Shown piece after piece: positions 1 through 64,000 of a stretch of 64,000 bases of DNA. This DNA is from Lachnoclostridium sp. An196. GTDB lineage: Bacteria; Bacillota; Clostridia; Lachnospirales; Lachnospiraceae. A program made the position numbers and the translations under genes. Each line of letters starts with the position of its first letter. The first letter of the stretch is position 1. The notes beneath the pieces are model-generated. The model did not search any database, was not told the DNA's origin, and worked only from the letters and a program-made list of their open reading frames with translations. The DNA lies in NCBI RefSeq assembly GCF_002160135.1, contig NZ_NFJZ01000004.1:1-64000 (forward strand). The letters run 5' to 3'.

Positions 1-59
1 CGTAATGCACTCCATCCAGAGGCTATAGTGGCATAAATCGCTATTTTTGTTAGCTGAAG

Positions 60-77
60 TATTGAATTTTCAAGGTG
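60..77 (+). repeat. 18-bp direct repeat, left copy
   Basis: TATTGAATTTTCAAGGTG, identical to 5612-5629. The two copies bracket mcrBC and the IS. Confidence 0.7.
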
Positions 78-306
78 CGAAGCCCATTTTGGGTATGGGA
101 AGTCTTAGTATGATACTTAAAGTTGTCAGCATAGTGAGTTTTCATAATAACTTTTGAGATACGCAGAAAAATTAGGGAATTAGTAGTCTTGCATCTTGCC
201 ATGAATCGGGTGGTTTTTGTGAAAATGGTGCAGCGAAATAAGACAAGGGATTGAACCATTATCCAGAAAAGAAATCATAGATTAGAGTGTAGAGTAAGCA
301 GAGCAA

Positions 307-315
307 TGCTATAAT
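307..315 (+). promoter_or_regulatory. Extended -10 promoter for mcrBC
   Basis: TGCTATAAT is a perfect extended -10 (TGnTATAAT) about 60 bp before the mcrB ribosome site. No good -35 hexamer lies 17 bp upstream, which is typical of extended -10 promoters. Confidence 0.55.
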
Positions 316-382
316 ATAAAAGAAATGCAGGGTAGGTGTTCTGCCTGCTTTGATAAGAATGAACATATTGAGGAGGTATCTA

Positions 383-2569
383 ATGGCACAATTTGACTGG
401 ATAGATTTTTACGGGGATTTCGCTAAAGCCTTACTTAACTATAGAGATAAGCGGGCTGATCTGATTCAAATCATAAAAAAAGTATATGAAGAGATTGAAA
501 TTAACTTGCCTACGCTGGAGAAAGATAATCAGATTGTGGACATAGATCCCTTTACCGTATTTGGTTTGTTTAATAAGAGTAAGTTAAAGGAATCAAATAG
601 GGTAAAAATCATTACAGCGTTTGCAAAGAAACTTGCTATTAGCACTACGATTCCTACCTCTTTTGATGCCATTCCGGTGTTAAATAACCAGAATGCAACG
701 TTTTATTATTGGATAGGAGACAGGGGATCGGAAGATGTTGATAATCTCTGGGAACTCTTTAGAAACGCGTTGGAATATGCAGAAGCACCAACCGATGATA
801 AGCGGCAAATTTTTTCAAAGTATTTTGATCTTGCTATTAACCTGAAGGGAAATGGTAATAGTAAAATTACTATGGGTTTGTACTGGATTGCTCCGAATAT
901 ATTTCTTAATCTTGACAGTAGAAATATTTGGTATATTTATGAATCCGGAAAGATTCCGGCTGATGTTGTTGACACTCTTCCTAAGATTGAACAAAAGATT
1001 TCAGCAAAATTATATTTTGATATTTCCGAGAAACTTCAAAAGTATTTGTTGAGCGAACGTAGTATGTTGAAAACTTTTATAGAACTCTCGTATGAGGCAT
1101 GGAAGCGTTCTGTACAGGTAAATCAAGGGGAAAAAGAGGCTAAGATTCAAAGCCAGCGAGACGACAAAGGTATTGCGCTTGCAGATGAAGATGTTGATTC
1201 AGTTCATTATTGGGTATATTCACCAGGTGATAACGCATATAAATGGGACGAGTTTTATAAGAGTGGCATTATGGCGATTGGTTGGGGAGAAATTGGTGAT
1301 TTAAAGATGTTTGCCAGCAAAGAAGAGATGAAAAAGAAAATGAAGGAGACTTTTGATCCTTCACGTTCTTATATAAATACAGCACTTGCCACATGGCAGT
1401 TCGTAAATGAAATGAAGCCTAGAGATGTGATCTTTGTAAAAAAGGGCATGTACCAGATTATTGGGAGAGGTATTGTTAAATCTGATTATATTTTTGATGA
1501 CAGCGTCGAAGATTCATTTAAAAACATTCGTCAAGTTGATTGGACTGATAAAGGAGAATGGCCATATCCAGGACAAGCGGTTATAAAGACGCTGACAGAT
1601 ATTACTGCATATACGGATTCTATTGAGAAACTTAATGCTCTGTTTGAAACAGAGGATGACATAGTGGAAGAGGACGGCGATGACTCTAAATATCCTGAAT
1701 ATACTAAAATCAATTTTTTGAATGGAAAAGAAGATGGAAAGGATCGAGTCTATATGGGAGAGGAAGATTATGATACACTAGTGGGACTTGTTAGAAATAA
1801 GAAGAATGTAATCCTACAAGGAGCTCCGGGAGTGGGAAAAACATTCGTTGCAAAGAGACTTGCCTATTCTATGATGGGAAGAAAAAATCCGAATAGAGTT
1901 ATGCTGGTACAGTTCCATCAAAGTTATTCCTATGAAGATTTTATTGAGGGATTTCGTCCCGTCGCTTCTGGTGGATTTGAGATTAAAAAGGGATCATTTT
2001 ATAGTTTTTGCAAAAAGGCTCAGTATGATCCAGAGCATGAGTATTTTTTTATCATAGATGAGATTAATCGAGGAAACTTAAGCAAGATTTTTGGAGAGAT
2101 GTTCATGCTGATTGAGAATGATAAGCGTGGAAATGAATTGCAGCTTCTTTATTCAGATGAGAAATTTTTTGTACCAAAGAATGTATATATTATTGGTATG
2201 ATGAATACTGCGGACAGAAGTCTGGCAATGCTGGATTATGCTTTGCGCAGAAGATTTGCATTTTTTGATATGAAACCAGGATTTGCTTCGGATGGATTCC
2301 GTGAGTATAGAAAGAAGCTGGCAAATAAAAAGTTTGATAAGCTTATCGTTACAGTTGAAAATTTGAACAGAGTAATTTCGGAAGATGATTCTCTTGGTGA
2401 AGGATTTTGCATTGGGCATAGTTATTTTTGTGATTTGGAGCATATATCGGATAAAATTTTATCTGATATTGTTGAATATGAATTAATTCCAATGCTAAAA
2501 GAGTATTGGTTTGACGAACCTTTGAAAGTACAAGAATGGACGAACAATCTTAGGGGTGCTATTAAGTGA
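383..2569 (+). CDS. mcrB: McrB-type AAA+ GTPase of a modification-dependent restriction system
   Basis: NTP-driven motor of an McrBC system, which cuts DNA carrying modified bases together with McrC. The start is ATG 383 because AGGAGG lies at 371-376; an upstream in-frame ATG at 350 lacks such a site. The protein is 728 residues. Walker A (GAPGVGKT) is near residue 480, the Walker B block (IIDEINRGNLSKIFGE) near 557 and the McrB signature MNTADRS near 606. Residues about 280-410 (YWVYSPGD, then GIMAIGW) resemble the EVE-like modified-base reader often fused to McrB; that assignment is inferred. Its stop overlaps the McrC start by 4 bp (GTGA), so the two are translationally coupled. The gene is more AT-rich than the chromosome after 17 kb. 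Confidence 0.93.
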   Translation: MAQFDWIDFYGDFAKALLNYRDKRADLIQIIKKVYEEIEINLPTLEKDNQIVDIDPFTVFGLFNKSKLKESNRVKIITAFAKKLAISTTIPTSFDAIPVLNNQNATFYYWIGDRGSEDVDNLWELFRNALEYAEAPTDDKRQIFSKYFDLAINLKGNGNSKITMGLYWIAPNIFLNLDSRNIWYIYESGKIPADVVDTLPKIEQKISAKLYFDISEKLQKYLLSERSMLKTFIELSYEAWKRSVQVNQGEKEAKIQSQRDDKGIALADEDVDSVHYWVYSPGDNAYKWDEFYKSGIMAIGWGEIGDLKMFASKEEMKKKMKETFDPSRSYINTALATWQFVNEMKPRDVIFVKKGMYQIIGRGIVKSDYIFDDSVEDSFKNIRQVDWTDKGEWPYPGQAVIKTLTDITAYTDSIEKLNALFETEDDIVEEDGDDSKYPEYTKINFLNGKEDGKDRVYMGEEDYDTLVGLVRNKKNVILQGAPGVGKTFVAKRLAYSMMGRKNPNRVMLVQFHQSYSYEDFIEGFRPVASGGFEIKKGSFYSFCKKAQYDPEHEYFFIIDEINRGNLSKIFGEMFMLIENDKRGNELQLLYSDEKFFVPKNVYIIGMMNTADRSLAMLDYALRRRFAFFDMKPGFASDGFREYRKKLANKKFDKLIVTVENLNRVISEDDSLGEGFCIGHSYFCDLEHISDKILSDIVEYELIPMLKEYWFDEPLKVQEWTNNLRGAIK

Positions 2570-3597
2570 TACCTATACAGAATATTTATTATATGCTTTC
2601 TTATGCCTTTCAGGTACTTAATGAGCAGGGCTATAAGAACATTGCTACAGAACAATTTTATAATATGGCTGATTTATGTGCGGCGATTCTGATACGAGGC
2701 ATTTCATCGCAATTGAAACGAGGGCTTGGTCGGGAATATATATCTGAGACAGAAACGTTATCTGCATTAAAAGGGAAGATTAATGTGCCAGAATCAATAA
2801 AGACAATGACTATGCTGAGGAATCAGATGGTCTGTACCTATGATGAGTTTTCTGTTAATTCAAAGATGAACCAGATAATCAAAGCTACGGTAATGTTGCT
2901 TATGCATACCAATATTTCAAAACAGCGGAAAAAGGAATTACGAAAGCAGATAATCTTTTTCAGTGAGGTTGATGATATAGATGTATATATGATCGATTGG
3001 AATATTCATTATAATAGAAACAATCAGACTTATAGAATGTTGATATCTATTTGTTATCTGGTAATAAAAGGGCTGTTTCAAACAAATAAAAACGGGACTA
3101 CCAGACTTATGGATTTCTTGGATGAACAGAGAATGTGCCGTTTATATGAAAAGTTTATATTGGAGTATTATCGAAAGGAACATCCCGAACTTATAGCAAA
3201 TGCATCACGGATTCCATGGCAGCTAGATAACGATATGGATGATATGCTTCCGGTAATGCAGACAGATATCATGTTGAGTCGAGGAGAAAAATTTCTTATT
3301 ATTGACGCGAAATATTATTCGCATATGTTGCAGACCAGGTTTGATACACATACCATTCATTCTGCAAATTTATATCAGATTTTTACATATGTAAAGAATA
3401 AAGAAGAGGAACTCTCTGACAAGCCACACGTTGTTTCGGGAATGTTGCTGTATGCAAAGACAGATGAAGGGATATTTCCCAATTACACATATCAGATGAG
3501 TGGAAATACGATTAGCGTGAAAACGCTGGATTTAGATTGTGATTTTGAGAAGATTGCTGAGCAGTTGGACGAGATAGTGGAAGAATATTTTCAGTAG
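2566..3597 (+). CDS. mcrC: McrC-type nuclease subunit
   Basis: Nuclease partner of McrB. The GTG start at 2566 overlaps the mcrB stop in GTGA, with no other plausible start nearby. The 343-residue length fits the McrC family. The N-terminus (IPIQNIYYMLSYAFQ) is typical of 5-methylcytosine restriction subunit McrC. A PD-(D/E)XK active site is visible as TDIMLS followed by IIDAKYY near residues 235-255. Ends about 160 bp before the insertion sequence, so it appears intact. Confidence 0.92.
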   Translation: MIPIQNIYYMLSYAFQVLNEQGYKNIATEQFYNMADLCAAILIRGISSQLKRGLGREYISETETLSALKGKINVPESIKTMTMLRNQMVCTYDEFSVNSKMNQIIKATVMLLMHTNISKQRKKELRKQIIFFSEVDDIDVYMIDWNIHYNRNNQTYRMLISICYLVIKGLFQTNKNGTTRLMDFLDEQRMCRLYEKFILEYYRKEHPELIANASRIPWQLDNDMDDMLPVMQTDIMLSRGEKFLIIDAKYYSHMLQTRFDTHTIHSANLYQIFTYVKNKEEELSDKPHVVSGMLLYAKTDEGIFPNYTYQMSGNTISVKTLDLDCDFEKIAEQLDEIVEEYFQ

Positions 3598-3843
3598 AGA
3601 AAAATGTTAACCTTAACTTTGGAGAAAAATGTCATGAAAGAAAGATATCAAAAACAGCGTGAAATGGATTTCATTGTATGGTCTATAACGTAGTGATATA
3701 ATCCCATCTTTGACAGTTGAGAAAAGAAAAAATCGCTGTATCCCTCGTATTTAAAGGGCACTGAAAAAGTCTGATTCTAAAAAAGAATTGGGCTTTTTTT
3801 AGTATTTCCTTTATAATAGAAATATACGGAAGGAGCGGCTGCC

Positions 3844-4539
3844 ATGTTAAAAGATCATTCACAGTTACAATTATCATTGTCACCATATCAGGGGCTTTAC
3901 GATGCAATCATTCCTGCAGATCATCTTTTGCGGAGAATAAAAGAAAATATAGATTTCAGCTTTGTAAATCCAATGCTTCGTAAGCAATATTGTGAAAATT
4001 TCGGTCGCCCGGCGAAGGAGCCGGAGATGATGTTTAAACTGCTTTTTCTGAAAAAACTGTATGATCTTTCTGATGAAGCTCTGATTAGCAGCGCCCAGAC
4101 GGACATGGCATTTAAATTTTTCCTTGATCTGGAACCGGAAGCAAAAATGATAGATCCCAGTCTTCTTACAAAATTCAGAAAAACTCGTATTACAGAAGAT
4201 ATCCTGGAAGAAATGCTGAAAGAAACTATTCAACAAGCGTTAGACAAAAAACTGATCAAATCGGGAACCATTATCGTTGATTCTACTCATACACTTGCGT
4301 CTGTTCGGGCAAAATCCCCAACGCAGATTCTGCGGGATATGAGCAAACAACTCCGGAAAGAGATTTATAAAACAGCTTTTGAATTATCAGAGCTATTTCC
4401 CGAGAAACCATCTTTGGAAGCAGGACTGGATGAAGAAATTGCCTACACTAAAGAACTACTCCAGACTCTGGAAGAAGGAATAGAAACCTGCGGAAATAAA
4501 AAAATACGGAAACTCTCGCAGGAGATGAAAAACTACTAG
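3844..4539 (+). CDS. IS1182-family transposase, N-terminal part (ORF A)
   Basis: N-terminal half of a DDE transposase: a DUF772-like region (about residues 10-115; FGRPAKEPEMMFKLLFLKKL is typical) and the first catalytic Asp in the IIVDSTHT strand. It stops at 4539, 231 codons in. The rest of the protein continues in the -1 frame: reading from the A7 run at 4498-4504 one base back gives NTETLAGDEKLLEDEHLKEI and joins smoothly to ORF B. The gene is therefore either naturally frameshifted or inactivated by a one-base indel. Confidence 0.85.
   Translation: MLKDHSQLQLSLSPYQGLYDAIIPADHLLRRIKENIDFSFVNPMLRKQYCENFGRPAKEPEMMFKLLFLKKLYDLSDEALISSAQTDMAFKFFLDLEPEAKMIDPSLLTKFRKTRITEDILEEMLKETIQQALDKKLIKSGTIIVDSTHTLASVRAKSPTQILRDMSKQLRKEIYKTAFELSELFPEKPSLEAGLDEEIAYTKELLQTLEEGIETCGNKKIRKLSQEMKNY
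4498..4504 (+). promoter_or_regulatory. A7 run at the transposase frame switch
   Basis: Seven consecutive A residues occur where the coding frame moves by -1. The zero-frame codons are AAA AAA ATA. P-site slippage of lysyl-tRNA on AAA would allow a -1 shift. The sequence alone cannot separate programmed frameshifting from a plain mutation. Confidence 0.45.
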
Positions 4540-4643
4540 AAGACGAACATCTCAAGGAAATCCGCTCCAAAGATGATAAAGATGCACGGTTTGGACACAA
4601 GACGGCAACCAGTACATTTTATGGGTATAAAAATCATCTTGCG

Positions 4644-5315
4644 ATGACAGAAGAACGTTTCATTGCGGGGATCAGCGTAACAGACGGAGGAGCACCAGAT
4701 GGACAGGAATTACCAAAATTGATAGAAAAAGCAAAGGAAAACGGAATACAAGTTGCAGAAGTGATAGGCGATATGGCATATGTCAGTGATGATAATCTGA
4801 AAACCTGCGGACAAGAAATAGCGCTGATAGCCCGAACGAACACAGCGGTAGCGGCTGCCGCAAATGGTGAACTTAAGGAAGGTTTCTGTTTCAATAAAGA
4901 TGCAGGTATGTTGCAATGTCCTGCTGGAGAACTTTCTACACGTATAGAAAAAAGGTCGGCTTCAAATGGAAACACTTATTTAAGGTATATCTTTAGTAAA
5001 GTTAAATGCCGGAAATGTCCGCAAAAAGAGAATTGCTATGTGGGGAAATCAAAGGCAAAAATACGAAGTTACAGTATTACGCAGGCAAGCGAGAAAAACC
5101 TTGAAAGACTTAAATTTGAAGAAAGTGAATATTTCAAGGAGCGAATGAAGATCCGGCATAGAATAGAAGAAAAGAATGGAGAATTAAAAGAAGCTCACGG
5201 ATTGCGCAGAGCAGATTCGAGAGGTCTATTTGCTATGCATCTGCAAATGTATTTTACGGCATTTACAGCAAATATAAAACGAATAGTAAGATTAGAGGAG
5301 CTGGCTATGGAGTAA
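4644..5315 (+). CDS. IS1182-family transposase, C-terminal part (ORF B)
   Basis: C-terminal half of the same transposase. It carries the second Asp (VIGDMAY), a zinc-finger-like Cys pair (CRKCPQKENC) and the Glu-containing helix region (EEKNGELKEAHGLRRADSRG). The first ATG is at 4644, but the homologous frame is open back to the A7 run at 4498-4504, so this is not an independent gene: the functional product would be a fusion of about 490 residues with ORF A. Confidence 0.85.
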   Translation: MTEERFIAGISVTDGGAPDGQELPKLIEKAKENGIQVAEVIGDMAYVSDDNLKTCGQEIALIARTNTAVAAAANGELKEGFCFNKDAGMLQCPAGELSTRIEKRSASNGNTYLRYIFSKVKCRKCPQKENCYVGKSKAKIRSYSITQASEKNLERLKFEESEYFKERMKIRHRIEEKNGELKEAHGLRRADSRGLFAMHLQMYFTAFTANIKRIVRLEELAME

Positions 5316-5440
5316 ACCATGGCTTTTTTTGTGATTTTTCTAAACAAAGAATTGAAAATAATCTAAAAGAAAAACTTCCACTTAAGAAAAAATGGAAGTT
5401 TTTCAGTGCCCTTGATATCACATGGATACAGGCATTTCAC

Positions 5441-5572
5441 ATGCTGCTCCAGATGTTCCGGTCTATCCTTAAGGACAACACAGAACTGACCGAAGAAAAG
5501 ATCAACGAATTGGTTGATGCATTCATGGACACGTTGCCTGTTTTATTGAAGACACAGCTTCAGGCGGCATAG
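5441..5572 (+). pseudogene. 3' remnant of an unknown gene beside the IS
   Basis: The frame is open from the IS border (about 5414) through ATG 5441 to TAG 5570-5572, reading DITWIQAFHMLLQMF... and ending LPVLLKTQLQAA. The helical, charged sequence looks like real protein, but I do not recognise it. There is no ribosome site before ATG 5441, so I take it as the 3' end of a gene cut by the IS or by an earlier rearrangement. Confidence 0.4.
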
Positions 5573-5611
5573 GGCAAAGGATAGAACTTTGATAATCGAA
5601 TACCTGCCAGA

Positions 5612-5629
5612 TATTGAATTTTCAAGGTG
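5612..5629 (+). repeat. 18-bp direct repeat, right copy
   Basis: Exact copy of 60-77. It lies between the IS-side gene remnant and the promoter of the type I restriction operon. Sequence around the repeats differs, apart from a nearby GTGCGAAG shared at 75-82 and 5645-5652. Confidence 0.7.
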
Positions 5630-5761
5630 TATAGCTAAAATCTATGTGCGAAGTTTGAGTAAAATAATTAAAGGTAAAAAGAAAGTCTGGAAATCAATTA
5701 GTGGATATTTTTGAAATATAACGAAGCGTATATTGTGATATGTCCGTGATGTTATTTTTGT

Positions 5762-5870
5762 ATCATGACAAACCTGTTCTTGACAAATTCAATTGGTTAA
5801 AATATAATAGGTTTATCTCAAGAAGAGTATTTTTTTAGATGACATCTGTCATTTATCAATCATGACAAAC
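5762..5870 (+). promoter_or_regulatory. Promoter and TGACA-site array of the type I restriction operon
   Basis: A near-perfect promoter is present: TTGACA 5780-5785, 17-bp spacer, TATAAT 5803-5808. Around it are a 12-bp direct repeat ATCATGACAAAC (5762-5773 and 5859-5870) and a palindrome TGACATCTGTCA (5840-5851). In all there are five TGACA/TGTCA half-sites within about 105 bp, one overlapping the -35 and one touching the ribosome site. This layout suggests operator control, but no candidate regulator gene lies in the island. Confidence 0.6.
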
Positions 5871-5881
5871 GAGGTGATGAG

Positions 5882-6466
5882 ATGAAATTGCAGAGTCTTG
5901 CGGGTGTCCGCAGTGGATTAGTTTTGTCAAGAAAACAATCCAAGGAGCCGACAGATTACCGGTATCCTTTAATCAATTTACGTTGCATTCAGCAGGAGGG
6001 TAACATTGACCTACACAAAGCGGATATCTATGAAGCGAAAGAGTTACTGAAGGAAGAGTACCTTTCCAGGCAGGGAGATATTGTTGTCCGTCTTACTGCA
6101 CCTTATACGGCAGTTTTGATAGATGACACTACATCAGGAATGGTGATATCCTCAAACTTTGTGGTGATTAGAATAGAAGATAAACGGTTGCTCCCAGAGT
6201 ATCTTTTTTGGTTGCTTAATACCCAAAAGGTGAAGCATAAAATCTACGAGAATACGACTAGTAATATGCTTGGAGCAATAAAAGCAAAATTTCTTATGGA
6301 CTTTGAGCTTGTGCTTCTTCCTACTGAGGTTCAACAAAAAATTGCACAGCTAAATTTGCTGGCAAAGAAGGAAAGCCAGCTGCTTAAAGAATTGGCAGCA
6401 GAAAAAGAAAAGTTGTATTCGAGTCTGTTAGATCAGGAATACAAAAGAGAAAAGAGAGGAAAATGA
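5882..6466 (+). CDS. Short HsdS-like specificity protein (single target-recognition domain)
   Basis: Resembles one half of a type I specificity subunit: one target-recognition domain (about residues 1-150; YLFWLLNT and NMLGAIKAKFLMDFEL are typical) followed by the conserved helical spacer (EVQQKIAQLN and a Lys/Glu-rich coil). At 194 residues it is about half of a normal HsdS. The start ATG 5882 follows GAGGTGA at 5871-5877. It overlaps hsdM by 4 bp (ATGA), so it is the first gene of the operon. It may work as a dimer, modify the specificity of the full HsdS downstream, or be a reserve half-subunit; the sequence does not decide. Confidence 0.75.
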   Translation: MKLQSLAGVRSGLVLSRKQSKEPTDYRYPLINLRCIQQEGNIDLHKADIYEAKELLKEEYLSRQGDIVVRLTAPYTAVLIDDTTSGMVISSNFVVIRIEDKRLLPEYLFWLLNTQKVKHKIYENTTSNMLGAIKAKFLMDFELVLLPTEVQQKIAQLNLLAKKESQLLKELAAEKEKLYSSLLDQEYKREKRGK

Positions 6467-7998
6467 AGATGACAACGAGAAAAGATATTGAACAGGTTCT
6501 ATGGAATGCCTGTGATAGTTTTCGTGGAAAGATCGATAGCTCCCGTTATAAGGATTATATTCTTTCTATGCTGTTCGTGAAATACCTAAGCGATGTCTCT
6601 AAGGAGAAACGAGAGGACTATATCAAACAATATGATGGCGATATGCGCCGGGTAGAGCGTGCCATGAGCCGAGAGCGTTTTTCAATGGACGAGCAGTCCA
6701 CTTTCGACTATCTTTATACCAATAGAAATGATGCGGAAATTGGCCAGAAAATCAATGTGGCTTTGAACTATATTGAGGAACACAACAGCGGAAAGTTGCG
6801 CAATGTATTCCGGGCCATTGACTTTAATTCCCAGGTGGATTTTGGTGAGCCCAAAGAGAAGAATACAACCTTGAGGAATCTGCTGGAGGACTTCAATGGT
6901 CTTGATTTGCGACCAAGTCAGCTGGGCGCTGACGATATCATTGGGGATGCTTATGAATACATGATTGCTATGTTTGCCTCTGACGCAGGAAAGAAGGGCG
7001 GAGAATTTTTCACGCCCAGTCAGGTCTCTGAGCTAGTGGCCTCATTGGTAAAGCCCAGGGAGAACGACCGGATCTATGATCCTACCTGCGGGAGCGGTGG
7101 CCTGTTGTTGAAAGCGTATAAGAAAGTTCCCAACGGAAAAGTTGCTATTTATGGACAAGAACTCAACGCACAGACTTGGGCTCTCTGTACAATGAATATG
7201 TTTTTGCACGGTGTGGATGATGCTAGAATTTGGCAGGGAGATACCCTCTCCAATCCTCAGAATGTCGAGAATGATAATTTAATGAAATTTCAAGTCGTGG
7301 TGGCGAATCCCCCATTCAGTCTGGATAAATGGGATAGTGGTTTCTTATCGGAAGCCGAGGTAAACAGTAAGGGCAAGAAAAAAATGTCCGCTGAACTGGA
7401 TCAGTATCACCGTTTTGATTGGGGAGTACCGCCCACTTCCAAAGGCGATTACGCCTTTGTGTTGCACATGCTTTCCAGCTTAGATGCGGAAAATGGTCGC
7501 ATGGCAGTGGTGTTGCCGCATGGTGTCCTGTTCCGCGGAGCTAGCGAGGGAAAAATACGCCGTCAGCTTGTGGAAATGAATCTACTGGATGCGGTTATCG
7601 GGTTACCGGCCAATCTGTTTTACGGCACTGGAATCCCAGCCTGTATTTTGGTATTCAAGAAGAATCGCACTTGCCGAGATGTGTTGTTCATTGATGCTTC
7701 CGGAGATGGAAACTTCGAGAAGGGCAAGAACCAAAATGTTCTGCGAGACAGCGACATTACACGCATTGTGGAGGCCTATCAAGTGTGGCAGAACAAGGAT
7801 AAATATAGTTATGTAGCCTCCTTCGACGAGATCAAAGAGAATGACTTCAACCTGAATATCCCCCGGTATGTGGATACTTTTGAGGAAGAAGAACTGGTGG
7901 ATATTGATGAGGTACAGCGGAGTATTGCCAGTATTGAGGCTGAACTAGTTAATGTTCAAACGCAGATGAAAAAATATCTGGATGAATTAGGAATTTAG
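6463..7998 (+). CDS. hsdM: Type I restriction-modification methyltransferase subunit M
   Basis: N6-adenine DNA methyltransferase subunit of a type I system. The 511 residues comprise an N-terminal HsdM_N helical domain (about 1-150), the AdoMet-binding motif DPTCGSGGLL (about 207-216) and the catalytic NPPF motif (about 281-284), followed by the usual long target-side region. Two ATG codons, 6463 and 6469, could start it; 6463 overlaps the upstream stop. A short C-terminal helix (EVQRSIASIEAEL) likely packs on HsdS. The next gene, the CD-NTase, starts 14 bp after the stop, with the stop codon G forming part of its Shine-Dalgarno site. Confidence 0.96.
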   Translation: MKMTTRKDIEQVLWNACDSFRGKIDSSRYKDYILSMLFVKYLSDVSKEKREDYIKQYDGDMRRVERAMSRERFSMDEQSTFDYLYTNRNDAEIGQKINVALNYIEEHNSGKLRNVFRAIDFNSQVDFGEPKEKNTTLRNLLEDFNGLDLRPSQLGADDIIGDAYEYMIAMFASDAGKKGGEFFTPSQVSELVASLVKPRENDRIYDPTCGSGGLLLKAYKKVPNGKVAIYGQELNAQTWALCTMNMFLHGVDDARIWQGDTLSNPQNVENDNLMKFQVVVANPPFSLDKWDSGFLSEAEVNSKGKKKMSAELDQYHRFDWGVPPTSKGDYAFVLHMLSSLDAENGRMAVVLPHGVLFRGASEGKIRRQLVEMNLLDAVIGLPANLFYGTGIPACILVFKKNRTCRDVLFIDASGDGNFEKGKNQNVLRDSDITRIVEAYQVWQNKDKYSYVASFDEIKENDFNLNIPRYVDTFEEEELVDIDEVQRSIASIEAELVNVQTQMKKYLDELGI

Positions 7999-8012
7999 GG
8001 AGGTAAAGGAAG

Positions 8013-9011
8013 TTGGCTACAACAGTTAACAATGCATTTGTTGAATTTATGAAAGATATCGTCAATCTTGATCCGGATGTTGTATGCAAAGCAAGAACGA
8101 GTCGAGACAACCTGCTTGATAATATCGCTGAATTTGATAATAGAGACGGTTTCTTTGATTTGTGTGATAGCTTTAATGTACACTTTGGTTCATTTGCGAG
8201 AAGAACCAAATGCCGTGAACTTGATGATGTGGATTTGATGATTGGTATTGCTGCTAATGGTGCAAAGTATTACTCCGATGATCCATGGGACGAAGTCAGA
8301 ATAACTGCAAGTACAACTAATGAAGCACAAAAAGATTGTACACGTGAAGACGGAACACTTAACAGTACCCAGGTATCTAATAAATTTAAGAAAAAATTAG
8401 AATCGGTAAGGGAATATTCTCGTTCTGAGATTCGCAGAAACGGTGAAGCCATTATTTTAAATCTTAAATCGAAGGAATGGTCTTTTGATATTGTACCATG
8501 TTTTCATACGGTGGAAGAAAGTGATGGTAGGTCATACTATTTAATTCCGAACGGAAATGGCAATTGGAAAAAGACAGCTCCCGATAAAGACAAAGAGCAT
8601 GTTACAAGCACAAACCAAAGTAAAGATGGGCGCGTGTTGGAGTTAATCCGCCTTTGCAAAAAATGGAATAAAGTAAAGAACGCAAAAACACTACCGTCAT
8701 ATATGCTCGAGACTATGATTATAAATTTTGCAGATTCCCAAACGGAACTGAGTGAGTATATCGATTTTCGTTTTCGCGATGCGTTAAATTATATAGCGAG
8801 TCATATTTTGAGTCCAGTATATGACATGAAAGAGATACAAGGTGATATCAATAACCTCAGTGTAGATGATAAACTGTGCCTTCAGCAAAAGGCACAGACA
8901 GACTACAAAAAGGCCTGTGAAGCCTGGGAACAAGAAAAGGCTAGTAACCATAAAGAAGCAATTAAAAAGTGGGGTGAAATTTTTGGAAGCGACTTCCCAA
9001 CATATGGATAA
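8013..9011 (+). CDS. CD-NTase-like nucleotidyltransferase (CBASS-type)
   Basis: Predicted cGAS/DncV-like nucleotidyltransferase, 332 residues with a TTG start at 8013 preceded by GGGAGGT (7998-8004). Catalytic signature: GS at residues 59-60 (HFGSFARRT), the metal-binding pair D72-x-D74 (ELDDVDLM) and the third acid D159 (WSFDIVPCF), as in the CD-NTase/OAS fold. The C-terminal helical part (LIRLCKKWNK, then LPSYMLETMI) matches the second domain of this family. In CBASS such enzymes make a cyclic oligonucleotide after phage infection to activate an effector. The adjacent 4-TM protein fits that effector role. No Cap2/Cap3, HORMA or Trip13 gene is present, so it would be a minimal (type I-like) CBASS. 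The product nucleotide cannot be read from the sequence. Confidence 0.85.
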   Translation: MATTVNNAFVEFMKDIVNLDPDVVCKARTSRDNLLDNIAEFDNRDGFFDLCDSFNVHFGSFARRTKCRELDDVDLMIGIAANGAKYYSDDPWDEVRITASTTNEAQKDCTREDGTLNSTQVSNKFKKKLESVREYSRSEIRRNGEAIILNLKSKEWSFDIVPCFHTVEESDGRSYYLIPNGNGNWKKTAPDKDKEHVTSTNQSKDGRVLELIRLCKKWNKVKNAKTLPSYMLETMIINFADSQTELSEYIDFRFRDALNYIASHILSPVYDMKEIQGDINNLSVDDKLCLQQKAQTDYKKACEAWEQEKASNHKEAIKKWGEIFGSDFPTYG

Positions 9012-9909
9012 CAGTATTTATGCCCAGCAGAATGAAAAATTTTTACTCGAATGTCAGTTGGCACAAAGAGATGAATATTCTCAGGCCAAAAGAGCCAATC
9101 AGTTGAAGTCAATCATAACTCTTGCGTTTGCGATCTTTTCTGTTGTTGTGTCTATTTTGGACTGTGATACACTATCTGCTTTATCCAGTTTATTTGCAGT
9201 GAGCTTGGTTGTGTTTAACAAATACTCAGATGGTTATATTTCATCTCATAAAAAGCACGCTGCTTCTATACAACAATATATTGATGTAACGCTTTTTTCC
9301 TCAATCATAGGGGGTGCTACATCTGAATGGGGTGAATTGCCCAATAAGACCGATCTTGCAAAGACGACAAGTAAATTCTCAGGTGTAGATACTTCTGATA
9401 TGAAAAATTGGTATAGTGATTACTCATCTTTGTCAGGTGAAGCTCAGGTTTTTCACTGTCAACGAGAAAATGTAAGATGGGACTACGGCTTGCATAAATC
9501 TTATATTTGTCTTCAACTTGGTATTTTATTAGTTGCAGTTGTTGCTATGGTTGCAAGTATGTTTATCGTCAATCCAAACTTTATAAAGTTAATATGTATT
9601 TTATCATGGTTAACACCACTTGTAGAATATATATATTCTGTCTGTAAAGAGGTCTTTGAAAGTAATTCACTTTTGAAGAAAATCGATGCTTTTTGCGATA
9701 AAATTGAAAATAAATTATCAGGGGATAACAATGTGTCTATTAAACAAGAATTGATTGATTTGCAATATAAGATTCGAGAAAGACGAGAAGTAGGTTTTCT
9801 TATTCCAGATTGGTTTTATAAAATGCGAAAGAGAAAACATCAGAAGCAAGAAGATAGTATTGCAGAAACCATTGTTAATTTGAGTCAAGAGAATGGTGAG
9901 CAAAAATGA
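8983..9909 (+). CDS. Predicted 4-TM membrane effector (S-4TM-like)
   Basis: Membrane protein of about 308 residues. Hydrophobic segments form two pairs: SIITLAFAIFSVVVSIL and LSALSSLFAVSLVVF near the N-terminus, then ICLQLGILLVAVVAMVASMF and LICILSWLTPLVEYIYSV after a polar region of about 110 residues. This 2+2 layout beside a CD-NTase fits the SMODS-associated S-4TM effector class, thought to damage the inner membrane when a cyclic nucleotide binds. The start is uncertain: TTG 8983 has GGGGTG at 8971-8976, while ATG 9004 has only a poor site. Both overlap the CD-NTase end. The stop overlaps the hsdS start (ATGA), so it is translationally coupled to the restriction gene. Confidence 0.78.
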   Translation: MEATSQHMDNSIYAQQNEKFLLECQLAQRDEYSQAKRANQLKSIITLAFAIFSVVVSILDCDTLSALSSLFAVSLVVFNKYSDGYISSHKKHAASIQQYIDVTLFSSIIGGATSEWGELPNKTDLAKTTSKFSGVDTSDMKNWYSDYSSLSGEAQVFHCQRENVRWDYGLHKSYICLQLGILLVAVVAMVASMFIVNPNFIKLICILSWLTPLVEYIYSVCKEVFESNSLLKKIDAFCDKIENKLSGDNNVSIKQELIDLQYKIRERREVGFLIPDWFYKMRKRKHQKQEDSIAETIVNLSQENGEQK

Positions 9910-11165
9910 AATTAAGAACAAGAGATATAATTGAGCAGATTCGGCACGGAAATATTCCGGATGGATACAAAAAAACAAAAGCAGGGATTCTTCCTGTTGA
10001 CTGGAATGTGCACATGCTTAGAGACTGCCTCCAACGTATTGAAAGGCCTGTTGAGGTTGAGCCAAACGAATTGTACACACAAATCGGTATTCGTTCCCAT
10101 GGAAAGGGCCTTTTCTATAAAGAACCTGTTACGGGAGAAGCATTGGGAAATAAGTCTGTCTTTTGGATTGAGCCGGACTGCTTTATAGTTAATATTGTTT
10201 TCGCATGGGAACAGGCAATTGGGAAGACCACACAATCTGAAATAGGAATGATTGGTTCTCATCGTTTTCCAATGTACCGTCCTGTAAATGATAGAGTTGA
10301 TATCAATTACCTGATTTATTATTTTTTAACAAAGCGCGGAACCAATATTCTAGAAGCGGCATCTCCAGGAGGTGCAGGACGAAACAAAACTTTGGGACAA
10401 AATCGCTTTTTGAAGAGCAAAATTATACTGCCGTCCATTGAAGAACAACAAAAAATTGCCGCGATCCTGATGACTCAAGATAAGGTGATTGAGTTGAAAG
10501 AAAAGCACCTTACCGAAAAACAGCAGCAGAAAAAGTATCTCATGCAGCAGCTTTTGACTGGAAAAAAGCGCCTGCATGGGTTTTGTGGAGAGTGGAAAAA
10601 AACAAAATTAAAAAATATACTGTATGAAAGAAAAACATATTCCACCAAGGGGTTGGAGTATCCACATGTTACACTATCAACACAAGGGATTTTTCCTAAA
10701 AATGAACGGTATGATAGAGATCATCTTGTAAGAGATGAAGACAAGGAATATAAGATTACACATAAAGGGGATATTTGTTATAATCCTGCAAATTTGAAAT
10801 TCGGCGTAATTTGTGAAAATACTTTTGGAGATGCAATATTCTCTCCAATTTATGTAACATTTGAAGTGAGAAAAAATGTTTGCAGAGAATACCTGGCTAA
10901 TTATGTCATGCGTTGGGACTTTATTAATGCTGTTCGAAAATATGAAGAGGGCACAGTATATGAACGTATGGCCGTAAAACCGGAAGACTTCTTAAAGTTT
11001 GAGATTTCCCTTCCTCAGATTGAGGAACAAATCGCTATTGCCGAAGTCCTTTCTGCTGCTGACCAAGAAATGGACTTGCTCCGACAGGATATTGAACAGG
11101 AAATACAAAAGAAAAAAGCCCTGATGCAGTTATTGCTGACAGGCATTGTGAGGGTGAAAGTATGA
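9906..11165 (+). CDS. hsdS: Type I restriction specificity subunit S (two TRDs)
   Basis: Full-length HsdS of 419 residues. Two target-recognition domains (about 25-185 and 230-395) are each followed by a conserved helix: LPSIEEQQKIAAIL with a Lys/Gln-rich coil, and LPQIEEQIAIAEVL with its coil. The near-repeated QQLLTGKKRL and QLLLTGIVRV ends mark the central and distal conserved regions. Starts within the stop of the 4-TM effector gene (ATGA) and ends overlapping the phosphatase-like gene (ATGA). Together with HsdM it defines the methylated bipartite site, which cannot be predicted here. Confidence 0.95.
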   Translation: MKLRTRDIIEQIRHGNIPDGYKKTKAGILPVDWNVHMLRDCLQRIERPVEVEPNELYTQIGIRSHGKGLFYKEPVTGEALGNKSVFWIEPDCFIVNIVFAWEQAIGKTTQSEIGMIGSHRFPMYRPVNDRVDINYLIYYFLTKRGTNILEAASPGGAGRNKTLGQNRFLKSKIILPSIEEQQKIAAILMTQDKVIELKEKHLTEKQQQKKYLMQQLLTGKKRLHGFCGEWKKTKLKNILYERKTYSTKGLEYPHVTLSTQGIFPKNERYDRDHLVRDEDKEYKITHKGDICYNPANLKFGVICENTFGDAIFSPIYVTFEVRKNVCREYLANYVMRWDFINAVRKYEEGTVYERMAVKPEDFLKFEISLPQIEEQIAIAEVLSAADQEMDLLRQDIEQEIQKKKALMQLLLTGIVRVKV

Positions 11166-11680
11166 AAGAAATATATCATGACATTTTTATTGGCAATGAG
11201 AGAGATTACTATGAAATACAGCGAGAGAACAACTGGGCAGTTCTTCATTGTTGTAAGCATCCATTTCACTGCCAATTTGTGGGGTATCGTGGTAATTTAC
11301 CTTCTACCCATCCCGATTATGCATTAAAGCGCATTGAAAATGAAATGGCGCTTAATCTTGTTGACATGGATCGTTTTAGTGAAAATTATTTGAACTTTAA
11401 TCGAGACATGTTTACAACTGCCTTTTCTTTCTTGGATGAGTATAGACTTCAGGGGTATAAAATCCTTATCCATTGCAATCAAGGAGAATCGAGAGCCCCA
11501 ACTATTGGCTTACTATATATTGCACGCTTGGGAACATTTGAATATGCTGACTTCGATACATCTGTTCAAAAACTAAGGAAAATGTACCCTGCATATATGC
11601 CCAAAAGAAACATATTTTTGACTGTTAAGTCTCTTTGGAGAGACTTTGTGCAGAATTCGGCAGAGGAGGTGAATACATAA
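11162..11680 (+). CDS. Dual-specificity-phosphatase-like protein in the restriction operon
   Basis: A 172-residue protein with the cysteine-phosphatase signature HCNQGESRAPT (HCx5R: C, N-Q-G-E-S, R) near residues 103-113, in a context (YKILIHCNQGESRAP) typical of the dual-specificity phosphatase fold. A possible general-acid Asp lies upstream (LVDMDRF). It overlaps hsdS by 4 bp, and its stop overlaps the start of the next small gene. Its substrate is unknown: it could act on a phosphoprotein, a nucleotide or a 2',3'-type phosphate. The position between hsdS and hsdR suggests a role tied to restriction or to the CBASS-like pair, which is inference. Confidence 0.78.
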   Translation: MKEIYHDIFIGNERDYYEIQRENNWAVLHCCKHPFHCQFVGYRGNLPSTHPDYALKRIENEMALNLVDMDRFSENYLNFNRDMFTTAFSFLDEYRLQGYKILIHCNQGESRAPTIGLLYIARLGTFEYADFDTSVQKLRKMYPAYMPKRNIFLTVKSLWRDFVQNSAEEVNT

Positions 11681-11853
11681 TGGCAACCAATTCCCCTAGT
11701 GGTGATGGACATAGAAATGGAGCGGTAAGAGACCGTTCTCAGACTTTTAACCCTGTTACAAAACAATGGGTAAAGCGGGACAGTGATACCGGTCGTTTTA
11801 TGGATGTCAAAAAGAATGGAACGCCTTTTAAGGGAGTCCGCAAAGAAAAGTAA
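11680..11853 (+). CDS. Small conserved basic protein (57 aa)
   Basis: Start ATG 11680 follows GAGGAGGTG at 11662-11670; longer in-frame starts lack a site. The protein is short, hydrophilic and rich in Gly, Arg and Lys, with conserved-looking phrases GDGHRNGAVRDRSQ and KQWVKRDSDTGRFMD and a basic tail (FKGVRKEK). I know similar small proteins near phage and restriction genes but no function. It overlaps the phosphatase stop and lies 79 bp before hsdR. It could be a nucleic-acid-binding cofactor or a restriction modulator. Confidence 0.65.
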   Translation: MATNSPSGDGHRNGAVRDRSQTFNPVTKQWVKRDSDTGRFMDVKKNGTPFKGVRKEK

Positions 11854-11932
11854 ATCCAGAGACAGTAGAGCGAGGCGGGATTTCTCGTCCCGCTATTCCT
11901 GTTTTTATTGATATTTCCGAAAGGAGGCAACC

Positions 11933-14900
11933 ATGGACAAATCCATGTACTTAGAAAAGAATATCAGCCAGCAGCCGGCTATTGATCTGCTACGGTCCAT
12001 GGGTTATACCTATATTACACCGGAGGACTGCGAGGTGCAGAGAGGCAGCCGGTACCATGTGCTGCTCAGAGATATTCTCCGGGGGCAGTTGCGTCGGCTT
12101 AACCGTTATGCTTTCGCTGGTGCGGAAAATGAGTTTTCAGCCGCTAATATTGAACGTGCTATGGAAGATCTAGATGAGCCTTTAACTGATGGTTTAGTGC
12201 ATACTAGTGAAAAAATTTATAACGCTCTTTTGCTTGGTAAAAGTTACCCAGAGACTGTGGGTGAGGGAAAAACACTCAGTTTTAATTTGAAATATATTGA
12301 TTGGGAACACCCGGAAAACAACTTGTTCCATGTTACTGAGGAATTTGCGGTAGATAGTCGAGACAAGCTCCACAATGCTCGACCGGATATCGTGCTGTTC
12401 ATCAATGGTATTCCTTTTGCTGTCATTGAATGCAAAGTGCCCCAGATTAGCGTTGAGCAGGCTGTGGAACAGAACATCCGCAACCAACAGAAAGAATACA
12501 TTCCACAGCTGTATAAGTTTGCTCAAATCGTGATGGCAACCAACAAGAATGGTGTAAAGTATGGCACTACTGGGACACCCAAGAAATTCTGGAATGTGTG
12601 GAAAGAGCAAAACACCGCTTTTTTGGAAGAGGCACTGGCACATTATGTGACCGACCGCTCTCCCACCGAGCAGGACCGGAATCTGATTTCTTTGTTCAGC
12701 AAAGAACGAGTAATGGAGCTGATTCGGTACTTTGTGCTCTTTGATGCCAATGTAAAGAAAATCTGCCGGTATCAGCAGTATTTTGCCATAAAAGAAATTA
12801 TCAAGACCATTCAGCAGACGAATGAAAAGGGCAATCGTCAAAGTGGTGTTATTTGGCACACTCAGGGTAGCGGCAAGAGCCTGACCATGGTCATGCTGGC
12901 GAAGTATATCTTAATGGAATTGTCCAACTGCAATCCGAAAGTGGTTGTTGTCACAGACCGCAAGGAACTGGACCGTCAGATTGCTGCAACCTTTGCCCAT
13001 ACTCGCTTAAATCCGGCTCGGGCCACCAGCGGGCGAAATCTGGTAGAGCTACTGGGCAGCGGCAAGGCAGATGTGGTTACTACCATCATCAACAAGTTCA
13101 ACACCGCCGAGAAAATGGAGCACAAAAACTTTTCGCGGGATGTATTTCTGCTGGTGGACGAGAGTCACCGCTCCAACTATGGACTGCTTGCTACCAAAAT
13201 GAGGGCGGTATTTCCAAATGCCTGCTACATCGGTTTTACCGGTACACCTTTGATGAAAAAAGAGAAAAATACTATGGCGAAGTTCGGTAAACTGATCCAC
13301 AAATATACCATCAAGGATGGCGTGGAGGATGGGGCTATCGTGCCACTCATTTACGAAGGCCGTTTTGTGCAGCAGAATGTGGACGAGGACAATATTGACC
13401 TTTGGTTCAAGCAGACTACCAAACGTCTCACGGAAACTCAGCGGGATGACCTTTCCCGGAAATGGAGCAGCATCCGTCGATTGACCTCCACTGATGCCCG
13501 TATTAAGCGGATTGCACTGGATATCAACGAACACTTTATTGAAGGGTACAAAGATACCGGCTTTAAGGCTATGTTGGCCACCAATTATAAACGGGATGCG
13601 ATACGATATTTGGAGTGTTTTGAACAGTTTGGAGATCTGAATTGCGCTGTGGTGATCTCGCCGCCTGATCTTCGGGAGGGTGTAGACGATGTGGACGAAG
13701 GTGCTGACGATAAGGTTATTGCCTACTGGAATAAGATGATGAATCGCTACGGCGATGCGGATGCTTATGAAGAGTCCATGAAGAATCAGTTCTGCGTAGG
13801 CGACATCGATATTCTCATTGTGTGTAGCAAGCTGCTCACTGGCTTTGATGCCCCCATCTGTCAGGTGCTCTACATCGATAAGGAATTAAAAGAGCATGGT
13901 TTGCTTCAGGCTATTGCTCGTACCAACCGTTTGTATGAAGGTAAGGACTACGGTCTAATTGTAGACTACCGTGGATTGATTGAAAAACTGGATACCGCAA
14001 TGGATTTGTATAGTGGTGCTGGGCTCGAAAATTTCGACGGCGGTGATTTGAAGGGTGTTGTGGTGGATGTTATGTCATCTGTGGCTGGCTTGAGAGAAGC
14101 CTATACCCAGCTAACGGAGCTGTTTGATGATCTGAAAAATCCCCATGATATCGAAGAAGTAGAAGTGCATCTTGTTGATGATAAGAAACGGGAGAACTTT
14201 TATAATCGTCTTTGTGCTTACGGCAAGGCATTGAATGTGGTATTGAATGCAGAACAGGCGTATGCAGCCTTTCCGAAAGATGAATTGAAGCAATACCAAA
14301 ATACATTTATATTTTTCTCCAAGGTGCGCCGCAGTGTGAAAATCCGTTACTGCGATGCAATTGACAACCGAGAATATGAGCCGCTAATGCAAAATCTTCT
14401 GGATACGCACCTTTCGGTGGCTGGCCTAAAGCAGATCACTAGTCCCATCGATATTTTAAACAAAGATGATTTTGTACATGAATTAGAGGAGTTGGGATCT
14501 CTTCGGGCAAAGGCGGATGCTATTACCAGTAAGTTAACCCGCAGTATCAGTGAAAAATATCAGGAAAACCCAGCCTATTATGACAGCTTCTCCAAACGGA
14601 TCAAAGAAGCGTTGGATCAGTACAAGGAAAAAGTGATCTCCGAGGCAGAATATCTGGCGAAGATGCGTACCATTATGGAAGATTATCACGTCGGAAAGAG
14701 CACCGTGACTTACCCGGAATCTATTAAAAATAATATCCATGCACAGGCATTTTACGGTGTTCTGTCAGCAGTATTTGATGAGGCGAAAGAAGCAGAGGTC
14801 TCTCCTGATTTTGCGGCGGAGATTGCGGAAGAGATTACCAAAATTGTGGTTAACCATAGTCAGGTGGACTGGAGTAACAATAAAACAATCCATGACCGAA

Positions 14901-15022
14901 TCTCGCAGGATATTGATGACCTTTTTTATAATTACGAAAAAGAACGAGGATTAAAACTGTCTTTTGACACCATTGATAAGATCATTGAAAATGTCAAAAC
15001 AGTGGCGCTTAGGAGGTTTTGA
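11933..15022 (+). CDS. hsdR: Type I restriction endonuclease subunit R
   Basis: Motor and nuclease subunit of the type I enzyme, 1029 residues. N-terminal PD-(D/E)XK nuclease: ARPDIVLFINGIPFAVIECK at about residues 145-168. Helicase: Walker A GSGKSLT near 311, DESH box near 408, SAT-like FTGTPL near 435 and motif VI (AIARTNRLYEGK) near 665, then a long C-terminal helical region for HsdM contact. Start ATG 11933 follows AAGGAGG. The gene is intact, so the type I system looks functional. It overlaps the next gene by 4 bp. Confidence 0.96.
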   Translation: MDKSMYLEKNISQQPAIDLLRSMGYTYITPEDCEVQRGSRYHVLLRDILRGQLRRLNRYAFAGAENEFSAANIERAMEDLDEPLTDGLVHTSEKIYNALLLGKSYPETVGEGKTLSFNLKYIDWEHPENNLFHVTEEFAVDSRDKLHNARPDIVLFINGIPFAVIECKVPQISVEQAVEQNIRNQQKEYIPQLYKFAQIVMATNKNGVKYGTTGTPKKFWNVWKEQNTAFLEEALAHYVTDRSPTEQDRNLISLFSKERVMELIRYFVLFDANVKKICRYQQYFAIKEIIKTIQQTNEKGNRQSGVIWHTQGSGKSLTMVMLAKYILMELSNCNPKVVVVTDRKELDRQIAATFAHTRLNPARATSGRNLVELLGSGKADVVTTIINKFNTAEKMEHKNFSRDVFLLVDESHRSNYGLLATKMRAVFPNACYIGFTGTPLMKKEKNTMAKFGKLIHKYTIKDGVEDGAIVPLIYEGRFVQQNVDEDNIDLWFKQTTKRLTETQRDDLSRKWSSIRRLTSTDARIKRIALDINEHFIEGYKDTGFKAMLATNYKRDAIRYLECFEQFGDLNCAVVISPPDLREGVDDVDEGADDKVIAYWNKMMNRYGDADAYEESMKNQFCVGDIDILIVCSKLLTGFDAPICQVLYIDKELKEHGLLQAIARTNRLYEGKDYGLIVDYRGLIEKLDTAMDLYSGAGLENFDGGDLKGVVVDVMSSVAGLREAYTQLTELFDDLKNPHDIEEVEVHLVDDKKRENFYNRLCAYGKALNVVLNAEQAYAAFPKDELKQYQNTFIFFSKVRRSVKIRYCDAIDNREYEPLMQNLLDTHLSVAGLKQITSPIDILNKDDFVHELEELGSLRAKADAITSKLTRSISEKYQENPAYYDSFSKRIKEALDQYKEKVISEAEYLAKMRTIMEDYHVGKSTVTYPESIKNNIHAQAFYGVLSAVFDEAKEAEVSPDFAAEIAEEITKIVVNHSQVDWSNNKTIHDRISQDIDDLFYNYEKERGLKLSFDTIDKIIENVKTVALRRF

Positions 15023-15753
15023 CATCAATGGTCCAAGAAAGAACTGTTTTATATGAAAATAACGAAATTCACTACATGCTGGAGCGGAAGATGGTGAAAA
15101 ATCTTAATCTGCGAGTTCATAAAGATTGCACGGTTTATGTTTCAGCAAATTCAGATATCCCAGCCGAAAAGGTTGATGATTTTGTGGAGAGCAAAGGAAA
15201 TTATATTTGGTCGGCACAAAGAAAGTTTCGCGAGATGGCGCAGTATGCTCCTCAGCCCAAGCAATATGTCAGTGGAGAGACGTTTTATCTGTTGGGAAGA
15301 GGAGTTCGACTGAAAGTGGAGAGAAATGTACAAGAAACAATTTCATCAAATGGGATTTATCTGTACCTCTGCGTGAAAAACCCGGATGATTATGAAAAAA
15401 AGAAAAGGATGGTGACACGTTACTTGGATGAGCAGTGTCGAGCTATTTTCGGCGAGATTATTTTAGAAATCTATCCGATATTTCAAAAATATGGAGTGTC
15501 CATGCCAACTTTGAGAATTCGGGATATGGAAACGCGGTGGGGATCTTGCTTGGCAAAAAAAGGGGTTATTACATTGAATAAACGTTTATTGGAAGCACCA
15601 CGAAACTGTATCGAATATGTGGTGATGCATGAGTTCTGTCATTTTATTCATCCAAATCACTCAAAGCATTTTTATGGTTTCTTGGCTATGTTAATGCCTG
15701 ATTGGAAAGAACGTAAAACTATTTTGGATCGCAGTGCAACATTTTGGCTGTGA
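15019..15753 (+). CDS. YgjP-like (DUF45, M48-type) metal-dependent hydrolase
   Basis: A 244-residue predicted zinc metalloprotease. HEFCHFIHPNHSKHFY near residues 204-219 contains the HExxH site and the third His; MRIRD/METRWGSC upstream is the YgjP/DUF45 signature. Genes of this family are commonly attached to type I restriction operons, where the role is unproven. The gene overlaps the hsdR end by 4 bp (the ATGA-like junction at 15019-15022). Confidence 0.88.
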   Translation: MTSMVQERTVLYENNEIHYMLERKMVKNLNLRVHKDCTVYVSANSDIPAEKVDDFVESKGNYIWSAQRKFREMAQYAPQPKQYVSGETFYLLGRGVRLKVERNVQETISSNGIYLYLCVKNPDDYEKKKRMVTRYLDEQCRAIFGEIILEIYPIFQKYGVSMPTLRIRDMETRWGSCLAKKGVITLNKRLLEAPRNCIEYVVMHEFCHFIHPNHSKHFYGFLAMLMPDWKERKTILDRSATFWL

Positions 15754-15771
15754 GCTATAGGAGGGAAAATA

Positions 15772-16611
15772 ATGTCGATGTGGTTATGTCGTGCCGGACG
15801 ATACGGCGAGTTTGAGAACAAATTTCTTGAGGACAGTAGAGTATACTGTACTTGGGACAATTTAGCTGAATCAATCATGCAGTTCCACACTAAGCAAGAT
15901 TTGCAACAGTATTTCGTGGACAACAACGTAGATGTAAAGGTCAAAACAGCAATGAACTGGGCAAGTCAGGTATGGCCATTCGCTCATGAGATGAAGAAGG
16001 GAGAAATTGTGATTTTACCAAGCAAGATCAAGCCGGTAATTCATTTTGGTAAGATCACAGGTGATTATGAATTCTTGCCCAACAATAACAATCCCTACTA
16101 TCACGCACATCAAGTAGATTGGTTTGCCTGTGACATTCCTCGCACGGCTTTTGATCAGGATATCCTATATTCCTTTGGCGCCTTTATGACGATTTGTCGC
16201 ATCAAACAGGAAGATCGCATTAAAGCGGTCATTAGTGCACATAACCAGGGAAAGAAAGTACCCAAAATCACTCTTCAGGAGTTACAGAATGATGAAGAAG
16301 TCCGCGATATTGAAAATGAAGCTTTAGGGGTTATTACAAATCTGATAATCCAAAAGACCAAAGGGCATGGCTTAGCAAGAATTGTAGATGCAATTCTCCG
16401 TGCAAAAGGGTTCACTACATACGTTAGTCCGGCTGGGCCGGATAAAGGTGTGGATATTCTGGCTTCTGCTGGTACAGTAAGCAGAAAGGCTTTAAGGCAC
16501 TTGTTTTCTTATACTACCACAATGCAGATGCTATTGGCGGCATGTGTACGGACTATCTCCACCGGATGCAGTGGGGCTATGAGTTTGAGATCAACCGGAT
16601 ATAGGATATGA
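15772..16611 (+). pseudogene. Mrr-type restriction nuclease gene, 3' truncated
   Basis: The first 225 codons look like a restriction-island protein: an N-terminal wedge (MWLCRAGRYGEFE, PFAHEMKKGEIVILPSK) and the beginning of an Mrr-like nuclease domain (GHGLARIVDAILRAKGF, then SPAGPDKGVDILAS). After about 16475 the reading frame runs into unrelated DNA and ends at 16611, just where the Mrr catalytic core (a QVKS-type Gln-x-Lys strand) should follow. The catalytic centre is therefore missing and the protein is probably dead. ATG 15772 is preceded by GGAGGG. Confidence 0.7.
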
Positions 16612-16710
16612 TTGACAACAGCACTGATGCCTGTGAAGTGACTGTTTCTACCAAGCGTAAGGACAAGCTTCAGAAGAAGTGGAAAGAATGCCGGAAACGC
16701 CGAATGCAGT
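16480..16710 (+). pseudogene. Fragments of unrelated mobile-element genes at the island edge
   Basis: In the frame that is not the truncated Mrr gene, 16480-16607 reads SKQKGFKALVFLYYHNADAI... to EFEINRI and then stops. ATG 16608 opens a short frame ending at 16712. These read like internal pieces of a protein I cannot name. Several fragments side by side mark a deletion or recombination scar. Confidence 0.4.
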
Positions 16711-16993
16711 GAAGCTGATTCTGAGGAATAAGATCGATGAAAGAGTTGCTCGCAGAAATAAAGCATCAGATGAGGCTTTAAATGACGCTATAGGTGAAGC
16801 TTTAAATGATGCTGAAAGAATTATTGTTGAAATTATTAGGAAATCTCCGTAGACAAGCCAGAAAGAGATTGTGGAAATGACAGGATTTTCCAGATCGAAG
16901 GTTCAACGAATTGTGAAAAAACTGATAGAGAACAAAATTATCTGTCGCGAAGGTGCACGGAAAAGAGAAATCTGGAGGGTGATCGGAGAATAA
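16711..16993 (+). pseudogene. 3' remnant of an AlbA_2/AAA_4-type ATP-binding protein
   Basis: The frame reads KLILRNKIDERVARRNKASD..., then an in-frame TAG (16851-16853) and a winged-helix end: TSQKEIVEMTGFSRSKVQRIVKKL...REIWRVIGE with TAA at 16991. This matches the C-terminal winged-helix tail of divergent AAA_4 / RecG-like transcriptional regulators. The internal stop and missing N-terminus make it a pseudogene. Confidence 0.65.
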
Positions 16994-17190
16994 CGGGCTG
17001 ACCAAAAAGGAGCAAACGCAATAGGGAACATTTATGTCAACTAAAACCTGCAATTACTTTTTCAATTAACGGCTTGACCAAAAAATTTAGAAAATTAGCA
17101 CTCGCCTCTTGACACTGCTAACAACAAGTGTTATAGTTCTAATAGAACATGAAAACAACACTTATTGTATAGAGTAGAAGGAGGAGCTTT
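16994..17190 (+). other. Intergenic region between island edge and clpB
   Basis: No gene. A direct repeat of TTAACGGCTTGACCAAAAAA-like sequence occurs (GGGCTGACCAAAAAGG at about 16995 and GGCTTGACCAAAAAAT at about 17071). The right half holds the clpB promoter and CIRCE-like operator. Confidence 0.5.
17095..17137 (+). promoter_or_regulatory. CIRCE-like operator and promoter of clpB
   Basis: TTAGCACTC (17095-17103), a 9-bp spacer, then CACTGCTAA (17113-17121): the left arm matches CIRCE exactly and the right arm 7 of 9 bases, with the exact 9-bp spacer. The operator overlaps a strong promoter, TTGACA 17109-17114, 17 bp, TATAGT 17132-17137. HrcA repression of clpB is the natural reading. Confidence 0.75.
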
Positions 17191-19770
17191 ATGAATTTTC
17201 AGAAATTTACGCAGAAGTCCATACAGGCGGTAAATGATCTGGAAAAGGTTGCTCTGGAGTATGGAAACCAGGAGATTGAACAGGAGCATTTGTTGTACAG
17301 TCTTTTGACCCAGGAAGAGAGCCTGATTGCCAGACTGATCTCCAAAATGGATATAGATTCGACATTATTTAAAGAGAGAGTGGAAGAAGCCCTGAATAAA
17401 AGGGTGAAAGTGTCCGGAGGACAGCCGTATATCGGTCAGTACCTGAACAAAGCGCTGGTCAGCGCCGAGGATGAGGCCAAGAGGATGGGAGACGAATACG
17501 TCTCCGTGGAACATCTGTTTCTGTCTCTGCTGGATAACCCCAGCCCCACGATCAAGACCTTGTTCCGGGAGAACGGGATCACCCGGGAGAAATTCCTGCA
17601 GGCCCTGTCTACGGTTCGCGGGAACCAGAGGGTGACTACGGACAATCCGGAAGCTACTTATGATACCTTGAATAAATACGGCTACGACCTGGTGGAAAAA
17701 GCCAGAGAGCAGAAGCTGGATCCGGTCATCGGACGTGATTCGGAGATCCGGAATGTGGTTCGGATCCTGTCCCGTAAGACGAAGAATAATCCGGTGCTGA
17801 TCGGAGAACCCGGCGTCGGCAAGACCGCCGTGGTGGAAGGCCTGGCGGAGCGGATCGTCCGCGGCGATGTGCCGGAGGGACTGAAGGATAAGAAGATTTT
17901 CGCGCTGGACATGGGCGCGCTGGTGGCAGGCGCCAAGTACCGGGGCGAGTTCGAGGAACGTCTGAAAGCGGTTCTGGAAGAAGTAAGAAAGAGCGAGGGG
18001 CAGATTATCCTGTTCATCGATGAGCTGCACCTGATCGTGGGGGCCGGCAAGACAGACGGCGCGATGGATGCGGGCAATATGCTGAAGCCCATGCTGGCCA
18101 GAGGCGAACTCCACTGTATCGGAGCCACGACGCTGGATGAGTACCGCCAGTATATTGAGAAAGACGCGGCGCTGGAACGCCGTTTCCAGCAGGTGCTGGT
18201 GGATGAGCCTACCGTGGAAGACACGATCTCGATCCTGCGTGGATTGAAGGAGCGGTATGAGGTATATCATGGAGTCAAGATTACGGACTCCGCGCTGGTT
18301 GCGGCGGCGTCGCTGTCCCATCGTTATATTTCGGACCGGTTCCTGCCGGATAAAGCCATCGATCTGGTAGACGAAGCGTGCGCTTTGATCAAGACAGAGA
18401 TGGATTCCATGCCTACGGAGCTGGACGAACTGCGGCGTAAAGTGCTGCAGCTGGAGATCGAGGAGGCCGCCCTGAAGAAAGAGACCGACCGTCTGAGTCG
18501 GGACCGTCTGGCGGCATTGCAGAAAGAGCTGGCGGATCTGCGGGATGAGTTTAATAATAAGAAAGCACAGTGGGATGACGAGAAGCATTCTGTGGAGAAA
18601 CTGTCCAAACTCAGGGAAGACATTGAGAATGTGAACAAAGAGATCCAGAATGCCCAGAGAAATTATGACCTGGAGAAGGCTGCCCAGCTCCAGTACGGCA
18701 AACTGCCGCAGCTGCAGAAACAGTTGGAGGAGGAAGAAGAAAAGGTTAAGAAACAGGATCTGTCGCTGGTACATGAGAGCGTGACGGACGAAGAGATTGC
18801 CCGGATCGTTTCCCGCTGGACGGGTATCCCGGTGGCGAAACTGACCGAAAGCGAGAGGAACAAGACCCTGCATCTGGACGGAGAACTGCATAAACGGGTG
18901 ATCGGGCAGGACGAAGCGGTACAGAAGGTGGCGGACGCCATCATCCGTTCCAAGGCCGGCATCAAAGACCCGACGAAACCCATCGGCTCGTTCCTGTTCC
19001 TGGGTCCCACCGGCGTGGGCAAGACGGAGCTTGCCAAGACACTGGCGGCCAGTCTGTTCGATGATGAGCAGAATATGGTCCGTATCGATATGAGTGAGTA
19101 CATGGAGAAATACTCGGTATCCAGACTGATCGGAGCGCCGCCCGGATATGTGGGCTATGAAGAAGGCGGTCAGCTGACGGAAGCAGTCCGGAGGCATCCG
19201 TATTCGGTAGTGTTGTTCGACGAGGTGGAGAAAGCCCATCCGGATGTATTCAACGTACTGCTTCAGGTGCTGGACGACGGACGGATCACGGATTCTCAGG
19301 GGCGTACGGTCGACTTTAAGAATACCATCCTGATCATGACTTCCAATATCGGATCTTCCTATCTGCTGGATGGCATCGATGAAAAAGGCGATATCCGTCC
19401 GGAGAGCGAGGAGATGGTCATGAAGGATCTGCGCAGCCACTTCCGTCCGGAGTTTTTGAACCGGCTGGACGAGATTATTCTCTTTAAGCCATTGACAAAA
19501 GACAACATTGGGCATATTGTAGATTTGTTGATCGCGGATCTGAACCGCCGTCTGGCAGACAAAGAACTGCATCTGCAGCTGACGGACAGCGCGAAAGCAT
19601 TTGTGGTGGAGAACGGCTACGATCCGGTGTACGGAGCCCGTCCGCTGAAACGGTATCTGCAGAAATATGTGGAGACCATGGCGGCGCGCTATATCCTGTC
19701 CGGAAACGTACAGGCAGGAAGTACGATGACGGTGGACTGCGACGGACAGAACCTGACGATCGCTTCCTGA
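17191..19770 (+). CDS. clpB: ClpB disaggregase
   Basis: AAA+ chaperone that, with DnaK, rescues aggregated proteins. The 859 residues match full-length ClpB. Clp_N repeats cover about 1-145; NBD1 has Walker A GEPGVGKT near 206 and DELH near 278. The coiled-coil M domain spans about 400-525, and NBD2 has GPTGVGKT near 605 and FDEVEKAH near 677. ATG 17191 follows GAAGGAGGAG. First gene of the GC-richer core DNA after the defence island. Confidence 0.98.
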
Positions 19771-19803
19771 TAAACAGCTGCGTTTATTTAATGAGAAAGA
19801 GAT

Positions 19804-20496
19804 ATGTTATTTTATAATTCGAGATATTTAATGGCACAGCTTGGCAGTCTGCTGTTTGTGGCGCCGGCGATACTGATTGCGATCATCTGCCATGAGTGTG
19901 CTCATGGCTGGATGTCGGACCGTCTGGGGGATCCTACCCCCAGGGCGTCCGGACGGCTGACTCTGAACCCGCTTCGTCATCTGGACCTGTGGGGAACGCT
20001 GTGCCTTTTGCTTTTCCATGTGGGCTGGGCGAAACCGGTGCCCATCAATCCCTATTATTATAAAGACCGGAAGAAAGGGATCATCCTGGTCTCTCTGGCG
20101 GGGCCGGTCATGAATTTTCTGGTGGCGTTTGTATCCGTACTGCTGGAAGGACTGCTGGTAAAATACGGTTCCCGCGGTTCGGTTCTGATAACAATATTGA
20201 TACTGCTGACCGAGTATTCCGCCCGGATCAACATCGGTCTCGGCGTGTTCAATCTGATTCCGGTACCTCCCCTGGACGGGTCGAAAGTCCTGGGCGAGCT
20301 GGCGCCTTCCGTGAATCAACTCTATAGAAGATGGGGGCCATACTGGCAGTGGGGCCTTCTGATTCTTTTGGTTGTGGGCGTACTGAGCGTGCCGCTGTCG
20401 GCGATCGACGGCGCGGTCTATAATCTGATGTGGGACGGCGCGGTGCGGCTGCTGAGGCTGTATGCGGTCGGAGGCGGGGGCGCCGGCGTGATCTGA
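19804..20496 (+). CDS. Site-2 protease family (M50) membrane metalloprotease
   Basis: Polytopic membrane protein of 230 residues with the zinc motif HECAH (near residue 29-33) and the downstream NPxxDG-like motif FNLIPVPPLDGSKVL (near 150-164). The GDPTPRASGRLTLNP block is typical of the Rip/SREBP-type S2P subfamily found alone in Firmicutes. The substrate is unknown. No strong Shine-Dalgarno site is visible before ATG 19804; the in-frame ATG at 19831 is an alternative start. Confidence 0.85.
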   Translation: MLFYNSRYLMAQLGSLLFVAPAILIAIICHECAHGWMSDRLGDPTPRASGRLTLNPLRHLDLWGTLCLLLFHVGWAKPVPINPYYYKDRKKGIILVSLAGPVMNFLVAFVSVLLEGLLVKYGSRGSVLITILILLTEYSARINIGLGVFNLIPVPPLDGSKVLGELAPSVNQLYRRWGPYWQWGLLILLVVGVLSVPLSAIDGAVYNLMWDGAVRLLRLYAVGGGGAGVI

Positions 20497-20628
20497 ACCG
20501 CGGTTGTAAATGGCGGAATCGCATGTTATAATGCTGTCCGGGACGGCATATCTTCCCGCCCGGCCGGGACCGTCCGGAACTGCTGCGAAAAATCAAGGTT
20601 TATGGGTGAACAGGAAGGAGTATCTGTG

Positions 20629-20799
20629 ATGCCGAATGATCCGGTAATGCTTTTGAGCTATGTAAACACTCAGCTTCGGGATTTCTACCCGAGTCTGGAC
20701 AGCTTCTGCGAGGCGAACGGAGTCAGCGCCGAATCGATCTGCCGGAAGCTGGAGACGATAGACTATCGTTATGATGAAAAGACTAATAAGTTTGTATAG
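20629..20799 (+). CDS. DUF4250 domain protein
   Basis: A 56-residue protein starting MPNDPVMLLSYVNTQLRD, the hallmark of DUF4250. Function unknown. ATG 20629 follows AGGAAGGAG (20612-20620); an earlier in-frame ATG at 20602 has no site. A strong terminator follows directly. Confidence 0.85.
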   Translation: MPNDPVMLLSYVNTQLRDFYPSLDSFCEANGVSAESICRKLETIDYRYDEKTNKFV

Positions 20800-20812
20800 G
20801 TTTGAAGGACGG

Positions 20813-20838
20813 ACCGCCGCAGTGATGCGGCGGTTTTT
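20813..20838 (+). terminator. Rho-independent terminator after DUF4250 gene
   Basis: ACCGCCGCA, loop GTGA, TGCGGCGGT, then TTTTT. Confidence 0.9.
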
Positions 20839-20864
20839 GTGCGGTATGCATAAATTCTACAAAG

Positions 20865-20877
20865 TGTCCATTGGACA
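20865..20877. promoter_or_regulatory. Palindromic operator candidate upstream of the UroD-like gene
   Basis: TGTCCA-T-TGGACA, a perfect 13-bp palindrome 78 bp before the next start. No regulator gene is adjacent, so its protein is unknown. Confidence 0.4.
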
Positions 20878-20954
20878 TATACTTAAAAAAGACTAAAATA
20901 TAAATGGCGGACAGGACATAAAGGCTTGCACAGGGGAATAGAAAAAGGAGGAAT

Positions 20955-22001
20955 ATGCAGATGCTGACAGCAAAAGAGAATCTGCGGGAGGTGATCCGCG
21001 GGGGGAATCCGGATCGTTACGTGAACCAATATGAGGCTATTCAGTTATTGTTTCATCCGTATGTGATGCACAATCCGTCTCCCGCCAAAGGACAGGAGAA
21101 TGTCGTGAACGCATGGGGTGTGACCAATTCCTTCCCGGCAGGGACCCCGGGAGCTTTCCCGGTACATACGCCGGACAAGATTGTGGTGAAAGACATTGAG
21201 AACTGGAAAGAGTACGTGCACGCGCCTGCGTTGGATTTTTCCAAGGAAGAGTGGGATATGTTCAAGGCGCAGTATGATGCGGTAGACGGGACCAAGTCCT
21301 ACAAGGCTGCGTTTATCGCGCCGGGGCTTTTCGAACAGACCCATCATCTCTGCGAGATCAGCCAGGCCCTGATGAATTACATCACTGATCCTGACGAGAT
21401 GCATGATCTGATCAAATATCTGACCGAGTGGGAGCTGAAGCTGGCGGAGGGAATCTGCTCCCATCTGCATCCGGATGCGATCTTCCATCATGATGACTGG
21501 GGCGCGGAGAAGAATACATTCCTGAGACCGGAGATGTTCGCGGAATTCTTTGTGGAATCCTACAAGCAGATCTATGGCTATTACCATGACCACGGCGTGG
21601 AACTGGTGTTCCATCACAGCGACAGCTACTGCGCGACGCTGGTGCCTTATATGATCGAGATGGGCATCGATGTATGGCAGGGATGCATGGCGTCCAACAA
21701 TGTACCGGAACTGGTGAAAAAATACGGCGGAAAGATTGCTTTCATGGGCGGCATTGACAATAAGATGGTCGATTTTGAAGGCTGGACGCAGGAAGACTGC
21801 AGGAAAGCCGCAGTGGATATCTGCGAGGCGTGCGGGAATAAGTACTTTATCCCATGCATCACCCAGGGAGGGCCGGGGTCTGTATATCCGGGAACCTATA
21901 AGGCGCTCTGCGACGAGATCGACAAGTACAACGCGGAGAAGTTCGGACTGAAGATCGAAGAGATTGAAGAAAATCGTCTTCCGTGGCAGATTCTTTTCTA
22001 A
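20955..22001 (+). CDS. Uroporphyrinogen decarboxylase-family (UroD/MtaA-like) protein
   Basis: A 348-residue TIM-barrel protein of the UroD superfamily. Family members include heme-pathway UroD and corrinoid:CoM-type methyltransferases. Possible metal ligands are visible in HHDDWGAEK (about 175), VFHHSDSYC (about 218) and GGIDNK (about 263). There are no heme-synthesis neighbours, and the sequence looks like the stand-alone clostridial members linked to methyl transfer, so a demethylase-type methyltransferase is more likely than true HemE. Start ATG 20955 or 20961 after GGAGGAAT. Confidence 0.8.
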   Translation: MQMLTAKENLREVIRGGNPDRYVNQYEAIQLLFHPYVMHNPSPAKGQENVVNAWGVTNSFPAGTPGAFPVHTPDKIVVKDIENWKEYVHAPALDFSKEEWDMFKAQYDAVDGTKSYKAAFIAPGLFEQTHHLCEISQALMNYITDPDEMHDLIKYLTEWELKLAEGICSHLHPDAIFHHDDWGAEKNTFLRPEMFAEFFVESYKQIYGYYHDHGVELVFHHSDSYCATLVPYMIEMGIDVWQGCMASNNVPELVKKYGGKIAFMGGIDNKMVDFEGWTQEDCRKAAVDICEACGNKYFIPCITQGGPGSVYPGTYKALCDEIDKYNAEKFGLKIEEIEENRLPWQILF

Positions 22002-22008
22002 AAAATGA

Positions 22009-22037
22009 TTGACAAAGGGTTTCATCTGTGCTAAGGT
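22009..22037 (+). promoter_or_regulatory. Promoter of infC operon
   Basis: TTGACA 22009-22014, 17-bp spacer, TAAGGT 22032-22037. Confidence 0.6.
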
Positions 22038-22194
22038 TAACAAGGTTATGAAATGAAAGAAGAGTATCCACTCTCACCTTGGCACAGACGGTGACCCGGG
22101 TTAATACAGAAACAGACGCATGTTCAGGCATGTTTTTTGTAGAGCAGAAGTGGATAGTTTTCTATCCACTTTTTTTGTGCGGAGGTGTACAGTT
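22038..22194 (+). promoter_or_regulatory. infC leader with attenuator (L20-leader-like)
   Basis: A leader of about 155 nt. The terminator hairpin is AGTGGATAG, TTTT, CTATCCACT, T-run (22149-22176). TATCCACT at 22065-22072 repeats the hairpin's 3' arm and could pair with its 5' arm to form an antiterminator. L20-mediated control of this operon is known in Firmicutes. SD GGAGGTG is at 22181-22187. Confidence 0.75.
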
Positions 22195-22701
22195 ATTAGC
22201 GATTTAATGATCAATGAGCAGATCCGCGACCGTGAGGTGCGCGTGGTCAGCAAGGATGGAGAACAGTTAGGTATTATGCCAATCAGCGAAGCGATGAAGA
22301 TGGCGAGGGAGGCGGAGCTGGATCTGGTGAAAATTGCTCCCAATGCAAAACCGCCGGTTTGTAAGATCATCGATTATGGAAAATACCGTTATGAGATGGC
22401 CAGAAAAGAAAAGGAAGCAAGGAAAAAACAGAAGACGATCGAGGTTAAGGAAGTTCGTCTGTCTCCGAACATTGATGATAATGACCTGAACACCAAGGTG
22501 AATGCGGCGAGAAAGTTCATCCAGAAGGGTGACAAGGTAAAGGTGACGCTTCGCTTCCGTGGACGTGAGATGGCGCATGTACAGAGCAGCAAGCAGATCC
22601 TGGATGTATTCGCGGAAAAACTCCAGGATATTGCGGTGGTCGATAAGGCTCCGAAGATGGAAGGCCGCAGCATGACGATGTTTTTAACTGAAAAACGTTA
22701 A
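22195..22701 (+). CDS. infC: Translation initiation factor IF-3
   Basis: 168 residues starting at an ATT codon (22195), 7 bases after GGAGGTG, then SDLMINEQIRDREVRVV. An AUU start is the classic infC feature, by which IF-3 limits its own synthesis. N-domain, basic linker (KEKEARKKQKT) and C-domain (LRFRGREMAH) are all present. First gene of infC-rpmI-rplT. Confidence 0.97.
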   Translation: MSDLMINEQIRDREVRVVSKDGEQLGIMPISEAMKMAREAELDLVKIAPNAKPPVCKIIDYGKYRYEMARKEKEARKKQKTIEVKEVRLSPNIDDNDLNTKVNAARKFIQKGDKVKVTLRFRGREMAHVQSSKQILDVFAEKLQDIAVVDKAPKMEGRSMTMFLTEKR

Positions 22702-22734
22702 AATAATTTAGATAATTCATAGGAGGAATCACAT

Positions 22735-22932
22735 ATGCCAAAGGTAAAAACAAGCAGAGCAGCTGCAAAACGTTTTAAAAAGACCGGAACCGGTCAGCTG
22801 AAAAGAATGAAAGCTTACAAGAGCCATATCTTAACCAAAAAATCTCAGAAGAGAAAGAGAAATCTCAGAAAATCCACCACTGTGGATGCTGCAAATGTAA
22901 AGAGCATGAAGAAGATTTTACCGTATTTATAA
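22735..22932 (+). CDS. rpmI: 50S ribosomal protein bL35
   Basis: 65 basic residues, beginning [15 protein letters not shown], full length. Sits 33 bp after infC with AGGAGG before the ATG. Confidence 0.98.
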
Positions 22933-22958
22933 GATTTGGAAGTTAAGGAGGAAGAAAG

Positions 22959-23318
22959 ATGGCAAGAGTAAAAGGCGGATTGAACGCTAGAAAGAAACAC
23001 AATAGAGTATTGAAGCTTGCAAAAGGATACAGAGGAGCCAGAAGCAAGCAGTATAGAATTGCAAAACAGTCTGTAATGAGAGCGATGGCATCTGCTTACG
23101 CAGGACGCAAACAGAGAAAACGTCAGTTCAGACAGCTCTGGATCGCCCGTATCAACGCTGCGGCCCGCATGAACGGTCTGTCCTACAGCAAGTTTATGTA
23201 TGGCCTGAAGACTGCAGGCGTTGAGATGAACAGAAAGATTCTGGCCGATATGGCAATCAATGACGCAGCGGCTTTCACTGCACTGGCAGAAGTTGCAAAG
23301 AACGCCCTGAACAAATAA
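22959..23318 (+). CDS. rplT: 50S ribosomal protein bL20
   Basis: 119 residues, [20 protein letters not shown] and the usual C-terminal globular part. L20 is also the likely repressor that binds the operon leader. GGAGG precedes ATG 22959. Confidence 0.98.
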
Positions 23319-23338
23319 TTCACGTTGAATCATAGCAA

Positions 23339-23386
23339 GAGCCCTTGGGAACTTCGACCGTGCAGGTGAGATCTCAGGGGCTTTGT
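23339..23386 (+). terminator. Terminator of the infC operon
   Basis: GAGCCCTTGGGA ... TCTCAGGGGCTTTG hairpin; T-run is weak. Confidence 0.6.
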
Positions 23387-23448
23387 TGGCTGCTTTGACA
23401 GTCTGTTTTGCGGCAAAAAGTTCAATATGACAGAAAGAAGGAAGAGAT

Positions 23449-24519
23449 ATGACAAAAATTGAGATTATCTCCGGCTTCCTGGGAGCCGGAAAGACTACGC
23501 TGATCAAGAAACTGCTGAAGGAAGTATTTGCCGGAGAAAAAGTTGTCCTGATCGAGAATGAATTTGGAGAGATCGGTATCGACGGCGGGTTCCTGAAAGA
23601 ATCCGGAGTACAGATCACGGAGATGAACTCCGGCTGTATCTGCTGCTCTCTGGTGGGAGATTTCGGCACTGCGCTGAAAGAAGTGATCGAGACCTATGCG
23701 CCGGACCGTATCCTGATCGAGCCGTCCGGAGTGGGCAAGCTGTCTGATGTGACCAGAGCGGTCCGGGGCGTAGCCGCGCACGAGCCGGTGGAACTGAACA
23801 GCTCCGTAACGGTAGTAGACGGCCAGAAGTGCCGGATGTATATGAAAAATTTCGGAGAATTTTTCAACAATCAGGTGGAGCATGCGGGGACCATCGTGAT
23901 CAGCCGTACCCAGAAGATGTCCGATGAAAAGGTAGAGGCCTGCGTCAATATGCTGAGGGAAAAGAACCCGACCGCAACGATCATCACGACGCCCTGGGAC
24001 GAGTTGAAGGGCGAGCAGATCATGGCGGCTATGGAACATCAGGATCTGCTGATGAAAGAAGACCTGGAAGCAGAGCATGATCATGACGAGGAGTGCGGCT
24101 GCGGCTGCCATGACCACGACCATGAGCATCATCATGATCATGATCATGACCACGACCATGATCACGACCATGAGCATCATCATGACCATGACCACGATCA
24201 TGAGCATCACCATGATCACGACCATCATCACCACCATGCGGATGAAGTATTTACCAGCTGGGGTAAAGAGACACCGCATAAATATTCCGAAGAGCAGCTG
24301 CGCGCGATTCTGAATAAGCTCTCCGAGGACGACGACTGCGGCATCGTGCTGCGCGCGAAAGGGATTGTGCCCTGTACGGACGGCGGCTGGCTGCATTTTG
24401 ACATGGTTCCGGAAGAGTTCGAGATCCGCCATGGAGCGGCGGACTATACAGGACGTCTCTGCGTGATCGGATCCCATCTGAACGACGAGGAACTGACCAA
24501 AGTATTTGAACTGGCTTAA
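23449..24519 (+). CDS. G3E/CobW-family metal GTPase with poly-His metal region
   Basis: A 356-residue GTPase of the COG0523 group. Walker A GAGKTTLIKK (residues about 11-20), the metal-binding CxCC (GCICC near 64-68), and a His/Asp-rich stretch at about residues 205-265 (roughly 35 His, alternating HDHDHEHHHD) before the CobW C-terminal domain. Such proteins deliver Zn, Co or Ni, or buffer zinc. The poly-His stretch argues for metal storage or delivery. The next gene, 11 bp away, is a second G3E-like GTPase. The metal is not determined from sequence. Confidence 0.9.
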   Translation: MTKIEIISGFLGAGKTTLIKKLLKEVFAGEKVVLIENEFGEIGIDGGFLKESGVQITEMNSGCICCSLVGDFGTALKEVIETYAPDRILIEPSGVGKLSDVTRAVRGVAAHEPVELNSSVTVVDGQKCRMYMKNFGEFFNNQVEHAGTIVISRTQKMSDEKVEACVNMLREKNPTATIITTPWDELKGEQIMAAMEHQDLLMKEDLEAEHDHDEECGCGCHDHDHEHHHDHDHDHDHDHDHEHHHDHDHDHEHHHDHDHHHHHADEVFTSWGKETPHKYSEEQLRAILNKLSEDDDCGIVLRAKGIVPCTDGGWLHFDMVPEEFEIRHGAADYTGRLCVIGSHLNDEELTKVFELA

Positions 24520-24530
24520 GAGGTGAGCAT

Positions 24531-25472
24531 ATGGCGAAAATACCTGTATTTGTAGTACACGGTTTTCTGGAGAGCGGAAAGACCAGGTTCATTCTGGAAA
24601 CGCTGGAGGATGAGTATTTCTCCGGCGGAGAGCGCAACCTGGTCATAGCCTGCGAGGAAGGCATAGAAGAGTATGACGAGGAGACGCTGAAAGCGCATAA
24701 CGCTACTCTGGTAATGCTGGAAGACAAGAGTGAACTCAATGAAAAGTTCCTGACAGAATGCCAGAAAAAATACAAACCTTCCCAGATCATTCTGGAGTAC
24801 AACTGTATGTGGGGTATGGACTATCTGAGGGACATGTATATGCCCAAAGGCTGGTTTGTGGCGCAGGTGATCACGACCGTGGACGCGTCTACCTTCGATG
24901 TATATCTTAAGAACATGAAGTCCCTTTTCATGGAGATGGCGAAGGATTCGGACCTGATTATCTTCAACCGGAGTACGGACGACACGCCGGCGGCCAGCTA
25001 CAAGAGAAATATGCGCGCGGTCAATCCGAAAGCGCAGATTGTCTTTGAAAAAGAGGACGGTTCCCAGCTGGAATTTGAAGAGGAGATGCCCTTCGACCTG
25101 GATGCGGATATCATCGATATTTCGGATATCGATTATGGCATCTGGTATATCGACGCCATGGACCATCCGGAGAAATACGACGGGAAAACCGTGCGTTTCA
25201 AGGGTATGGTATATGTAAACAGGAACCTGCCGAAAGGATATTTTGTGCCGGGACGCATGGCCATGACCTGCTGCGCGGACGATACCGCCTTTATCGGATT
25301 CCTCTGCAAATCTTCCTATGTAGACCGTCTGAAATCCAGACAGTGGGTCACAGTGACGGCGAAAGTGACGGTGGAAGAGCGGGAGGAATACGGCGGGGAA
25401 ACGGGCGTCGTCCTTCATTCTACGAATATCAAGAGCGATCAGAAACCGGAAGAAGAACTGGTGTATTTCTAA
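24531..25472 (+). CDS. G3E-like GTPase with C-terminal OB-like (DUF1980-type) domain
   Basis: 313 residues. The N-terminal half has Walker A HGFLESGKTRFI (about 10-21), resembling CobW/G3E GTPases but without an obvious CxCC metal site. The C-terminal half (DGKTVRFKGMVYVN, FVPGRMAMTCCADD, TVTAKV) looks like the C-terminal beta domain of YcgQ/TIGR03943 (DUF1980) proteins. Forms an operon with the poly-His GTPase, 11 bp away, so a paired role in metal delivery or envelope insertion is inferred. Confidence 0.75.
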   Translation: MAKIPVFVVHGFLESGKTRFILETLEDEYFSGGERNLVIACEEGIEEYDEETLKAHNATLVMLEDKSELNEKFLTECQKKYKPSQIILEYNCMWGMDYLRDMYMPKGWFVAQVITTVDASTFDVYLKNMKSLFMEMAKDSDLIIFNRSTDDTPAASYKRNMRAVNPKAQIVFEKEDGSQLEFEEEMPFDLDADIIDISDIDYGIWYIDAMDHPEKYDGKTVRFKGMVYVNRNLPKGYFVPGRMAMTCCADDTAFIGFLCKSSYVDRLKSRQWVTVTAKVTVEEREEYGGETGVVLHSTNIKSDQKPEEELVYF

Positions 25473-25479
25473 TGATAAG

Positions 25480-25525
25480 AAAAGCTGCGGGAAAGCGGGA
25501 AATGACCCTGCCTCTCGCAGCTTTT
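25480..25525. terminator. Bidirectional terminator between the GTPase pair and the kinase
   Basis: AAAAGCTGCG ... CGCAGCTTTT serves converging transcripts. Confidence 0.75.
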
Positions 25526-26430
25526 CAGCGCATATTTTTTAAAAGTGCTTCGACCTCCGCGCGCGTGGCCAGATGTTCGGAGAAAGCGCTGGCGCTTCCG
25601 GCCGCCACTCCCATGCGGAAAGCATGCTCATAATCCTTTCGTTCCAGCCATCCGGCGAGGAAACCGGCCACCATGGAGTCCCCGGCTCCTACGGCATTGA
25701 CAAGGACCCCTTCCGGCGCCGGAAGCTGACGGACAGATCCGTCCTCGGCGACCAGCACAGCGCCCTGACCGGCCATGGAGACCAGTACGTTTCTCGCGCC
25801 CATTTCCTGCAGACGGTGGGCATAAGGGATCACTTCTTCCCTTGTGAGAAGCTCTGTGTGAAAGATTTCCCCCAATTCGTGATTGTTGGGTTTTATGAGA
25901 AACGGATGGTATTCCAGCACATTCAGCAGCAGATCCCCGGTGGCGTCCGCAACAGTAAGGACATCGCGCCCCTGAAGCATAGACAGAATATCCCGGTAGA
26001 TGGAGTCCGGGATGGACCGGGGGATGCTCCCCGCAAGTACCAGCGCGTCTCCTTCTTCCAGCTTTTCCAGGCGTGCCAGCAGCTGTCCCACAGCCGCGGC
26101 GTCTATATCCGGCCCCTGCCCGTTGATCTCTGTCCCGTCAAAATCTTTCATCTTGACATTGATGCGGGAAAACCCGTTCTGAATGTGGATAAATTCATGC
26201 AGAATCCCCAGAGATGTTATCTTTTCCCGGATTTCCCGGCCGGTAAAACCGGCGGTGAATCCGAGCGCTGTGGATTCCAGTCCCAGGTTCTTAAGGACAA
26301 TGGATACATTGATTCCTTTGCCCCCGGGAAGCATGAGCTCCGATATGGTTCGATTGGTTTTTCCCAGCTGGAAATGATCGACGGAAACGATATAATCCAG
26401 CGACGGATTAAAAGTTACGGTATAAATCAT
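25525..26430 (-). CDS. fruK: PfkB-type 1-phosphofructokinase (or tagatose-6-P kinase)
   Basis: A 301-residue PfkB sugar kinase. Substrate motif GGKGINVSIVLKNLG (about 37-51), nucleotide/catalytic motif NAVGAGDSMVAGF (about 244-256, catalytic Asp in GAGD). The N-terminus MIYTVTFNPSLDYIV is typical of FruK/LacC. There is no fructose PTS next to it, so fructose-1-P is likely but tagatose-6-P is possible. It follows an XRE regulator by 2 bp on the same strand, suggesting joint expression. Confidence 0.85.
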   Translation of the reverse strand: MIYTVTFNPSLDYIVSVDHFQLGKTNRTISELMLPGGKGINVSIVLKNLGLESTALGFTAGFTGREIREKITSLGILHEFIHIQNGFSRINVKMKDFDGTEINGQGPDIDAAAVGQLLARLEKLEEGDALVLAGSIPRSIPDSIYRDILSMLQGRDVLTVADATGDLLLNVLEYHPFLIKPNNHELGEIFHTELLTREEVIPYAHRLQEMGARNVLVSMAGQGAVLVAEDGSVRQLPAPEGVLVNAVGAGDSMVAGFLAGWLERKDYEHAFRMGVAAGSASAFSEHLATRAEVEALLKNMR

Positions 26431-26432
26431 GG

Positions 26433-26753
26433 TTACTTGTTCGCAAACAGAACTTTGAGCAGGTTGATGGCCAGCGTCTTTTCCTCTGCCGTACGGTCAT
26501 GCATCAGTTGAATCAGAATGTTGATGCTGTTGTCGTCGGTTGCGACGACATAATCAGCCAGAAGAAAATCAACCGTGACGCCAAGGCGGTTTACTACCTT
26601 GATCAGCTTGTCCAAAGTCAGACTGCGTTCTCCTCTTTCGATCTGTCCGATATAAGCGGTGGAGACTCCGACCTCTTCCGCCAGCTTTTCCTGGGTGAGA
26701 TTTAATCTCAGACGTTCTTCCCGGATTCTCTTTCCTAAAGCCCGATAATCCAT
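26433..26753 (-). CDS. XRE-family HTH transcriptional regulator
   Basis: 106 residues with a clean N-terminal helix-turn-helix (RLNLTQEKLAEEVGVSTAYIGQIERGERSL, residues about 16-45; only the ends are diagnostic) and a short C-terminal helix. Starts at ATG 26753 after GGGGGTG. Directly upstream of the kinase gene, so it may regulate it. Confidence 0.85.
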   Translation of the reverse strand: MDYRALGKRIREERLRLNLTQEKLAEEVGVSTAYIGQIERGERSLTLDKLIKVVNRLGVTVDFLLADYVVATDDNSINILIQLMHDRTAEEKTLAINLLKVLFANK

Positions 26754-26865
26754 GCAGACACCCCCTATCCATTATAGTACATTTAGTCTTATTAAATAAT
26801 ACTTTGAAATATAGTCTGTCGAGAATCTGCTAAATGTATTTTTTTTGATATTTTTATAAAAATGT

Positions 26866-26894
26866 TTGACAAGATGTGAAAAATGAGGTATTAT
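26866..26894 (+). promoter_or_regulatory. Promoter of the first tRNA-Leu
   Basis: TTGACA 26866-26871, 17 bp, TATTAT 26889-26894. Confidence 0.8.
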
Positions 26895-26906
26895 AGCATT
26901 CGTGAT

Positions 26907-26991
26907 GCGGAAGTGTCGGAATTGGCAGACGAGCAAGATTCAGGTTCTTGTGAGCGTTACGCTCGTGAGGGTTCAAGTCCCTTCTTCCGCA
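26907..26991 (+). tRNA. tRNA-Leu (anticodon CAG)
   Basis: 85-nt class II tRNA. Acceptor stem GCGGAAG/CTTCCGC, anticodon loop TTCAGGT (CAG), long variable arm (GAGCGTTACGCTC), TPsiC loop GTTCAAGTC. CCA is not encoded. Identical to the tRNA at 30471-30555. Confidence 0.95.
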
Positions 26992-26996
26992 TGGTT

Positions 26997-27026
26997 AACC
27001 CCGGAGGCAGACGTCTCCGGGGTTTT
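26997..27026 (+). terminator. Terminator after tRNA-Leu
   Basis: AACCCCGGAG ... CTCCGGGGTT then TT. Confidence 0.85.
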
Positions 27027-27038
27027 GACAAATGAGAG

Positions 27039-27067
27039 TTGACAAATAAAAAAGATTATGTTATTTT
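27039..27067 (+). promoter_or_regulatory. Promoter of the M-box/mgtA transcript
   Basis: TTGACA 27039-27044, 17 bp, TATTTT 27062-27067. Confidence 0.65.
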
Positions 27068-27072
27068 GGCAT

Positions 27073-27226
27073 TGTTCGGTAGGTAAGGCTACTGCAGGGA
27101 TATGGGCTGTTGCCGCGAAATGGTGGAGACACCATGAGCTGGTTTGAACAGGGTACATCGAAAGCAAGGTGTATCATAATACAGTTTCACCGCCCTGCAA
27201 AGTTAAAGCTCAGACGAATGAAGAGA
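27073..27226 (+). promoter_or_regulatory. M-box (ykoK) Mg2+ riboswitch
   Basis: Recognised by conserved blocks: TTCGGTAGGTAAGGCT at the start, GGGATATGGGCTGTTGCC, a hairpin with GACACCATGAGCTGG, and the signature CGCCCTGCAAAGTTAAAGCTCAGACGAATGAAGAG at the end (key parts only: GTTAAAGCTC and GAATGAAGAG). In high Mg2+ the RNA folds to allow the terminator at 27238. It lies upstream of a Mg2+ P-type ATPase. Confidence 0.9.
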
Positions 27227-27237
27227 AGTGTTATCAC

Positions 27238-27275
27238 TCCCGTATGTTCATACCGGACATACGGGATATTTTTTT
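27238..27275 (+). terminator. M-box expression-platform terminator
   Basis: TCCCGTATGT ... ACATACGGGA then ATATTTTTTT. Confidence 0.9.
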
Positions 27276-27525
27276 GGAAAGGCAGGTGACGCGCTGTGGA
27301 CGGCAGTCAAAGTTGTAACTGGCACATAACAAAACGGTGGATTTTATGCCGGCACAGGCGCGCTTTCCTGTAGCGGCTTTCAAAGTGTTTTTATCGCCAT
27401 CGTTTTGTAAGAAGCATTTTACAGGCGGTGGCTTTTTTGCGCCCTTTTTTCGGGGAAAAGCCTTCATGCGCTGTATTTTTCTGCTCCGGCGGGAGTTGGT
27501 TCAATGTTTGAGGAGGTACAGAAAA
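27276..27525 (+). promoter_or_regulatory. Long untranslated spacer with second terminator-like hairpin before mgtA
   Basis: 250 bp separate the riboswitch terminator from the mgtA start. A second hairpin, GCCATCG...CGGTGGC followed by TTTTTT (27396-27438), looks like another intrinsic terminator. The mgtA frame stays open back to 27337 but without a ribosome site. Confidence 0.5.
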
Positions 27526-30228
27526 ATGAAGAGATGGAATATGATATTTACCGGAAAAGCAGCAAAAAAAGAAAACAGAAGAAATAACCAGGTCTATGAA
27601 AGCCTGTTCTGGGCTTCCGCGCATCCGGAAGCAGAGGTGATGAAAATATACGGAACACCGGAGGGAGGGTTTTCTCCGGAGCAGGCGGAAGAACAGAGAG
27701 AAGCGTACGGAGAAAATGTCCTGACCTATGGAAAAAAGGAGCCGGCGGTAAAGCGGTTGTTCGACGCTTTCGTCAATCCGTTTTCAGTGGTTCTGATGGC
27801 GCTGGCGGCGATATCCGTTTTTACGGATATAGTTTTCGCGGAGGCGGGAGAGAAGAATTACATCACTGTAAGCATTATCACGGTCATGATTTTGATTTCC
27901 GGGATTCTTCGTTTCGTACAGGAAACGCGCAGCGGAAATGTGGCGGAAAGACTGAGCGGAATGATTCACACGACGGCCTGCGTCCTGAGAGACGGCGTTC
28001 GCGAGGAGATTCCCATGGAAGAGATTGTGGCCGGAGACATGGTATTTCTCTCCGCGGGCGACATGATCCCGGCGGATCTGAGAATATTGGAGGCCAAAGA
28101 CCTGTTTGTCAGTCAGTCTGCGCTTACGGGAGAGAGTGAACCCGTAGAGAAATATGGTTCGCCGGCCGCCCGGAGGAGCGCATTAATGGATGTGGAAAAT
28201 CTGGCGTTTATGGGCAGCAATGTTATCAGCGGCAGCGCGAGAGCCGCCGTGATCTCTGTGGGGAATGACACGGTGATCGGCGCCATGGCGAAAAAACTGA
28301 ATGAAAAAGCGCCGAAGACCACTTTTGAAAAGGGCGTCAATGCGGTTTCCTGGATTCTGATTCGGTTTATGCTGATCATGGTGCCGGTCGTACTTTTTGT
28401 AAACGGTTTTACAAAAGGCAGCTGGATGCAGGCAGTGTTATTTGCGATATCTGTCGCTGTGGGCCTGACGCCGGAAATGCTGCCGATGATCGTTACCACT
28501 TCCCTTGCCAAAGGCGCCGTAGCCATGAGCAAAAAGAAAGTGGTGATTAAGAGCCTGAACGCTATCCAGAATCTCGGATCCATAGACATTCTCTGTACGG
28601 ATAAGACAGGTACGCTGACGCAGGATAAAGTGGTGCTGGAATATCATCTGAACGTGAACGGGGAAGAAGACGACCGGGTTCTGAGACACGCGTTTCTGAA
28701 CAGCTATTTTCAGACAGGGCTGAAAAATCTTATTGATGTGGCGGTGATCTCCAGGCAGGAGGAACTGGGGGCGGATCCGCTGATACAAAAGTATACCAAG
28801 GTTGACGAGATCCCCTTTGACTTTGAGCGCCGCAGGATGAGCGTGGTGGTCAAAGACAGGGAGGGAAAGACCCAGCTGGTCACCAAAGGAGCGGTGGAAG
28901 AGATGCTGAAATGCTGTGCCTTTGCGGAGTGCGGAGGCGTGATCTGCCCGCTGACCGATCAGGTACGGCAGCTGGTACTCGGAAAATCAGACGAGTTGAA
29001 TGAGACGGGAATGAGGGTCATAGCGGTGGCTCAGAAGACAAATCCCTCTCCGATAGGCCAGTTTTCAGTACAGGATGAGGCGGACATGGTGCTGATCGGT
29101 TTCCTGGCATTCCTGGATCCGCCGAAAGAGACCTCGCATGCGGCGGTTCGGGCGCTGCAGGAATATGGCGTAACAATAAAGGTACTGACGGGGGACAATG
29201 AAAAAGTGACCGGTGCCGTCTGCGCTCAGGTGGGGCTGGACGCGGGAAAGATCCTTCTGGGCAGCGATCTGGAAAGACTCAGTGACGGGGAACTGGCGGC
29301 GCAGGCGGAGAAGGTGTCCGTCTTTGCCAAATTGTCACCGTCGCAGAAAGCGCGTATTGTCCGAGTGTTGAGAGAGAGCGGACACAGCGTGGGCTATATG
29401 GGGGACGGCATCAACGACGCGGAAGCCATGAAGGCGTCCGATGTAGGAATCTCCGTAGATACTGCCGTGGACATCGCCAAAGAATCTGCTTCAGTAGTTC
29501 TTCTGGAGAAAGATCTGATGGTGTTGGAACAGGGGGTGACAGAAGGAAGAAAAACCTATGCAAATATGATCAAATATATCAAGATGACGGCGTCGTCCAA
29601 CTTTGGAAACATGTTTTCCGTGTTGGCGGCGAGCGCGTTTCTTCCGTTTCTGCCCATGGCGTCCCTGCATCTGATTCTGCTGAACCTGGTCTATGATATT
29701 TCGTGCACGGCCATTTCCTGGGACCATGTGGATGAAGAATATCTGAAAATACCGAGAAAATGGGATGCTTCCGGAATCGGCCGTTTTATGCTGTGGACGG
29801 GACCGGTTAGCTCTGTGTTTGATATTATTACATATCTGCTGATGTATTTTGTAATCTGTCCCGCATGCACCGGAGGGCAGGTGTTTTCCGGCATGATGGA
29901 TCCCGCGGGGCAGGCGCTGTATGAAGCGTTATTCCAGACGGGATGGTTCGTGGAATCTATGTGGAGCCAGACTCTGGTGATTCATATGATACGTACGGCG
30001 AAAATCCCGTTTGTACAGAGCCGGGCGTCACTCCCGGTAACGCTGCTCTCGCTGGCCGGGATTGGCATTGTGACGCTGATCCCTTTTACTCCGCTGAGCC
30101 GGGGACTGGGACTGACAGCCCTTCCGCCCGTGTATTTTGTGTGGCTGGCGGTCATCGTGGCAGGATATATGGCGGTCACGACGATTATGAAGAAAGTGTA
30201 TATTCACAGATATGGAGAATGGCTGTAA
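27526..30228 (+). CDS. mgtA: Mg2+-importing P-type ATPase
   Basis: P3B-type ATPase of 900 residues. The start ATG 27526 has AGGAGG at 27511-27516; the frame is open further upstream (to 27337) without a site. Visible: TGES near residue 200, phosphorylation motif DKTGTLTQD near 360, KGA near 450, TGDN near 553, GDGxND ([12 protein letters not shown]) near 627, and about ten TM segments. The M-box upstream supports Mg2+ transport. Confidence 0.95.
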
Positions 30229-30285
30229 GCAGAAAGGCGACAGGCAAAATTTTCAAAATTTGATGAATAAAAAGTAAAATTAGTA

Positions 30286-30314
30286 TTGACGAACAGCACC
30301 CGGGGTGCTATAAT
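30286..30314 (+). promoter_or_regulatory. Promoter of the tRNA-Leu pair
   Basis: TTGACG 30286-30291, 17 bp, TATAAT 30309-30314, close to consensus. Confidence 0.85.
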
Positions 30315-30347
30315 AATTACCGTTGAGTCGCTGAAACTCAATGGTTT

Positions 30348-30431
30348 GCGGAAGTGTCGGAATTGGCAGACGAGCAAGACTAAGGATCTTGTGGTGGTCA
30401 CACCGTGTGGGTTCAAGTCCCATCTTCCGCA
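30348..30431 (+). tRNA. tRNA-Leu (anticodon AAG)
   Basis: 84-nt class II tRNA with the same acceptor stem as its neighbour. The anticodon loop between CAAGA and TCTTG reads CTAAGGA, giving anticodon AAG (A34). A34 in a bacterial tRNA-Leu is uncommon; inosine at 34 would be needed for CUC as well as CUU decoding. No CCA is encoded. Confidence 0.9.
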
Positions 30432-30470
30432 TCAGAGGATATGGACTCTGTATAAAAATTCATATGGTTT

Positions 30471-30555
30471 GCGGAAGTGTCGGAATTGGCAGACGAGCAA
30501 GATTCAGGTTCTTGTGAGCGTTACGCTCGTGAGGGTTCAAGTCCCTTCTTCCGCA
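30471..30555 (+). tRNA. tRNA-Leu (anticodon CAG), second copy
   Basis: Identical in sequence to 26907-26991. Co-transcribed with the AAG tRNA 39 bp upstream and followed by a terminator. Confidence 0.95.
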
Positions 30556-30561
30556 TGGCTA

Positions 30562-30588
30562 AAGCCTCTGGTTTACAGAGGCTTTTTT
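30562..30588 (+). terminator. Terminator after the tRNA-Leu pair
   Basis: AAGCCTCTG, GTTTA, CAGAGGCTT, TTTTT. Confidence 0.9.
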
Positions 30589-30685
30589 ATTTCTGCCTGC
30601 AGCGGTCTGCGGCGCGGTTTGCCGGCCGGGTGTTATGCGGAATTTCATCCCGGTATCCGCTCAAAAGAGACGGTTCCGGCGGATA

Positions 30686-31462
30686 CTAGGGAACGGCCAG
30701 AAGCAGCAGACTCACAGCCATCACAGCCATCCCCGCAGTCATGCCGCAGGAGGAACTGTTCCGGCTTCCATGCGCTCCGGCTGAGGGCAGGAGTTCATCA
30801 AAGGAGAGAAATACCATGATTCCGGCTACGGCGGCAGAGAGAAGTCCCAGCGCCGGACCGGCCAGCAGAGGCTGCAGCAATATCCACCCCAGAAACGCGC
30901 CCGCGGGTTCCGCCATTCCGGATAAAAAAGAATAGAAGAAAGCCCTGGCGCGGGATCCGGTGGCCTGATAGATGGGGACAGATACGGCGATTCCTTCCGG
31001 AATATTGTGGATGGCGATCGCGGCCGCCACAGGGATGGCGACGCCGGGCTCCCGGAGTGCGGAGATGAAGGTAGCGATCCCTTCAGGGAAATTGTGGATG
31101 GATATGGCAAGGGCGGTATAGATTCCGGTTTTCATCAGACTGGAAGACTGCGTCCCGGACGGAGTCTCGTTCAAGGGAAGGATCCGGTCCGGAATGGCGA
31201 TCAGAGCCATGCCCGCGAAAAATGAAAGAACCGTGAGCGCGCTGCCCATACGCTGTCCGTATACGCTGGAAAGATCTGTCTGCGCCTTGGGAAACATTTC
31301 TATCATGGAGACATAGATCATGACGCCTGCCGAGAAACCAAGGCTGACGGACAAAAAGAGACGATTTTCTTTTTTAGAGAGGAAAGCAATGCTGCTGCCG
31401 ATCCCCGTGCAGAGACCGGCGGCCAGAGTGAGGGCAAAAGCCCGGAGAATACTGCTGATCAT
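30686..31462 (-). CDS. ZIP-family metal transporter (ZupT-like)
   Basis: 258 residues from ATG 31462, which has AAGGAG at 31469-31474; longer in-frame starts lack one. Eight hydrophobic segments. Metal site: HNFPEGIATF and HNIPEGIAV, the paired HNxPEG motifs of the ZupT/GufA subgroup, near residues 130-165. Divalent metal (Zn2+ and others) uptake is expected. Confidence 0.93.
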   Translation of the reverse strand: MISSILRAFALTLAAGLCTGIGSSIAFLSKKENRLFLSVSLGFSAGVMIYVSMIEMFPKAQTDLSSVYGQRMGSALTVLSFFAGMALIAIPDRILPLNETPSGTQSSSLMKTGIYTALAISIHNFPEGIATFISALREPGVAIPVAAAIAIHNIPEGIAVSVPIYQATGSRARAFFYSFLSGMAEPAGAFLGWILLQPLLAGPALGLLSAAVAGIMVFLSFDELLPSAGAHGSRNSSSCGMTAGMAVMAVSLLLLAVP

Positions 31463-31570
31463 AATCACTCCTTCCGGTATACAGTTTATCGTATGCAGGA
31501 AATGAGAGCAGGGTGATTGCATGTAAAATAAGAGTAATATCCGGAAGATGATATGTAAAAGAAATTTCCG

Positions 31571-31599
31571 TTGACAAAGATCTTGCGTATGCATACAAT
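31571..31599 (+). promoter_or_regulatory. Promoter of the DUF805 gene
   Basis: TTGACA 31571-31576, 17 bp, TACAAT 31594-31599. Confidence 0.75.
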
Positions 31600-31631
31600 G
31601 GTGTCAAACACAAGAGGAGGAATGTGTATTT

Positions 31632-31976
31632 ATGGAATACTATATTGGTGCATTTAAAAATTACGCAAACTTTAACGGGCGCGCCAGAAGAAAGGAATAC
31701 TGGATGTTCGTGCTGTTCAACGTGATTGTTGCGTTTGTGATCGGCATTATCGCAGGTATTATTCATTTTTCTTGGCTGAGCACACTGTACAGCCTGGCTG
31801 TGCTTTGCCCGTCTCTGGCGCTCTGTTTCCGTCGGCTGCATGATATCGGGAAGAGCGGCGTTTGGATTCTGGTTTCCCTGATTCCGCTGGTGGGCTGGAT
31901 CTGTATGCTGATCCTGCTTTGCAAAGACAGCGATCCGGGCGCTAACCAGTATGGAGAAAACCCGAAAGGTATGTAA
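31632..31976 (+). CDS. DUF805 membrane protein
   Basis: 114 residues. NGRARRKEYWMF (about 15-26), CFRRLHDIGKSGVW (about 65-78) and three TM segments define DUF805, a YhaH-like inner-membrane family of unknown function. GAGGAGG precedes the start. Confidence 0.93.
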   Translation: MEYYIGAFKNYANFNGRARRKEYWMFVLFNVIVAFVIGIIAGIIHFSWLSTLYSLAVLCPSLALCFRRLHDIGKSGVWILVSLIPLVGWICMLILLCKDSDPGANQYGENPKGM

Positions 31977-31988
31977 ATACATACACTA

Positions 31989-32019
31989 AAAGAGGAGTCG
32001 TCACAAGGCGGCTCCTCTT
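31989..32019 (+). terminator. Terminator-like hairpin after DUF805
   Basis: AAGAGGAGTCG ... CGGCTCCTCTT; the following T-run is poor. May act in both directions. Confidence 0.55.
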
Positions 32020-32038
32020 ACTTCCTGGAATAATCTTT

Positions 32039-32671
32039 TTACGCGTCCACATATCCTTTTTTCTGCAGATAGAAATAAATGATATCGGCCGCTTCTTCGA
32101 TCGTCATATTCCCGGTGTTCAGGCACAGATCATAGTTTTTGGCGTCTTCCCAGTCTTTTCCGGTATAATAATTGTAATATTTCCGGCGCTGCTTATCCGT
32201 TTCGTGGATGCGTTCAATAGCTGCTTCCCGCTCCAGAGAAAACATGCGCATCATCCGGCGGATCTTGCTCTCTTCGTCCCCGCAGAGAAATACATTGACT
32301 ACACGGTCATAATCCCTCAGCACATAGTCGGCGCACCGTCCGATAATCATGCAGGACTCGTTCTCCGCCAGTTCCCGGATCAGTTCAGACTGGAAACGGA
32401 AGAGATTGTCGGGAGAAGCGATATCCTTTCCCAGGGAAGGCTTCCGATCCTTTGGATAAAGATCTTTGATGATCTTGTAGAGCAGGTTATTGCCGGGCCT
32501 TTCGTTGTTCACATGGAAGAATTCTTCCAGGACGCCGCTTTTGTCGGAGACCATGCGGAAAATATCTTTGTCATAGTAGGGGATGCCTAACTTTTTAGAC
32601 AGGACTTGCGCGATATTGGTCGCACCGGCACCACATTCACGCCCTAATGTAATCGTAAATTTTTCTGACAT
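32039..32671 (-). CDS. Cytidylate-kinase-like protein (Cytidylate_kin_2)
   Basis: 210 residues from ATG 32671, with AAGGGG about 8 bases upstream. The P-loop-like GRECGAGATNIAQVL (residues about 8-22) and D-x-R-type region IIGRCADYVL match the Cytidylate_kin_2 family common in Clostridia. True CMP kinase activity is unproven for this group. Monocistronic. Confidence 0.8.
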   Translation of the reverse strand: MSEKFTITLGRECGAGATNIAQVLSKKLGIPYYDKDIFRMVSDKSGVLEEFFHVNNERPGNNLLYKIIKDLYPKDRKPSLGKDIASPDNLFRFQSELIRELAENESCMIIGRCADYVLRDYDRVVNVFLCGDEESKIRRMMRMFSLEREAAIERIHETDKQRRKYYNYYTGKDWEDAKNYDLCLNTGNMTIEEAADIIYFYLQKKGYVDA

Positions 32672-32777
32672 AAACATCACCCCTTGTTGTGAAATCATGA
32701 TAACTTTTTCTTTATTGTATCATATAAAATATGCAAAAACAACAAAAGAAAGTTTGTTTGAAAAAAATTCGGCGTTA

Positions 32778-32840
32778 CTAGCACTCATCTCAAATGAGTG
32801 CTAAAAAATCCTTGACTTTTCCGAAACGCAGGGTTATATT
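32778..32840 (+). promoter_or_regulatory. CIRCE operator and promoter of htpG
   Basis: CTAGCACTC (32778-32786), 9 bp, GAGTGCTAA (32796-32804): 17 of 18 CIRCE bases. The promoter TTGACT 32812-32817, 17 bp, TATATT 32835-32840 lies just downstream. HrcA control is expected. Confidence 0.9.
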
Positions 32841-32893
32841 ACTGTATAGAGAATTTTGAATGAAGTATTTATGAAAGAAAGGCAGTGCATGAT

Positions 32894-34972
32894 ATGAGCG
32901 AAAAACATGGTAATCTTTCTATTAACAGTGATAATATTTTCCCGATTATTAAAAAGTGGCTGTATTCGGACCATGATATTTTTATCCGTGAGCTGATTTC
33001 CAACGGCTGCGACGCGATTACGAAGCGTAAAAAGCTGGACATGATGGGGGAATGTACACTTCCGGAGGATTACAAGCCGCAGGTTCAGGTAATCGTGAAT
33101 CCCGAAGAGAAGACGATGAAATTCATCGATAATGGTCTCGGTATGACCGCCGACGAGGTGGAAGAATATATCAATCAGATCGCTTTCTCCGGCGCCACGG
33201 ATTTCCTGGCGAAGTATAAGGACAAAGCGAATGAGGATCAGATCATCGGACATTTCGGCTTGGGATTTTATTCCGCGTTTATGGTGGCAGATGAGGTGCA
33301 TATTGATACGCTTTCCTGCAAAGAGGGAGCGCAGGCGGTACACTGGGAGTGCGACGGCGGCACAGAGTTCCAGATGAAAGACGGGGAACGTACAGAAGTA
33401 GGTACAGAGATCACACTGTTCCTGAATGAGGACAGCACGGAATTTGCCAATGAATACCGGGCGCGGGAAGTGATTGAGAAATACTGCTCCTTTATGCCGG
33501 TGGAGATTTTCCTGTCGAAGGCCAACGCAGAGCAGGAATACGAGACGATCGACGAGAGCGAACTGAGAGACGACGATGTGATCGTAGAGCGTATTCATGA
33601 AGAGGCGAAGACGGAAGAGATCGAGAAAGAGGACGGCACCAAAGAAGTGCAGGAGGTGTCTCCGGCAAGAGACCGCGTAAAGATCAATAAACGGCCAGTT
33701 TCTTTAAGCGATACGCATCCGCTCTGGGCGAAGCATCCCAACGAGTGTACGGAAGATGAGTATAAGGATTTCTACAGAAAAGTATTCCATGACTATAAAG
33801 AGCCGTTGTTCTGGATCCATCTGAATATGGATTATCCGTTTAATCTGAAAGGAATCCTGTATTTCCCGAAGATCAACATGGAATATGAATCCATCGAAGG
33901 AACGATCAAGCTGTACAATAATCAGGTATTTATCGCGGATAATATTAAAGAAGTGATCCCGGAGTTCCTGCTTCTGCTGAAAGGCGTCATCGACTGTCCG
34001 GATCTTCCGCTGAACGTGTCCAGAAGCGCTCTGCAGAATGACGGTTTCGTAAAGAAGATCGCGGATTACATTACGAAAAAGGTTGCGGACAAGCTGAGCG
34101 GCATGTGCAAGACCGATCGCGAAAACTATGAGAAGTACTGGGACGATATCAGCCCGTTCATCAAATTCGGCTGCATTAAAGACGAGAAGTTCTGCGAGCG
34201 TATGGGCGATTACATCCTCTTCAAAGACCTGGACGGCAAATATATGACGCTGAAAGAGTATGTGGGCGAAGAGCCGAAAGAGGAGGCAGCTTCTGAAGAG
34301 AAGAAGCCGGAGGAAAGTGCATCCGAGAAGCCGGAAGAGCAGCCGTCCGACGAGAAAGAAAAAGACGAGAAGAAGACCACAGTTTACTATGTAACTGACG
34401 AGATCCAGCAGAGTCAGTACATCAATATGTTCCGCGAGCAGGGCATGAATGCCGTGATCCTGAAACATAATATCGACGCTCCGTTTATCAGCCATCTGGA
34501 AGCAAAGAATGAGAATATCAAGTTCCAGCGCATCGATGCGGATGTGACCGATACCATGAAAGAAGAGGTATCCGAAGACGAGCTGAAGGAAGAGACCGAT
34601 GCATTAACGGAACTGTTCCGCAAGGCTCTGAATAATGACAAGCTGGAAGTAAAAGTGGAAAAGCTGAAGAGCGAAAAAGTATCTTCCATGATGATTCTCT
34701 CCGAAGAGAGCCGCAGGATGCAGGAAATGATGAAGATGTACAATATGTACGGAATGGATCCGTCCATGTTCGGCACCAGTTCCACGCTGGTATTGAATGC
34801 CAACAACGCGTTGGTGAAGTATCTGTTCGAGCATCCGGAAGGAGAGCATACGAACATGATCTGCGAGCAGCTCTACGATCTGGCCATGATCAGCCAGCAG
34901 CCGCTGAATCCGGATGAGATGACCAGATTCATCCAGAGAAGCAATGATATCATGATGATTCTGGCAAAATAA
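32894..34972 (+). CDS. htpG: Hsp90-family chaperone HtpG
   Basis: 692 residues. The ATG at 32894 is 11 bases from GAAAGG; the GTG at 32885 is too close to it. GHKL ATPase motifs are present: ELISNGCDA (about 32-40), DNGLGM (about 78-83), GHFGLGFYS (about 118-126). Longer than the usual 620-640 residues because of charged inserts at about 235-255 and 458-498 (Glu/Lys-rich). Control by CIRCE. Confidence 0.96.
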   Translation: MSEKHGNLSINSDNIFPIIKKWLYSDHDIFIRELISNGCDAITKRKKLDMMGECTLPEDYKPQVQVIVNPEEKTMKFIDNGLGMTADEVEEYINQIAFSGATDFLAKYKDKANEDQIIGHFGLGFYSAFMVADEVHIDTLSCKEGAQAVHWECDGGTEFQMKDGERTEVGTEITLFLNEDSTEFANEYRAREVIEKYCSFMPVEIFLSKANAEQEYETIDESELRDDDVIVERIHEEAKTEEIEKEDGTKEVQEVSPARDRVKINKRPVSLSDTHPLWAKHPNECTEDEYKDFYRKVFHDYKEPLFWIHLNMDYPFNLKGILYFPKINMEYESIEGTIKLYNNQVFIADNIKEVIPEFLLLLKGVIDCPDLPLNVSRSALQNDGFVKKIADYITKKVADKLSGMCKTDRENYEKYWDDISPFIKFGCIKDEKFCERMGDYILFKDLDGKYMTLKEYVGEEPKEEAASEEKKPEESASEKPEEQPSDEKEKDEKKTTVYYVTDEIQQSQYINMFREQGMNAVILKHNIDAPFISHLEAKNENIKFQRIDADVTDTMKEEVSEDELKEETDALTELFRKALNNDKLEVKVEKLKSEKVSSMMILSEESRRMQEMMKMYNMYGMDPSMFGTSSTLVLNANNALVKYLFEHPEGEHTNMICEQLYDLAMISQQPLNPDEMTRFIQRSNDIMMILAK

Positions 34973-34984
34973 ACTGTATAGGAA

Positions 34985-35482
34985 TTATACTGCCTGAAAG
35001 GGAATTTCCTGACGGTGGAAAAATCTCTGGACCATGTCATCCCAGGCATGGTCCAGTTCTTTGTCCATGGTAAAGACAGAGAGGGAAGTGCCTGTGGTGC
35101 ACAGAAGAGTATGGCCATCGTAGCGAAGATTCATGAGCAGGGCGCGCACCTGATCGGAGGGAATGGGGCTGTGCGTCTGAGCCAGAAATTTTTCTGTATT
35201 GCTGTGAGACAGCTGGAGTGTGAAACGAAAAGAAAGCGGCGTCCGTCTCCCTTTGATCAGTTCCAGGCAGAAAGGGCGTACCTCGCCCCAGAAGGTCAGA
35301 CTGCGGTTTCCCAGAAGTTCCTGTTCTTGTGCATGAAAGTAAGACGGATGGAGAGTCCCGTCGATATGGAACGCGGCGAAGGTTGTGACGTTCCCTTCCA
35401 GCAGAAGAAAATGGTCGAAGGTTTCGCTTAAAAGAAACTGTTTCATAAAAGTTTTGATATCAGCGATCTGTAACGCAGTCAT
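34985..35482 (-). CDS. DUF5721 family protein
   Basis: 165 residues; IADIKTFMKQFLLSETFDHF near the start and YDGHTLLCTTGTSLS near residue 120 match the Lachnospiraceae-specific DUF5721. No known function, no TM segments. Convergent with htpG, 12 bp apart. Confidence 0.8.
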   Translation of the reverse strand: MTALQIADIKTFMKQFLLSETFDHFLLLEGNVTTFAAFHIDGTLHPSYFHAQEQELLGNRSLTFWGEVRPFCLELIKGRRTPLSFRFTLQLSHSNTEKFLAQTHSPIPSDQVRALLMNLRYDGHTLLCTTGTSLSVFTMDKELDHAWDDMVQRFFHRQEIPFQAV

Positions 35483-35655
35483 GGCCGGCTCCTCCTGTAA
35501 GACAAATTGATAGATCTATTATATAGGAAAAAACAGAGCTTTTCCATAGAAAATCCGTCCTCAGACTATTGAATAATAACTCACGTTATGGTAATATAAT
35601 GTGGTATTAAAAACTACATCTTGTAAGAAAAGTATTTTTGAGGATGGTAAGGGAT

Positions 35656-36495
35656 ATGAGTTATCGGATTGTGGTAGACAGCTGCGGAGAATTTACAGAA
35701 GAGATGAAAAAAGACCCGCATTTTGTACATGCGGCGCTTCACCTGGATATTGACGGAGAAGAGTTTATAGACGACGACAGTTTTGACCGTCTGGATTTTC
35801 TGAAAAAGATGTCGGCAAGCCCGAACTGTCCCAAGTCCAGCTGCCCTTCACCGGAAGTATACAGGGAGGCGTTTGACTGCGGAGCCGATCATTTATATGC
35901 GGTAACGCTTTCTGCGGAGCTGAGCGGTTCCTACAACAGCGCCGTATTGGGAAAGAATCTGTATCTGGAAGATCATCCGGAGGCGAAAGTGCAGGTGTTT
36001 AATTCCTGTTCTGCGTCCGTGGGTGAGACGAAGATCGCTCTGAAGATACAGGAGTGCGAAGAAGCGGGGATGAGCTTCGAGGAAACGGTAGAAGAAGTGA
36101 ATCAGTTTATCCTGGATATGCACACCTATTTTGTGCTGGAGACCCTGGAGAATCTGAGAAAAAACGGCAGGCTCAGTTCGGTGAAAGCATTTGTGGCTTC
36201 TGCGCTGAATATTAAGCCGGTCATGGGCGCGACAGACCAAGGGGTGATCATCCAGCTGAGCCAGGCGAGGGGGATGCAGAAAGCGCTGCGCAAAATGGTG
36301 GAAGTGATGGCCGAAGAGGTAAAGAATCCGGAGGAAAAGATCCTGGGACTGGTACACTGCAACAACCGGGAACGGGCCGAGTATGTGAAAGAAGAAATTA
36401 AAAAGTTTATAAAAGTAAAAGACATCGTGATCCTGGAGTCGTCCGGAGTCAGTACGCTGTACGCGGCGCAGGGCGGGATTATTATGGTGATCTGA
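35656..36495 (+). CDS. DegV family fatty-acid-binding protein
   Basis: About 279 residues. YRIVVDSCGEF at the N-terminus, the SCPSPEVY region (TSxPS-like; lipid-binding loop) and LSAELSGSYNSA fit DegV/FakB proteins, which present fatty acids to a FakA kinase. The start is uncertain between ATG 35644 and ATG 35656. A promoter-like TTGAAT/TAATAT pair lies at 35569-35597. Confidence 0.85.
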   Translation: MSYRIVVDSCGEFTEEMKKDPHFVHAALHLDIDGEEFIDDDSFDRLDFLKKMSASPNCPKSSCPSPEVYREAFDCGADHLYAVTLSAELSGSYNSAVLGKNLYLEDHPEAKVQVFNSCSASVGETKIALKIQECEEAGMSFEETVEEVNQFILDMHTYFVLETLENLRKNGRLSSVKAFVASALNIKPVMGATDQGVIIQLSQARGMQKALRKMVEVMAEEVKNPEEKILGLVHCNNRERAEYVKEEIKKFIKVKDIVILESSGVSTLYAAQGGIIMVI

Positions 36496-36520
36496 TCGGA
36501 AACGAATATGTAAAGAAGCT

Positions 36521-36562
36521 AAAAGCGGATGGAACTGTATGTGGAGGTTCCATCCGCTTTTT
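36521..36562 (+). terminator. Terminator after the DegV gene
   Basis: AAAAGCGGATGGAAC ... GTTCCATCCGCTTTTT. Confidence 0.9.
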
Positions 36563-36735
36563 CTCTATACTACTAAGATTCGTTCCATTCTTTATACCTC
36601 AAATAGTCGTTGCTAAAGGACATTATAACAGATGGTTCCCATTTCTCATAGACCGGCTTCTCTAAAGGGTAAAAATACAGTATAATGGGCATATGGTAAA
36701 GAATTTCCAGGTTTCTGGGGAGGGAGGGGGAAAGG
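36563..36735. other. Intergenic stretch before flavin reductase gene
   Basis: No gene. A minus-strand open frame here overlaps the flavin reductase start and has no protein character. Confidence 0.5.
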
Positions 36736-37392
36736 ATGGCTGCAACGAAGATCGAAATCGGAAAGGACTTTCCGCAATATTTTAAACCGGCGTATCCGAA
36801 GGAGTTTGAATTGTTTTCACATTTTGAGGTGACGGCAGGAATTCCCACAGTTCTGTTTGCGATCACTACCTGGAAGGAAAATGGAAAGCCGAATGTATGC
36901 TTTCATTCCTGGAGCTGTTTCCATGGAGATAAGACGGCCTTTTTTGCCGTTATGGGAAACCTGTATCAGCATACTCACACTTATGCCAATATTCAGCGAG
37001 AAAAATGTTTCTGTATCAATTTCCTGCCGGTCAGTGCTTACGACAGGCTGGTGGAGACGATCAACAGCAATAGTTTTGAAACGGATGAATTTGCGGCAGG
37101 GAATTTTACGCCTGAAAATGCGAAGACGATTCATGCGCCGGTGATCCGGGAAGCGTTTATGAATGTGGAATGTACCTTGAAAGAGGTGCAGGATTTGAGC
37201 GGAGCAGGGATCACGGCAATGGTGATCGGACAGGTGCAGCACATTTCCGTGGAAAAAGAATATGCGCAGGGTTATGAAAAGCGGTATGGGAAAGACGGAT
37301 TCATGATGTTGATACCGGCGCCGCAGGATCTGGTAAACGGAGAACCAAATCAGTCTGCGATCGCTACGGTGAAGATTGAGAAGTTTGACTGA
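36736..37392 (+). CDS. Flavin reductase-like (FMN-binding split-barrel) protein
   Basis: 218 residues of the flavin_reduct family: FPQYFKPAYPKEFEL, an FMN-loop region NVCFHSWSCFHGD, and NIQREKCFCINFLP. Purine-rich GGGAGGGAGGGGG precedes the ATG. Substrate unknown. Confidence 0.85.
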   Translation: MAATKIEIGKDFPQYFKPAYPKEFELFSHFEVTAGIPTVLFAITTWKENGKPNVCFHSWSCFHGDKTAFFAVMGNLYQHTHTYANIQREKCFCINFLPVSAYDRLVETINSNSFETDEFAAGNFTPENAKTIHAPVIREAFMNVECTLKEVQDLSGAGITAMVIGQVQHISVEKEYAQGYEKRYGKDGFMMLIPAPQDLVNGEPNQSAIATVKIEKFD

Positions 37393-37441
37393 GGCTGGAA
37401 AACTTTTGTGATTGAAAAAACGGAGAACAGGGGAATAAATT

Positions 37442-38509
37442 ATGGATAATAAAGAAGAACGCTTTTTAGCCGAAGATCAAGGAGAAATCATTATTTATCA
37501 GACGGATGATGGTGATACCAAAATTGATGTTCGTTTTGTCGATGAAACTGTTTGGCTGACACAACAACAGATGGCTGAATTATTTCAGTCTTCCAGAACC
37601 AATGTTGTGGAACATATCCGGCATATTTATGAAGAAGGCGAATTGGAGGAGAATTCAACCTGTCGGAAATTCCGACAGGTTCGAATGGAAGGTAGCAGAC
37701 GGGTTGCAAGGGAGATACCATATTATAATCTTGATATGATTATTTCTCTCGGATATCGTGTGAGGTCAAAGACAGCCACTCACTTTCGCCGTTGGGCAAC
37801 GGAGCGTCTGAAAGAGTATATGATAAAAGGCTTTACAATGGATGACGAACGTTTGAAGAATCTTGGCGGAGGAAACTATTGGAAAGAACTCTTAGACCGC
37901 ATCAGAGACATTCGGTCTTCTGAAAAAGTAATATATCGCCAAGTTCTTGACTTATATGCTACCAGCGTAGACTATAACCCCCAAAGCCCCGAATCTATTG
38001 CGTTTTTTAAGCTGGTACAAAATAAACTTCATTATGCTGCGCATGGACATACAGCTGCAGAAGTTATTTTTGAGCGTGCAGACGCAGATAAGCCATTTAT
38101 GGGCCTTACCACATTTTCCGGCGATTTTCCGACGGCAAAGGATATTGGCATTGCCAAGAACTACTTGACAGAAGATGAATTGCGAATATTGAATGGCATT
38201 GTATCTGGATATTTTGATTTTGCGGAAGTTCAGGCTATGCGCCATCGTCCAATGTATATGAGCGATTATATAGAGCATTTAGATCGTGTTTTATCAGCCA
38301 CTGGTGAGAAATTATTGACAGGTACAGGAAAAGTGAGTCATAAGCAGGCTATGAGCAAGGCAAAAGAAGAATATCAGCGATTTCTGACACAAAACCTTTC
38401 GCCTGTAGAAGAAGCTTATTTACAGACAATAAAAGCAGTTGAAAAAACAGCACAGAATGCGAGCAGAAATATGAAAAGCGTTACAGTGAAAAGCGAGAAA
38501 TATGATTGA
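37442..38509 (+). CDS. RhuM family protein
   Basis: 355 residues. IIIYQTDDGDTKIDVRF, then VWLTQQQMAELFQSS (helix-turn-helix-like), YYNLDMIISLGYRV and a C-terminal Fic-like region are the RhuM signature. The family is named from a Salmonella pathogenicity island and is widespread on mobile DNA; function unknown. It is more AT-rich than its neighbours, so likely horizontally acquired. Contains a 25-bp perfect palindrome at 37657-37681. Confidence 0.9.
   Translation: MDNKEERFLAEDQGEIIIYQTDDGDTKIDVRFVDETVWLTQQQMAELFQSSRTNVVEHIRHIYEEGELEENSTCRKFRQVRMEGSRRVAREIPYYNLDMIISLGYRVRSKTATHFRRWATERLKEYMIKGFTMDDERLKNLGGGNYWKELLDRIRDIRSSEKVIYRQVLDLYATSVDYNPQSPESIAFFKLVQNKLHYAAHGHTAAEVIFERADADKPFMGLTTFSGDFPTAKDIGIAKNYLTEDELRILNGIVSGYFDFAEVQAMRHRPMYMSDYIEHLDRVLSATGEKLLTGTGKVSHKQAMSKAKEEYQRFLTQNLSPVEEAYLQTIKAVEKTAQNASRNMKSVTVKSEKYD
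37657..37681. repeat. 25-bp perfect palindrome inside the RhuM gene
   Basis: AACCTGTCGGAA, central A, TTCCGACAGGTT: 12-bp arms, in frame as NLSTCRKFRQV-like codons. Confidence 0.85.
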
Positions 38510-38565
38510 GATTGTAAAAATAACGATATCAATAAACAAGGACCGTGACGGAGAAGGGGAATTAT

Positions 38566-39000
38566 ATGGATATTCGGAAAATAACCGGCAGCGAAATGAC
38601 AGATGCAGTGGAACTTATCTGGACAACCTTTTTACAGTTTGAAGCGCCGGATTATTGTGAGGAGGGAGTACAGTCGTTCCGGAATTTTATTGAGAACAAA
38701 GAAATTATGGAAACACTGGAGCTCTGGGGAGCGTATGAAAATGAGGAGTTAAAGGGGGTTCTTGCGACCAATGAAAACCGTAAACATATATGTTGTTTCT
38801 TTGTGAAAGCCCAATATCAAAGGCAGGGCATCGGCAGAAGATTATGGGAGTATTTACTGAACCATAGTTCCAATATGGTCTTTACGGTAAATTCGTCACC
38901 TTATGCAGTCCCAGTTTATCATAAACTGGGATTCAAGGATATGGATGAGGAACAATTGGCTGATGGGATGCGGTATACGCCCATGAGGTTTGAGCGGTAA
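38566..39000 (+). CDS. GNAT family N-acetyltransferase
   Basis: 144 residues from ATG 38566 (GGAGAAGGGG before it). Acetyl-CoA loop QRQGIGRRLWEYLL near 90-103 and the C-terminal PVYHKLGF are GNAT hallmarks. Substrate unknown. Followed 40 bp later by another GNAT gene. Confidence 0.88.
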   Translation: MDIRKITGSEMTDAVELIWTTFLQFEAPDYCEEGVQSFRNFIENKEIMETLELWGAYENEELKGVLATNENRKHICCFFVKAQYQRQGIGRRLWEYLLNHSSNMVFTVNSSPYAVPVYHKLGFKDMDEEQLADGMRYTPMRFER

Positions 39001-39040
39001 ATGAAAATATATGGAGAAAGCAAACGGAGGGAGACTTTTA

Positions 39041-39538
39041 ATGAATACGCAAACACATACTGTGGAAAAAGCAGAAATGAAGGATTTGTCAAGAATACTG
39101 GAAATCTACGCATACGCGCGGAATTTCATGAGGGAGACGGGGAATCCGGATCAGTGGAGGAATAATTTCCCTCCGGAAGCGCTGCTTGCAGAAGATATCA
39201 AAAAAGGGAATTTGTATGTGATCAAGGAGGACGATGCCATACACGCCGTCTTTTTCTTTGTGATCGGGGCAGATCCCACTTATGCGAAAATAGAGCAGGG
39301 CGAATGGCTGTCCGATACGGAATATGGAACCATACACCGGGTGGCAGGAGATGGGACTCTGCACGGCGTTCTGGGGATGATTGTGGCGTTCTGCAGCCGG
39401 AAAATCAGTCATCTGCGCATCGACACCCATGAGGATAATAAAGTAATGCAGAGGGCAATCTGTAAAAATGGTTTCCAGAAGCGCGGAATTATCTATATTG
39501 AAGACGGGTCGCCGCGGATCGCGTATGAAAGGGTATAA
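39041..39538 (+). CDS. GNAT family N-acetyltransferase
   Basis: 165 residues from ATG 39041 with CGGAGGGAG before it. KAEMKDLSRILEIYAYARNF at the N-terminus, LHGVLGMIVAFC and LRIDTHEDNKVMQRAICKNGFQKRG near the C-terminus match GNAT proteins. The usual QxxGxG loop is replaced by HGVLG, so CoA binding is less certain. Confidence 0.8.
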   Translation: MNTQTHTVEKAEMKDLSRILEIYAYARNFMRETGNPDQWRNNFPPEALLAEDIKKGNLYVIKEDDAIHAVFFFVIGADPTYAKIEQGEWLSDTEYGTIHRVAGDGTLHGVLGMIVAFCSRKISHLRIDTHEDNKVMQRAICKNGFQKRGIIYIEDGSPRIAYERV

Positions 39539-39558
39539 AGCAGCCGAAGGAGCCATAA

Positions 39559-40218
39559 ATGGATAAATATTTCGATATCAAAAAAAGATTTGAGGAAAAA
39601 GAAGATAAAGAAAATGCCGCACAGATGGCAAAGTATATGAGAGATCAGTTTGTTTTCTATGGCCTGCCCACGCCGAAAAGGAAGGCGCTCTATAAGGATT
39701 TTTTGAAAGAAGAAAAAAAATCGGGGCAGATCGACTGGGCGTTCCTGGACCGATGTTACGAAGATGAGCACAGGGAGTTTCAATATCTGGCCTGTGATTA
39801 TCTGACTGCCTTGGATAACTTCCTGGCCTATGATGATATTCCCAGAATAAAAGCATACATAAAATGTAAATCATGGTGGGATACGACGGATTCTCTGGAC
39901 CGGGTGATCGGACAGATCGGACTGCGGGACAGCAGAGTCGATGCGCTGATGCTGGAATGGTCTCTGGACGACGATTTCTGGGTCAGAAGAGTGGCGATAG
40001 ACCATCAGCTGTGCCGAAAGGAAAAGACGAACACGGAACTGTTAGAGAAAATCCTCGTCAATAACTTTGGAAGCGATGAATTTTTCATCAACAAAGCCAT
40101 TGGATGGAGTTTGAGGGATTATTCGAAAACGAATCCGGAATGGGTAAGGGCGTTTGTGGAGAAACATGCGGACAGGATGTCTAAACTGAGTGTCAAAGAA
40201 GCCGGGAAATATATTTAA
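39559..40218 (+). CDS. AlkD-like DNA alkylation repair protein
   Basis: 219 residues of HEAT-like repeats. KYMRDQFVFYGLPTPKRKAL, then CKSWWDTTDSLDRVIGQ (catalytic-type WD pair) and FFINKAIGWSLRDYSKTNP match the AlkD family of base-excision glycosylases for bulky or positively charged lesions. Follows the GNAT gene by 20 bp. Confidence 0.9.
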   Translation: MDKYFDIKKRFEEKEDKENAAQMAKYMRDQFVFYGLPTPKRKALYKDFLKEEKKSGQIDWAFLDRCYEDEHREFQYLACDYLTALDNFLAYDDIPRIKAYIKCKSWWDTTDSLDRVIGQIGLRDSRVDALMLEWSLDDDFWVRRVAIDHQLCRKEKTNTELLEKILVNNFGSDEFFINKAIGWSLRDYSKTNPEWVRAFVEKHADRMSKLSVKEAGKYI

Positions 40219-40248
40219 TCGGACGAATGGATTTGAAGAGGATATGAG

Positions 40249-40770
40249 ATGATCGATGAATTGAGACAAGAGATGCTGGCGGAGCAGGCGCAGCGCCTGG
40301 CGAGGCTGGAACTGCGCAGCCGCATCCATATGATTGGACTTCTGATATGGGGAACGCTGCTGCTGGGGTGGATGATTTACTGTTTTGTGAAGCTGATGGT
40401 CATGGCAAACCGGACAGCAATCATGCAGGCAGGAACAATTCCTTTTACCTGCGGGACCTGCGGCGCAGCGTTTGATCTTCCGGCGGAATATCTGGTGAAG
40501 CATCCGTTTATTCCGAAGAAATCCATATCTGCGGGGGCAGTCGGAGGGAGCGGGCTTCATGGCACGGTCCGTATGTCCAGAAGACTCCGGTGCCCTGTAT
40601 GCGGGAAAAAGGCATGGTGCAGACAGGATATGCGGGAAACCGGGAAAATTGGCGCAAATTCTTTTATAGAAGCAGCAAGAAGGATTATCCCTAAGTTTTT
40701 TCTGGTTGAGGCGGTTATTGTTGCGGCGGGCGGGGCGTTTTTTACGCTGCTGCGGATCGTATTGAGATAA
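40249..40770 (+). CDS. Membrane protein with zinc-ribbon-like cysteines
   Basis: 173 residues. One TM near residues 27-47 and another at the C-terminal end (about 145-167). Between them are CGTCGAAF and CPVCGKKAWC, two CxxC pairs spaced about 50 residues, so probably a single zinc ribbon with an insertion. Unknown family. Confidence 0.7.
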   Translation: MIDELRQEMLAEQAQRLARLELRSRIHMIGLLIWGTLLLGWMIYCFVKLMVMANRTAIMQAGTIPFTCGTCGAAFDLPAEYLVKHPFIPKKSISAGAVGGSGLHGTVRMSRRLRCPVCGKKAWCRQDMRETGKIGANSFIEAARRIIPKFFLVEAVIVAAGGAFFTLLRIVLR

Positions 40771-40847
40771 AAGCGTATGATGGATGCCGAAAGGATTCAG
40801 CCGTCAAAGACTTCGTTCCCCCGACGCTTCTCCTCTATGGCCGGTCG

Positions 40848-41183
40848 CTATATCAAGCCCTGCTCCAGGCAATAATGATAGATTCCGTCCTGTGCGACGT
40901 GTCCGCACACCTGGTCTGCCACCGCTTTCAGCTGCTCAGAAGCATTTGCCATAGCGATACCGGTTCCAACGGCTTGCAGCATTTCGATGTCGTTATTGCC
41001 GTCCCCGAAAGCAATCGCTTCTTCCGGCTCAAGGTGATAATATTCCAGCAGCTTTTTGATTGCGATTCCTTTTCCGCCATTTGCCGGAATAATATCGACC
41101 GCCCGGTCCCACCATGCCGCAATTTTTGAGTGGCGGACATCTTTCATCACCAAAGAATATTCCGATTTGTAACATCCCAGCAT
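40848..41183 (-). pseudogene. Cof-type HAD phosphatase, C-terminal fragment
   Basis: About 111 codons matching only the C-terminal third of a HAD-IIB (Cof) sugar-phosphatase: GGKGIAIKKLLEYYH and GDGNNDIEML (motif IV). The nucleophile DxD and cap are missing. The upstream same-frame DNA reaches a TAA after about 10 more codons. A normal Cof protein has about 270 residues, so this is a 5'-truncated gene. Confidence 0.75.
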
Positions 41184-41376
41184 TACCTGATAAATTTCTT
41201 CCTGCTTTGTTTTTTATGAATCGCTGCGTCCGGATGCAGTGTTCCAGGAGCGGGAAAAAGATGATGCCGGGGGAGAATATTCGCATTATGCATGATGCGG
41301 CATCTGATACAGGCATTAGACCAGCCGCAGATTCAGGAGTATAATATACACAACATAAGCTAAGGAGGGGTATCAG

Positions 41377-41865
41377 ATGAGTAAATATTTTGTCGCTTAT
41401 TTTTCCGCGTCCGGCGAGACGGCGCGGCTGGCGAAGACGATCGCTGGAGTGGTCGTAGGCGATCTGTATGAGATTGCGCCGGAGCAGAGATACAGCACGG
41501 CGGATCTGAACTGGCAGGATCAGAAGAGCCGCAGCACGCTGGAAATGAAAGACGAGGCGTCCCGGCCGGCCATCGCGGGAAAGGCAGAAGGGATTCAGGA
41601 GGCGGAGTACGTCCTGGTCGGGTTCCCGATCTGGTGGTATCAGGCGCCCAGAATTATCCAGACTTTCCTGGAGAGTTATGATTTATCCGGAAAGACGGTG
41701 ATCCCGTTCTGTACTTCCGGCGGAAGCGGTCTGGGAAAAACGGTGGAGATTTTGAAGAAATCCTGCTCCGATTCCACGAAATGGAAAGAAGGAAAGCGCT
41801 TCAGCAGCAGGGCAGGGGAAGGAGAGATCCGTTCCTGGATTGACAGCCTGGGCCTTTCGGACTGA
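41377..41865 (+). CDS. Flavodoxin family protein
   Basis: 162 residues. FMN phosphate loop ASGETARLAK (about 10-20), second loop FPIWWYQAPRIIQTF (about 84-98) and FCTSGGSGLGKT (about 111-122). This is the NAD(P)H-type, ArsH/YwqN-like flavodoxin of gut clostridia. GGAGG precedes the ATG. Confidence 0.92.
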   Translation: MSKYFVAYFSASGETARLAKTIAGVVVGDLYEIAPEQRYSTADLNWQDQKSRSTLEMKDEASRPAIAGKAEGIQEAEYVLVGFPIWWYQAPRIIQTFLESYDLSGKTVIPFCTSGGSGLGKTVEILKKSCSDSTKWKEGKRFSSRAGEGEIRSWIDSLGLSD

Positions 41866-41961
41866 AAAAGCAAAAAAACGGTGGAAATTGCGCGGAAATG
41901 TGATATACTGTCTCTGTAGGCCATGCCTACGCAATGGATATGGAAAAGGCAGGACGGAAGT

Positions 41962-42201
41962 ATGAGTCAGGAAAAAGTAGATCGCTATAAAGAGCAGAAA
42001 AAGAACCGTAAGGCTATTCAGGCTAAGAAGAAAAGAAAAGCGCTGATCGAGAAGATCTGCGCGGGTGTCATCGTGCTTGCTCTGGTATGCTGGATCGGCT
42101 ATTCGGCGTGGGACAGCTACTGGGACAGTGTCAATAACAGTCCGGTAACGGCGGATGTAACTGCGCTGGATGACTATTTTACATCTCTGAACGCGGAGTA
42201 A
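41962..42201 (+). CDS. Small membrane protein of unknown function
   Basis: 79 residues from ATG 41962. A highly basic N-terminus (KVDRYKEQKKNRKAIQAKKKRK), one TM segment (ICAGVIVLALVCWIGYSAW) and a short acidic outer tail. Not recognised. A terminator-like hairpin follows. The longer frame from 41923 lacks a site. Confidence 0.6.
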   Translation: MSQEKVDRYKEQKKNRKAIQAKKKRKALIEKICAGVIVLALVCWIGYSAWDSYWDSVNNSPVTADVTALDDYFTSLNAE

Positions 42202-42229
42202 CAGGTACACAGGCATTGATTTATGAGAG

Positions 42230-42289
42230 TACTTCCTTCGGGCAGACAGGCGAAGATTCGTAACCTGCCGCCTGGGAGGAAGTATTTTT
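42230..42289 (+). terminator. Complex hairpin/terminator before apbE
   Basis: TACTTCCT (42230-42237) pairs with AGGAAGTA (42277-42284), then TTTTT. An inner GGCAG/CTGCC-like stem makes a larger fold. It ends 34 bp before the apbE ATG, so an attenuator role is possible. Confidence 0.6.
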
Positions 42290-42322
42290 ATATGGCGAAA
42301 ATAAATGATAGCAGGAGATTTT

Positions 42323-43354
42323 ATGGCGGGCAGAAAAAGGACGGTCATATTGGCGGCAGCAGCGCTGGTCATCGTTTTCGGGATTTTCGGCGTATTTTAT
42401 TCGAGAAGGCAGCAGGTGGATCCCATATCGGCGACCGCTTTCAAATTGAATACGGTTGTGACGGTAACGCTTTACGATTCCCAGGATCAGGAGATTCTGG
42501 ATGGTGCGCTGGCTTTGTGCGACGAATATGAACGCATATTCAGCCGGACTCTGGAGGAGAGCGAGCTGTATCGTTTGAATGCCGGGGAATTGCCGGAAGA
42601 AGATGGAGGATATACGCTTTCGGATCCTCTGTCGGAGCTGGTTGCAGCGGGGCTCCACTATGGGGATGTATCGGACGGCGCGTTTGACATTTCCATCGCC
42701 CCGGTGTCGTCCCTGTGGGATTTCACATCCGGGGAAGGATCGGTTCCGGACAGCGGCGCGATCGCGGCAGCGCTGGAACTGGTGAATTACCGGGATGTAA
42801 CGCTGGAGGGAAATGCGCTTCACTTTGCAAAAGAAGGAATGCAGCTGGATCTGGGAGCAGTGGCGAAGGGATATATTGCGGACCGGATCAAAGATTACCT
42901 GCTGGAGCAGGGTGTGGAGAGCGCGATCATTGATCTGGGCGGAAATATTCTGTGCGTAGGGAGCCGTCCGGGAGGCGATCCGTTCCGGATCGGTCTGCAG
43001 AGGCCTTTCGCCAGCCGCAGCGAGACGGTGGCGACGGTGGAGATCATGGATAAATCCGTGGTGTCTTCGGGGATCTATGAACGGTATTTTGAAGAAGACG
43101 GCGTGCTCTACCATCATATTCTGAATCCGGAGACCGGATATCCGTATGACAACGGTCTGGTGTCCGTGACGATCATCTCCGATGAGTCGGTGGATGGAGA
43201 CGGGCTCAGCACTTCCTGTTTCGCACTGGGGCTGGAGAAGGGCATGGAGCTGATCAACAGCCTGCCGGACGTCCAGGCAGTGTTTATCACAGAAGATGGG
43301 GAACTGCATTTCAGCGAGGGCTTTGAAGACGAACTGACGGTGATCAGGAATTAA
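42323..43354 (+). CDS. apbE: FAD:protein FMN transferase (ApbE), membrane-anchored
   Basis: 343 residues from ATG 42323 (AGGAG 6 bases upstream). An N-terminal TM (ILAAAALVIVFGIFGVFY) without a lipobox; then TVVTVTLYD, GAVAKGYIADRI, DLGGNI and the metal region GDGLSTSCFALG. It attaches FMN to Ser/Thr of extracytoplasmic flavoproteins. Rnf-like genes about 7 kb downstream encode such a target (49996-51360). Confidence 0.92.
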   Translation: MAGRKRTVILAAAALVIVFGIFGVFYSRRQQVDPISATAFKLNTVVTVTLYDSQDQEILDGALALCDEYERIFSRTLEESELYRLNAGELPEEDGGYTLSDPLSELVAAGLHYGDVSDGAFDISIAPVSSLWDFTSGEGSVPDSGAIAAALELVNYRDVTLEGNALHFAKEGMQLDLGAVAKGYIADRIKDYLLEQGVESAIIDLGGNILCVGSRPGGDPFRIGLQRPFASRSETVATVEIMDKSVVSSGIYERYFEEDGVLYHHILNPETGYPYDNGLVSVTIISDESVDGDGLSTSCFALGLEKGMELINSLPDVQAVFITEDGELHFSEGFEDELTVIRN

Positions 43355-43411
43355 AGACAAACCTGAGATCCGGCAGGCATATGAACTTGGAAAATCGATT
43401 CAGTAAACGGC

Positions 43412-43440
43412 AGGGCAGCGGAAATAATATCCGCTGCCCT
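43412..43440. terminator. Terminator-like hairpin after apbE
   Basis: AGGGCAGCGGA ... TCCGCTGCCCT; strong stem but no proper T-run. Confidence 0.5.
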
Positions 43441-43482
43441 CAGATATTTATTATGGACGGAAACAGAATGTTGTGAAAAACA

Positions 43483-46140
43483 TCAGTTTTCACGCAGACG
43501 TTCCACAATGGTGTGTCTGGCCTCTGCCCGTCCGGTAAGGACAGGGATGCCTGCCCCCAGCAGGGCGAACAGGGGGATGACCAGCAAGAAGGGCGTCAGG
43601 GTCAGCCGGTAGGTAAAGAACCAGAACAGCCCTTCGATGGCCCGGAAAGCCACCGGTCCCAGGATAAGGGTCAGGAGCAGCGCCAGGCCTGCGGCCCCCA
43701 GCGCGTACAGCAGGCCTTCCCAGATCAGCATGGTCCGCAGCTGTCTTCCTGTCATGCCGATGGACTGGAGCACCGCCAGTTCCCGCTGCCGGGCGATGAT
43801 GCCGGTAAGGACGGCGTTGAAGAAATTCAGTATGCCGACCAGTCCGACGATGAAGCTCAGCGCTCCGCCCAGCAGCAGGAACATGGCGCGCATGCTCTCG
43901 AACTCTCCGGCGTAGGTGGCTTTGCTCTCGTAGTCAAGGTCAGGGTTGACATTTTCTGTGTAGTCGGACAGGAAATCTTCCATGGCGGCATTGGCGTCAT
44001 CGGAGGTGTCGAAAGCATAGTACATAACGGAATCCGTGCCGGTATCTGCCGCAAAGGTCTCATCATTGAGAATAAACTCGTCGCTGCCGTAGTACCGGTA
44101 GGAGAGGGCTGAAGGTACCGTCACCAGAGCGGCTACTTTGTATTCTTCATCCCGGTATTGGACGGGACGGGCCGTAAAATCGGCGCCCTGGGGTATATCT
44201 TCATAAGTTCCGTAGACTTCGCCGGTGTCGGGATCGCAGTATTCAAATTCATCCACATACCGGAGAGTCACTGTATCGCCCAGCTTGGCCCAATGGGAAT
44301 CCATGTCGGCGCTGCCGTATTCGTCCTCGGAATATACGGCAGCGATGGCACGGCTGTCCGGTTCATATAGAGGGGACAGATCTCCTTCCAGTACAGTGAG
44401 ATGATCCAGGGCGAAAGGACTCATGCCGGAGAGCTGGATATTGGCTGCCAGCAAGCCGTTTTCGTTCCGATCCGTGAGACGTATCAGGTTATCCAGCTGC
44501 TCCGGGGTATAAAAATGCTGGTTGAGCTGCCGGAAGTAGTTTTCCTCCACATATTCCAGCATGGGGGAAGTCTGGCCATATACGATGCCGCTGTCGGTAA
44601 TGCCTCCCTGAGCCCGGATGTCATCGATGACCGTTTGGGACACTCCCATGTCGGCGTTGAATCCGACGCTGGAGGTCTGGAATTTGGCTGCGTTTGCCAC
44701 GATAAAGTCGCTGGCGGTAAAATTGGACACGTACTTGTCCATGTCGAAGCCGCCGGTAAAGTTGACGGTTACCGTGAGCAGCACCACTGCCAGAGAGAGG
44801 GAGAGCACGGTTACCGCCGTCTTGCCCTTATTGCGCCCCAGATTTGCCCATGCCATGGTAAAAGGACTGACCTTCCGGGCTTTGCGGCCTCTGGCATGGG
44901 TTTTGTTCCCGGCTTCCGTATAACGGACTGCTTCTACCGGGGAAACCTTTGCCGCCATCCGGCCGGGCCGGCGGCAGGAAAGCAGCACGGTGAACAGCGC
45001 GAACAGGGCCGCGATGATGAAGATCAGCGGATTCAGGGAGGTAAGTGTTACTACTCCGTTGAGCCGCTCTACGATGACCGGCGTCAGCTGACCGCCGATG
45101 AGCCATCCCAGCAACAGGCCGATGGGGATACCGGCGGCGCTGAGGGCAAGGGCCTGAATCCGGATGATCCGCCGCAGCTGCCGGGGCGTAGTGCCGATGG
45201 TTTTCAAAAGGCCGTAGAACCGGATGTCCCCGGCTACGGAGATCTGGAACACGTTATAGATGATCAGATAGCCGGTGAAGATGATAAGAAGCAGAACTAC
45301 TGCAGCGGCGGCAATCATCAGCGGATCCGCCGCGTCCGAGAGACGCGCGCCGGTATAGCCCCAGTTGACGCCGATTGCGATGTAGTTGTCTCCGGCCTCT
45401 TCATTCTGATAGCCGTGATTCTCCAAAATCTGGTTCAAGTCCCGTTCGATATGCCGGGAACCATTTTTCAGCATCACGTCCATATTCCAGGTTCCGGTCA
45501 TGCCGTCGGAAGGGTTGTCGGGATCCACGCCGGTTTCTTCCAGGATCTCATTTACCCGGCTCTCCGGGATGAGAATGTGATTGGCCACGATGGCTTCATC
45601 GTATTCCCACCATCCGGAGAGTGTGAAGGTCTGGGTGGTGGGAACTCCGTCCACGTTGAAGGTGAGGGTGAATTCTGCGCCGATCTGCGGCTCGATATCC
45701 AGCAGTTCTAGTACATGGGCGTCGGTGGCAGCCTGGTCGGTGCCCTCCTGCGGCAGGGAACCCTCCGCCGGATCGCAGTACTGCCAGTGGGCTTCATTGG
45801 CGTCGGAATAACTGATCTCCACATGGGATTTGTTAAACGGCGCGTCCGCAGGCATACCCAGGAAACGGCGTTTACCCCATTGGCCGATGAGAGGATCGTC
45901 TTTTAATTCTTCGAATTGTTCTTCTGTCAGGTACTTGAAGCCGCCATGGGAGAATCCGCCCACCTGGCGGAAGTTGGCCTGCTGGATACCCTCGTTGATA
46001 GACAGGAGAATGGTGAAAAGACTGGTGAACAGCACTGCCGTAAGGGCGATGGCCACCACGGCGATCAGATTCCGGGTATGGCTGGCCAGCAGGCTTTTCC
46101 AGGCCAGGCGGCGGATACATCTGTTATTTTTGACATTCAT
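43483..46140 (-). CDS. ABC transporter permease (FtsX/MacB-like, two domains)
   Basis: 885 residues. One TM near the N-terminus, a large extracytoplasmic region, a 3-TM FtsX block near 275-400, a second TM/ectodomain near 450-750 and a final FtsX block (MAMFLLLGGALSFIVGLVGILNFFNA, short parts only). This is the permease type used in bacitracin- or antimicrobial-peptide-type export or sensing. ATP-binding partner 12 bp upstream. Confidence 0.9.
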   Translation of the reverse strand: MNVKNNRCIRRLAWKSLLASHTRNLIAVVAIALTAVLFTSLFTILLSINEGIQQANFRQVGGFSHGGFKYLTEEQFEELKDDPLIGQWGKRRFLGMPADAPFNKSHVEISYSDANEAHWQYCDPAEGSLPQEGTDQAATDAHVLELLDIEPQIGAEFTLTFNVDGVPTTQTFTLSGWWEYDEAIVANHILIPESRVNEILEETGVDPDNPSDGMTGTWNMDVMLKNGSRHIERDLNQILENHGYQNEEAGDNYIAIGVNWGYTGARLSDAADPLMIAAAAVVLLLIIFTGYLIIYNVFQISVAGDIRFYGLLKTIGTTPRQLRRIIRIQALALSAAGIPIGLLLGWLIGGQLTPVIVERLNGVVTLTSLNPLIFIIAALFALFTVLLSCRRPGRMAAKVSPVEAVRYTEAGNKTHARGRKARKVSPFTMAWANLGRNKGKTAVTVLSLSLAVVLLTVTVNFTGGFDMDKYVSNFTASDFIVANAAKFQTSSVGFNADMGVSQTVIDDIRAQGGITDSGIVYGQTSPMLEYVEENYFRQLNQHFYTPEQLDNLIRLTDRNENGLLAANIQLSGMSPFALDHLTVLEGDLSPLYEPDSRAIAAVYSEDEYGSADMDSHWAKLGDTVTLRYVDEFEYCDPDTGEVYGTYEDIPQGADFTARPVQYRDEEYKVAALVTVPSALSYRYYGSDEFILNDETFAADTGTDSVMYYAFDTSDDANAAMEDFLSDYTENVNPDLDYESKATYAGEFESMRAMFLLLGGALSFIVGLVGILNFFNAVLTGIIARQRELAVLQSIGMTGRQLRTMLIWEGLLYALGAAGLALLLTLILGPVAFRAIEGLFWFFTYRLTLTPFLLVIPLFALLGAGIPVLTGRAEARHTIVERLREN

Positions 46141-46152
46141 GGTTCCGCCTCC

Positions 46153-46821
46153 TTACTGAGTCACGATCCGGCCGTCCTCGATCCGGACGATCCGGTCGGC
46201 GAGCTGGGCAATTTCTTCGTTGTGGGTGATCATCACCATGGTCTGGGCGAATTTCCTGCCTGTGACTTTCATCAGGGACAGCACGTCCTGGCTGGTGCGG
46301 CTGTCCAGATTGCCGGTCGGTTCATCGGCCAGAAGGATGGCGGGCTTGGCAGCCAGAGCCCGGGCGATGGCTACCCGCTGCTGCTGGCCTCCGGATAGCT
46401 GGCCGGGGAGACTGCCTAATTTTTTCTCCAGTCCCAGAGCGTCGATGACCTCCTTCACATAGGCTTTATCTACTTTCCTTCCGTCCAGCTGGACAGGGAG
46501 GACAATGTTTTCATACGCCGTCAGTACCGGCACCAGGTTGTAGCTCTGGAATACAAAACCGATCTTTCTCCGGCGGAAGATAGTCAGCGCCTCGTCTTTC
46601 AGAGAAAAGATGTCCTTTCCGGCTACGGTGACTGCGCCGCCGGTGGGGCGGTCCAGGCCGCCCAGCATATGGAGCAGGGTGGATTTGCCGGAGCCGGAGG
46701 TGCCCACGATGGCCACAAATTCTCCGCCTTCCACGCTCAGATTGACCCCGTCCAGGGCCTTGACCTGCGTATCTCCGCCGCCGTAATATTTTTTCAGATT
46801 TTTAGTTTTTAAGATAGTCAT
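46153..46821 (-). CDS. ABC transporter ATP-binding protein (LolD/MacB-like)
   Basis: 222 residues. Walker [10 protein letters not shown] (about 39-47), signature [15 protein letters not shown] (about 142-156), Walker [13 protein letters not shown] (about 162-173). Runs into the permease gene as one operon. The upstream Shine-Dalgarno GGAGG sits just behind the T-run of the attenuator at 46838-46874. Confidence 0.97.
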
Positions 46822-46837
46822 AGAAATATCCCTCCAG

Positions 46838-46874
46838 AAAAAAGTCCGTACTGTCTTTTGACAATACAGACTTT
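46838..46874 (-). terminator. Attenuator between the sensor kinase and ABC genes
   Basis: On the minus strand AAAGTCTGTATTGTC, loop AAAA, GACAGTACGGACTTTTTT, then 4 bases before GGAGG of the ABC gene. Ends transcription from the two-component genes or limits read-through. Confidence 0.75.
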
Positions 46875-46927
46875 ATCATAACAATCTTTCCAGGTCCTTT
46901 CTCAAATCTGACAGAATGGAAAGAATC

Positions 46928-47860
46928 TTATTTTCGCGCTGTTTCGCCTGCGTGCTGTCCTTCCATCGGCAAATACAGGGAAAATATGCATCCCGATCCG
47001 GGACGGGACGAGACCTTGATATATCCGCCCTGTCTGGTAAGTATTTCCCGGGCGAGGTACAGACCGAGCCCTAACCCCTCCGCAGTGCGTGTTCCCCTGC
47101 CGCGGAAGAAGCGGTTAAAGATCTCTGCCTGTTCGCTCTCCGGGATGCCGGGGCCGGTATCGGATACGTCCACCCGGCAGAAAGAATCCAGCATCTGGGC
47201 GGAGATGGTCACCGTTCCTCCGGCAGGAGTATATTTGACCGCGTTGTTCACCACATTGCCCAGCGCTTCGCCGGTCCAGCGGGGATCAAAGGAGGCGTCG
47301 CCCTGAAAGGGTATCACTGTAAGAGTGATCTGTCTGGACTTTGCCGTATATTCTTCCTGATCTTTCGCGCCTTTCAGAAGGGGCTCCACCGGATTGCAGG
47401 ACGGGACGGGAGTCACGATGCCTGCTTCCAGCCGGGAGGCTTTTACCAGAGCCTGGATCAGGAAGGACAGTTTTTCCGCCTGGGCAGTAAGGGCCTGGAC
47501 TTGTTCGCGCTGTCCCGGGGTCAGATCGCTCTCGGAAAGCAGAGAGGCATACAGCAGCAGATTTGCGATGGGAGTGCGGGTCTGATGAGAGATGTCGGCA
47601 ATGAGGGTTTTTACCGCCGCCTGTTCGGCTTCTATATTTTTCCGGACAGAGGCAGAGCCCTGGAGGAACCGGGCCATCCTGCTTTCCAGAGAAGACAGCT
47701 CCGTCTCGTCGAACTGATCTTCGACAAAGTCTCCAAAGACAGTGCGGTCCAGCATCCGGTCCAGCCGCCGGAGCATACGCTGTCTGGCTGTCCGCTGCCA
47801 GATTCCAAAAGCCGTCCCGGCTAACCCCAGAAGCAGAGCGCCCCAGGCCAGGGCGGTCAT
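46928..47860 (-). CDS. Sensor histidine kinase
   Basis: 310 residues. A short N-terminal TM (LAWGALLLGLAGTAFGIW), then a HisKA-like helix with the phospho-His (DISHQTRTPIANLLLYASL), N box (GNVVNNAVKYTP) and G boxes (DTGPGIPESE, GLGLGLYLA). There is no sensory ectodomain, so it is likely an intramembrane-sensing kinase working with the ABC permease. Overlaps the response regulator by 4 bp. Confidence 0.93.
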   Translation of the reverse strand: MTALAWGALLLGLAGTAFGIWQRTARQRMLRRLDRMLDRTVFGDFVEDQFDETELSSLESRMARFLQGSASVRKNIEAEQAAVKTLIADISHQTRTPIANLLLYASLLSESDLTPGQREQVQALTAQAEKLSFLIQALVKASRLEAGIVTPVPSCNPVEPLLKGAKDQEEYTAKSRQITLTVIPFQGDASFDPRWTGEALGNVVNNAVKYTPAGGTVTISAQMLDSFCRVDVSDTGPGIPESEQAEIFNRFFRGRGTRTAEGLGLGLYLAREILTRQGGYIKVSSRPGSGCIFSLYLPMEGQHAGETARK

Positions 47861-48522
47861 CTGTCTGCCTCCCAGGTATAACCGACTCCGTATACGGTCT
47901 TAATGGGAGCGTCTCCCAGTTTGGCGCGCAGTCTTCTCACCGCCACGGACAGAGCATTTTCGTCTACAAATTCACCGCCGTCCCATATCCGTTCCAGCAG
48001 CAGATCGCGGGGGAGGATACGCCCCCGGTTTTCCACCAGCAGACGGAGCAGCCGCTGTTCGGTTTTGGACAATTCAATGGACGTTCCGTCTCTGGAAAAT
48101 TCCAGACGGGAGAAATCAAAAGCGAAACCGTTAAGCTCCAACCGGTCAGAGGACGCCGGGGCCGACCGGCGCAGCTGGGCGTTTACTCTTGCCCGGAGCA
48201 CCGCCAGAGAAAACGGCTTGGTGATATAGTCGTCCGCGCCTGCTTCCAGGCCGGTGACTTCGTCCAGTTCCAGGTCGTTGGCGGTGAGCAGGACAGTAGG
48301 CGTGCTGTCCCTGCTCTGACGCAGCGCCCGCAGCAGATCCAGTCCGCTGCCGTCAGGCAGGTTAATATCCAGTATCAATAATTCAAATTGCTGCTTTGCG
48401 AGAAGATTCTTTGCCTGCTCCAGCGCACCGCAAAGGACAACCGCACAATCTGAAGTTTCCAGGGCCATACGGACGCCCCGTCCCAGGACACAGTCATCTT
48501 CTAAAAGTAATATATGATTCAA
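47857..48522 (-). CDS. OmpR-family response regulator
   Basis: 221 residues from TTG 48522, with AAAGGAGG 8 bases upstream; the ATG-led extension has none. Receiver domain: acidic LLEDD, phospho-Asp in LLILDINLPDGSG, Lys in YITKPFS. C-terminal winged-helix DNA-binding domain (about 125-221; ENALSVAVRRLRAKL). Pairs with the following kinase and likely controls the ABC genes. Confidence 0.94.
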   Translation of the reverse strand: MNHILLLEDDCVLGRGVRMALETSDCAVVLCGALEQAKNLLAKQQFELLILDINLPDGSGLDLLRALRQSRDSTPTVLLTANDLELDEVTGLEAGADDYITKPFSLAVLRARVNAQLRRSAPASSDRLELNGFAFDFSRLEFSRDGTSIELSKTEQRLLRLLVENRGRILPRDLLLERIWDGGEFVDENALSVAVRRLRAKLGDAPIKTVYGVGYTWEADR

Positions 48523-48619
48523 GTTTGTGACCTCCTTTCTTGAATTATACAAAGACATGTGATACCTTGTAAATGATAGTTTTTATATCGGTAATACCGG
48601 GGAATATGGAGGGAATGAA

Positions 48620-49105
48620 ATGACGATAAAAGACGCGCTGATCGGCGTATTTACGGACGATCCCGTTAACTGGATAAAATGGGGAATTGTATTTGCGATT
48701 CTTATTGGAGGGTATGTTATCGCAATTCCCCTTTACGGAAAGATCTCATCTCGGCTGAGCTGGGAACGCAAGCGGGATATCGCGCGAAGCAGGGATCATA
48801 TAATTAAGGCAGCCCTGATCAGAAAGCATCCGAAAGGCGAATCGGGAAAGTACAGTTGGAACGCTGCTTACCGTTATGAATTTCAAGGCGAAGAAAAAAA
48901 ATATCACGCATATTTCAAAGAGCCGACCAGACCGCCCGTCTATTTGTATCTGTACTATTTGGACAATCCCCGCAAGCTGTTTTCGGTTGAGGAATACCAT
49001 TATGAGAACCATAAGGCGGTCCTTCTTCTGCCTGTGATTTTCCTCCCGTGGATTTTGGCGCTCATGGCTCTGTTCCTCCTGAATATTCCGCTGACAACGG
49101 TGTAA
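48620..49105 (+). CDS. Two-TM membrane protein of unknown function
   Basis: 161 residues. TM at about 20-40 (WGIVFAILIGGYVIAIPLY) and at the C-terminus (LLLPVIFLPWILALMALFLL); between them a soluble region with DUF-like YRYEFQGEEKKYHAYF. Not recognised. GGAGG precedes ATG 48620. Confidence 0.6.
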   Translation: MTIKDALIGVFTDDPVNWIKWGIVFAILIGGYVIAIPLYGKISSRLSWERKRDIARSRDHIIKAALIRKHPKGESGKYSWNAAYRYEFQGEEKKYHAYFKEPTRPPVYLYLYYLDNPRKLFSVEEYHYENHKAVLLLPVIFLPWILALMALFLLNIPLTTV

Positions 49106-49209
49106 ACTGGAATGGCATTTGAGGCGCGGCTAAGCAGGGCGGGCTTTAAGCCCGCGTCCCGAGCCACCCGTTTTACGGGTGGCGGCGACTGCGGCCTGCC
49201 TGCCGGCAT
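49106..49209. other. GC-rich hairpins downstream of the two-TM gene
   Basis: GGGCGGGCTTTAAGCCCGC and GCCACCCGTTTTACGGGTGGC form two stable stems between convergent genes. They may end both transcripts. Confidence 0.5.
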
Positions 49210-49977
49210 TTAATAAATATTCAGGATCATATAGATAAATCCTGCCGCCAGCATATCTGCCGGAAGCCCTTTGTACGCTTTCCCCATCCGCGAGAACTTC
49301 AAGGTCTGTTTGACGGACAGGAACATGAGCACAGGCACGGCGATGGAGATCAGTATGCCGGCCGCCTGCCCGAAGATGCGCACAGTGAACGGGTGAAGCA
49401 GGAAGAAAGCGGGGACGGCAGCCAGGAGGCTGCGTCCCCCGGCGCCGCTTTTTTTCAGAACGCCATTGGTAAATGCCAGCGCGAGACCTGCCGCCAGGAA
49501 TGCGAAGGCGGGTTCGGCTATGGCAGAGGACTGGAAGGAAGCCTGGAAGACTGTATTCCCAAATATGGCTCCGCCGCTGAAAAATTCACGTACGATTGCC
49601 AGCAGGATCCAGAATCCCCACGCGATGGAGGACTCCCAGAAAAGATCTCCGTACTCCGCATCCAGGTCTCCGGTGAGAGAGAAGCAGGCGCATAAAACTC
49701 CGATCACAAAGGTCAGGATCCACGTGCCTGTCTCCAGCGGAGCGCCCAGCGCTGCGAACCCGATCAAAAATACAGAGGAGCACACTGCGCCGGTTCCGAT
49801 TCCCACACAGAGCCGGAGACTCCATTCCGGAATAGACGCTTCCAGGAGATTTTTCAGGAATTCCGCGAATACAGCGGATAAAATCACTAGGATGCCGGCT
49901 GCGAAAGCCTCCTTCATTCCGGCGGAAAACAGGATGATCCCCAGGGCGAAAGCCTCTGCCGGATATTTTAATTTCAT
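49210..49977 (-). CDS. RnfA/RnfE-like membrane subunit (divergent)
   Basis: 255 residues, 6 or more TM segments. AAFREFFSGGAIFGN-like LAIVREFFSGGAIFGNTVFQ matches the RnfA/E family, but the protein is longer and diverged. It follows the RnfG-like gene by 18 bp. No second A/E subunit and no RnfB is present. Confidence 0.65.
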   Translation of the reverse strand: MKLKYPAEAFALGIILFSAGMKEAFAAGILVILSAVFAEFLKNLLEASIPEWSLRLCVGIGTGAVCSSVFLIGFAALGAPLETGTWILTFVIGVLCACFSLTGDLDAEYGDLFWESSIAWGFWILLAIVREFFSGGAIFGNTVFQASFQSSAIAEPAFAFLAAGLALAFTNGVLKKSGAGGRSLLAAVPAFFLLHPFTVRIFGQAAGILISIAVPVLMFLSVKQTLKFSRMGKAYKGLPADMLAAGFIYMILNIY

Positions 49978-49995
49978 AGTAAATCCCCCGTTTCC

Positions 49996-51360
49996 TTATT
50001 TAACTGACTGCAAGAAGTTATAAGCATCGTTGATTCCGGTGACTGCAGCGGTGGAAGATCTGGTGGCTCCGGATACGGCGTCTACCTGCGTGCCGTTCTG
50101 AGGAGCGGCTGCCTCTTCTGCGGGAGCTTCCGGCGTCTCGATGCCTGCCGCCTGATCCAGACACTGCTGCGCCAGGTTCATGAATCCGCTCACGGAGATG
50201 CTGACGCCGGATACGGCGTCGGTCTTGCCTTCTTCGTTGGGATTCAGGAAGGAAAGGGACTGATTCTCGATCAGAGCCGAGCAGAGAGCTTCCGACTGCT
50301 CTTTCCAGGTGAGCCCGTCTTCCGTCATGGTATATTCACCGTTTTCAGAGAGAACGCTTTTGCTGGTGCCGTCTTCCATTACGGCGTCCCAGGTCACAGC
50401 AGTGACAGCGCCGTTTTCCACCGTGATGGACACTTGATCCGTATAACCGTTGGAATCCGGCTGGCCGGAAGCGGTGTAGGTTCCATCGGAGAGAGGAAGC
50501 GCCTCTTCCTGCGGTTCGATGCCCGCTGCCTGCTCCAGACACTGCTGCGCCAGGTTCATGAATCCGCTCACGGAGATGCTGACGCCGGATACGGCATCGG
50601 TCTTGCCTTCTTCATTGGGATTCAGGAAGGAGAGGGACTGATTCTCGATCAGAGCCGAACAGAGAGCTTCCGACTGCTCTTTCCAGGTGAGCCCGTCTTC
50701 CGTCATGGTATATTCACCGTTTTCAGAGAGGACGCTTTTGCTGGTGCCGTCTTCCATTACGGCGTCCCAGGTTACAGCGGTAATCGCACCATTTTCCACC
50801 GTGATGGACACCTGATCTGTATAACCGTTGGAATCCGGCTGACCGGAAGCGATGTATGTGCCGTCTGAAAGAGCGGCGCCTTCCAGCGTTTCCAGGGATT
50901 CCTGCGAAGCAGCTCCTTCGGTTTCGGATGCTGCTTTTTCTGCGGAGCCTGCGTCATCCAGCGTCATGCCCGGCAGATAAACCGGCGCGGCGACGCCTTT
51001 GAATTGATCCAGAAATTCCGGCTCTGCAATCCTGGATCCCAGGCTTTCGGTTTCATTCTGTTCCAGTACTTCTACGGAAGAGATCGTGGAAGCGTCCGAT
51101 TCGAATGCGACGCGCAGAACGATGTCGGAAGCATATCCGCTTTCGCGGACGGTTACTTCGTATCCGCTTTCTGTGCGGACGGCTTTTTCTACGGTTTCGG
51201 AGCCGCTTACGTCATATTCTTCCAGGGCGGCGGCAGTTTCCCCGGTGCCGGCGCTGCCTGCAATGTCTGTGGACAGCGCGCGGGAGCCGGCGATGACTCC
51301 GAATGAGAGCGCGGTCACCACGACCAGCGCAAGGATTCCTTTCACTTCTTTATTCTTCAT
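49996..51360 (-). CDS. rnfG: RnfG-like flavoprotein with tandem duplicated FMN-binding repeats
   Basis: 454 residues, exported by an N-terminal TM (KGILALVVVTALSFGVIAGS). After an RnfG-like N-terminal region (about 40-120; LGSRIAEPEFLDQFKG) come two nearly identical repeats of about 126 residues (DGTYIASGQPDSNGYTDQVS and DGTYTASGQPDSNGYTDQVS), each ending TDAVSGVSISVSG. A last motif VDAVSGATRSSTAAVTG resembles the RnfG flavinylation site D-x-x-[ST]-G-A-T-x-[ST]. Up to three covalent FMN sites are possible. The likely modifier is the ApbE at 42323. Confidence 0.82.
   Translation of the reverse strand: MKNKEVKGILALVVVTALSFGVIAGSRALSTDIAGSAGTGETAAALEEYDVSGSETVEKAVRTESGYEVTVRESGYASDIVLRVAFESDASTISSVEVLEQNETESLGSRIAEPEFLDQFKGVAAPVYLPGMTLDDAGSAEKAASETEGAASQESLETLEGAALSDGTYIASGQPDSNGYTDQVSITVENGAITAVTWDAVMEDGTSKSVLSENGEYTMTEDGLTWKEQSEALCSALIENQSLSFLNPNEEGKTDAVSGVSISVSGFMNLAQQCLEQAAGIEPQEEALPLSDGTYTASGQPDSNGYTDQVSITVENGAVTAVTWDAVMEDGTSKSVLSENGEYTMTEDGLTWKEQSEALCSALIENQSLSFLNPNEEGKTDAVSGVSISVSGFMNLAQQCLDQAAGIETPEAPAEEAAAPQNGTQVDAVSGATRSSTAAVTGINDAYNFLQSVK
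50158..50870 (-). repeat. 378-bp tandem repeat inside the RnfG-like gene
   Basis: Two copies lie head to tail, period 378 bp (126 codons), aligned by the shared CAGACACTGCTG at 50158 and 50536. They differ by few bases, so the duplication is recent. Confidence 0.85.
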
Positions 51361-51372
51361 AATATTCCTCCC

Positions 51373-52314
51373 TTAGGCTTTCTTGGTTCCATATACATGT
51401 TTTTTCTGGAACAGGGACAACGCGCCTGCCAGACAGTTGGCGGTCAGGATGCCGAAGCAGATCCCTTCCGGATAGATGCTGAAGATACGGATTGCCGCGG
51501 TGATGATCCCGGCGGTGACCGCATAGAGGATCCGTCCCCTTCTGGTGACGAAGACATAGTCCGTCAGCATGTAGCATGCGCCGATGATCAGTCCTCCTCC
51601 AAACAGGTTCAGAAGGATGTCGCCGGTGAATAATCCCGCCGGCCCGAAAACAAAAGTCAGGACAAGGACCGTGGCGATATAGCTCAGCGCCGCTTCCGCG
51701 TTGACAATGCCCATGTAACACATATAGGCAAATCCTACCAGGAGCAGGAGTTTGCTGGTTTCTCCCAGCGCCCCGGGGGTCTCGCCCAGAAACATCTGCA
51801 GGTAGCTGTATCCGGCTTCGCCGCCGGTCTTCACGGCGCCCAGAACTGTGGCGGAAGAGACGGCGTCGGCGTTCAGCGTCCGGGGAACGACGTACTGCAT
51901 GACGGTTCCCGGCCACACGACCATCGTAAGAAGGCGTCCCATAAGGGCAGGGTTGACGAAATTGCTTCCAATGCCGCCGAACATCTGCTTTACAAATAAA
52001 ATGCTGAAGACCGCAGTGACGATCACGATCCAAGTGGGTACCGTCACCGGCATATTAAATGCCAGCAGCATTCCGGTGACGACTGCGCTGAAATCTCCGG
52101 CGGTCACCTGTTTTTTTGTGAGCTTCTGCCATAAATATTCGGTGAGCACACACACCGCTACGGAAAGCCCCGTCAGATACAGGGCGCGGATCCCGAAGAA
52201 ATAGACGGCGCCCAAAAGAGCAGGAATCAGAGAGATCGATACATGGAGCATGACATTTCTCGTGGTCCGTTCTGTCCGCAGGTGCGGTCCCTGGATGGTT
52301 TTGGTCTGGTTCAT
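51373..52314 (-). CDS. rnfD: RnfD-like membrane subunit
   Basis: 313 residues from ATG 52314, which overlaps the rnfC stop (ATGA); the longer frame into rnfC is a shadow. Nine-TM NQR2/RnfD family: GLSVAVCVLTEYLW, GMLLAFNMPVTVPTW, and the quinone/flavin site region VVPRTLNADAVSSATVLGAVKTGG with the covalent-FMN-type SSATVL (D-A-x-S-S-A-T). GADY-like YMLTDYVFVTRRGR is present. Confidence 0.9.
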   Translation of the reverse strand: MNQTKTIQGPHLRTERTTRNVMLHVSISLIPALLGAVYFFGIRALYLTGLSVAVCVLTEYLWQKLTKKQVTAGDFSAVVTGMLLAFNMPVTVPTWIVIVTAVFSILFVKQMFGGIGSNFVNPALMGRLLTMVVWPGTVMQYVVPRTLNADAVSSATVLGAVKTGGEAGYSYLQMFLGETPGALGETSKLLLLVGFAYMCYMGIVNAEAALSYIATVLVLTFVFGPAGLFTGDILLNLFGGGLIIGACYMLTDYVFVTRRGRILYAVTAGIITAAIRIFSIYPEGICFGILTANCLAGALSLFQKKHVYGTKKA

Positions 52315-53690
52315 GCCTTTTTCACCGCCCTTTCTCTCATTCTCTGTTTTACCATATCTCTTGCCATGCGCGTCCGGACGGTCAGTTCCCGTTTCGCGGG
52401 ACAGATATACGAACAGCAGCCGCAGGCGATACATTCGCTGGCAAACAGTTTTTCACATAAATCATAGTCTTCCTCCAAAAATGCGAAGTCGATCTGGTAC
52501 GGAACCAGACCCGCAGGACACACATTTTCGCATCCGCCGCACCGGATACAAGGCTGCTCTTCATAGGCAGAATCCGGAAGAACAAGGATGCCGGAGGTGT
52601 TTTTGGTGACATAGAAGAGTTCTTCTTCCCCCTTCCAGTCGGAGGCCACGCAGGGACCGGTCATAGGGCCGCCTGCGATGACGCGGTTCTTTTCCACAGT
52701 TACGCCGCCGGCAAGCTGCACCAGTTCTCTGGCGGAAGTGCCGATGGGAACCAGATAGTTGCCCGGGTGCTTTACGCTTCCGGTGACGGTGACGATCCGG
52801 CGGATCAGCGGCATCTGTCCCAGGATCACGTCGGCTGCCGCGCGGGCCGTTCCCACGTTGGAGACGATCACTCCCACATCTGCGGGAAGGCCGCCCATAG
52901 GCACTTCGCGGGAGAGTACCGCCTGGATGAGCTGGCGCTCACCGCCCTGGGGATATTTCGTGGGAAGCATCTTGACTTCCACATGCTCACCGGCATCCAG
53001 CGCGCCGGATTCTCCGGCCTGTTTCAGGATGTTCCACAAATGCTCCGCGGCCCGGGGCTTGTTGTCTTCCAGACAGATATATGCTTTCTGTGCGCCGGAA
53101 CCTTTCAGGAGCAGACGCACTCCGTTGATCAGCGCATATCCGTTCTCCAGCATCAGACGGTAATCACAAGTCAGAAACGGTTCGCATTCGGCCCCGTTGA
53201 TCAACAGGGCGTCGATGGGTTTGTCCGTCTCGTATTTTTTGTGGGTGGGGAATCCGGCTCCGCCCATGCCGGTAAGGCCTCCGTCCCGGAGCCCTTTCAA
53301 TATCTCTTCCCTGGAAATGTCGCGGATGTTTACAGGTTCATGGCAATATGCCGCGTCCGGTTCCGTGTGTTCTTCCTCCCGCCGTATGACGCATGACAGG
53401 ATATTCCGGCCCTGGTTTGCGACTTCTTTCACTTCCAGGACGGTTCCGGTCACGCTGGCGTGAAGAGGAGCAGCCATGAATGCGTCAGGTTCGCCGATGA
53501 GCTGTCCTTCTTTTACGGAATCTCCGGGATTTACCAATATCCGGCATTTCCCTCCGAAGGACTGTTCGGACAGGATCGTGACTGTCTCCGGCCAATACGG
53601 CTGTATGGCGGCCTCCATGGACAGTTCCTTGTCAGATCCGTCCGTGGGATGGATGCCGCCGGGAAATACAGGTTTTTGTTTTATCTGCAT
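52311..53690 (-). CDS. rnfC: RnfC-like electron-transport subunit
   Basis: 459 residues. N-terminal HLSWP-like region (GGIHPTDGSDKELS), NADH/FMN-binding part (GLTGMGGAGFPTHKKY) and two 4Fe-4S motifs, CIRCGGCENVCP near residue 375 and CIACGCCSYICP near 415. First of the Rnf-like operon, 165 bp after the Rrf2 regulator. No signal peptide. Confidence 0.93.
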   Translation of the reverse strand: MQIKQKPVFPGGIHPTDGSDKELSMEAAIQPYWPETVTILSEQSFGGKCRILVNPGDSVKEGQLIGEPDAFMAAPLHASVTGTVLEVKEVANQGRNILSCVIRREEEHTEPDAAYCHEPVNIRDISREEILKGLRDGGLTGMGGAGFPTHKKYETDKPIDALLINGAECEPFLTCDYRLMLENGYALINGVRLLLKGSGAQKAYICLEDNKPRAAEHLWNILKQAGESGALDAGEHVEVKMLPTKYPQGGERQLIQAVLSREVPMGGLPADVGVIVSNVGTARAAADVILGQMPLIRRIVTVTGSVKHPGNYLVPIGTSARELVQLAGGVTVEKNRVIAGGPMTGPCVASDWKGEEELFYVTKNTSGILVLPDSAYEEQPCIRCGGCENVCPAGLVPYQIDFAFLEEDYDLCEKLFASECIACGCCSYICPAKRELTVRTRMARDMVKQRMRERAVKKA

Positions 53691-53721
53691 ATCCTGTTTC
53701 TCCTTTTGTTTTGTGTAATAA

Positions 53722-53740
53722 GGCGGAAGGTACTTCCGCC
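53722..53740. promoter_or_regulatory. Palindrome between Rrf2 gene and rnfC
   Basis: GGCGGAAG, GTA, CTTCCGCC. A perfect 8-bp-arm palindrome 32-50 bp upstream of the rnfC start; an Rrf2 operator or an RNA hairpin. Confidence 0.4.
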
Positions 53741-53854
53741 GGTGTGGGGCGCCCCGCAGAAGCGCCGGGGCAAAGATTGTTAAAAAAATATCACACGTAT
53801 TTTACCATACTATCTATAGGATTGACAAGACTGTATAGGAAAAATCAAGGGATA

Positions 53855-54283
53855 TCATTTTCCGGAAATTTTTTCCTGATAACGGTCCAGGATGTCCTGG
53901 AGCGTGATATGCCGCATTTCTTCTTCTGCGGTTTTCTGGATCTGGTCAAAGTAGTCCTGAAGCGACAGCTGGATATGGACGCCCACTCCGCATTCCGGAT
54001 TTGTATGGGTGTCCAGATGGAGAAGAGGTTTGTCGCCTTCGACTGCTTTATAGACGTCCAGAAGGGTAGTAGAAGAAGGTTCCTTCGCCAGCGACGGCCA
54101 GGGATGTCCTTTTATGCTGGATAAAAGCCCGGCTTTGCGGAGCGCGGACATGAGCTGGCGTACGCATCCGGGGTTGGTGTGCATGCTCTTCGCGATACTG
54201 TCGCTGGACAGGGAACCGGTAGAATTTAACTGGATAAAAGCCAGGATATGGACGGCGTCGCTGACTTTCGTGGAATATTTCAT
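53855..54283 (-). CDS. Rrf2-family transcriptional regulator
   Basis: 142 residues. Winged helix (SDSIAKSMHTNPGCVRQLMSALRKAGLL, about 27-54; KSMHTNPGCVRQL is diagnostic) and a C-terminal helix. The three-Cys iron-sulfur motif of IscR is not present, so it is of the YwnA/YwgB type. Upstream of the Rnf-like genes on the same strand, so it is the candidate local regulator. Confidence 0.88.
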   Translation of the reverse strand: MKYSTKVSDAVHILAFIQLNSTGSLSSDSIAKSMHTNPGCVRQLMSALRKAGLLSSIKGHPWPSLAKEPSSTTLLDVYKAVEGDKPLLHLDTHTNPECGVGVHIQLSLQDYFDQIQKTAEEEMRHITLQDILDRYQEKISGK

Positions 54284-54390
54284 GGCTGTTTCCTCCTTGG
54301 ATGGTTACTATTCACAGCTCGCTCCACCTGCATGCGCACTCGCCGCCTGTGAATGGCAACCTTTGATGTTAATTTTATTATAACAACATA

Positions 54391-54419
54391 TTGACAAGCG
54401 TGCAACCGGATGTTAAATT
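54391..54419 (+). promoter_or_regulatory. Promoter of the sirtuin-like gene
   Basis: TTGACA 54391-54396, 17 bp, TAAATT 54414-54419 (TTAAAT at 16 bp is an alternative). Confidence 0.6.
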
Positions 54420-54469
54420 AGTGGTGTTAAAATAATATTTACAACAAATGTGAACAGGAGTGGTAAATC

Positions 54470-55441
54470 GTGACTTTTTATGAAAATCTTGTCATGCAGA
54501 CACAGATGAATTATTCCAGATATTACGGACTGTATGCGGAAGGGAAAACGCCGTACTCATTATCGGAGAAAACGGCGCTTCCGTATGAAGAACAGATCGG
54601 GCGGCTGGCAGATGAGATAAAAGAGGCAGAGTGTATCCTGGTAGGTGGCGCTTCGGGCCTGTCCGCGGCAGGCGGCGGCGACTTTTATTATGAGGATAAT
54701 GCCTCTTATCGGAAATATTTTGGAAAATACGCGGAGAAATATCATTTTAAGGGAGCCTTTGACGGTATGATGCGTCAGTGGGACAGCCGGGAGGAGTTCT
54801 GGGGTTATCTTGCTACTTTCCTTCACACCACCCAGACTGCCGGGCTCCGGGAACCCTACAAGGATCTGGACCGCCTTTTGCAGGGAAAAGACTTTTTTGT
54901 CATCACTACCAATCAGGACACGCAGTTTGTAAAGATCTATCCGGAGACTCAGGTGGCGCAGATCCAGGGCGACCACCGGTTTTTCCAGTGTGCCGGCTGC
55001 TGTACCGACGATACCTGGGACGCGGTAAAACCGGTGGAAGAGATGGTAAAGGCCATGGGAGAAGGGACTTCCGTGCCTTTGGAACTGATTCCCCGGTGTC
55101 CTCACTGCGGAGGAGAAGCGTTCCCATGGGTGCGGGGATACGGGAATTTCCTCCAGGGGAAAAAGTACGAGGAACAGTATGAAAAGGTGTCCCGCTATGT
55201 GCTGGAGCATAAGGACCGGAAAATATTGTTTCTGGAATTGGGCGTCGGGCGGCTGACTCCCATGTTCATCCAGGAGCCTTTCTGGAACCTGACCTTGAGT
55301 TTCCCGAATGCCCGGTATATTGCAGTGAATAACCAATATAATTTTCTGCCGAAAGAAATAGAAGACAAAGGAATGGTCATTGTGGGCGATATCGCCGGGG
55401 TGCTGAAGGATGCCGTGGAAAGAATGGGGAAAGAGATATGA
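54470..55441 (+). CDS. SirTM-like sirtuin (Sir2 family)
   Basis: 323 residues from GTG 54470 with CAGGAGTGG before it. NAD-binding GGASGLSAAGGGDF (about 57-70), TTNQDTQF (the TQN-D equivalent near 138), and zinc Cys pairs CAGCC and CPHCGG. At the place of the catalytic His (usual HG) it reads QIQGDHRFF, a Gln. That substitution is a mark of SirTM-class mono-ADP-ribosyltransferases rather than deacetylases. No macrodomain, GcvH-L or lipoate ligase is adjacent. Overlaps the DUF3786 gene by 4 bp. Confidence 0.82.
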   Translation: MTFYENLVMQTQMNYSRYYGLYAEGKTPYSLSEKTALPYEEQIGRLADEIKEAECILVGGASGLSAAGGGDFYYEDNASYRKYFGKYAEKYHFKGAFDGMMRQWDSREEFWGYLATFLHTTQTAGLREPYKDLDRLLQGKDFFVITTNQDTQFVKIYPETQVAQIQGDHRFFQCAGCCTDDTWDAVKPVEEMVKAMGEGTSVPLELIPRCPHCGGEAFPWVRGYGNFLQGKKYEEQYEKVSRYVLEHKDRKILFLELGVGRLTPMFIQEPFWNLTLSFPNARYIAVNNQYNFLPKEIEDKGMVIVGDIAGVLKDAVERMGKEI

Positions 55442-56067
55442 AGAATACAGCCTTTGAAAACATGAAGCAGGCGGCGCTGCAGCGGCTCTGCGGGAAAGCT
55501 CCGGAGGAAATCGGAAGAAATACCGGAATCCGGTTCTCGCCGGAGACATCGGAGTTCTGCCTGTCCTCACTCGGGAAAAGCATCACCGTAAAATATCCGG
55601 AATACAGTATGGCCAAAACAGTGAACGAATGGCACCAGCTGGTGATTCTTCACTATATGGATATGGCGGACCGGAGCAGCCTGACAGGGAAGCTGATAAG
55701 ATTTGAAGAGATTCCGGGAGGGATGGTAAGAGGCGGGGGCTTTGACAGATTGTGCGAGCAGACGGTCAGCCGTGATCTGGGAAACTGGCCGGAAAAGATG
55801 CTGGCTGCGGTCTGCCGGTCTCTGGGAGGCAGGATTTTTTCTTCCAACGCGGATTTTGCGGCGGAGTTTTCTTTCCTCCCCTTCTATCCTGTAACATTGA
55901 AAATATGGTTTGCGGACGAAGAGATGGCCGGAAGCGGGAGAATGTTTCTTGACAGCAGCGCAGGACATTTCCTGTCTGTAGAGGACGCGGTAACGGTAGG
56001 AACGCTGCTCCTGGAAGAGATACAGAAAAACGGCGGTCAATATGAGAGGGGGAAAATATTTGAGTGA
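55438..56067 (+). CDS. DUF3786 family protein
   Basis: 209 residues. ALQRLCGKAPEEIGRNTGIRF at the start, GGGFDRLC in the middle and the C-terminal FLSVEDAVTVGTLLLEEI match DUF3786, often found near corrinoid and metal-ATPase genes in anaerobes. No known activity. Coupled to the sirtuin gene (ATGA). Confidence 0.82.
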   Translation: MKNTAFENMKQAALQRLCGKAPEEIGRNTGIRFSPETSEFCLSSLGKSITVKYPEYSMAKTVNEWHQLVILHYMDMADRSSLTGKLIRFEEIPGGMVRGGGFDRLCEQTVSRDLGNWPEKMLAAVCRSLGGRIFSSNADFAAEFSFLPFYPVTLKIWFADEEMAGSGRMFLDSSAGHFLSVEDAVTVGTLLLEEIQKNGGQYERGKIFE

Positions 56068-56460
56068 CAGAAAACAGATCATCAGCAGGATCAGGAGGGA
56101 AGAAGTCTGTCGGAACTGATCCCCAGATGCCCGGTCTGCGGCGGATCTATGCAGGTACATATGGAAACCGACAGGAATTTCATTCCGGATATGGAGAGCC
56201 CAAAGCGGCTGGAGGTATTTCTGGAACGATATCATGGAAAGAAGCTGGTCATCCTGGAATTAGGCATCGGGTGGAGAAATCAGCTGATCAAAGCGCCTTT
56301 GATGCGGCTTGCGGCACAGGAATCGCAGGCTGTTTATGTGACGATCAACCTGGGCGAGATTTTTATCCCGGATGAGATCCGGGAAAAGTCTTACGGACTG
56401 GACGGGGATCTGACGGAGATTCTTCATGATCTGGCGGCATATTCCGGCGTTCATCTTTGA
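56068..56460 (+). pseudogene. Sirtuin C-terminal remnant (paralog of 54470-55441)
   Basis: Directly after the DUF3786 stop, in the same frame, DNA reads SLSELIPRCPVCGGSMQVH then, from ATG 56149, an intact C-terminal half (KKLVILELGIGWRNQLIK, QAVYVTINLGEIFIPDEI). This aligns with the sirtuin's LIPRCPHCGG and ILFLELGVG. The NAD-binding half is missing. The end overlaps the TetR gene 3' end by 98 bp. Confidence 0.72.
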
Positions 56461-57028
56461 TCAGGAAGCTTTCCAGACCGGATTTTATAAAACGGTCAAT
56501 CACCTGCTGGATACTCCCCCAGTCTCTGCAGTTGTTCTTCAGCATGCGTTTGTTGATAGCCAGACAGCCGTTCATCTGAAAGTAGAGTAATGCTTCAGCC
56601 TGTTCGTAAGAGAGCAGGCTGTTTTGCATGAGCCTGGTAATAAAATCTTCCTTTGAAAGTTCGCAGAGTTTATCCAGTAGCCGGGCAGAAGCGGTCTCGT
56701 CGGAAAAAAGAATGCGAAATTCCCGGCTTTCCTGTACTTTCCGGCAGAAAGGGTAAGTGCATCGGTCTTTTTCAGGACACATCACATGGTCGAAGACCTG
56801 CGTTGTGTCCTGAATGGTTTTTTCTATGATATCGTCCAGGACGTCATCCAGATCATAATAATGAAGGTAAAAAGTTCCCCGGTTGATCTCCGACAGTTTG
56901 CAGATCTCCGTGACCGTAACTTTGGTGAATGGTTTCTGCTGCATCAGGGACAGCAGGGAATCGCGGATGACATTCTGTGTATATCTGGTACGCCGGTCCA
57001 CGGACTGGCCATTTCTTTTGGAACTCAA
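56363..57028 (-). CDS. TetR-family transcriptional regulator
   Basis: 221 residues from TTG 57028, with GAGGTG 6 bases upstream. N-terminal helix-turn-helix VTVTEICKLSEINRGTFYLHY (about 40-60), C-terminal ligand domain with Cys (CPEKDRCTYPFC). The final 30 residues (PPDHEESPSDPRPVRKTFPG) overlap the sirtuin remnant and look non-native. Divergent from the CooC-like gene; a 14-bp palindrome lies between. Confidence 0.85.
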   Translation of the reverse strand: MSSKRNGQSVDRRTRYTQNVIRDSLLSLMQQKPFTKVTVTEICKLSEINRGTFYLHYYDLDDVLDDIIEKTIQDTTQVFDHVMCPEKDRCTYPFCRKVQESREFRILFSDETASARLLDKLCELSKEDFITRLMQNSLLSYEQAEALLYFQMNGCLAINKRMLKNNCRDWGSIQQVIDRFIKSGLESFLIKDERRNMPPDHEESPSDPRPVRKTFPGSHPG

Positions 57029-57149
57029 AACAGACACCTCTTTCTGTACAATTATACAAAAGTGTTCAGGAATCATACAGATTCCTGAATCTGACGATTG
57101 AAACACGGTACAGTTTTATTATAATAGATTTAACGAAATAATCAACACT

Positions 57150-57163
57150 ATGTTTATAAACAT
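57150..57163. promoter_or_regulatory. Palindromic operator candidate between TetR and CooC-like genes
   Basis: ATGTTTATAAACAT, a perfect 14-bp palindrome, 23 bp before ATG 57186, likely the TetR site. Confidence 0.55.
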
Positions 57164-57185
57164 ACAAAATGTACAGGAGGACATT

Positions 57186-57956
57186 ATGGGGCATATTATC
57201 GCAGTATCGGGAAAAGGCGGCGTGGGAAAGACCACGCTGTGCGGCCTGCTGATCCAGTATCTCTGCGAAACCGGGAAAAAACCGGTACTGGCCGTAGATG
57301 CGGACGCAAACGCAAATCTTAACGAGGTGCTGGGAGTGGAAACAGGAGTGACGTTGGGAGAGCTCCGGGAAGAAATTGAAAGGGCCGGTGTCGATCCAAG
57401 ATACAAAATACCCGCCGGTATTACCAAAGCAGCCTATCTGGAAAGCCGGCTCGCCGACGCCCTGACGGAAGAAGACGACTATGATCTGATGGTGATGGGC
57501 AGATCTCAGGGGCAGGGATGCTACTGCTTTGTAAATGGGATCGTACAGACGCAGGTTCAGAAGCTGCAGAGCCATTACCCTTATATCGTGGTGGACAATG
57601 AGGCGGGTATGGAGCATATCAGCAGAGGGATTCTTCCGAATATGGAGATCGCGATCCTGGTCAGCGACTGCTCGCGGAGAGGGGTGCAGGCGGCCGGAAG
57701 AATCGCGGCGCTGATGAAAGAACTGAATTTTCATCCGAAGAAAGTAGGCCTGATCGTCAACCGGGCGCCGGGCGGAGAACTGGACAAAGGAACGATGGAA
57801 GAAATCCAGAAGCAGAATCTGGACCTGCTGGGAGTCGTCCCTCAGGACGACGACGTATACCGCTTCGACTGCGAGGGACGCCCCACGGTGCAGCTTCCGG
57901 CGGACTCTCCGGTCAGAGAAGCGCTGAAAGGGATCATAGAAAAACTGGGTATATGA
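57186..57956 (+). CDS. CooC-like metal-cluster ATPase
   Basis: 256 residues from ATG 57186 (AGGAGG upstream). Deviant Walker A SGKGGVGKTT (about 7-16) and VDADANANLNEVLG. Cys112-Tyr-Cys114 in GQGCYCFVN is the CxC motif of CooC, which dimerises to bind nickel. CooC matures the nickel site of CO dehydrogenase; no cooS or acs gene is in the window, so the target here is unknown. Confidence 0.88.
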   Translation: MGHIIAVSGKGGVGKTTLCGLLIQYLCETGKKPVLAVDADANANLNEVLGVETGVTLGELREEIERAGVDPRYKIPAGITKAAYLESRLADALTEEDDYDLMVMGRSQGQGCYCFVNGIVQTQVQKLQSHYPYIVVDNEAGMEHISRGILPNMEIAILVSDCSRRGVQAAGRIAALMKELNFHPKKVGLIVNRAPGGELDKGTMEEIQKQNLDLLGVVPQDDDVYRFDCEGRPTVQLPADSPVREALKGIIEKLGI

Positions 57957-57989
57957 AGCGACAAGATTTTACAGAAAGCTGGTGAAAAA

Positions 57990-58190
57990 ATGGCTGTATT
58001 TGCGGATTGTCAGGATGTCCGGAGGATGGTCATGATCAAAGAGATGGCCTGCCCTGAATGCGGAGCCGGAGATGGCATTGAGGTGTTTGAAAGAGACGGC
58101 CTGACCGTAGGGGACAGTGTCTGCAGCCGGTGCGGATTCACAATCCCGGAGGGCGTCGGCCTGGAAGACTACCTCAAAAATTTACTATGA
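57990..58190 (+). CDS. Small zinc-ribbon protein (66 aa)
   Basis: Two CxxC pairs, ACPECGAGD and VCSRCGFTIP. Not recognised as a known family. Between the two CooC-like genes and in the same direction, so possibly a metal chaperone accessory. Confidence 0.6.
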   Translation: MAVFADCQDVRRMVMIKEMACPECGAGDGIEVFERDGLTVGDSVCSRCGFTIPEGVGLEDYLKNLL

Positions 58191-58276
58191 AAGCACGGAG
58201 CAATCCGAGGGCTTTCATGCATGGAGGTGCCCGCGTCAGCGGGCATGAGAATTTAGAAACTATAGGAGATGCTTGT

Positions 58277-59065
58277 ATGAAAGTGACAATATGCGGAAAA
58301 GGCGGATGCGGAAAAAGCACAGTCACCAGCCTGCTGGCGAAAGCTCTGGCAAGGCGGGGAAACGAAGTGCTGGTGATCGATTCGGATGAATCTAATTATG
58401 GGCTTCACAGACAGCTGGGCATGGAACTCCCCGGGGATTTTACAGGATATTTCGGGGGAAAAGAGAATGTATTGAATGATATGCTGTTATCGAAGTTCAC
58501 TCATCAGTTTTTCCAGGAGACTTGGACAATGAAAGATATTCCGGAAAAATATTACAACCTGAAGGACGGGGTGAAACTGATGGTCAGCGGAAAAATCCAT
58601 CAGGCCAATGAGGGCTGCTCCTGCGCAATGGGAACGGTCATGACACAGTTTGTCCAGAACCTGCGGCTTGCCGAAAACCAGTTCGCGCTGCTGGATATGG
58701 AAGCCGGAGTGGAACATTTCGGCAGGGGAATTGACAACGGTGTAGATCTGGTGCTGATGATCGTAGATCCTTCTTATGAATCGCTGCAGCTCTCCAAGAA
58801 GGTCGGGGAACTGGCAGAGAGCATTGGGAAGCCTTTCTATTATGTTTTAAATAAAGTAACCGAAGACAGTCGGGAGATGATGTATGAAAATGTATGGAGA
58901 CCCGAACAGGTTGCGGCCTGTCTCGGAACGGATTCCGCAATCATGAAAGAGGGCCTGACAGGAAAAGAACTGTCTGAAAAACCGGAGCCCATTGAACGCC
59001 TGACAGATTTTCTGCTTTCTCTCGCGTCGAAACAGGAGGGATCACATGTTACAGGAACAGTATGA
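58277..59065 (+). CDS. Second CooC-like metal-cluster ATPase
   Basis: 262 residues from ATG 58277 (TAGGAGAT upstream). Deviant Walker A GKGGCGKST (about 6-14), VIDSDESNYGLH. CxC motif at Cys114-Cys116 in EGCSCAMGTVMTQF. A true paralog of the gene at 57186, not a copy. It probably serves a different cluster or forms a heterodimer. Confidence 0.87.
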   Translation: MKVTICGKGGCGKSTVTSLLAKALARRGNEVLVIDSDESNYGLHRQLGMELPGDFTGYFGGKENVLNDMLLSKFTHQFFQETWTMKDIPEKYYNLKDGVKLMVSGKIHQANEGCSCAMGTVMTQFVQNLRLAENQFALLDMEAGVEHFGRGIDNGVDLVLMIVDPSYESLQLSKKVGELAESIGKPFYYVLNKVTEDSREMMYENVWRPEQVAACLGTDSAIMKEGLTGKELSEKPEPIERLTDFLLSLASKQEGSHVTGTV

Positions 59066-59280
59066 GAAGCACAACCTGGAAATGCAGCCCTATCATTATT
59101 ACCTCTCGGAATACCAGAATATGGATCCGGGGGATATCAGCCGGCATCTGGAAGTCCCATTTGATGAAAATACCCCGCTTCCGCGCAGATCCTTTTCTCG
59201 GACAATTTTCCGGCAGCTTATGCGGCGGAAGATGCGGCCTATATCGGAGATGTGGTGCTGGACTATATAAAAGGGCTGCT
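59046..59280 (+). pseudogene. Broken DUF3786-like gene
   Basis: Starts MLQEQYEKHNLEMQPYHYYL, then NMDPGDISRHLEVPFDEN in the DUF3786 N-terminal style. After about 59200 the DUF3786-like end (DNFPAAYAAEDAAYIGDVVLDYI) continues in another frame and stops at 59285-59287. A frameshift and an internal deletion have reduced a normal ~200-residue protein to about 77 codons. Confidence 0.5.
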
Positions 59281-59667
59281 GATTTGACTTATTGTACCGG
59301 CTTGTTCTGCGGATCGGATGATTTCCGCCAGCTTTTCTTTCACGGAAGCAGAAGCGGCTTCTTCCTCTGCCAGAGATGCATATAAGTGGATGGTATCGAT
59401 ACAGGCTGTTATTTCAGCCTGCATGGAGTCTCTCTTTTGCAGCTTTTCGAGGTTTTCGGCCTGAGCGGTATTCAATTCTTTTACACGCTGTTCCGCAGCG
59501 GCTTTGGCAGATTCCAGTTCTGCAGCCTTTTGCTTCAGCTCATCTGACAGCTGCCGTATCAGTTCTGCTTTCTGACGGATTTCTTGAATTTCTTTATTCC
59601 TTTTTTGTATACTGCCAATCAGGAACGCTATGAGTACAATAAGCGGAATAAATAATAGATACAGCAT
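59263..59667 (-). CDS. Membrane-anchored coiled-coil protein
   Basis: 134 residues. TM at about 2-19 (LYLLFIPLIVLIAFLIG), then a long heptad coil (KRNKEIQEIRQKAEL to about 85). Lies 13 bp after the HEPN-like fusion gene and in the same direction; it may form a two-gene unit. Function unknown. Confidence 0.6.
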   Translation of the reverse strand: MLYLLFIPLIVLIAFLIGSIQKRNKEIQEIRQKAELIRQLSDELKQKAAELESAKAAAEQRVKELNTAQAENLEKLQKRDSMQAEITACIDTIHLYASLAEEEAASASVKEKLAEIIRSAEQAGTISQISSPFI

Positions 59668-59680
59668 GGTTCTCCTCCTG

Positions 59681-60607
59681 CTACAGATACTTTTTTATCG
59701 CTTCGCGAAAAGCGTTTAACTGGACGGGAATGGAAAGAACCGTCAGTTTTCCGGGGTTTTTGCCGATCTTTTCTGTCTGTGTCGGGTCATGGGCGAGCAG
59801 GATCACGGGCGTTGTCTTATCAGAGCGCCACGGCTGGTCGGGCTGCCTAGTCAGGTCGTCGGTTATTATCCAGAGGTCAGGCCCGCGTTTTTCCAGTTTC
59901 TTTCTGGCTATGCCCGGGGACGAAAATATTAAGACCTGATCAGAAAAAGTCCGCAGCACCTGCATCAACCCTTTCGCGTACGGTTCATTTCCGCACAGAA
60001 GAACGATAACAGAAGCGGAGGGAAATTGTCTGGAAGCCTGGATAAAATCCAGAACAGGCGTATTATATAAGCTGAAATCTTTTTTGGTATGTGCGGCTTC
60101 ATAATAATTTCTCGCCGCCCGACACATCCTCAGGCAAAACTGTTCAATATCGATACGTATATCCGCTGCGTCCGTGCCCGCGGCGGCATGTTCCGCCTGA
60201 CAGACGGATGTCCCGCAGTTCACCCCAAGATGAAAGCGTACGGTTTTTTCATCGTCGTTGATAAAGCCTTTATTCTGGTGCAGATATTCACAGCGGAGCT
60301 GCCAGCAGCGCTCGCCGCATATATAGGCTGACGTATCCTCCGGCGAAAGCTTGAAAAAATCGGAAGCATACTGATCAAACCAGCGAATGTACTGCCCGCC
60401 TACATCGCGGGTTGGATTTTTATGGCGGTCCAGCATGGCGCGACCGTCCCGATATTTTTTTACCATATCAGGGAACGCGATCCCTCCGCAAATATCCGGC
60501 AGCGTCAGGGTAAGCGCGAGCGCTGACTGCCACCGTCTGTCCCTGACATTCATTTCCACTTCTTCTATGCGATGCAGAAAAGTAAAGCTTACGTCGCCCG
60601 GATTCAT
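59681..60607 (-). CDS. HEPN-like and receiver-like fusion protein
   Basis: 308 residues from ATG 60607 (GGGAGGGAG upstream). Residues about 10-115 form a conserved domain (WQSALALTLTLPDICGG, RWFDQYASDFF, QLRCEYLHQNK) whose R105-x4-H110 looks like the HEPN RNase motif. The C-terminal third (about 205-305) looks like a receiver fold (SVIVLLCGNEPYAKGLMQVLR, LWIITDDL) without a clear phosphorylatable Asp. An unusual pairing of a HEPN-like domain with a signal-type domain. Confidence 0.6.
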   Translation of the reverse strand: MNPGDVSFTFLHRIEEVEMNVRDRRWQSALALTLTLPDICGGIAFPDMVKKYRDGRAMLDRHKNPTRDVGGQYIRWFDQYASDFFKLSPEDTSAYICGERCWQLRCEYLHQNKGFINDDEKTVRFHLGVNCGTSVCQAEHAAAGTDAADIRIDIEQFCLRMCRAARNYYEAAHTKKDFSLYNTPVLDFIQASRQFPSASVIVLLCGNEPYAKGLMQVLRTFSDQVLIFSSPGIARKKLEKRGPDLWIITDDLTRQPDQPWRSDKTTPVILLAHDPTQTEKIGKNPGKLTVLSIPVQLNAFREAIKKYL

Positions 60608-60682
60608 AGTCTCCCTCCCAAGAAACAGACTTCCAAGATCATTAAATTCAGTATACGGAATCAAAACTGCTCTGTCAATAAA

Positions 60683-61213
60683 TCAGCGATGACAAACAGC
60701 TCCGTCTATTTGCATGTGCCTGTATTCCCGCGGCGTACAGTTATAAAAGCGTCTGAACATTTTCGTGAAATTGCTGGGGCTGTCAAACCCGCAGCGGACC
60801 GCAGCCTCTGAGATACTGGCCGCCGGATCCTCAAGCAGCATCTTGGCTCCCTGCATGACCCGGTACTTTAATAAATATTGGATCGGGGATATCTGAAGCA
60901 TTTTCTGAAAGCATCGCAGGCATTCCCGTTCGCTGATATCCGCCGCGGCCGCGGCATAATGAAGAATATTAGAATTGATAACCGCGATTTGTCCTTTGCT
61001 TAACAAGAATGAAGATGAGGATGTTTTCAGCTTCAGCTGCCCTTCTGCGATCCATATAATTTCCATTTCTTCATGCCAATGCCAGGGAATGGTATCCTCT
61101 GTTTTTTCTGTATGATGAGAAGCATAACCCGCGCAGGGAAATTCAAAGCTTCCGTGGGGTTGAAGCTCTTTTGATACCCGGTTCAGATTTAATCCGCATT
61201 CCTGCAATGCCAT
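60683..61213 (-). CDS. AraC-family regulator with apparent internal deletion
   Basis: 176 residues. An N-terminal cupin with WHWHEEMEIIWI (about 43-54) runs, at NSNILHYAAAAADISERECLRC (about 79-100), straight into the second half of an AraC HTH (KMLQISPIQYLLKYR). Usual members are about 280 residues, so roughly 100 residues, including the first HTH helices, are missing in frame. Divergent from the MFS gene. Probably non-functional as a DNA binder. Confidence 0.7.
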   Translation of the reverse strand: MALQECGLNLNRVSKELQPHGSFEFPCAGYASHHTEKTEDTIPWHWHEEMEIIWIAEGQLKLKTSSSSFLLSKGQIAVINSNILHYAAAAADISERECLRCFQKMLQISPIQYLLKYRVMQGAKMLLEDPAASISEAAVRCGFDSPSNFTKMFRRFYNCTPREYRHMQIDGAVCHR

Positions 61214-61335
61214 GAAATTTAACTCCTTTTTCTGTTGTTTTGGCGGTTTTGTTATATTATATGACCAAATAGAACTTGTATCAACTCCTGTTTGACGGTA
61301 TTCTTCTGATAGATAAAATTCAGGAGGAAAACATA

Positions 61336-62418
61336 ATGTTTCAGTTATTATTGGCTGTTATTTATCTGGCTTTTATCAGCCTGGGACTTCCGGATTCCCT
61401 GCTGGGTTCCGCATGGCCCGCCATGTATCAGGAACTTTCTGTACCGGTTTCCTACGCGGGCGGAATCTCTATGATTATTGCGGTTGGCACTGTTATTTCC
61501 AGCCTGCAGAGCGACAGACTTACCGGAAGATACGGAACCGGAAAAGTCACGGCATTCAGTGTACTGATGACAGCGGCCGCTTTGTTCGGGTTTTCTGTCA
61601 GCCATTCTTACGCGGCGCTGTGTTTGTGGGCAGTTCCTTACGGACTGGGGGCCGGAAGCGTTGACGTGTCATTAAACAACTATGTGGCGCTTCACTACGA
61701 GAGCAGACATATGAGCTGGCTGCATTGTATGTGGGGAGTCGGCGCGTCATTGGGACCGTATGTGATGGGATACGCCCTGTCCGGCGGGCAGGGATGGAAT
61801 ATGGGATACCGTTCCATCGCGGCTCTTCAGATCGCCCTGACAGTAATCCTTTTTCTCAGCCTGCCTCTTTGGGACGGCAAACGGAAGTCAAAGGAAGACG
61901 TGTCTCAAAATGAGAAAAATGCAAAACCTCTTTCTCTGGGAGAGATCGTCCGTATTCCTGGGGCCAAAGAAGTGATGGCGGCATTTTTCTGTTATTGTGC
62001 TTTGGAGCAGACGGCCGGTCTATGGGCCAGCAGTTATCTGGTGCTGTACCATGGATTATCGGCCGATGCGGCGGCCGGTTTCGCCGGACTGTTTTTTGTC
62101 GGAATCACGGTTGGCAGGGCCTTCAGCGGATTTTTGACATTGCGGCTTCATGATATTCAGATGATCGGTCTGGGATGCGCCCCTGTTTATCCGTCTATCA
62201 TACATTCCACTCCGGAACATTTTGGTGTCGGAAAATCACAGGCTATGATCGGTGTTCAGATGGCTTCCGCTTATGTGGGGACCTGCCTGATGCCGCCGGT
62301 ATTCGGCCTGATCGCCAATCACATCAGCGCCGCGCTTTTGCCGCTGTATTTACTGTTGATCCTGGCCCTTATGATATTTATGCATGAAAAAATGCTGAGA
62401 AAGGTGTATGAAAGCTGA
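61336..62418 (+). CDS. MFS transporter with apparent internal deletion
   Basis: 360 residues from ATG 61336 (AGGAGG 61322-61327). First half of an FucP-like sugar MFS (LGLPDSLLGSAWPAMYQEL, GVGASLGPYVMGYAL). At about residue 275 (62149-62178) the sequence passes from LHDIQMI directly to GLGCAPVYPSIIH; by comparison with the family one TM helix (~35 residues) seems lost, still in frame. Substrate likely a sugar, unproven. Confidence 0.75.
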   Translation: MFQLLLAVIYLAFISLGLPDSLLGSAWPAMYQELSVPVSYAGGISMIIAVGTVISSLQSDRLTGRYGTGKVTAFSVLMTAAALFGFSVSHSYAALCLWAVPYGLGAGSVDVSLNNYVALHYESRHMSWLHCMWGVGASLGPYVMGYALSGGQGWNMGYRSIAALQIALTVILFLSLPLWDGKRKSKEDVSQNEKNAKPLSLGEIVRIPGAKEVMAAFFCYCALEQTAGLWASSYLVLYHGLSADAAAGFAGLFFVGITVGRAFSGFLTLRLHDIQMIGLGCAPVYPSIIHSTPEHFGVGKSQAMIGVQMASAYVGTCLMPPVFGLIANHISAALLPLYLLLILALMIFMHEKMLRKVYES

Positions 62419-62486
62419 ACGGAAACAGGACGGGTCATCTTGCCGACTGTTTAGTGAGACAGACCCATCCTGCTTTTAGATACTAT

Positions 62487-63713
62487 TTAATTCTGATTTT
62501 TCTTGGCTTCCGCCAGCTTCATGGCGCGGACCTTCAGCGGAAGTCCGAACAGAGTGATGAAACCGCTGGCGTCGTGATGGTCGTACATATCTCCGGTGGT
62601 GAAGGAGGCCAGGGATTCGTTATACAGGCTGTACGGGGAAGTGGTGCCGGCTTTGATGATGTTGCCCTTGTAGAGCTTGAATTTTACTTCGCCGGTCACA
62701 TACTCCTGGGTGCTGGTCACGAATGCCTGTACGGCTTCGCGGAGCGGAGTGAACCATTTTCCTTCGTATACGATCTGGGCCATCTTATTGCCCATGTCTT
62801 TTTTCGCTTCCATGGTAGCGCGGTCCAGGATCAGCTCTTCCAGCTGCTGATGCGCTTCCATCAGGATCGTTCCGCCCGGAGTCTCATATACGCCGCGGGA
62901 TTTCATGCCTACCACGCGGTTTTCCACGATATCTACGATACCGATGCCGTGCTTGCCGCCCAGACGGTTCAGCTCGCGGATAATGTCGGCCACTTTCATC
63001 GATTTTCCGTTGATGGATGTGGGGACGCCTTTCTCAAAAGTCATGGTGACGTATTCCGCTTCATCCGGGGCTTTTTCCGGCGTTACGCCCAGCACCAGCA
63101 TGTGGTCGTAGTTAGGCTCATTGGCCGGATCCTCCAGTTCCAGACCTTCATGACTGATGTGCCATAAGTTGCGGTCGCGGCTGTAGCTGTGGCTGTGGTC
63201 AAACGGAAGGTCGATTCCGTGCTTTTTGCAGTACTCGATCTCGTCTTCTCTGGACTGCATGGTCCAGACGTCGGTCATTCTCCAGGGAGCGATGATCTTC
63301 AGGTCCGGGGCCAGCGCTTTGATGCTCAGCTCGAAACGGATCTGGTCGTTCCCTTTTCCGGTAGCGCCGTGACAGATGGCGGAAGCGCCTTCCTTGCGGG
63401 CGATCTCCACCAGCTTTTTGGCGATTGCCGGACGTGCCATGGAAGTTCCCAGCAGGTATTTGTTTTCATATACTGCGTTTGCCTGTACGCAGGGCATGAT
63501 ATAATTCTCAGCAAAATCGTCGGTGATGTCTTCGATGTATAATTTAGCCGCGCCGGACAATTTTGCTCTCTCGTCCAGTCCGTCCAACTCATTGCCCTGT
63601 CCGCAGTCTACACAGCAGCAGATCACTTCATAACCGAAGTTCTCTTTCAGCCAGGGGATGATGGCGGTGGTATCCAGTCCGCCGGAATAAGCAAGAACTA
63701 CTTTTTCTTTCAT
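62487..63713 (-). CDS. argG: Argininosuccinate synthase
   Basis: 408 residues, full length. ATP loop LAYSGGLDTTAIIPWL (about 7-22), CHGATGKGNDQIRFE (about 117-131). Condenses citrulline with aspartate in arginine synthesis. Divergent from argC, ArgR-box-like repeats between. Confidence 0.97.
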   Translation of the reverse strand: MKEKVVLAYSGGLDTTAIIPWLKENFGYEVICCCVDCGQGNELDGLDERAKLSGAAKLYIEDITDDFAENYIMPCVQANAVYENKYLLGTSMARPAIAKKLVEIARKEGASAICHGATGKGNDQIRFELSIKALAPDLKIIAPWRMTDVWTMQSREDEIEYCKKHGIDLPFDHSHSYSRDRNLWHISHEGLELEDPANEPNYDHMLVLGVTPEKAPDEAEYVTMTFEKGVPTSINGKSMKVADIIRELNRLGGKHGIGIVDIVENRVVGMKSRGVYETPGGTILMEAHQQLEELILDRATMEAKKDMGNKMAQIVYEGKWFTPLREAVQAFVTSTQEYVTGEVKFKLYKGNIIKAGTTSPYSLYNESLASFTTGDMYDHHDASGFITLFGLPLKVRAMKLAEAKKNQN

Positions 63714-63979
63714 AAATCGATTCTCCTCTGTAATATTCTTTTATAATGGATTTGCTGCATACTACTATACATCATGTGCAGATGGAATGCAAGTGAAAAA
63801 ATATGCATTAAATGACTTTTTTATAAAAATATATTGCATAAATTCAATAATAAATGTATAATTATGCGAGTGGAATGAGAAAACATGCAAAAAAACAGGG
63901 TGGAGGTATTTACTTCGGCTTCTGTTTGTTATATGATGGGAATTAGTTTTCAGTACAGATCAGAAAAGAGGAAGAGATT
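63714..63979. promoter_or_regulatory. ArgR-box region between argG and argC
   Basis: AT-rich with three 18-bp-like ARG-box candidates: AATATGCATTAAATGA (about 63800), TATTGCATAAATTCAATA (63832-63849) and AAATGTATAATTATGCGA (about 63852-63869), resembling the ArgR/AhrC consensus TGnATnnnnATnCA. Arginine repression of both genes is expected. No gene here. Confidence 0.55.
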
Positions 63980-64000
63980 ATGATAAAAGTTGGAATCATC
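63980..64000 (+). CDS. argC: Start of N-acetyl-gamma-glutamyl-phosphate reductase (partial)
   Basis: The window ends after seven codons, MIKVGII, which match the usual ArgC start. AGAGGAAGAG precedes the ATG. Divergent to argG with ArgR-like sites between. Confidence 0.7.

Follow-up and report, generated by a model that had tools for sequence, protein, structure and literature searches.

The closest described relatives of the locus analysed here are sirtuins of the SirTM class (class M) and the operons that encode them. In SpySirTM, the residues Asn118, Gln137, and Arg192 are necessary, and the class was defined partly by linkage to a macrodomain, a linkage that the sirtuin described below lacks (Rack et al., 2015, PMC4518038, available part of the text). 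According to the available sections of a later study, the proteins known to be ADP-ribosylated by SirTMs are limited to GcvH-L, and the targets of other SirTM systems are unknown (Ariza et al., 2024, PMC11490716).

Here, we analyse a 64,000-nucleotide stretch of the Lachnoclostridium sp. An196 genome (the window), which lies on contig C25; the whole genome measures 3.25 Mb. The window encodes a predicted SirTM-type sirtuin (A) and, downstream of a DUF3786 gene, the remnant of a second sirtuin (B) (Table 1).

Table 1. Features of the sirtuin locus, in window coordinates
Feature	Coordinates	Strand	Remarks
Rrf2-family regulator	53855..54283	-	Pfam Rrf2 E 2.4e-28, 99.4 bits (cut-off 30); divergent from A
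Operator-like dyad TGTTA-N9-TAACA, exact	54367..54385	+	Immediately precedes a TTGACA box at 54391 (by eye)
Second operator-like dyad, one mismatch	54425..54443	+	Downstream of a TTAAAT box (by eye)
SirTM-type sirtuin A, 323 aa	54470..55441	+	GTG start; Gln166, Asn148, Asp150, Arg222
DUF3786 protein, 209 aa	55438..56067	+	Pfam E 1e-37; ATG overlaps the A stop; between A and B
Remnant of partner sirtuin B	56042..56460	+	Intact homologue in L036/L046
TetR-family regulator	56363..57106	-	TetR_N E 3e-4, under cut-off; likely start 57037; divergent from the CooC-like genes
CooC-like ATPase, CxC motif	57150..57956	+	Pfam; likely start 57186
Small zinc-ribbon protein	57990..58190	+	Between both CooC-like genes
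Second CooC-like ATPase, CxC motif	58277..59065	+	Start by comparison with G013
Broken second DUF3786-like gene	59046..59292	+	402-bp deletion; G013 has an intact copy of 214 aa; name assigned by similarity

Results

Sirtuin A is a predicted SirTM

We compared A with solved structures by phmmer and found SpySirTM (5a3a) as the best match (E 6.6e-38), followed by 8rsn, a fungal SirTM fused to a macrodomain (E 1.1e-16); matches to deacylase sirtuins were confined to E of at least 0.13. A profile built from 41 A sequences likewise matched 5a3a (6e-50) and 8rsn (1.4e-17), with no other match at E ≤ 0.001. In the alignment, Gln137, Asn118, and Arg192 of SpySirTM correspond to Gln166, Asn148, and Arg222 of A, and Asp120 is also kept. 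An earlier note on this DNA had read a Gln in place of the catalytic His, as in SirTMs, and this reading is borne out by the alignment to SpySirTM Gln137 and by the motifs, trees, and fold. When one length-filtered A was counted per related locus (7 of the 80 loci described below were dropped), the Asn, Asp, and Gln were kept in 73/73 and the Arg in 72/73.

The zinc Cys of A are 174/178/210/213, and its loop reads GVGRLTP. The class motif GVGx[NT]TP takes the form GVGR[LMI]TP in the A family, with L, M, or I at the fifth position and the remainder kept, and Ala34 and Ala119 of the class are replaced in A by Ser and Gln. The A proteins also have a conserved N-terminal extension of ~38 residues; the GTG is likely the true start, since the FYE.LV residues that follow it are conserved among homologues.

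The AlphaFold model of A (pLDDT 89) returned 5a3a as its first Foldseek match (E 2.1e-23). For the FastTree phylogeny we kept sequences of 240-360 aa, which dropped 26 of 174 cluster members for length; the IQ-TREE set held 51 rows, drawn at random for A, B, and C, whereas ordinary-type SirTMs were represented by the first 16 in the list. FastTree and IQ-TREE both placed A inside the SirTMs, where it formed a clade with type C, a sister type that also bears the Gln and that some loci encode (support 0.977 and 100), and both, with a single deacylase outgroup, kept the A clade separate from the deacylases. The phylogeny was a check that the earlier note had proposed, and neither of the outcomes it named as damaging was seen: A did not group with deacetylases, and the Gln did not align elsewhere. 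We rejected the possibility that A is an ordinary deacylase, as the Pfam SIR2 model scored 14.5 bits, under its 24-bit cut-off, and tree and fold point to SirTM; the sole match over the SIR2 cut-off in this genome lies elsewhere, on C10. Judging from its residues and predicted fold, A is most likely an enzyme that ADP-ribosylates a protein at the expense of NAD+.

Sirtuin B is a Glu-type paralogue, broken in the window

The earlier note described the C-terminal half of a second sirtuin downstream of DUF3786. The remnant is real, and it consists of the first ~17 codons (from 56042), a deletion near 56088-56103, and the last 116 codons at 56110-56457 plus the stop (to 56460). As the first ~17 codons of B are still present, the deletion is internal to the gene, and the N-terminal half was not lost as a whole. 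The relative G013, whose A is 98% identical to that of the window, has an intact B of 286 aa (L036, 6939-7799, minus strand), in agreement with the earlier suggestion that the locus once carried two sirtuins; the window and G013 aligned on both sides of the break, with 442 bp missing inside B, out of frame.

The remnant had been taken for a shortened second enzyme of the type of A, and this proved incorrect. We observed Glu at the Gln137 position in 55/55 near-full-length B proteins (one per locus) and Glu at the Asp120 position in 54/55, with no Arg aligned to Arg192. The loop reads GIGWRNQ in most B proteins, compared with GVGxxTP, whereas Asn118, Asn258, and the zinc Cys are kept. B thus departs from a SirTM enzyme at Gln137, Arg192, and the GVGx[NT]TP motif while retaining the fold and the zinc site. 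Glu134, Glu117, Asn115, His119, and Asn227 are invariant in 39 aligned B. A short form of B (230 aa; L110, L112, L114, L117, L120, and L121), left out of the 55-copy count by its length, keeps the Asp (TSNGD) and has Glu in the Gln column too, in a rougher alignment.

The B clade was distinct in both trees (support 0.999 in FastTree and 100 in IQ-TREE), and the node that joins it to the ordinary SirTMs was weak (0.258 and 56, respectively). The predicted fold of B is that of a SirTM (pLDDT 94; 5a3a, E 1.4e-25), and a B profile matched 5a3a at 4.8e-59 and 8rsn at 1.4e-22, the next match being at 0.07. By alignment and phylogeny, B is a distinct Glu-type paralogue family and not a second Gln enzyme. 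That B might be a pseudogene in general was ruled out by its conserved residues and by purifying selection (median dN/dS of 0.15 for B and 0.11 for A over 52 locus pairs); partial copies were found in the window and in L054, L063, L103, and L122. Our literature search returned no assay of a protein like B, which combines the sirtuin fold with Glu in the active site.

A and B are paired across relatives

To place the locus among its relatives, we used two A peptide patterns in named genomes and retained the best 80 of 210 relatives. Their A proteins were 69-98% identical and came from Lachnospiraceae, Oscillospiraceae, Desulfovibrio, Collinsella, Succinivibrionaceae, and others; that A is so similar in different phyla suggests that the pair has spread horizontally. 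The intact double-sirtuin loci that the earlier note had asked for in relatives do exist: beyond the intact copy in G013, a B-type gene, whole or partial, was present in 66/80 A loci, and in 53 of the 58 with at least 3 kb of downstream sequence. The five misses were L054 (110-aa B-like end only), L087, L098, L099, and L122 (88-aa piece upstream). Where B was readable by motif (49 loci), it lay on the same strand as A in 48 and downstream of it in 45, with a gap of at most 60 bases in 29 and a 4-base overlap in 11. The gene order A-DUF3786-B recurred in L046, L048, and L049, and no gene besides B was constant at A loci among the families that we tabulated.

These 80 loci were found by A patterns and are therefore uninformative on B without A, a question covered by 397 genomes of one family, for which list cut-offs were set at gaps (A carriers E 4.2e-73, B 1e-90, Zn-macrodomain about 1e-55). 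Both genes occurred in 21 of these genomes (one being the window remnant), A without B in 2 (G175 and G185), B without A in 0, and neither in 374 (Fisher 6e-33, uncorrected for relatedness). B at E < 1e-90 was found in 20 genomes, all of them A carriers, on the same strand and within 1.2 kb (coordinates read by eye). Furthermore, the distance matrices of A and B co-varied, with r of 0.76 over 51 pairs, whereas none of 2000 permutations exceeded 0.33. On this gene content, the A-B pair is the rule in relatives and not a local duplication. Nevertheless, A may not always need B, given the two A carriers without B and the partial copies of B listed above.

Such strict pairing and close spacing, with no other tabulated family constant at the loci, would also be expected if B were a substrate or inhibitory partner of A, the two making up a self-contained writer and target. 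However, the conservation of polar active-site residues in the 39 aligned B exceeds what a mere target would need, and we consider this reading quite improbable. The co-encoding and co-variation of A and B would equally suit a mixed NAD-degrading complex in place of protein modification, as proposed for FAM118A/FAM118B, two sirtuin paralogues whose NAD processing is weak alone and much stronger jointly (PMC12700824, available part). Against such a complex, A and B match SirTMs in sequence and fold, the genes that recur beside them have redox, metal, and regulatory functions, and the active-site His that both FAM118 partners need, according to the same partial text, is absent at that position in A and B. 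Neither A nor intact B had a match in PADLOC-DB at E ≤ 0.1, which likewise speaks against an NAD-degrading complex, to which we assign a slim chance. An antiphage SIR2 defence system was rejected on the same search.

The usual SirTM partners do not accompany A

The macrodomain and lipoate partners of SirTMs had been noted as absent, which holds for the window and in part for the genome. No macrodomain match was found within the window, and the genome gave no match to GcvH (PF01597) or LplA (searched with PF21948 only), with controls positive in 13/14 each, so the known SirTM substrate is missing here. What did not hold is the absence of a macrodomain from the genome as a whole: one Zn-type macrodomain gene is present on C27, beside a different Rrf2 gene, and one ordinary SirTM is present on C30. 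Among the 80 A loci, the fetched flanks of four contained macrodomain matches (L069, L074, L093, and L095), none of which adjoins A; that of L093 adjoins a separate ordinary-type SirTM. GcvH matched in 9 of 26 A carriers, over the cut-off in 6 and at near full length in 2, and the remaining matches cover 34 to 67 of 122 positions. A is a conserved SirTM branch, carried by genomes mostly without full-length GcvH.

In the family genomes, a Zn-macrodomain was present in 149/161 SirTM carriers without A, 16/213 genomes without a SirTM match, and 14/23 A carriers; it was present in ~2/11 of the A carriers that had no ordinary SirTM among the matches listed (read by eye and approximate). The Zn-macrodomain tracks ordinary SirTMs, not A. 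We weighed these counts against the idea that A is an ordinary orphan SirTM that works like SpySirTM and is reversed in trans by the C27 Zn-macrodomain, with B as a non-catalytic accessory. The SirTM residues kept in A, and a Zn-macrodomain in its own genome and in those 14 carriers, are consistent with this idea, but the domain is absent from 9/23 A carriers and follows ordinary SirTMs, one of which this genome has, and B has a conserved active site and was not found without A in the 397 genomes. We therefore regard an orphan SirTM as unlikely.

An Rrf2-type regulator and an operator-like dyad precede A

An Rrf2 gene is directly divergent from A in 50/80 related loci, as it is in the window, and a TetR-like gene is present in 32/80. 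Members of the Rrf2 family sense Fe-S clusters and redox state. We counted 52 occurrences of an NPxCG[VI]G motif in 55 Rrf2 proteins. The exact dyad was present in 33/49 Rrf2-A intergenic regions, compared with at most 2 in 20 shuffled sets. Allowing up to one mismatch, we found it in 48/50 Rrf2-divergent A promoters, 0/10 TetR-divergent promoters, 8/20 promoters with neither regulator, and 21/1600 shuffles. A third near match in the window, at 3845, is at chance level.

The exact operator was also seen elsewhere: in L073 it precedes DUF3786-CooC genes, in L052 a DUF3786-A-B series, and in L055 FrdA/FrdB-like genes followed by CooC. DUF3786-like genes heading a run were preceded by the operator in 3/37 cases (L052 and L073 exact, L060 with one mismatch). 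When CooC-like genes were tested singly, 0/41 had an operator with up to one mismatch within 220 bp upstream, which ruled out the operator as a standard CooC promoter element.

Genes near some A loci offer a possible lead to CODH/ACS maturation

CooC-like genes lie near A in 20/80 loci, with the CxC motif in 36/36 members over 220 aa, and were not seen in the fetched flanks of the other 60 (flanks of up to 9 kb, many contigs being shorter); DUF3786-like genes are present in 23/80. The first CooC-like protein of the window is 65% identical to one encoded beside cooS in the same genome (L176). That cooS cluster also holds a DUF3786-like gene, 41% identical to the second DUF3786-like protein of G013; cooS alone was identified by a model, and we take the neighbours to be AcsB, AcsC, AcsD, AcsE, and a corrinoid activator. 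CooS at E ≤ 1e-100 was found in 17/23 A carriers, one of which (G178) is under the model cut-off, compared with 68/374 other genomes (Fisher 3.5e-8, uncorrected for relatedness). Gene context thus gives a lead, in which the best target candidate here would be metallocofactor maturation of the Wood-Ljungdahl CODH/ACS system.

Compared with G013, three genes within about 5 kb of the window are broken: B, the second DUF3786-like gene, and an AraC-type gene at 60683-61213 that has a 384-bp deletion. In addition, a 1361-bp segment of the window (59293-60653) is absent from G013. Either pieces of this island are being lost from the strain or the assembly is in error. The three broken genes could mean that the locus is simply decaying and that A has no role in this strain. 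However, no damage is seen in A, the first DUF3786 gene, the Rrf2 gene, the two dyads, or either CooC-like gene; dN/dS of A against G013 is 0.19, a value that mostly reflects the time before the loss; and decay here would have no bearing on intact pairs in other genomes. We find decay rather improbable as an explanation.

Discussion

The reading that we consider probable as a whole is that A and B constitute one NAD-dependent protein-modification switch that is regulated by Rrf2, with CODH/ACS maturation as the lead to its target. A would transfer ADP-ribose from NAD+ to a protein target, which in this genome would not be lipoyl-GcvH-L and might belong to metal-enzyme maturation. A and B probably act jointly, because B occupies the genetic place of the Zn-macrodomain in known SirTM systems; B could be an eraser, an obligate subunit, or a target. 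The correlation of site with regulator suggests that the Rrf2 protein most likely represses the operon via the TGTTA-N9-TAACA sites around the promoter, and, to go by its family, a redox or iron-sulfur signal would release that repression. Since B is broken in the window, the switch would be incomplete in this strain, or A would act alone.

CooC-like ATPases are relatives of NifH, which is switched by DraT/DraG through ADP-ribosylation. One more specific form of the switch would make writer and eraser both sirtuins, such that A ADP-ribosylates a CODH/ACS maturation protein (e.g., a CooC-like ATPase) and B, with its Glu, removes the ADP-ribose. We regard this version as a long shot; if true, it would mean that a sirtuin-fold ADP-ribosylhydrolase replaces the macrodomain and that the Wood-Ljungdahl pathway of gut bacteria has an NAD-linked switch. 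This SirTM branch has a partner that is nearly constant, a likely regulator with its operator, and a pathway lead, so that gut anaerobes become a setting in which the substrate question can be tested; B, for its part, is a protein of sirtuin fold whose active site has Glu. A literature search, with preprints and most subscription papers outside its reach, returned no Gln/Glu SirTM pair described in a title or abstract; for DUF3786 it returned a single match, on another subject. The SirTM class itself is known, and what appears to be new here is predicted SirTM chemistry with a sirtuin partner in place of the macrodomain.

Set against known systems, the locus resembles CODH/ACS maturation genes of the CooC/AcsF type with DUF3786, of which the window has extra copies without an adjoining CODH gene. 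FAM118A/FAM118B are likewise two paralogous sirtuins that act together, but they belong to a different sirtuin branch, are His-dependent, and are vertebrate proteins, unlike A and B (PMC12700824, available part). The extended SirTM operon comprises GcvH-L, LplA2, OYE, and LLM; the two that we searched for, GcvH-L and LplA2, had no match in the genome. With the SirTM/Zn-Macro minimal operon, as the available text describes it, the locus shares the layout of a two-gene NAD-dependent module without GcvH-L, except that the second gene here is a sirtuin and not a Zn-macrodomain (Ariza et al., 2024, PMC11490716). In certain A carriers (e.g., G121, G037, and G178), a SirTM/Zn-macrodomain pair is present separately. 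With class M SirTMs, as the accessible portion of the description of SpySirTM (5a3a) presents them, A shares the fold, the Gln for His, Asn118, Asp120, Arg192, the zinc site, and the clade (PMC4518038). It differs from them in that it has no adjoining macrodomain gene and no GcvH-L/LplA2 match, and in having the GVGR[LMI]TP loop, an N-terminal extension, a Glu-type partner gene, and an Rrf2-linked operator.

Broken genes in the window and SirTM-like pieces elsewhere in the genome

We compared the window with G013, a relative that has an intact B, the partner paralogue of the SirTM-type sirtuin A. A 1361 bp segment not present in G013 lies within the broken second DUF3786-like gene, and its two larger ORFs gave no match in Pfam. 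Relative to G013, the AraC-type gene has an internal deletion of 384 bp and an MFS gene a deletion of 90 bp. We also observed near-identical internal repeats in the RnfG-like FMN_bind protein, which appear as secondary matches in the sequence comparison and as two Pfam stretches.

Contig C8 of the same genome carries a SirTM-like gene of half size (177 aa), flanked by a corrinoid methyltransferase-like cluster on one side and a hisH-like gene on the other; read by eye, it is without the zinc Cys pairs. Weak matches of similar size were found in G010, G011, and G016. C30 has an ordinary SirTM and, slightly downstream, a fragment of a second C-terminal stretch that is SirTM-like. A Zn-type macrodomain on C27 has no SirTM beside it; its neighbor is a further Rrf2-like gene, which shares 35% identity with the Rrf2 of the window.

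Location of features
Feature	Locus (contig)	Coordinates
Segment not in G013	window	59293-60653
AraC-type gene	window	60683-61213
MFS gene deletion	window	about 62162
RnfG-like protein	window	49996-51360
Half-size SirTM-like gene	L007 (C8)	5941-6474
SirTM-like fragment	L006 (C30)	8464-8835
Macrodomain and Rrf2-like gene	L039 (C27)	5600-6916
Fumarate-reductase-like run	L055	2220-4531

Operator, short B form, and recurring neighbors

Two exact copies of the operator (TGTTA-N9-TAACA) lie upstream of the L055 run, in which CooC, zinc-ribbon, and CooC-like genes come after a FAD/fumarate-reductase-like pair. At six loci (L110, L112, L114, L117, L120, and L121), A is followed by a shorter, 230 aa form of B with TSNGD, behind a TetR-type regulator in place of Rrf2. 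Two radical-SAM genes and a P-type ATPase repeatedly occur near A-B pairs (e.g., L081, L085, and L088), at 19, 15, and 19 of 80 loci, the best 80 of 210 relatives of A. One radical-SAM gene is weakly spore-photoproduct-lyase-like, and the other is DUF5131.
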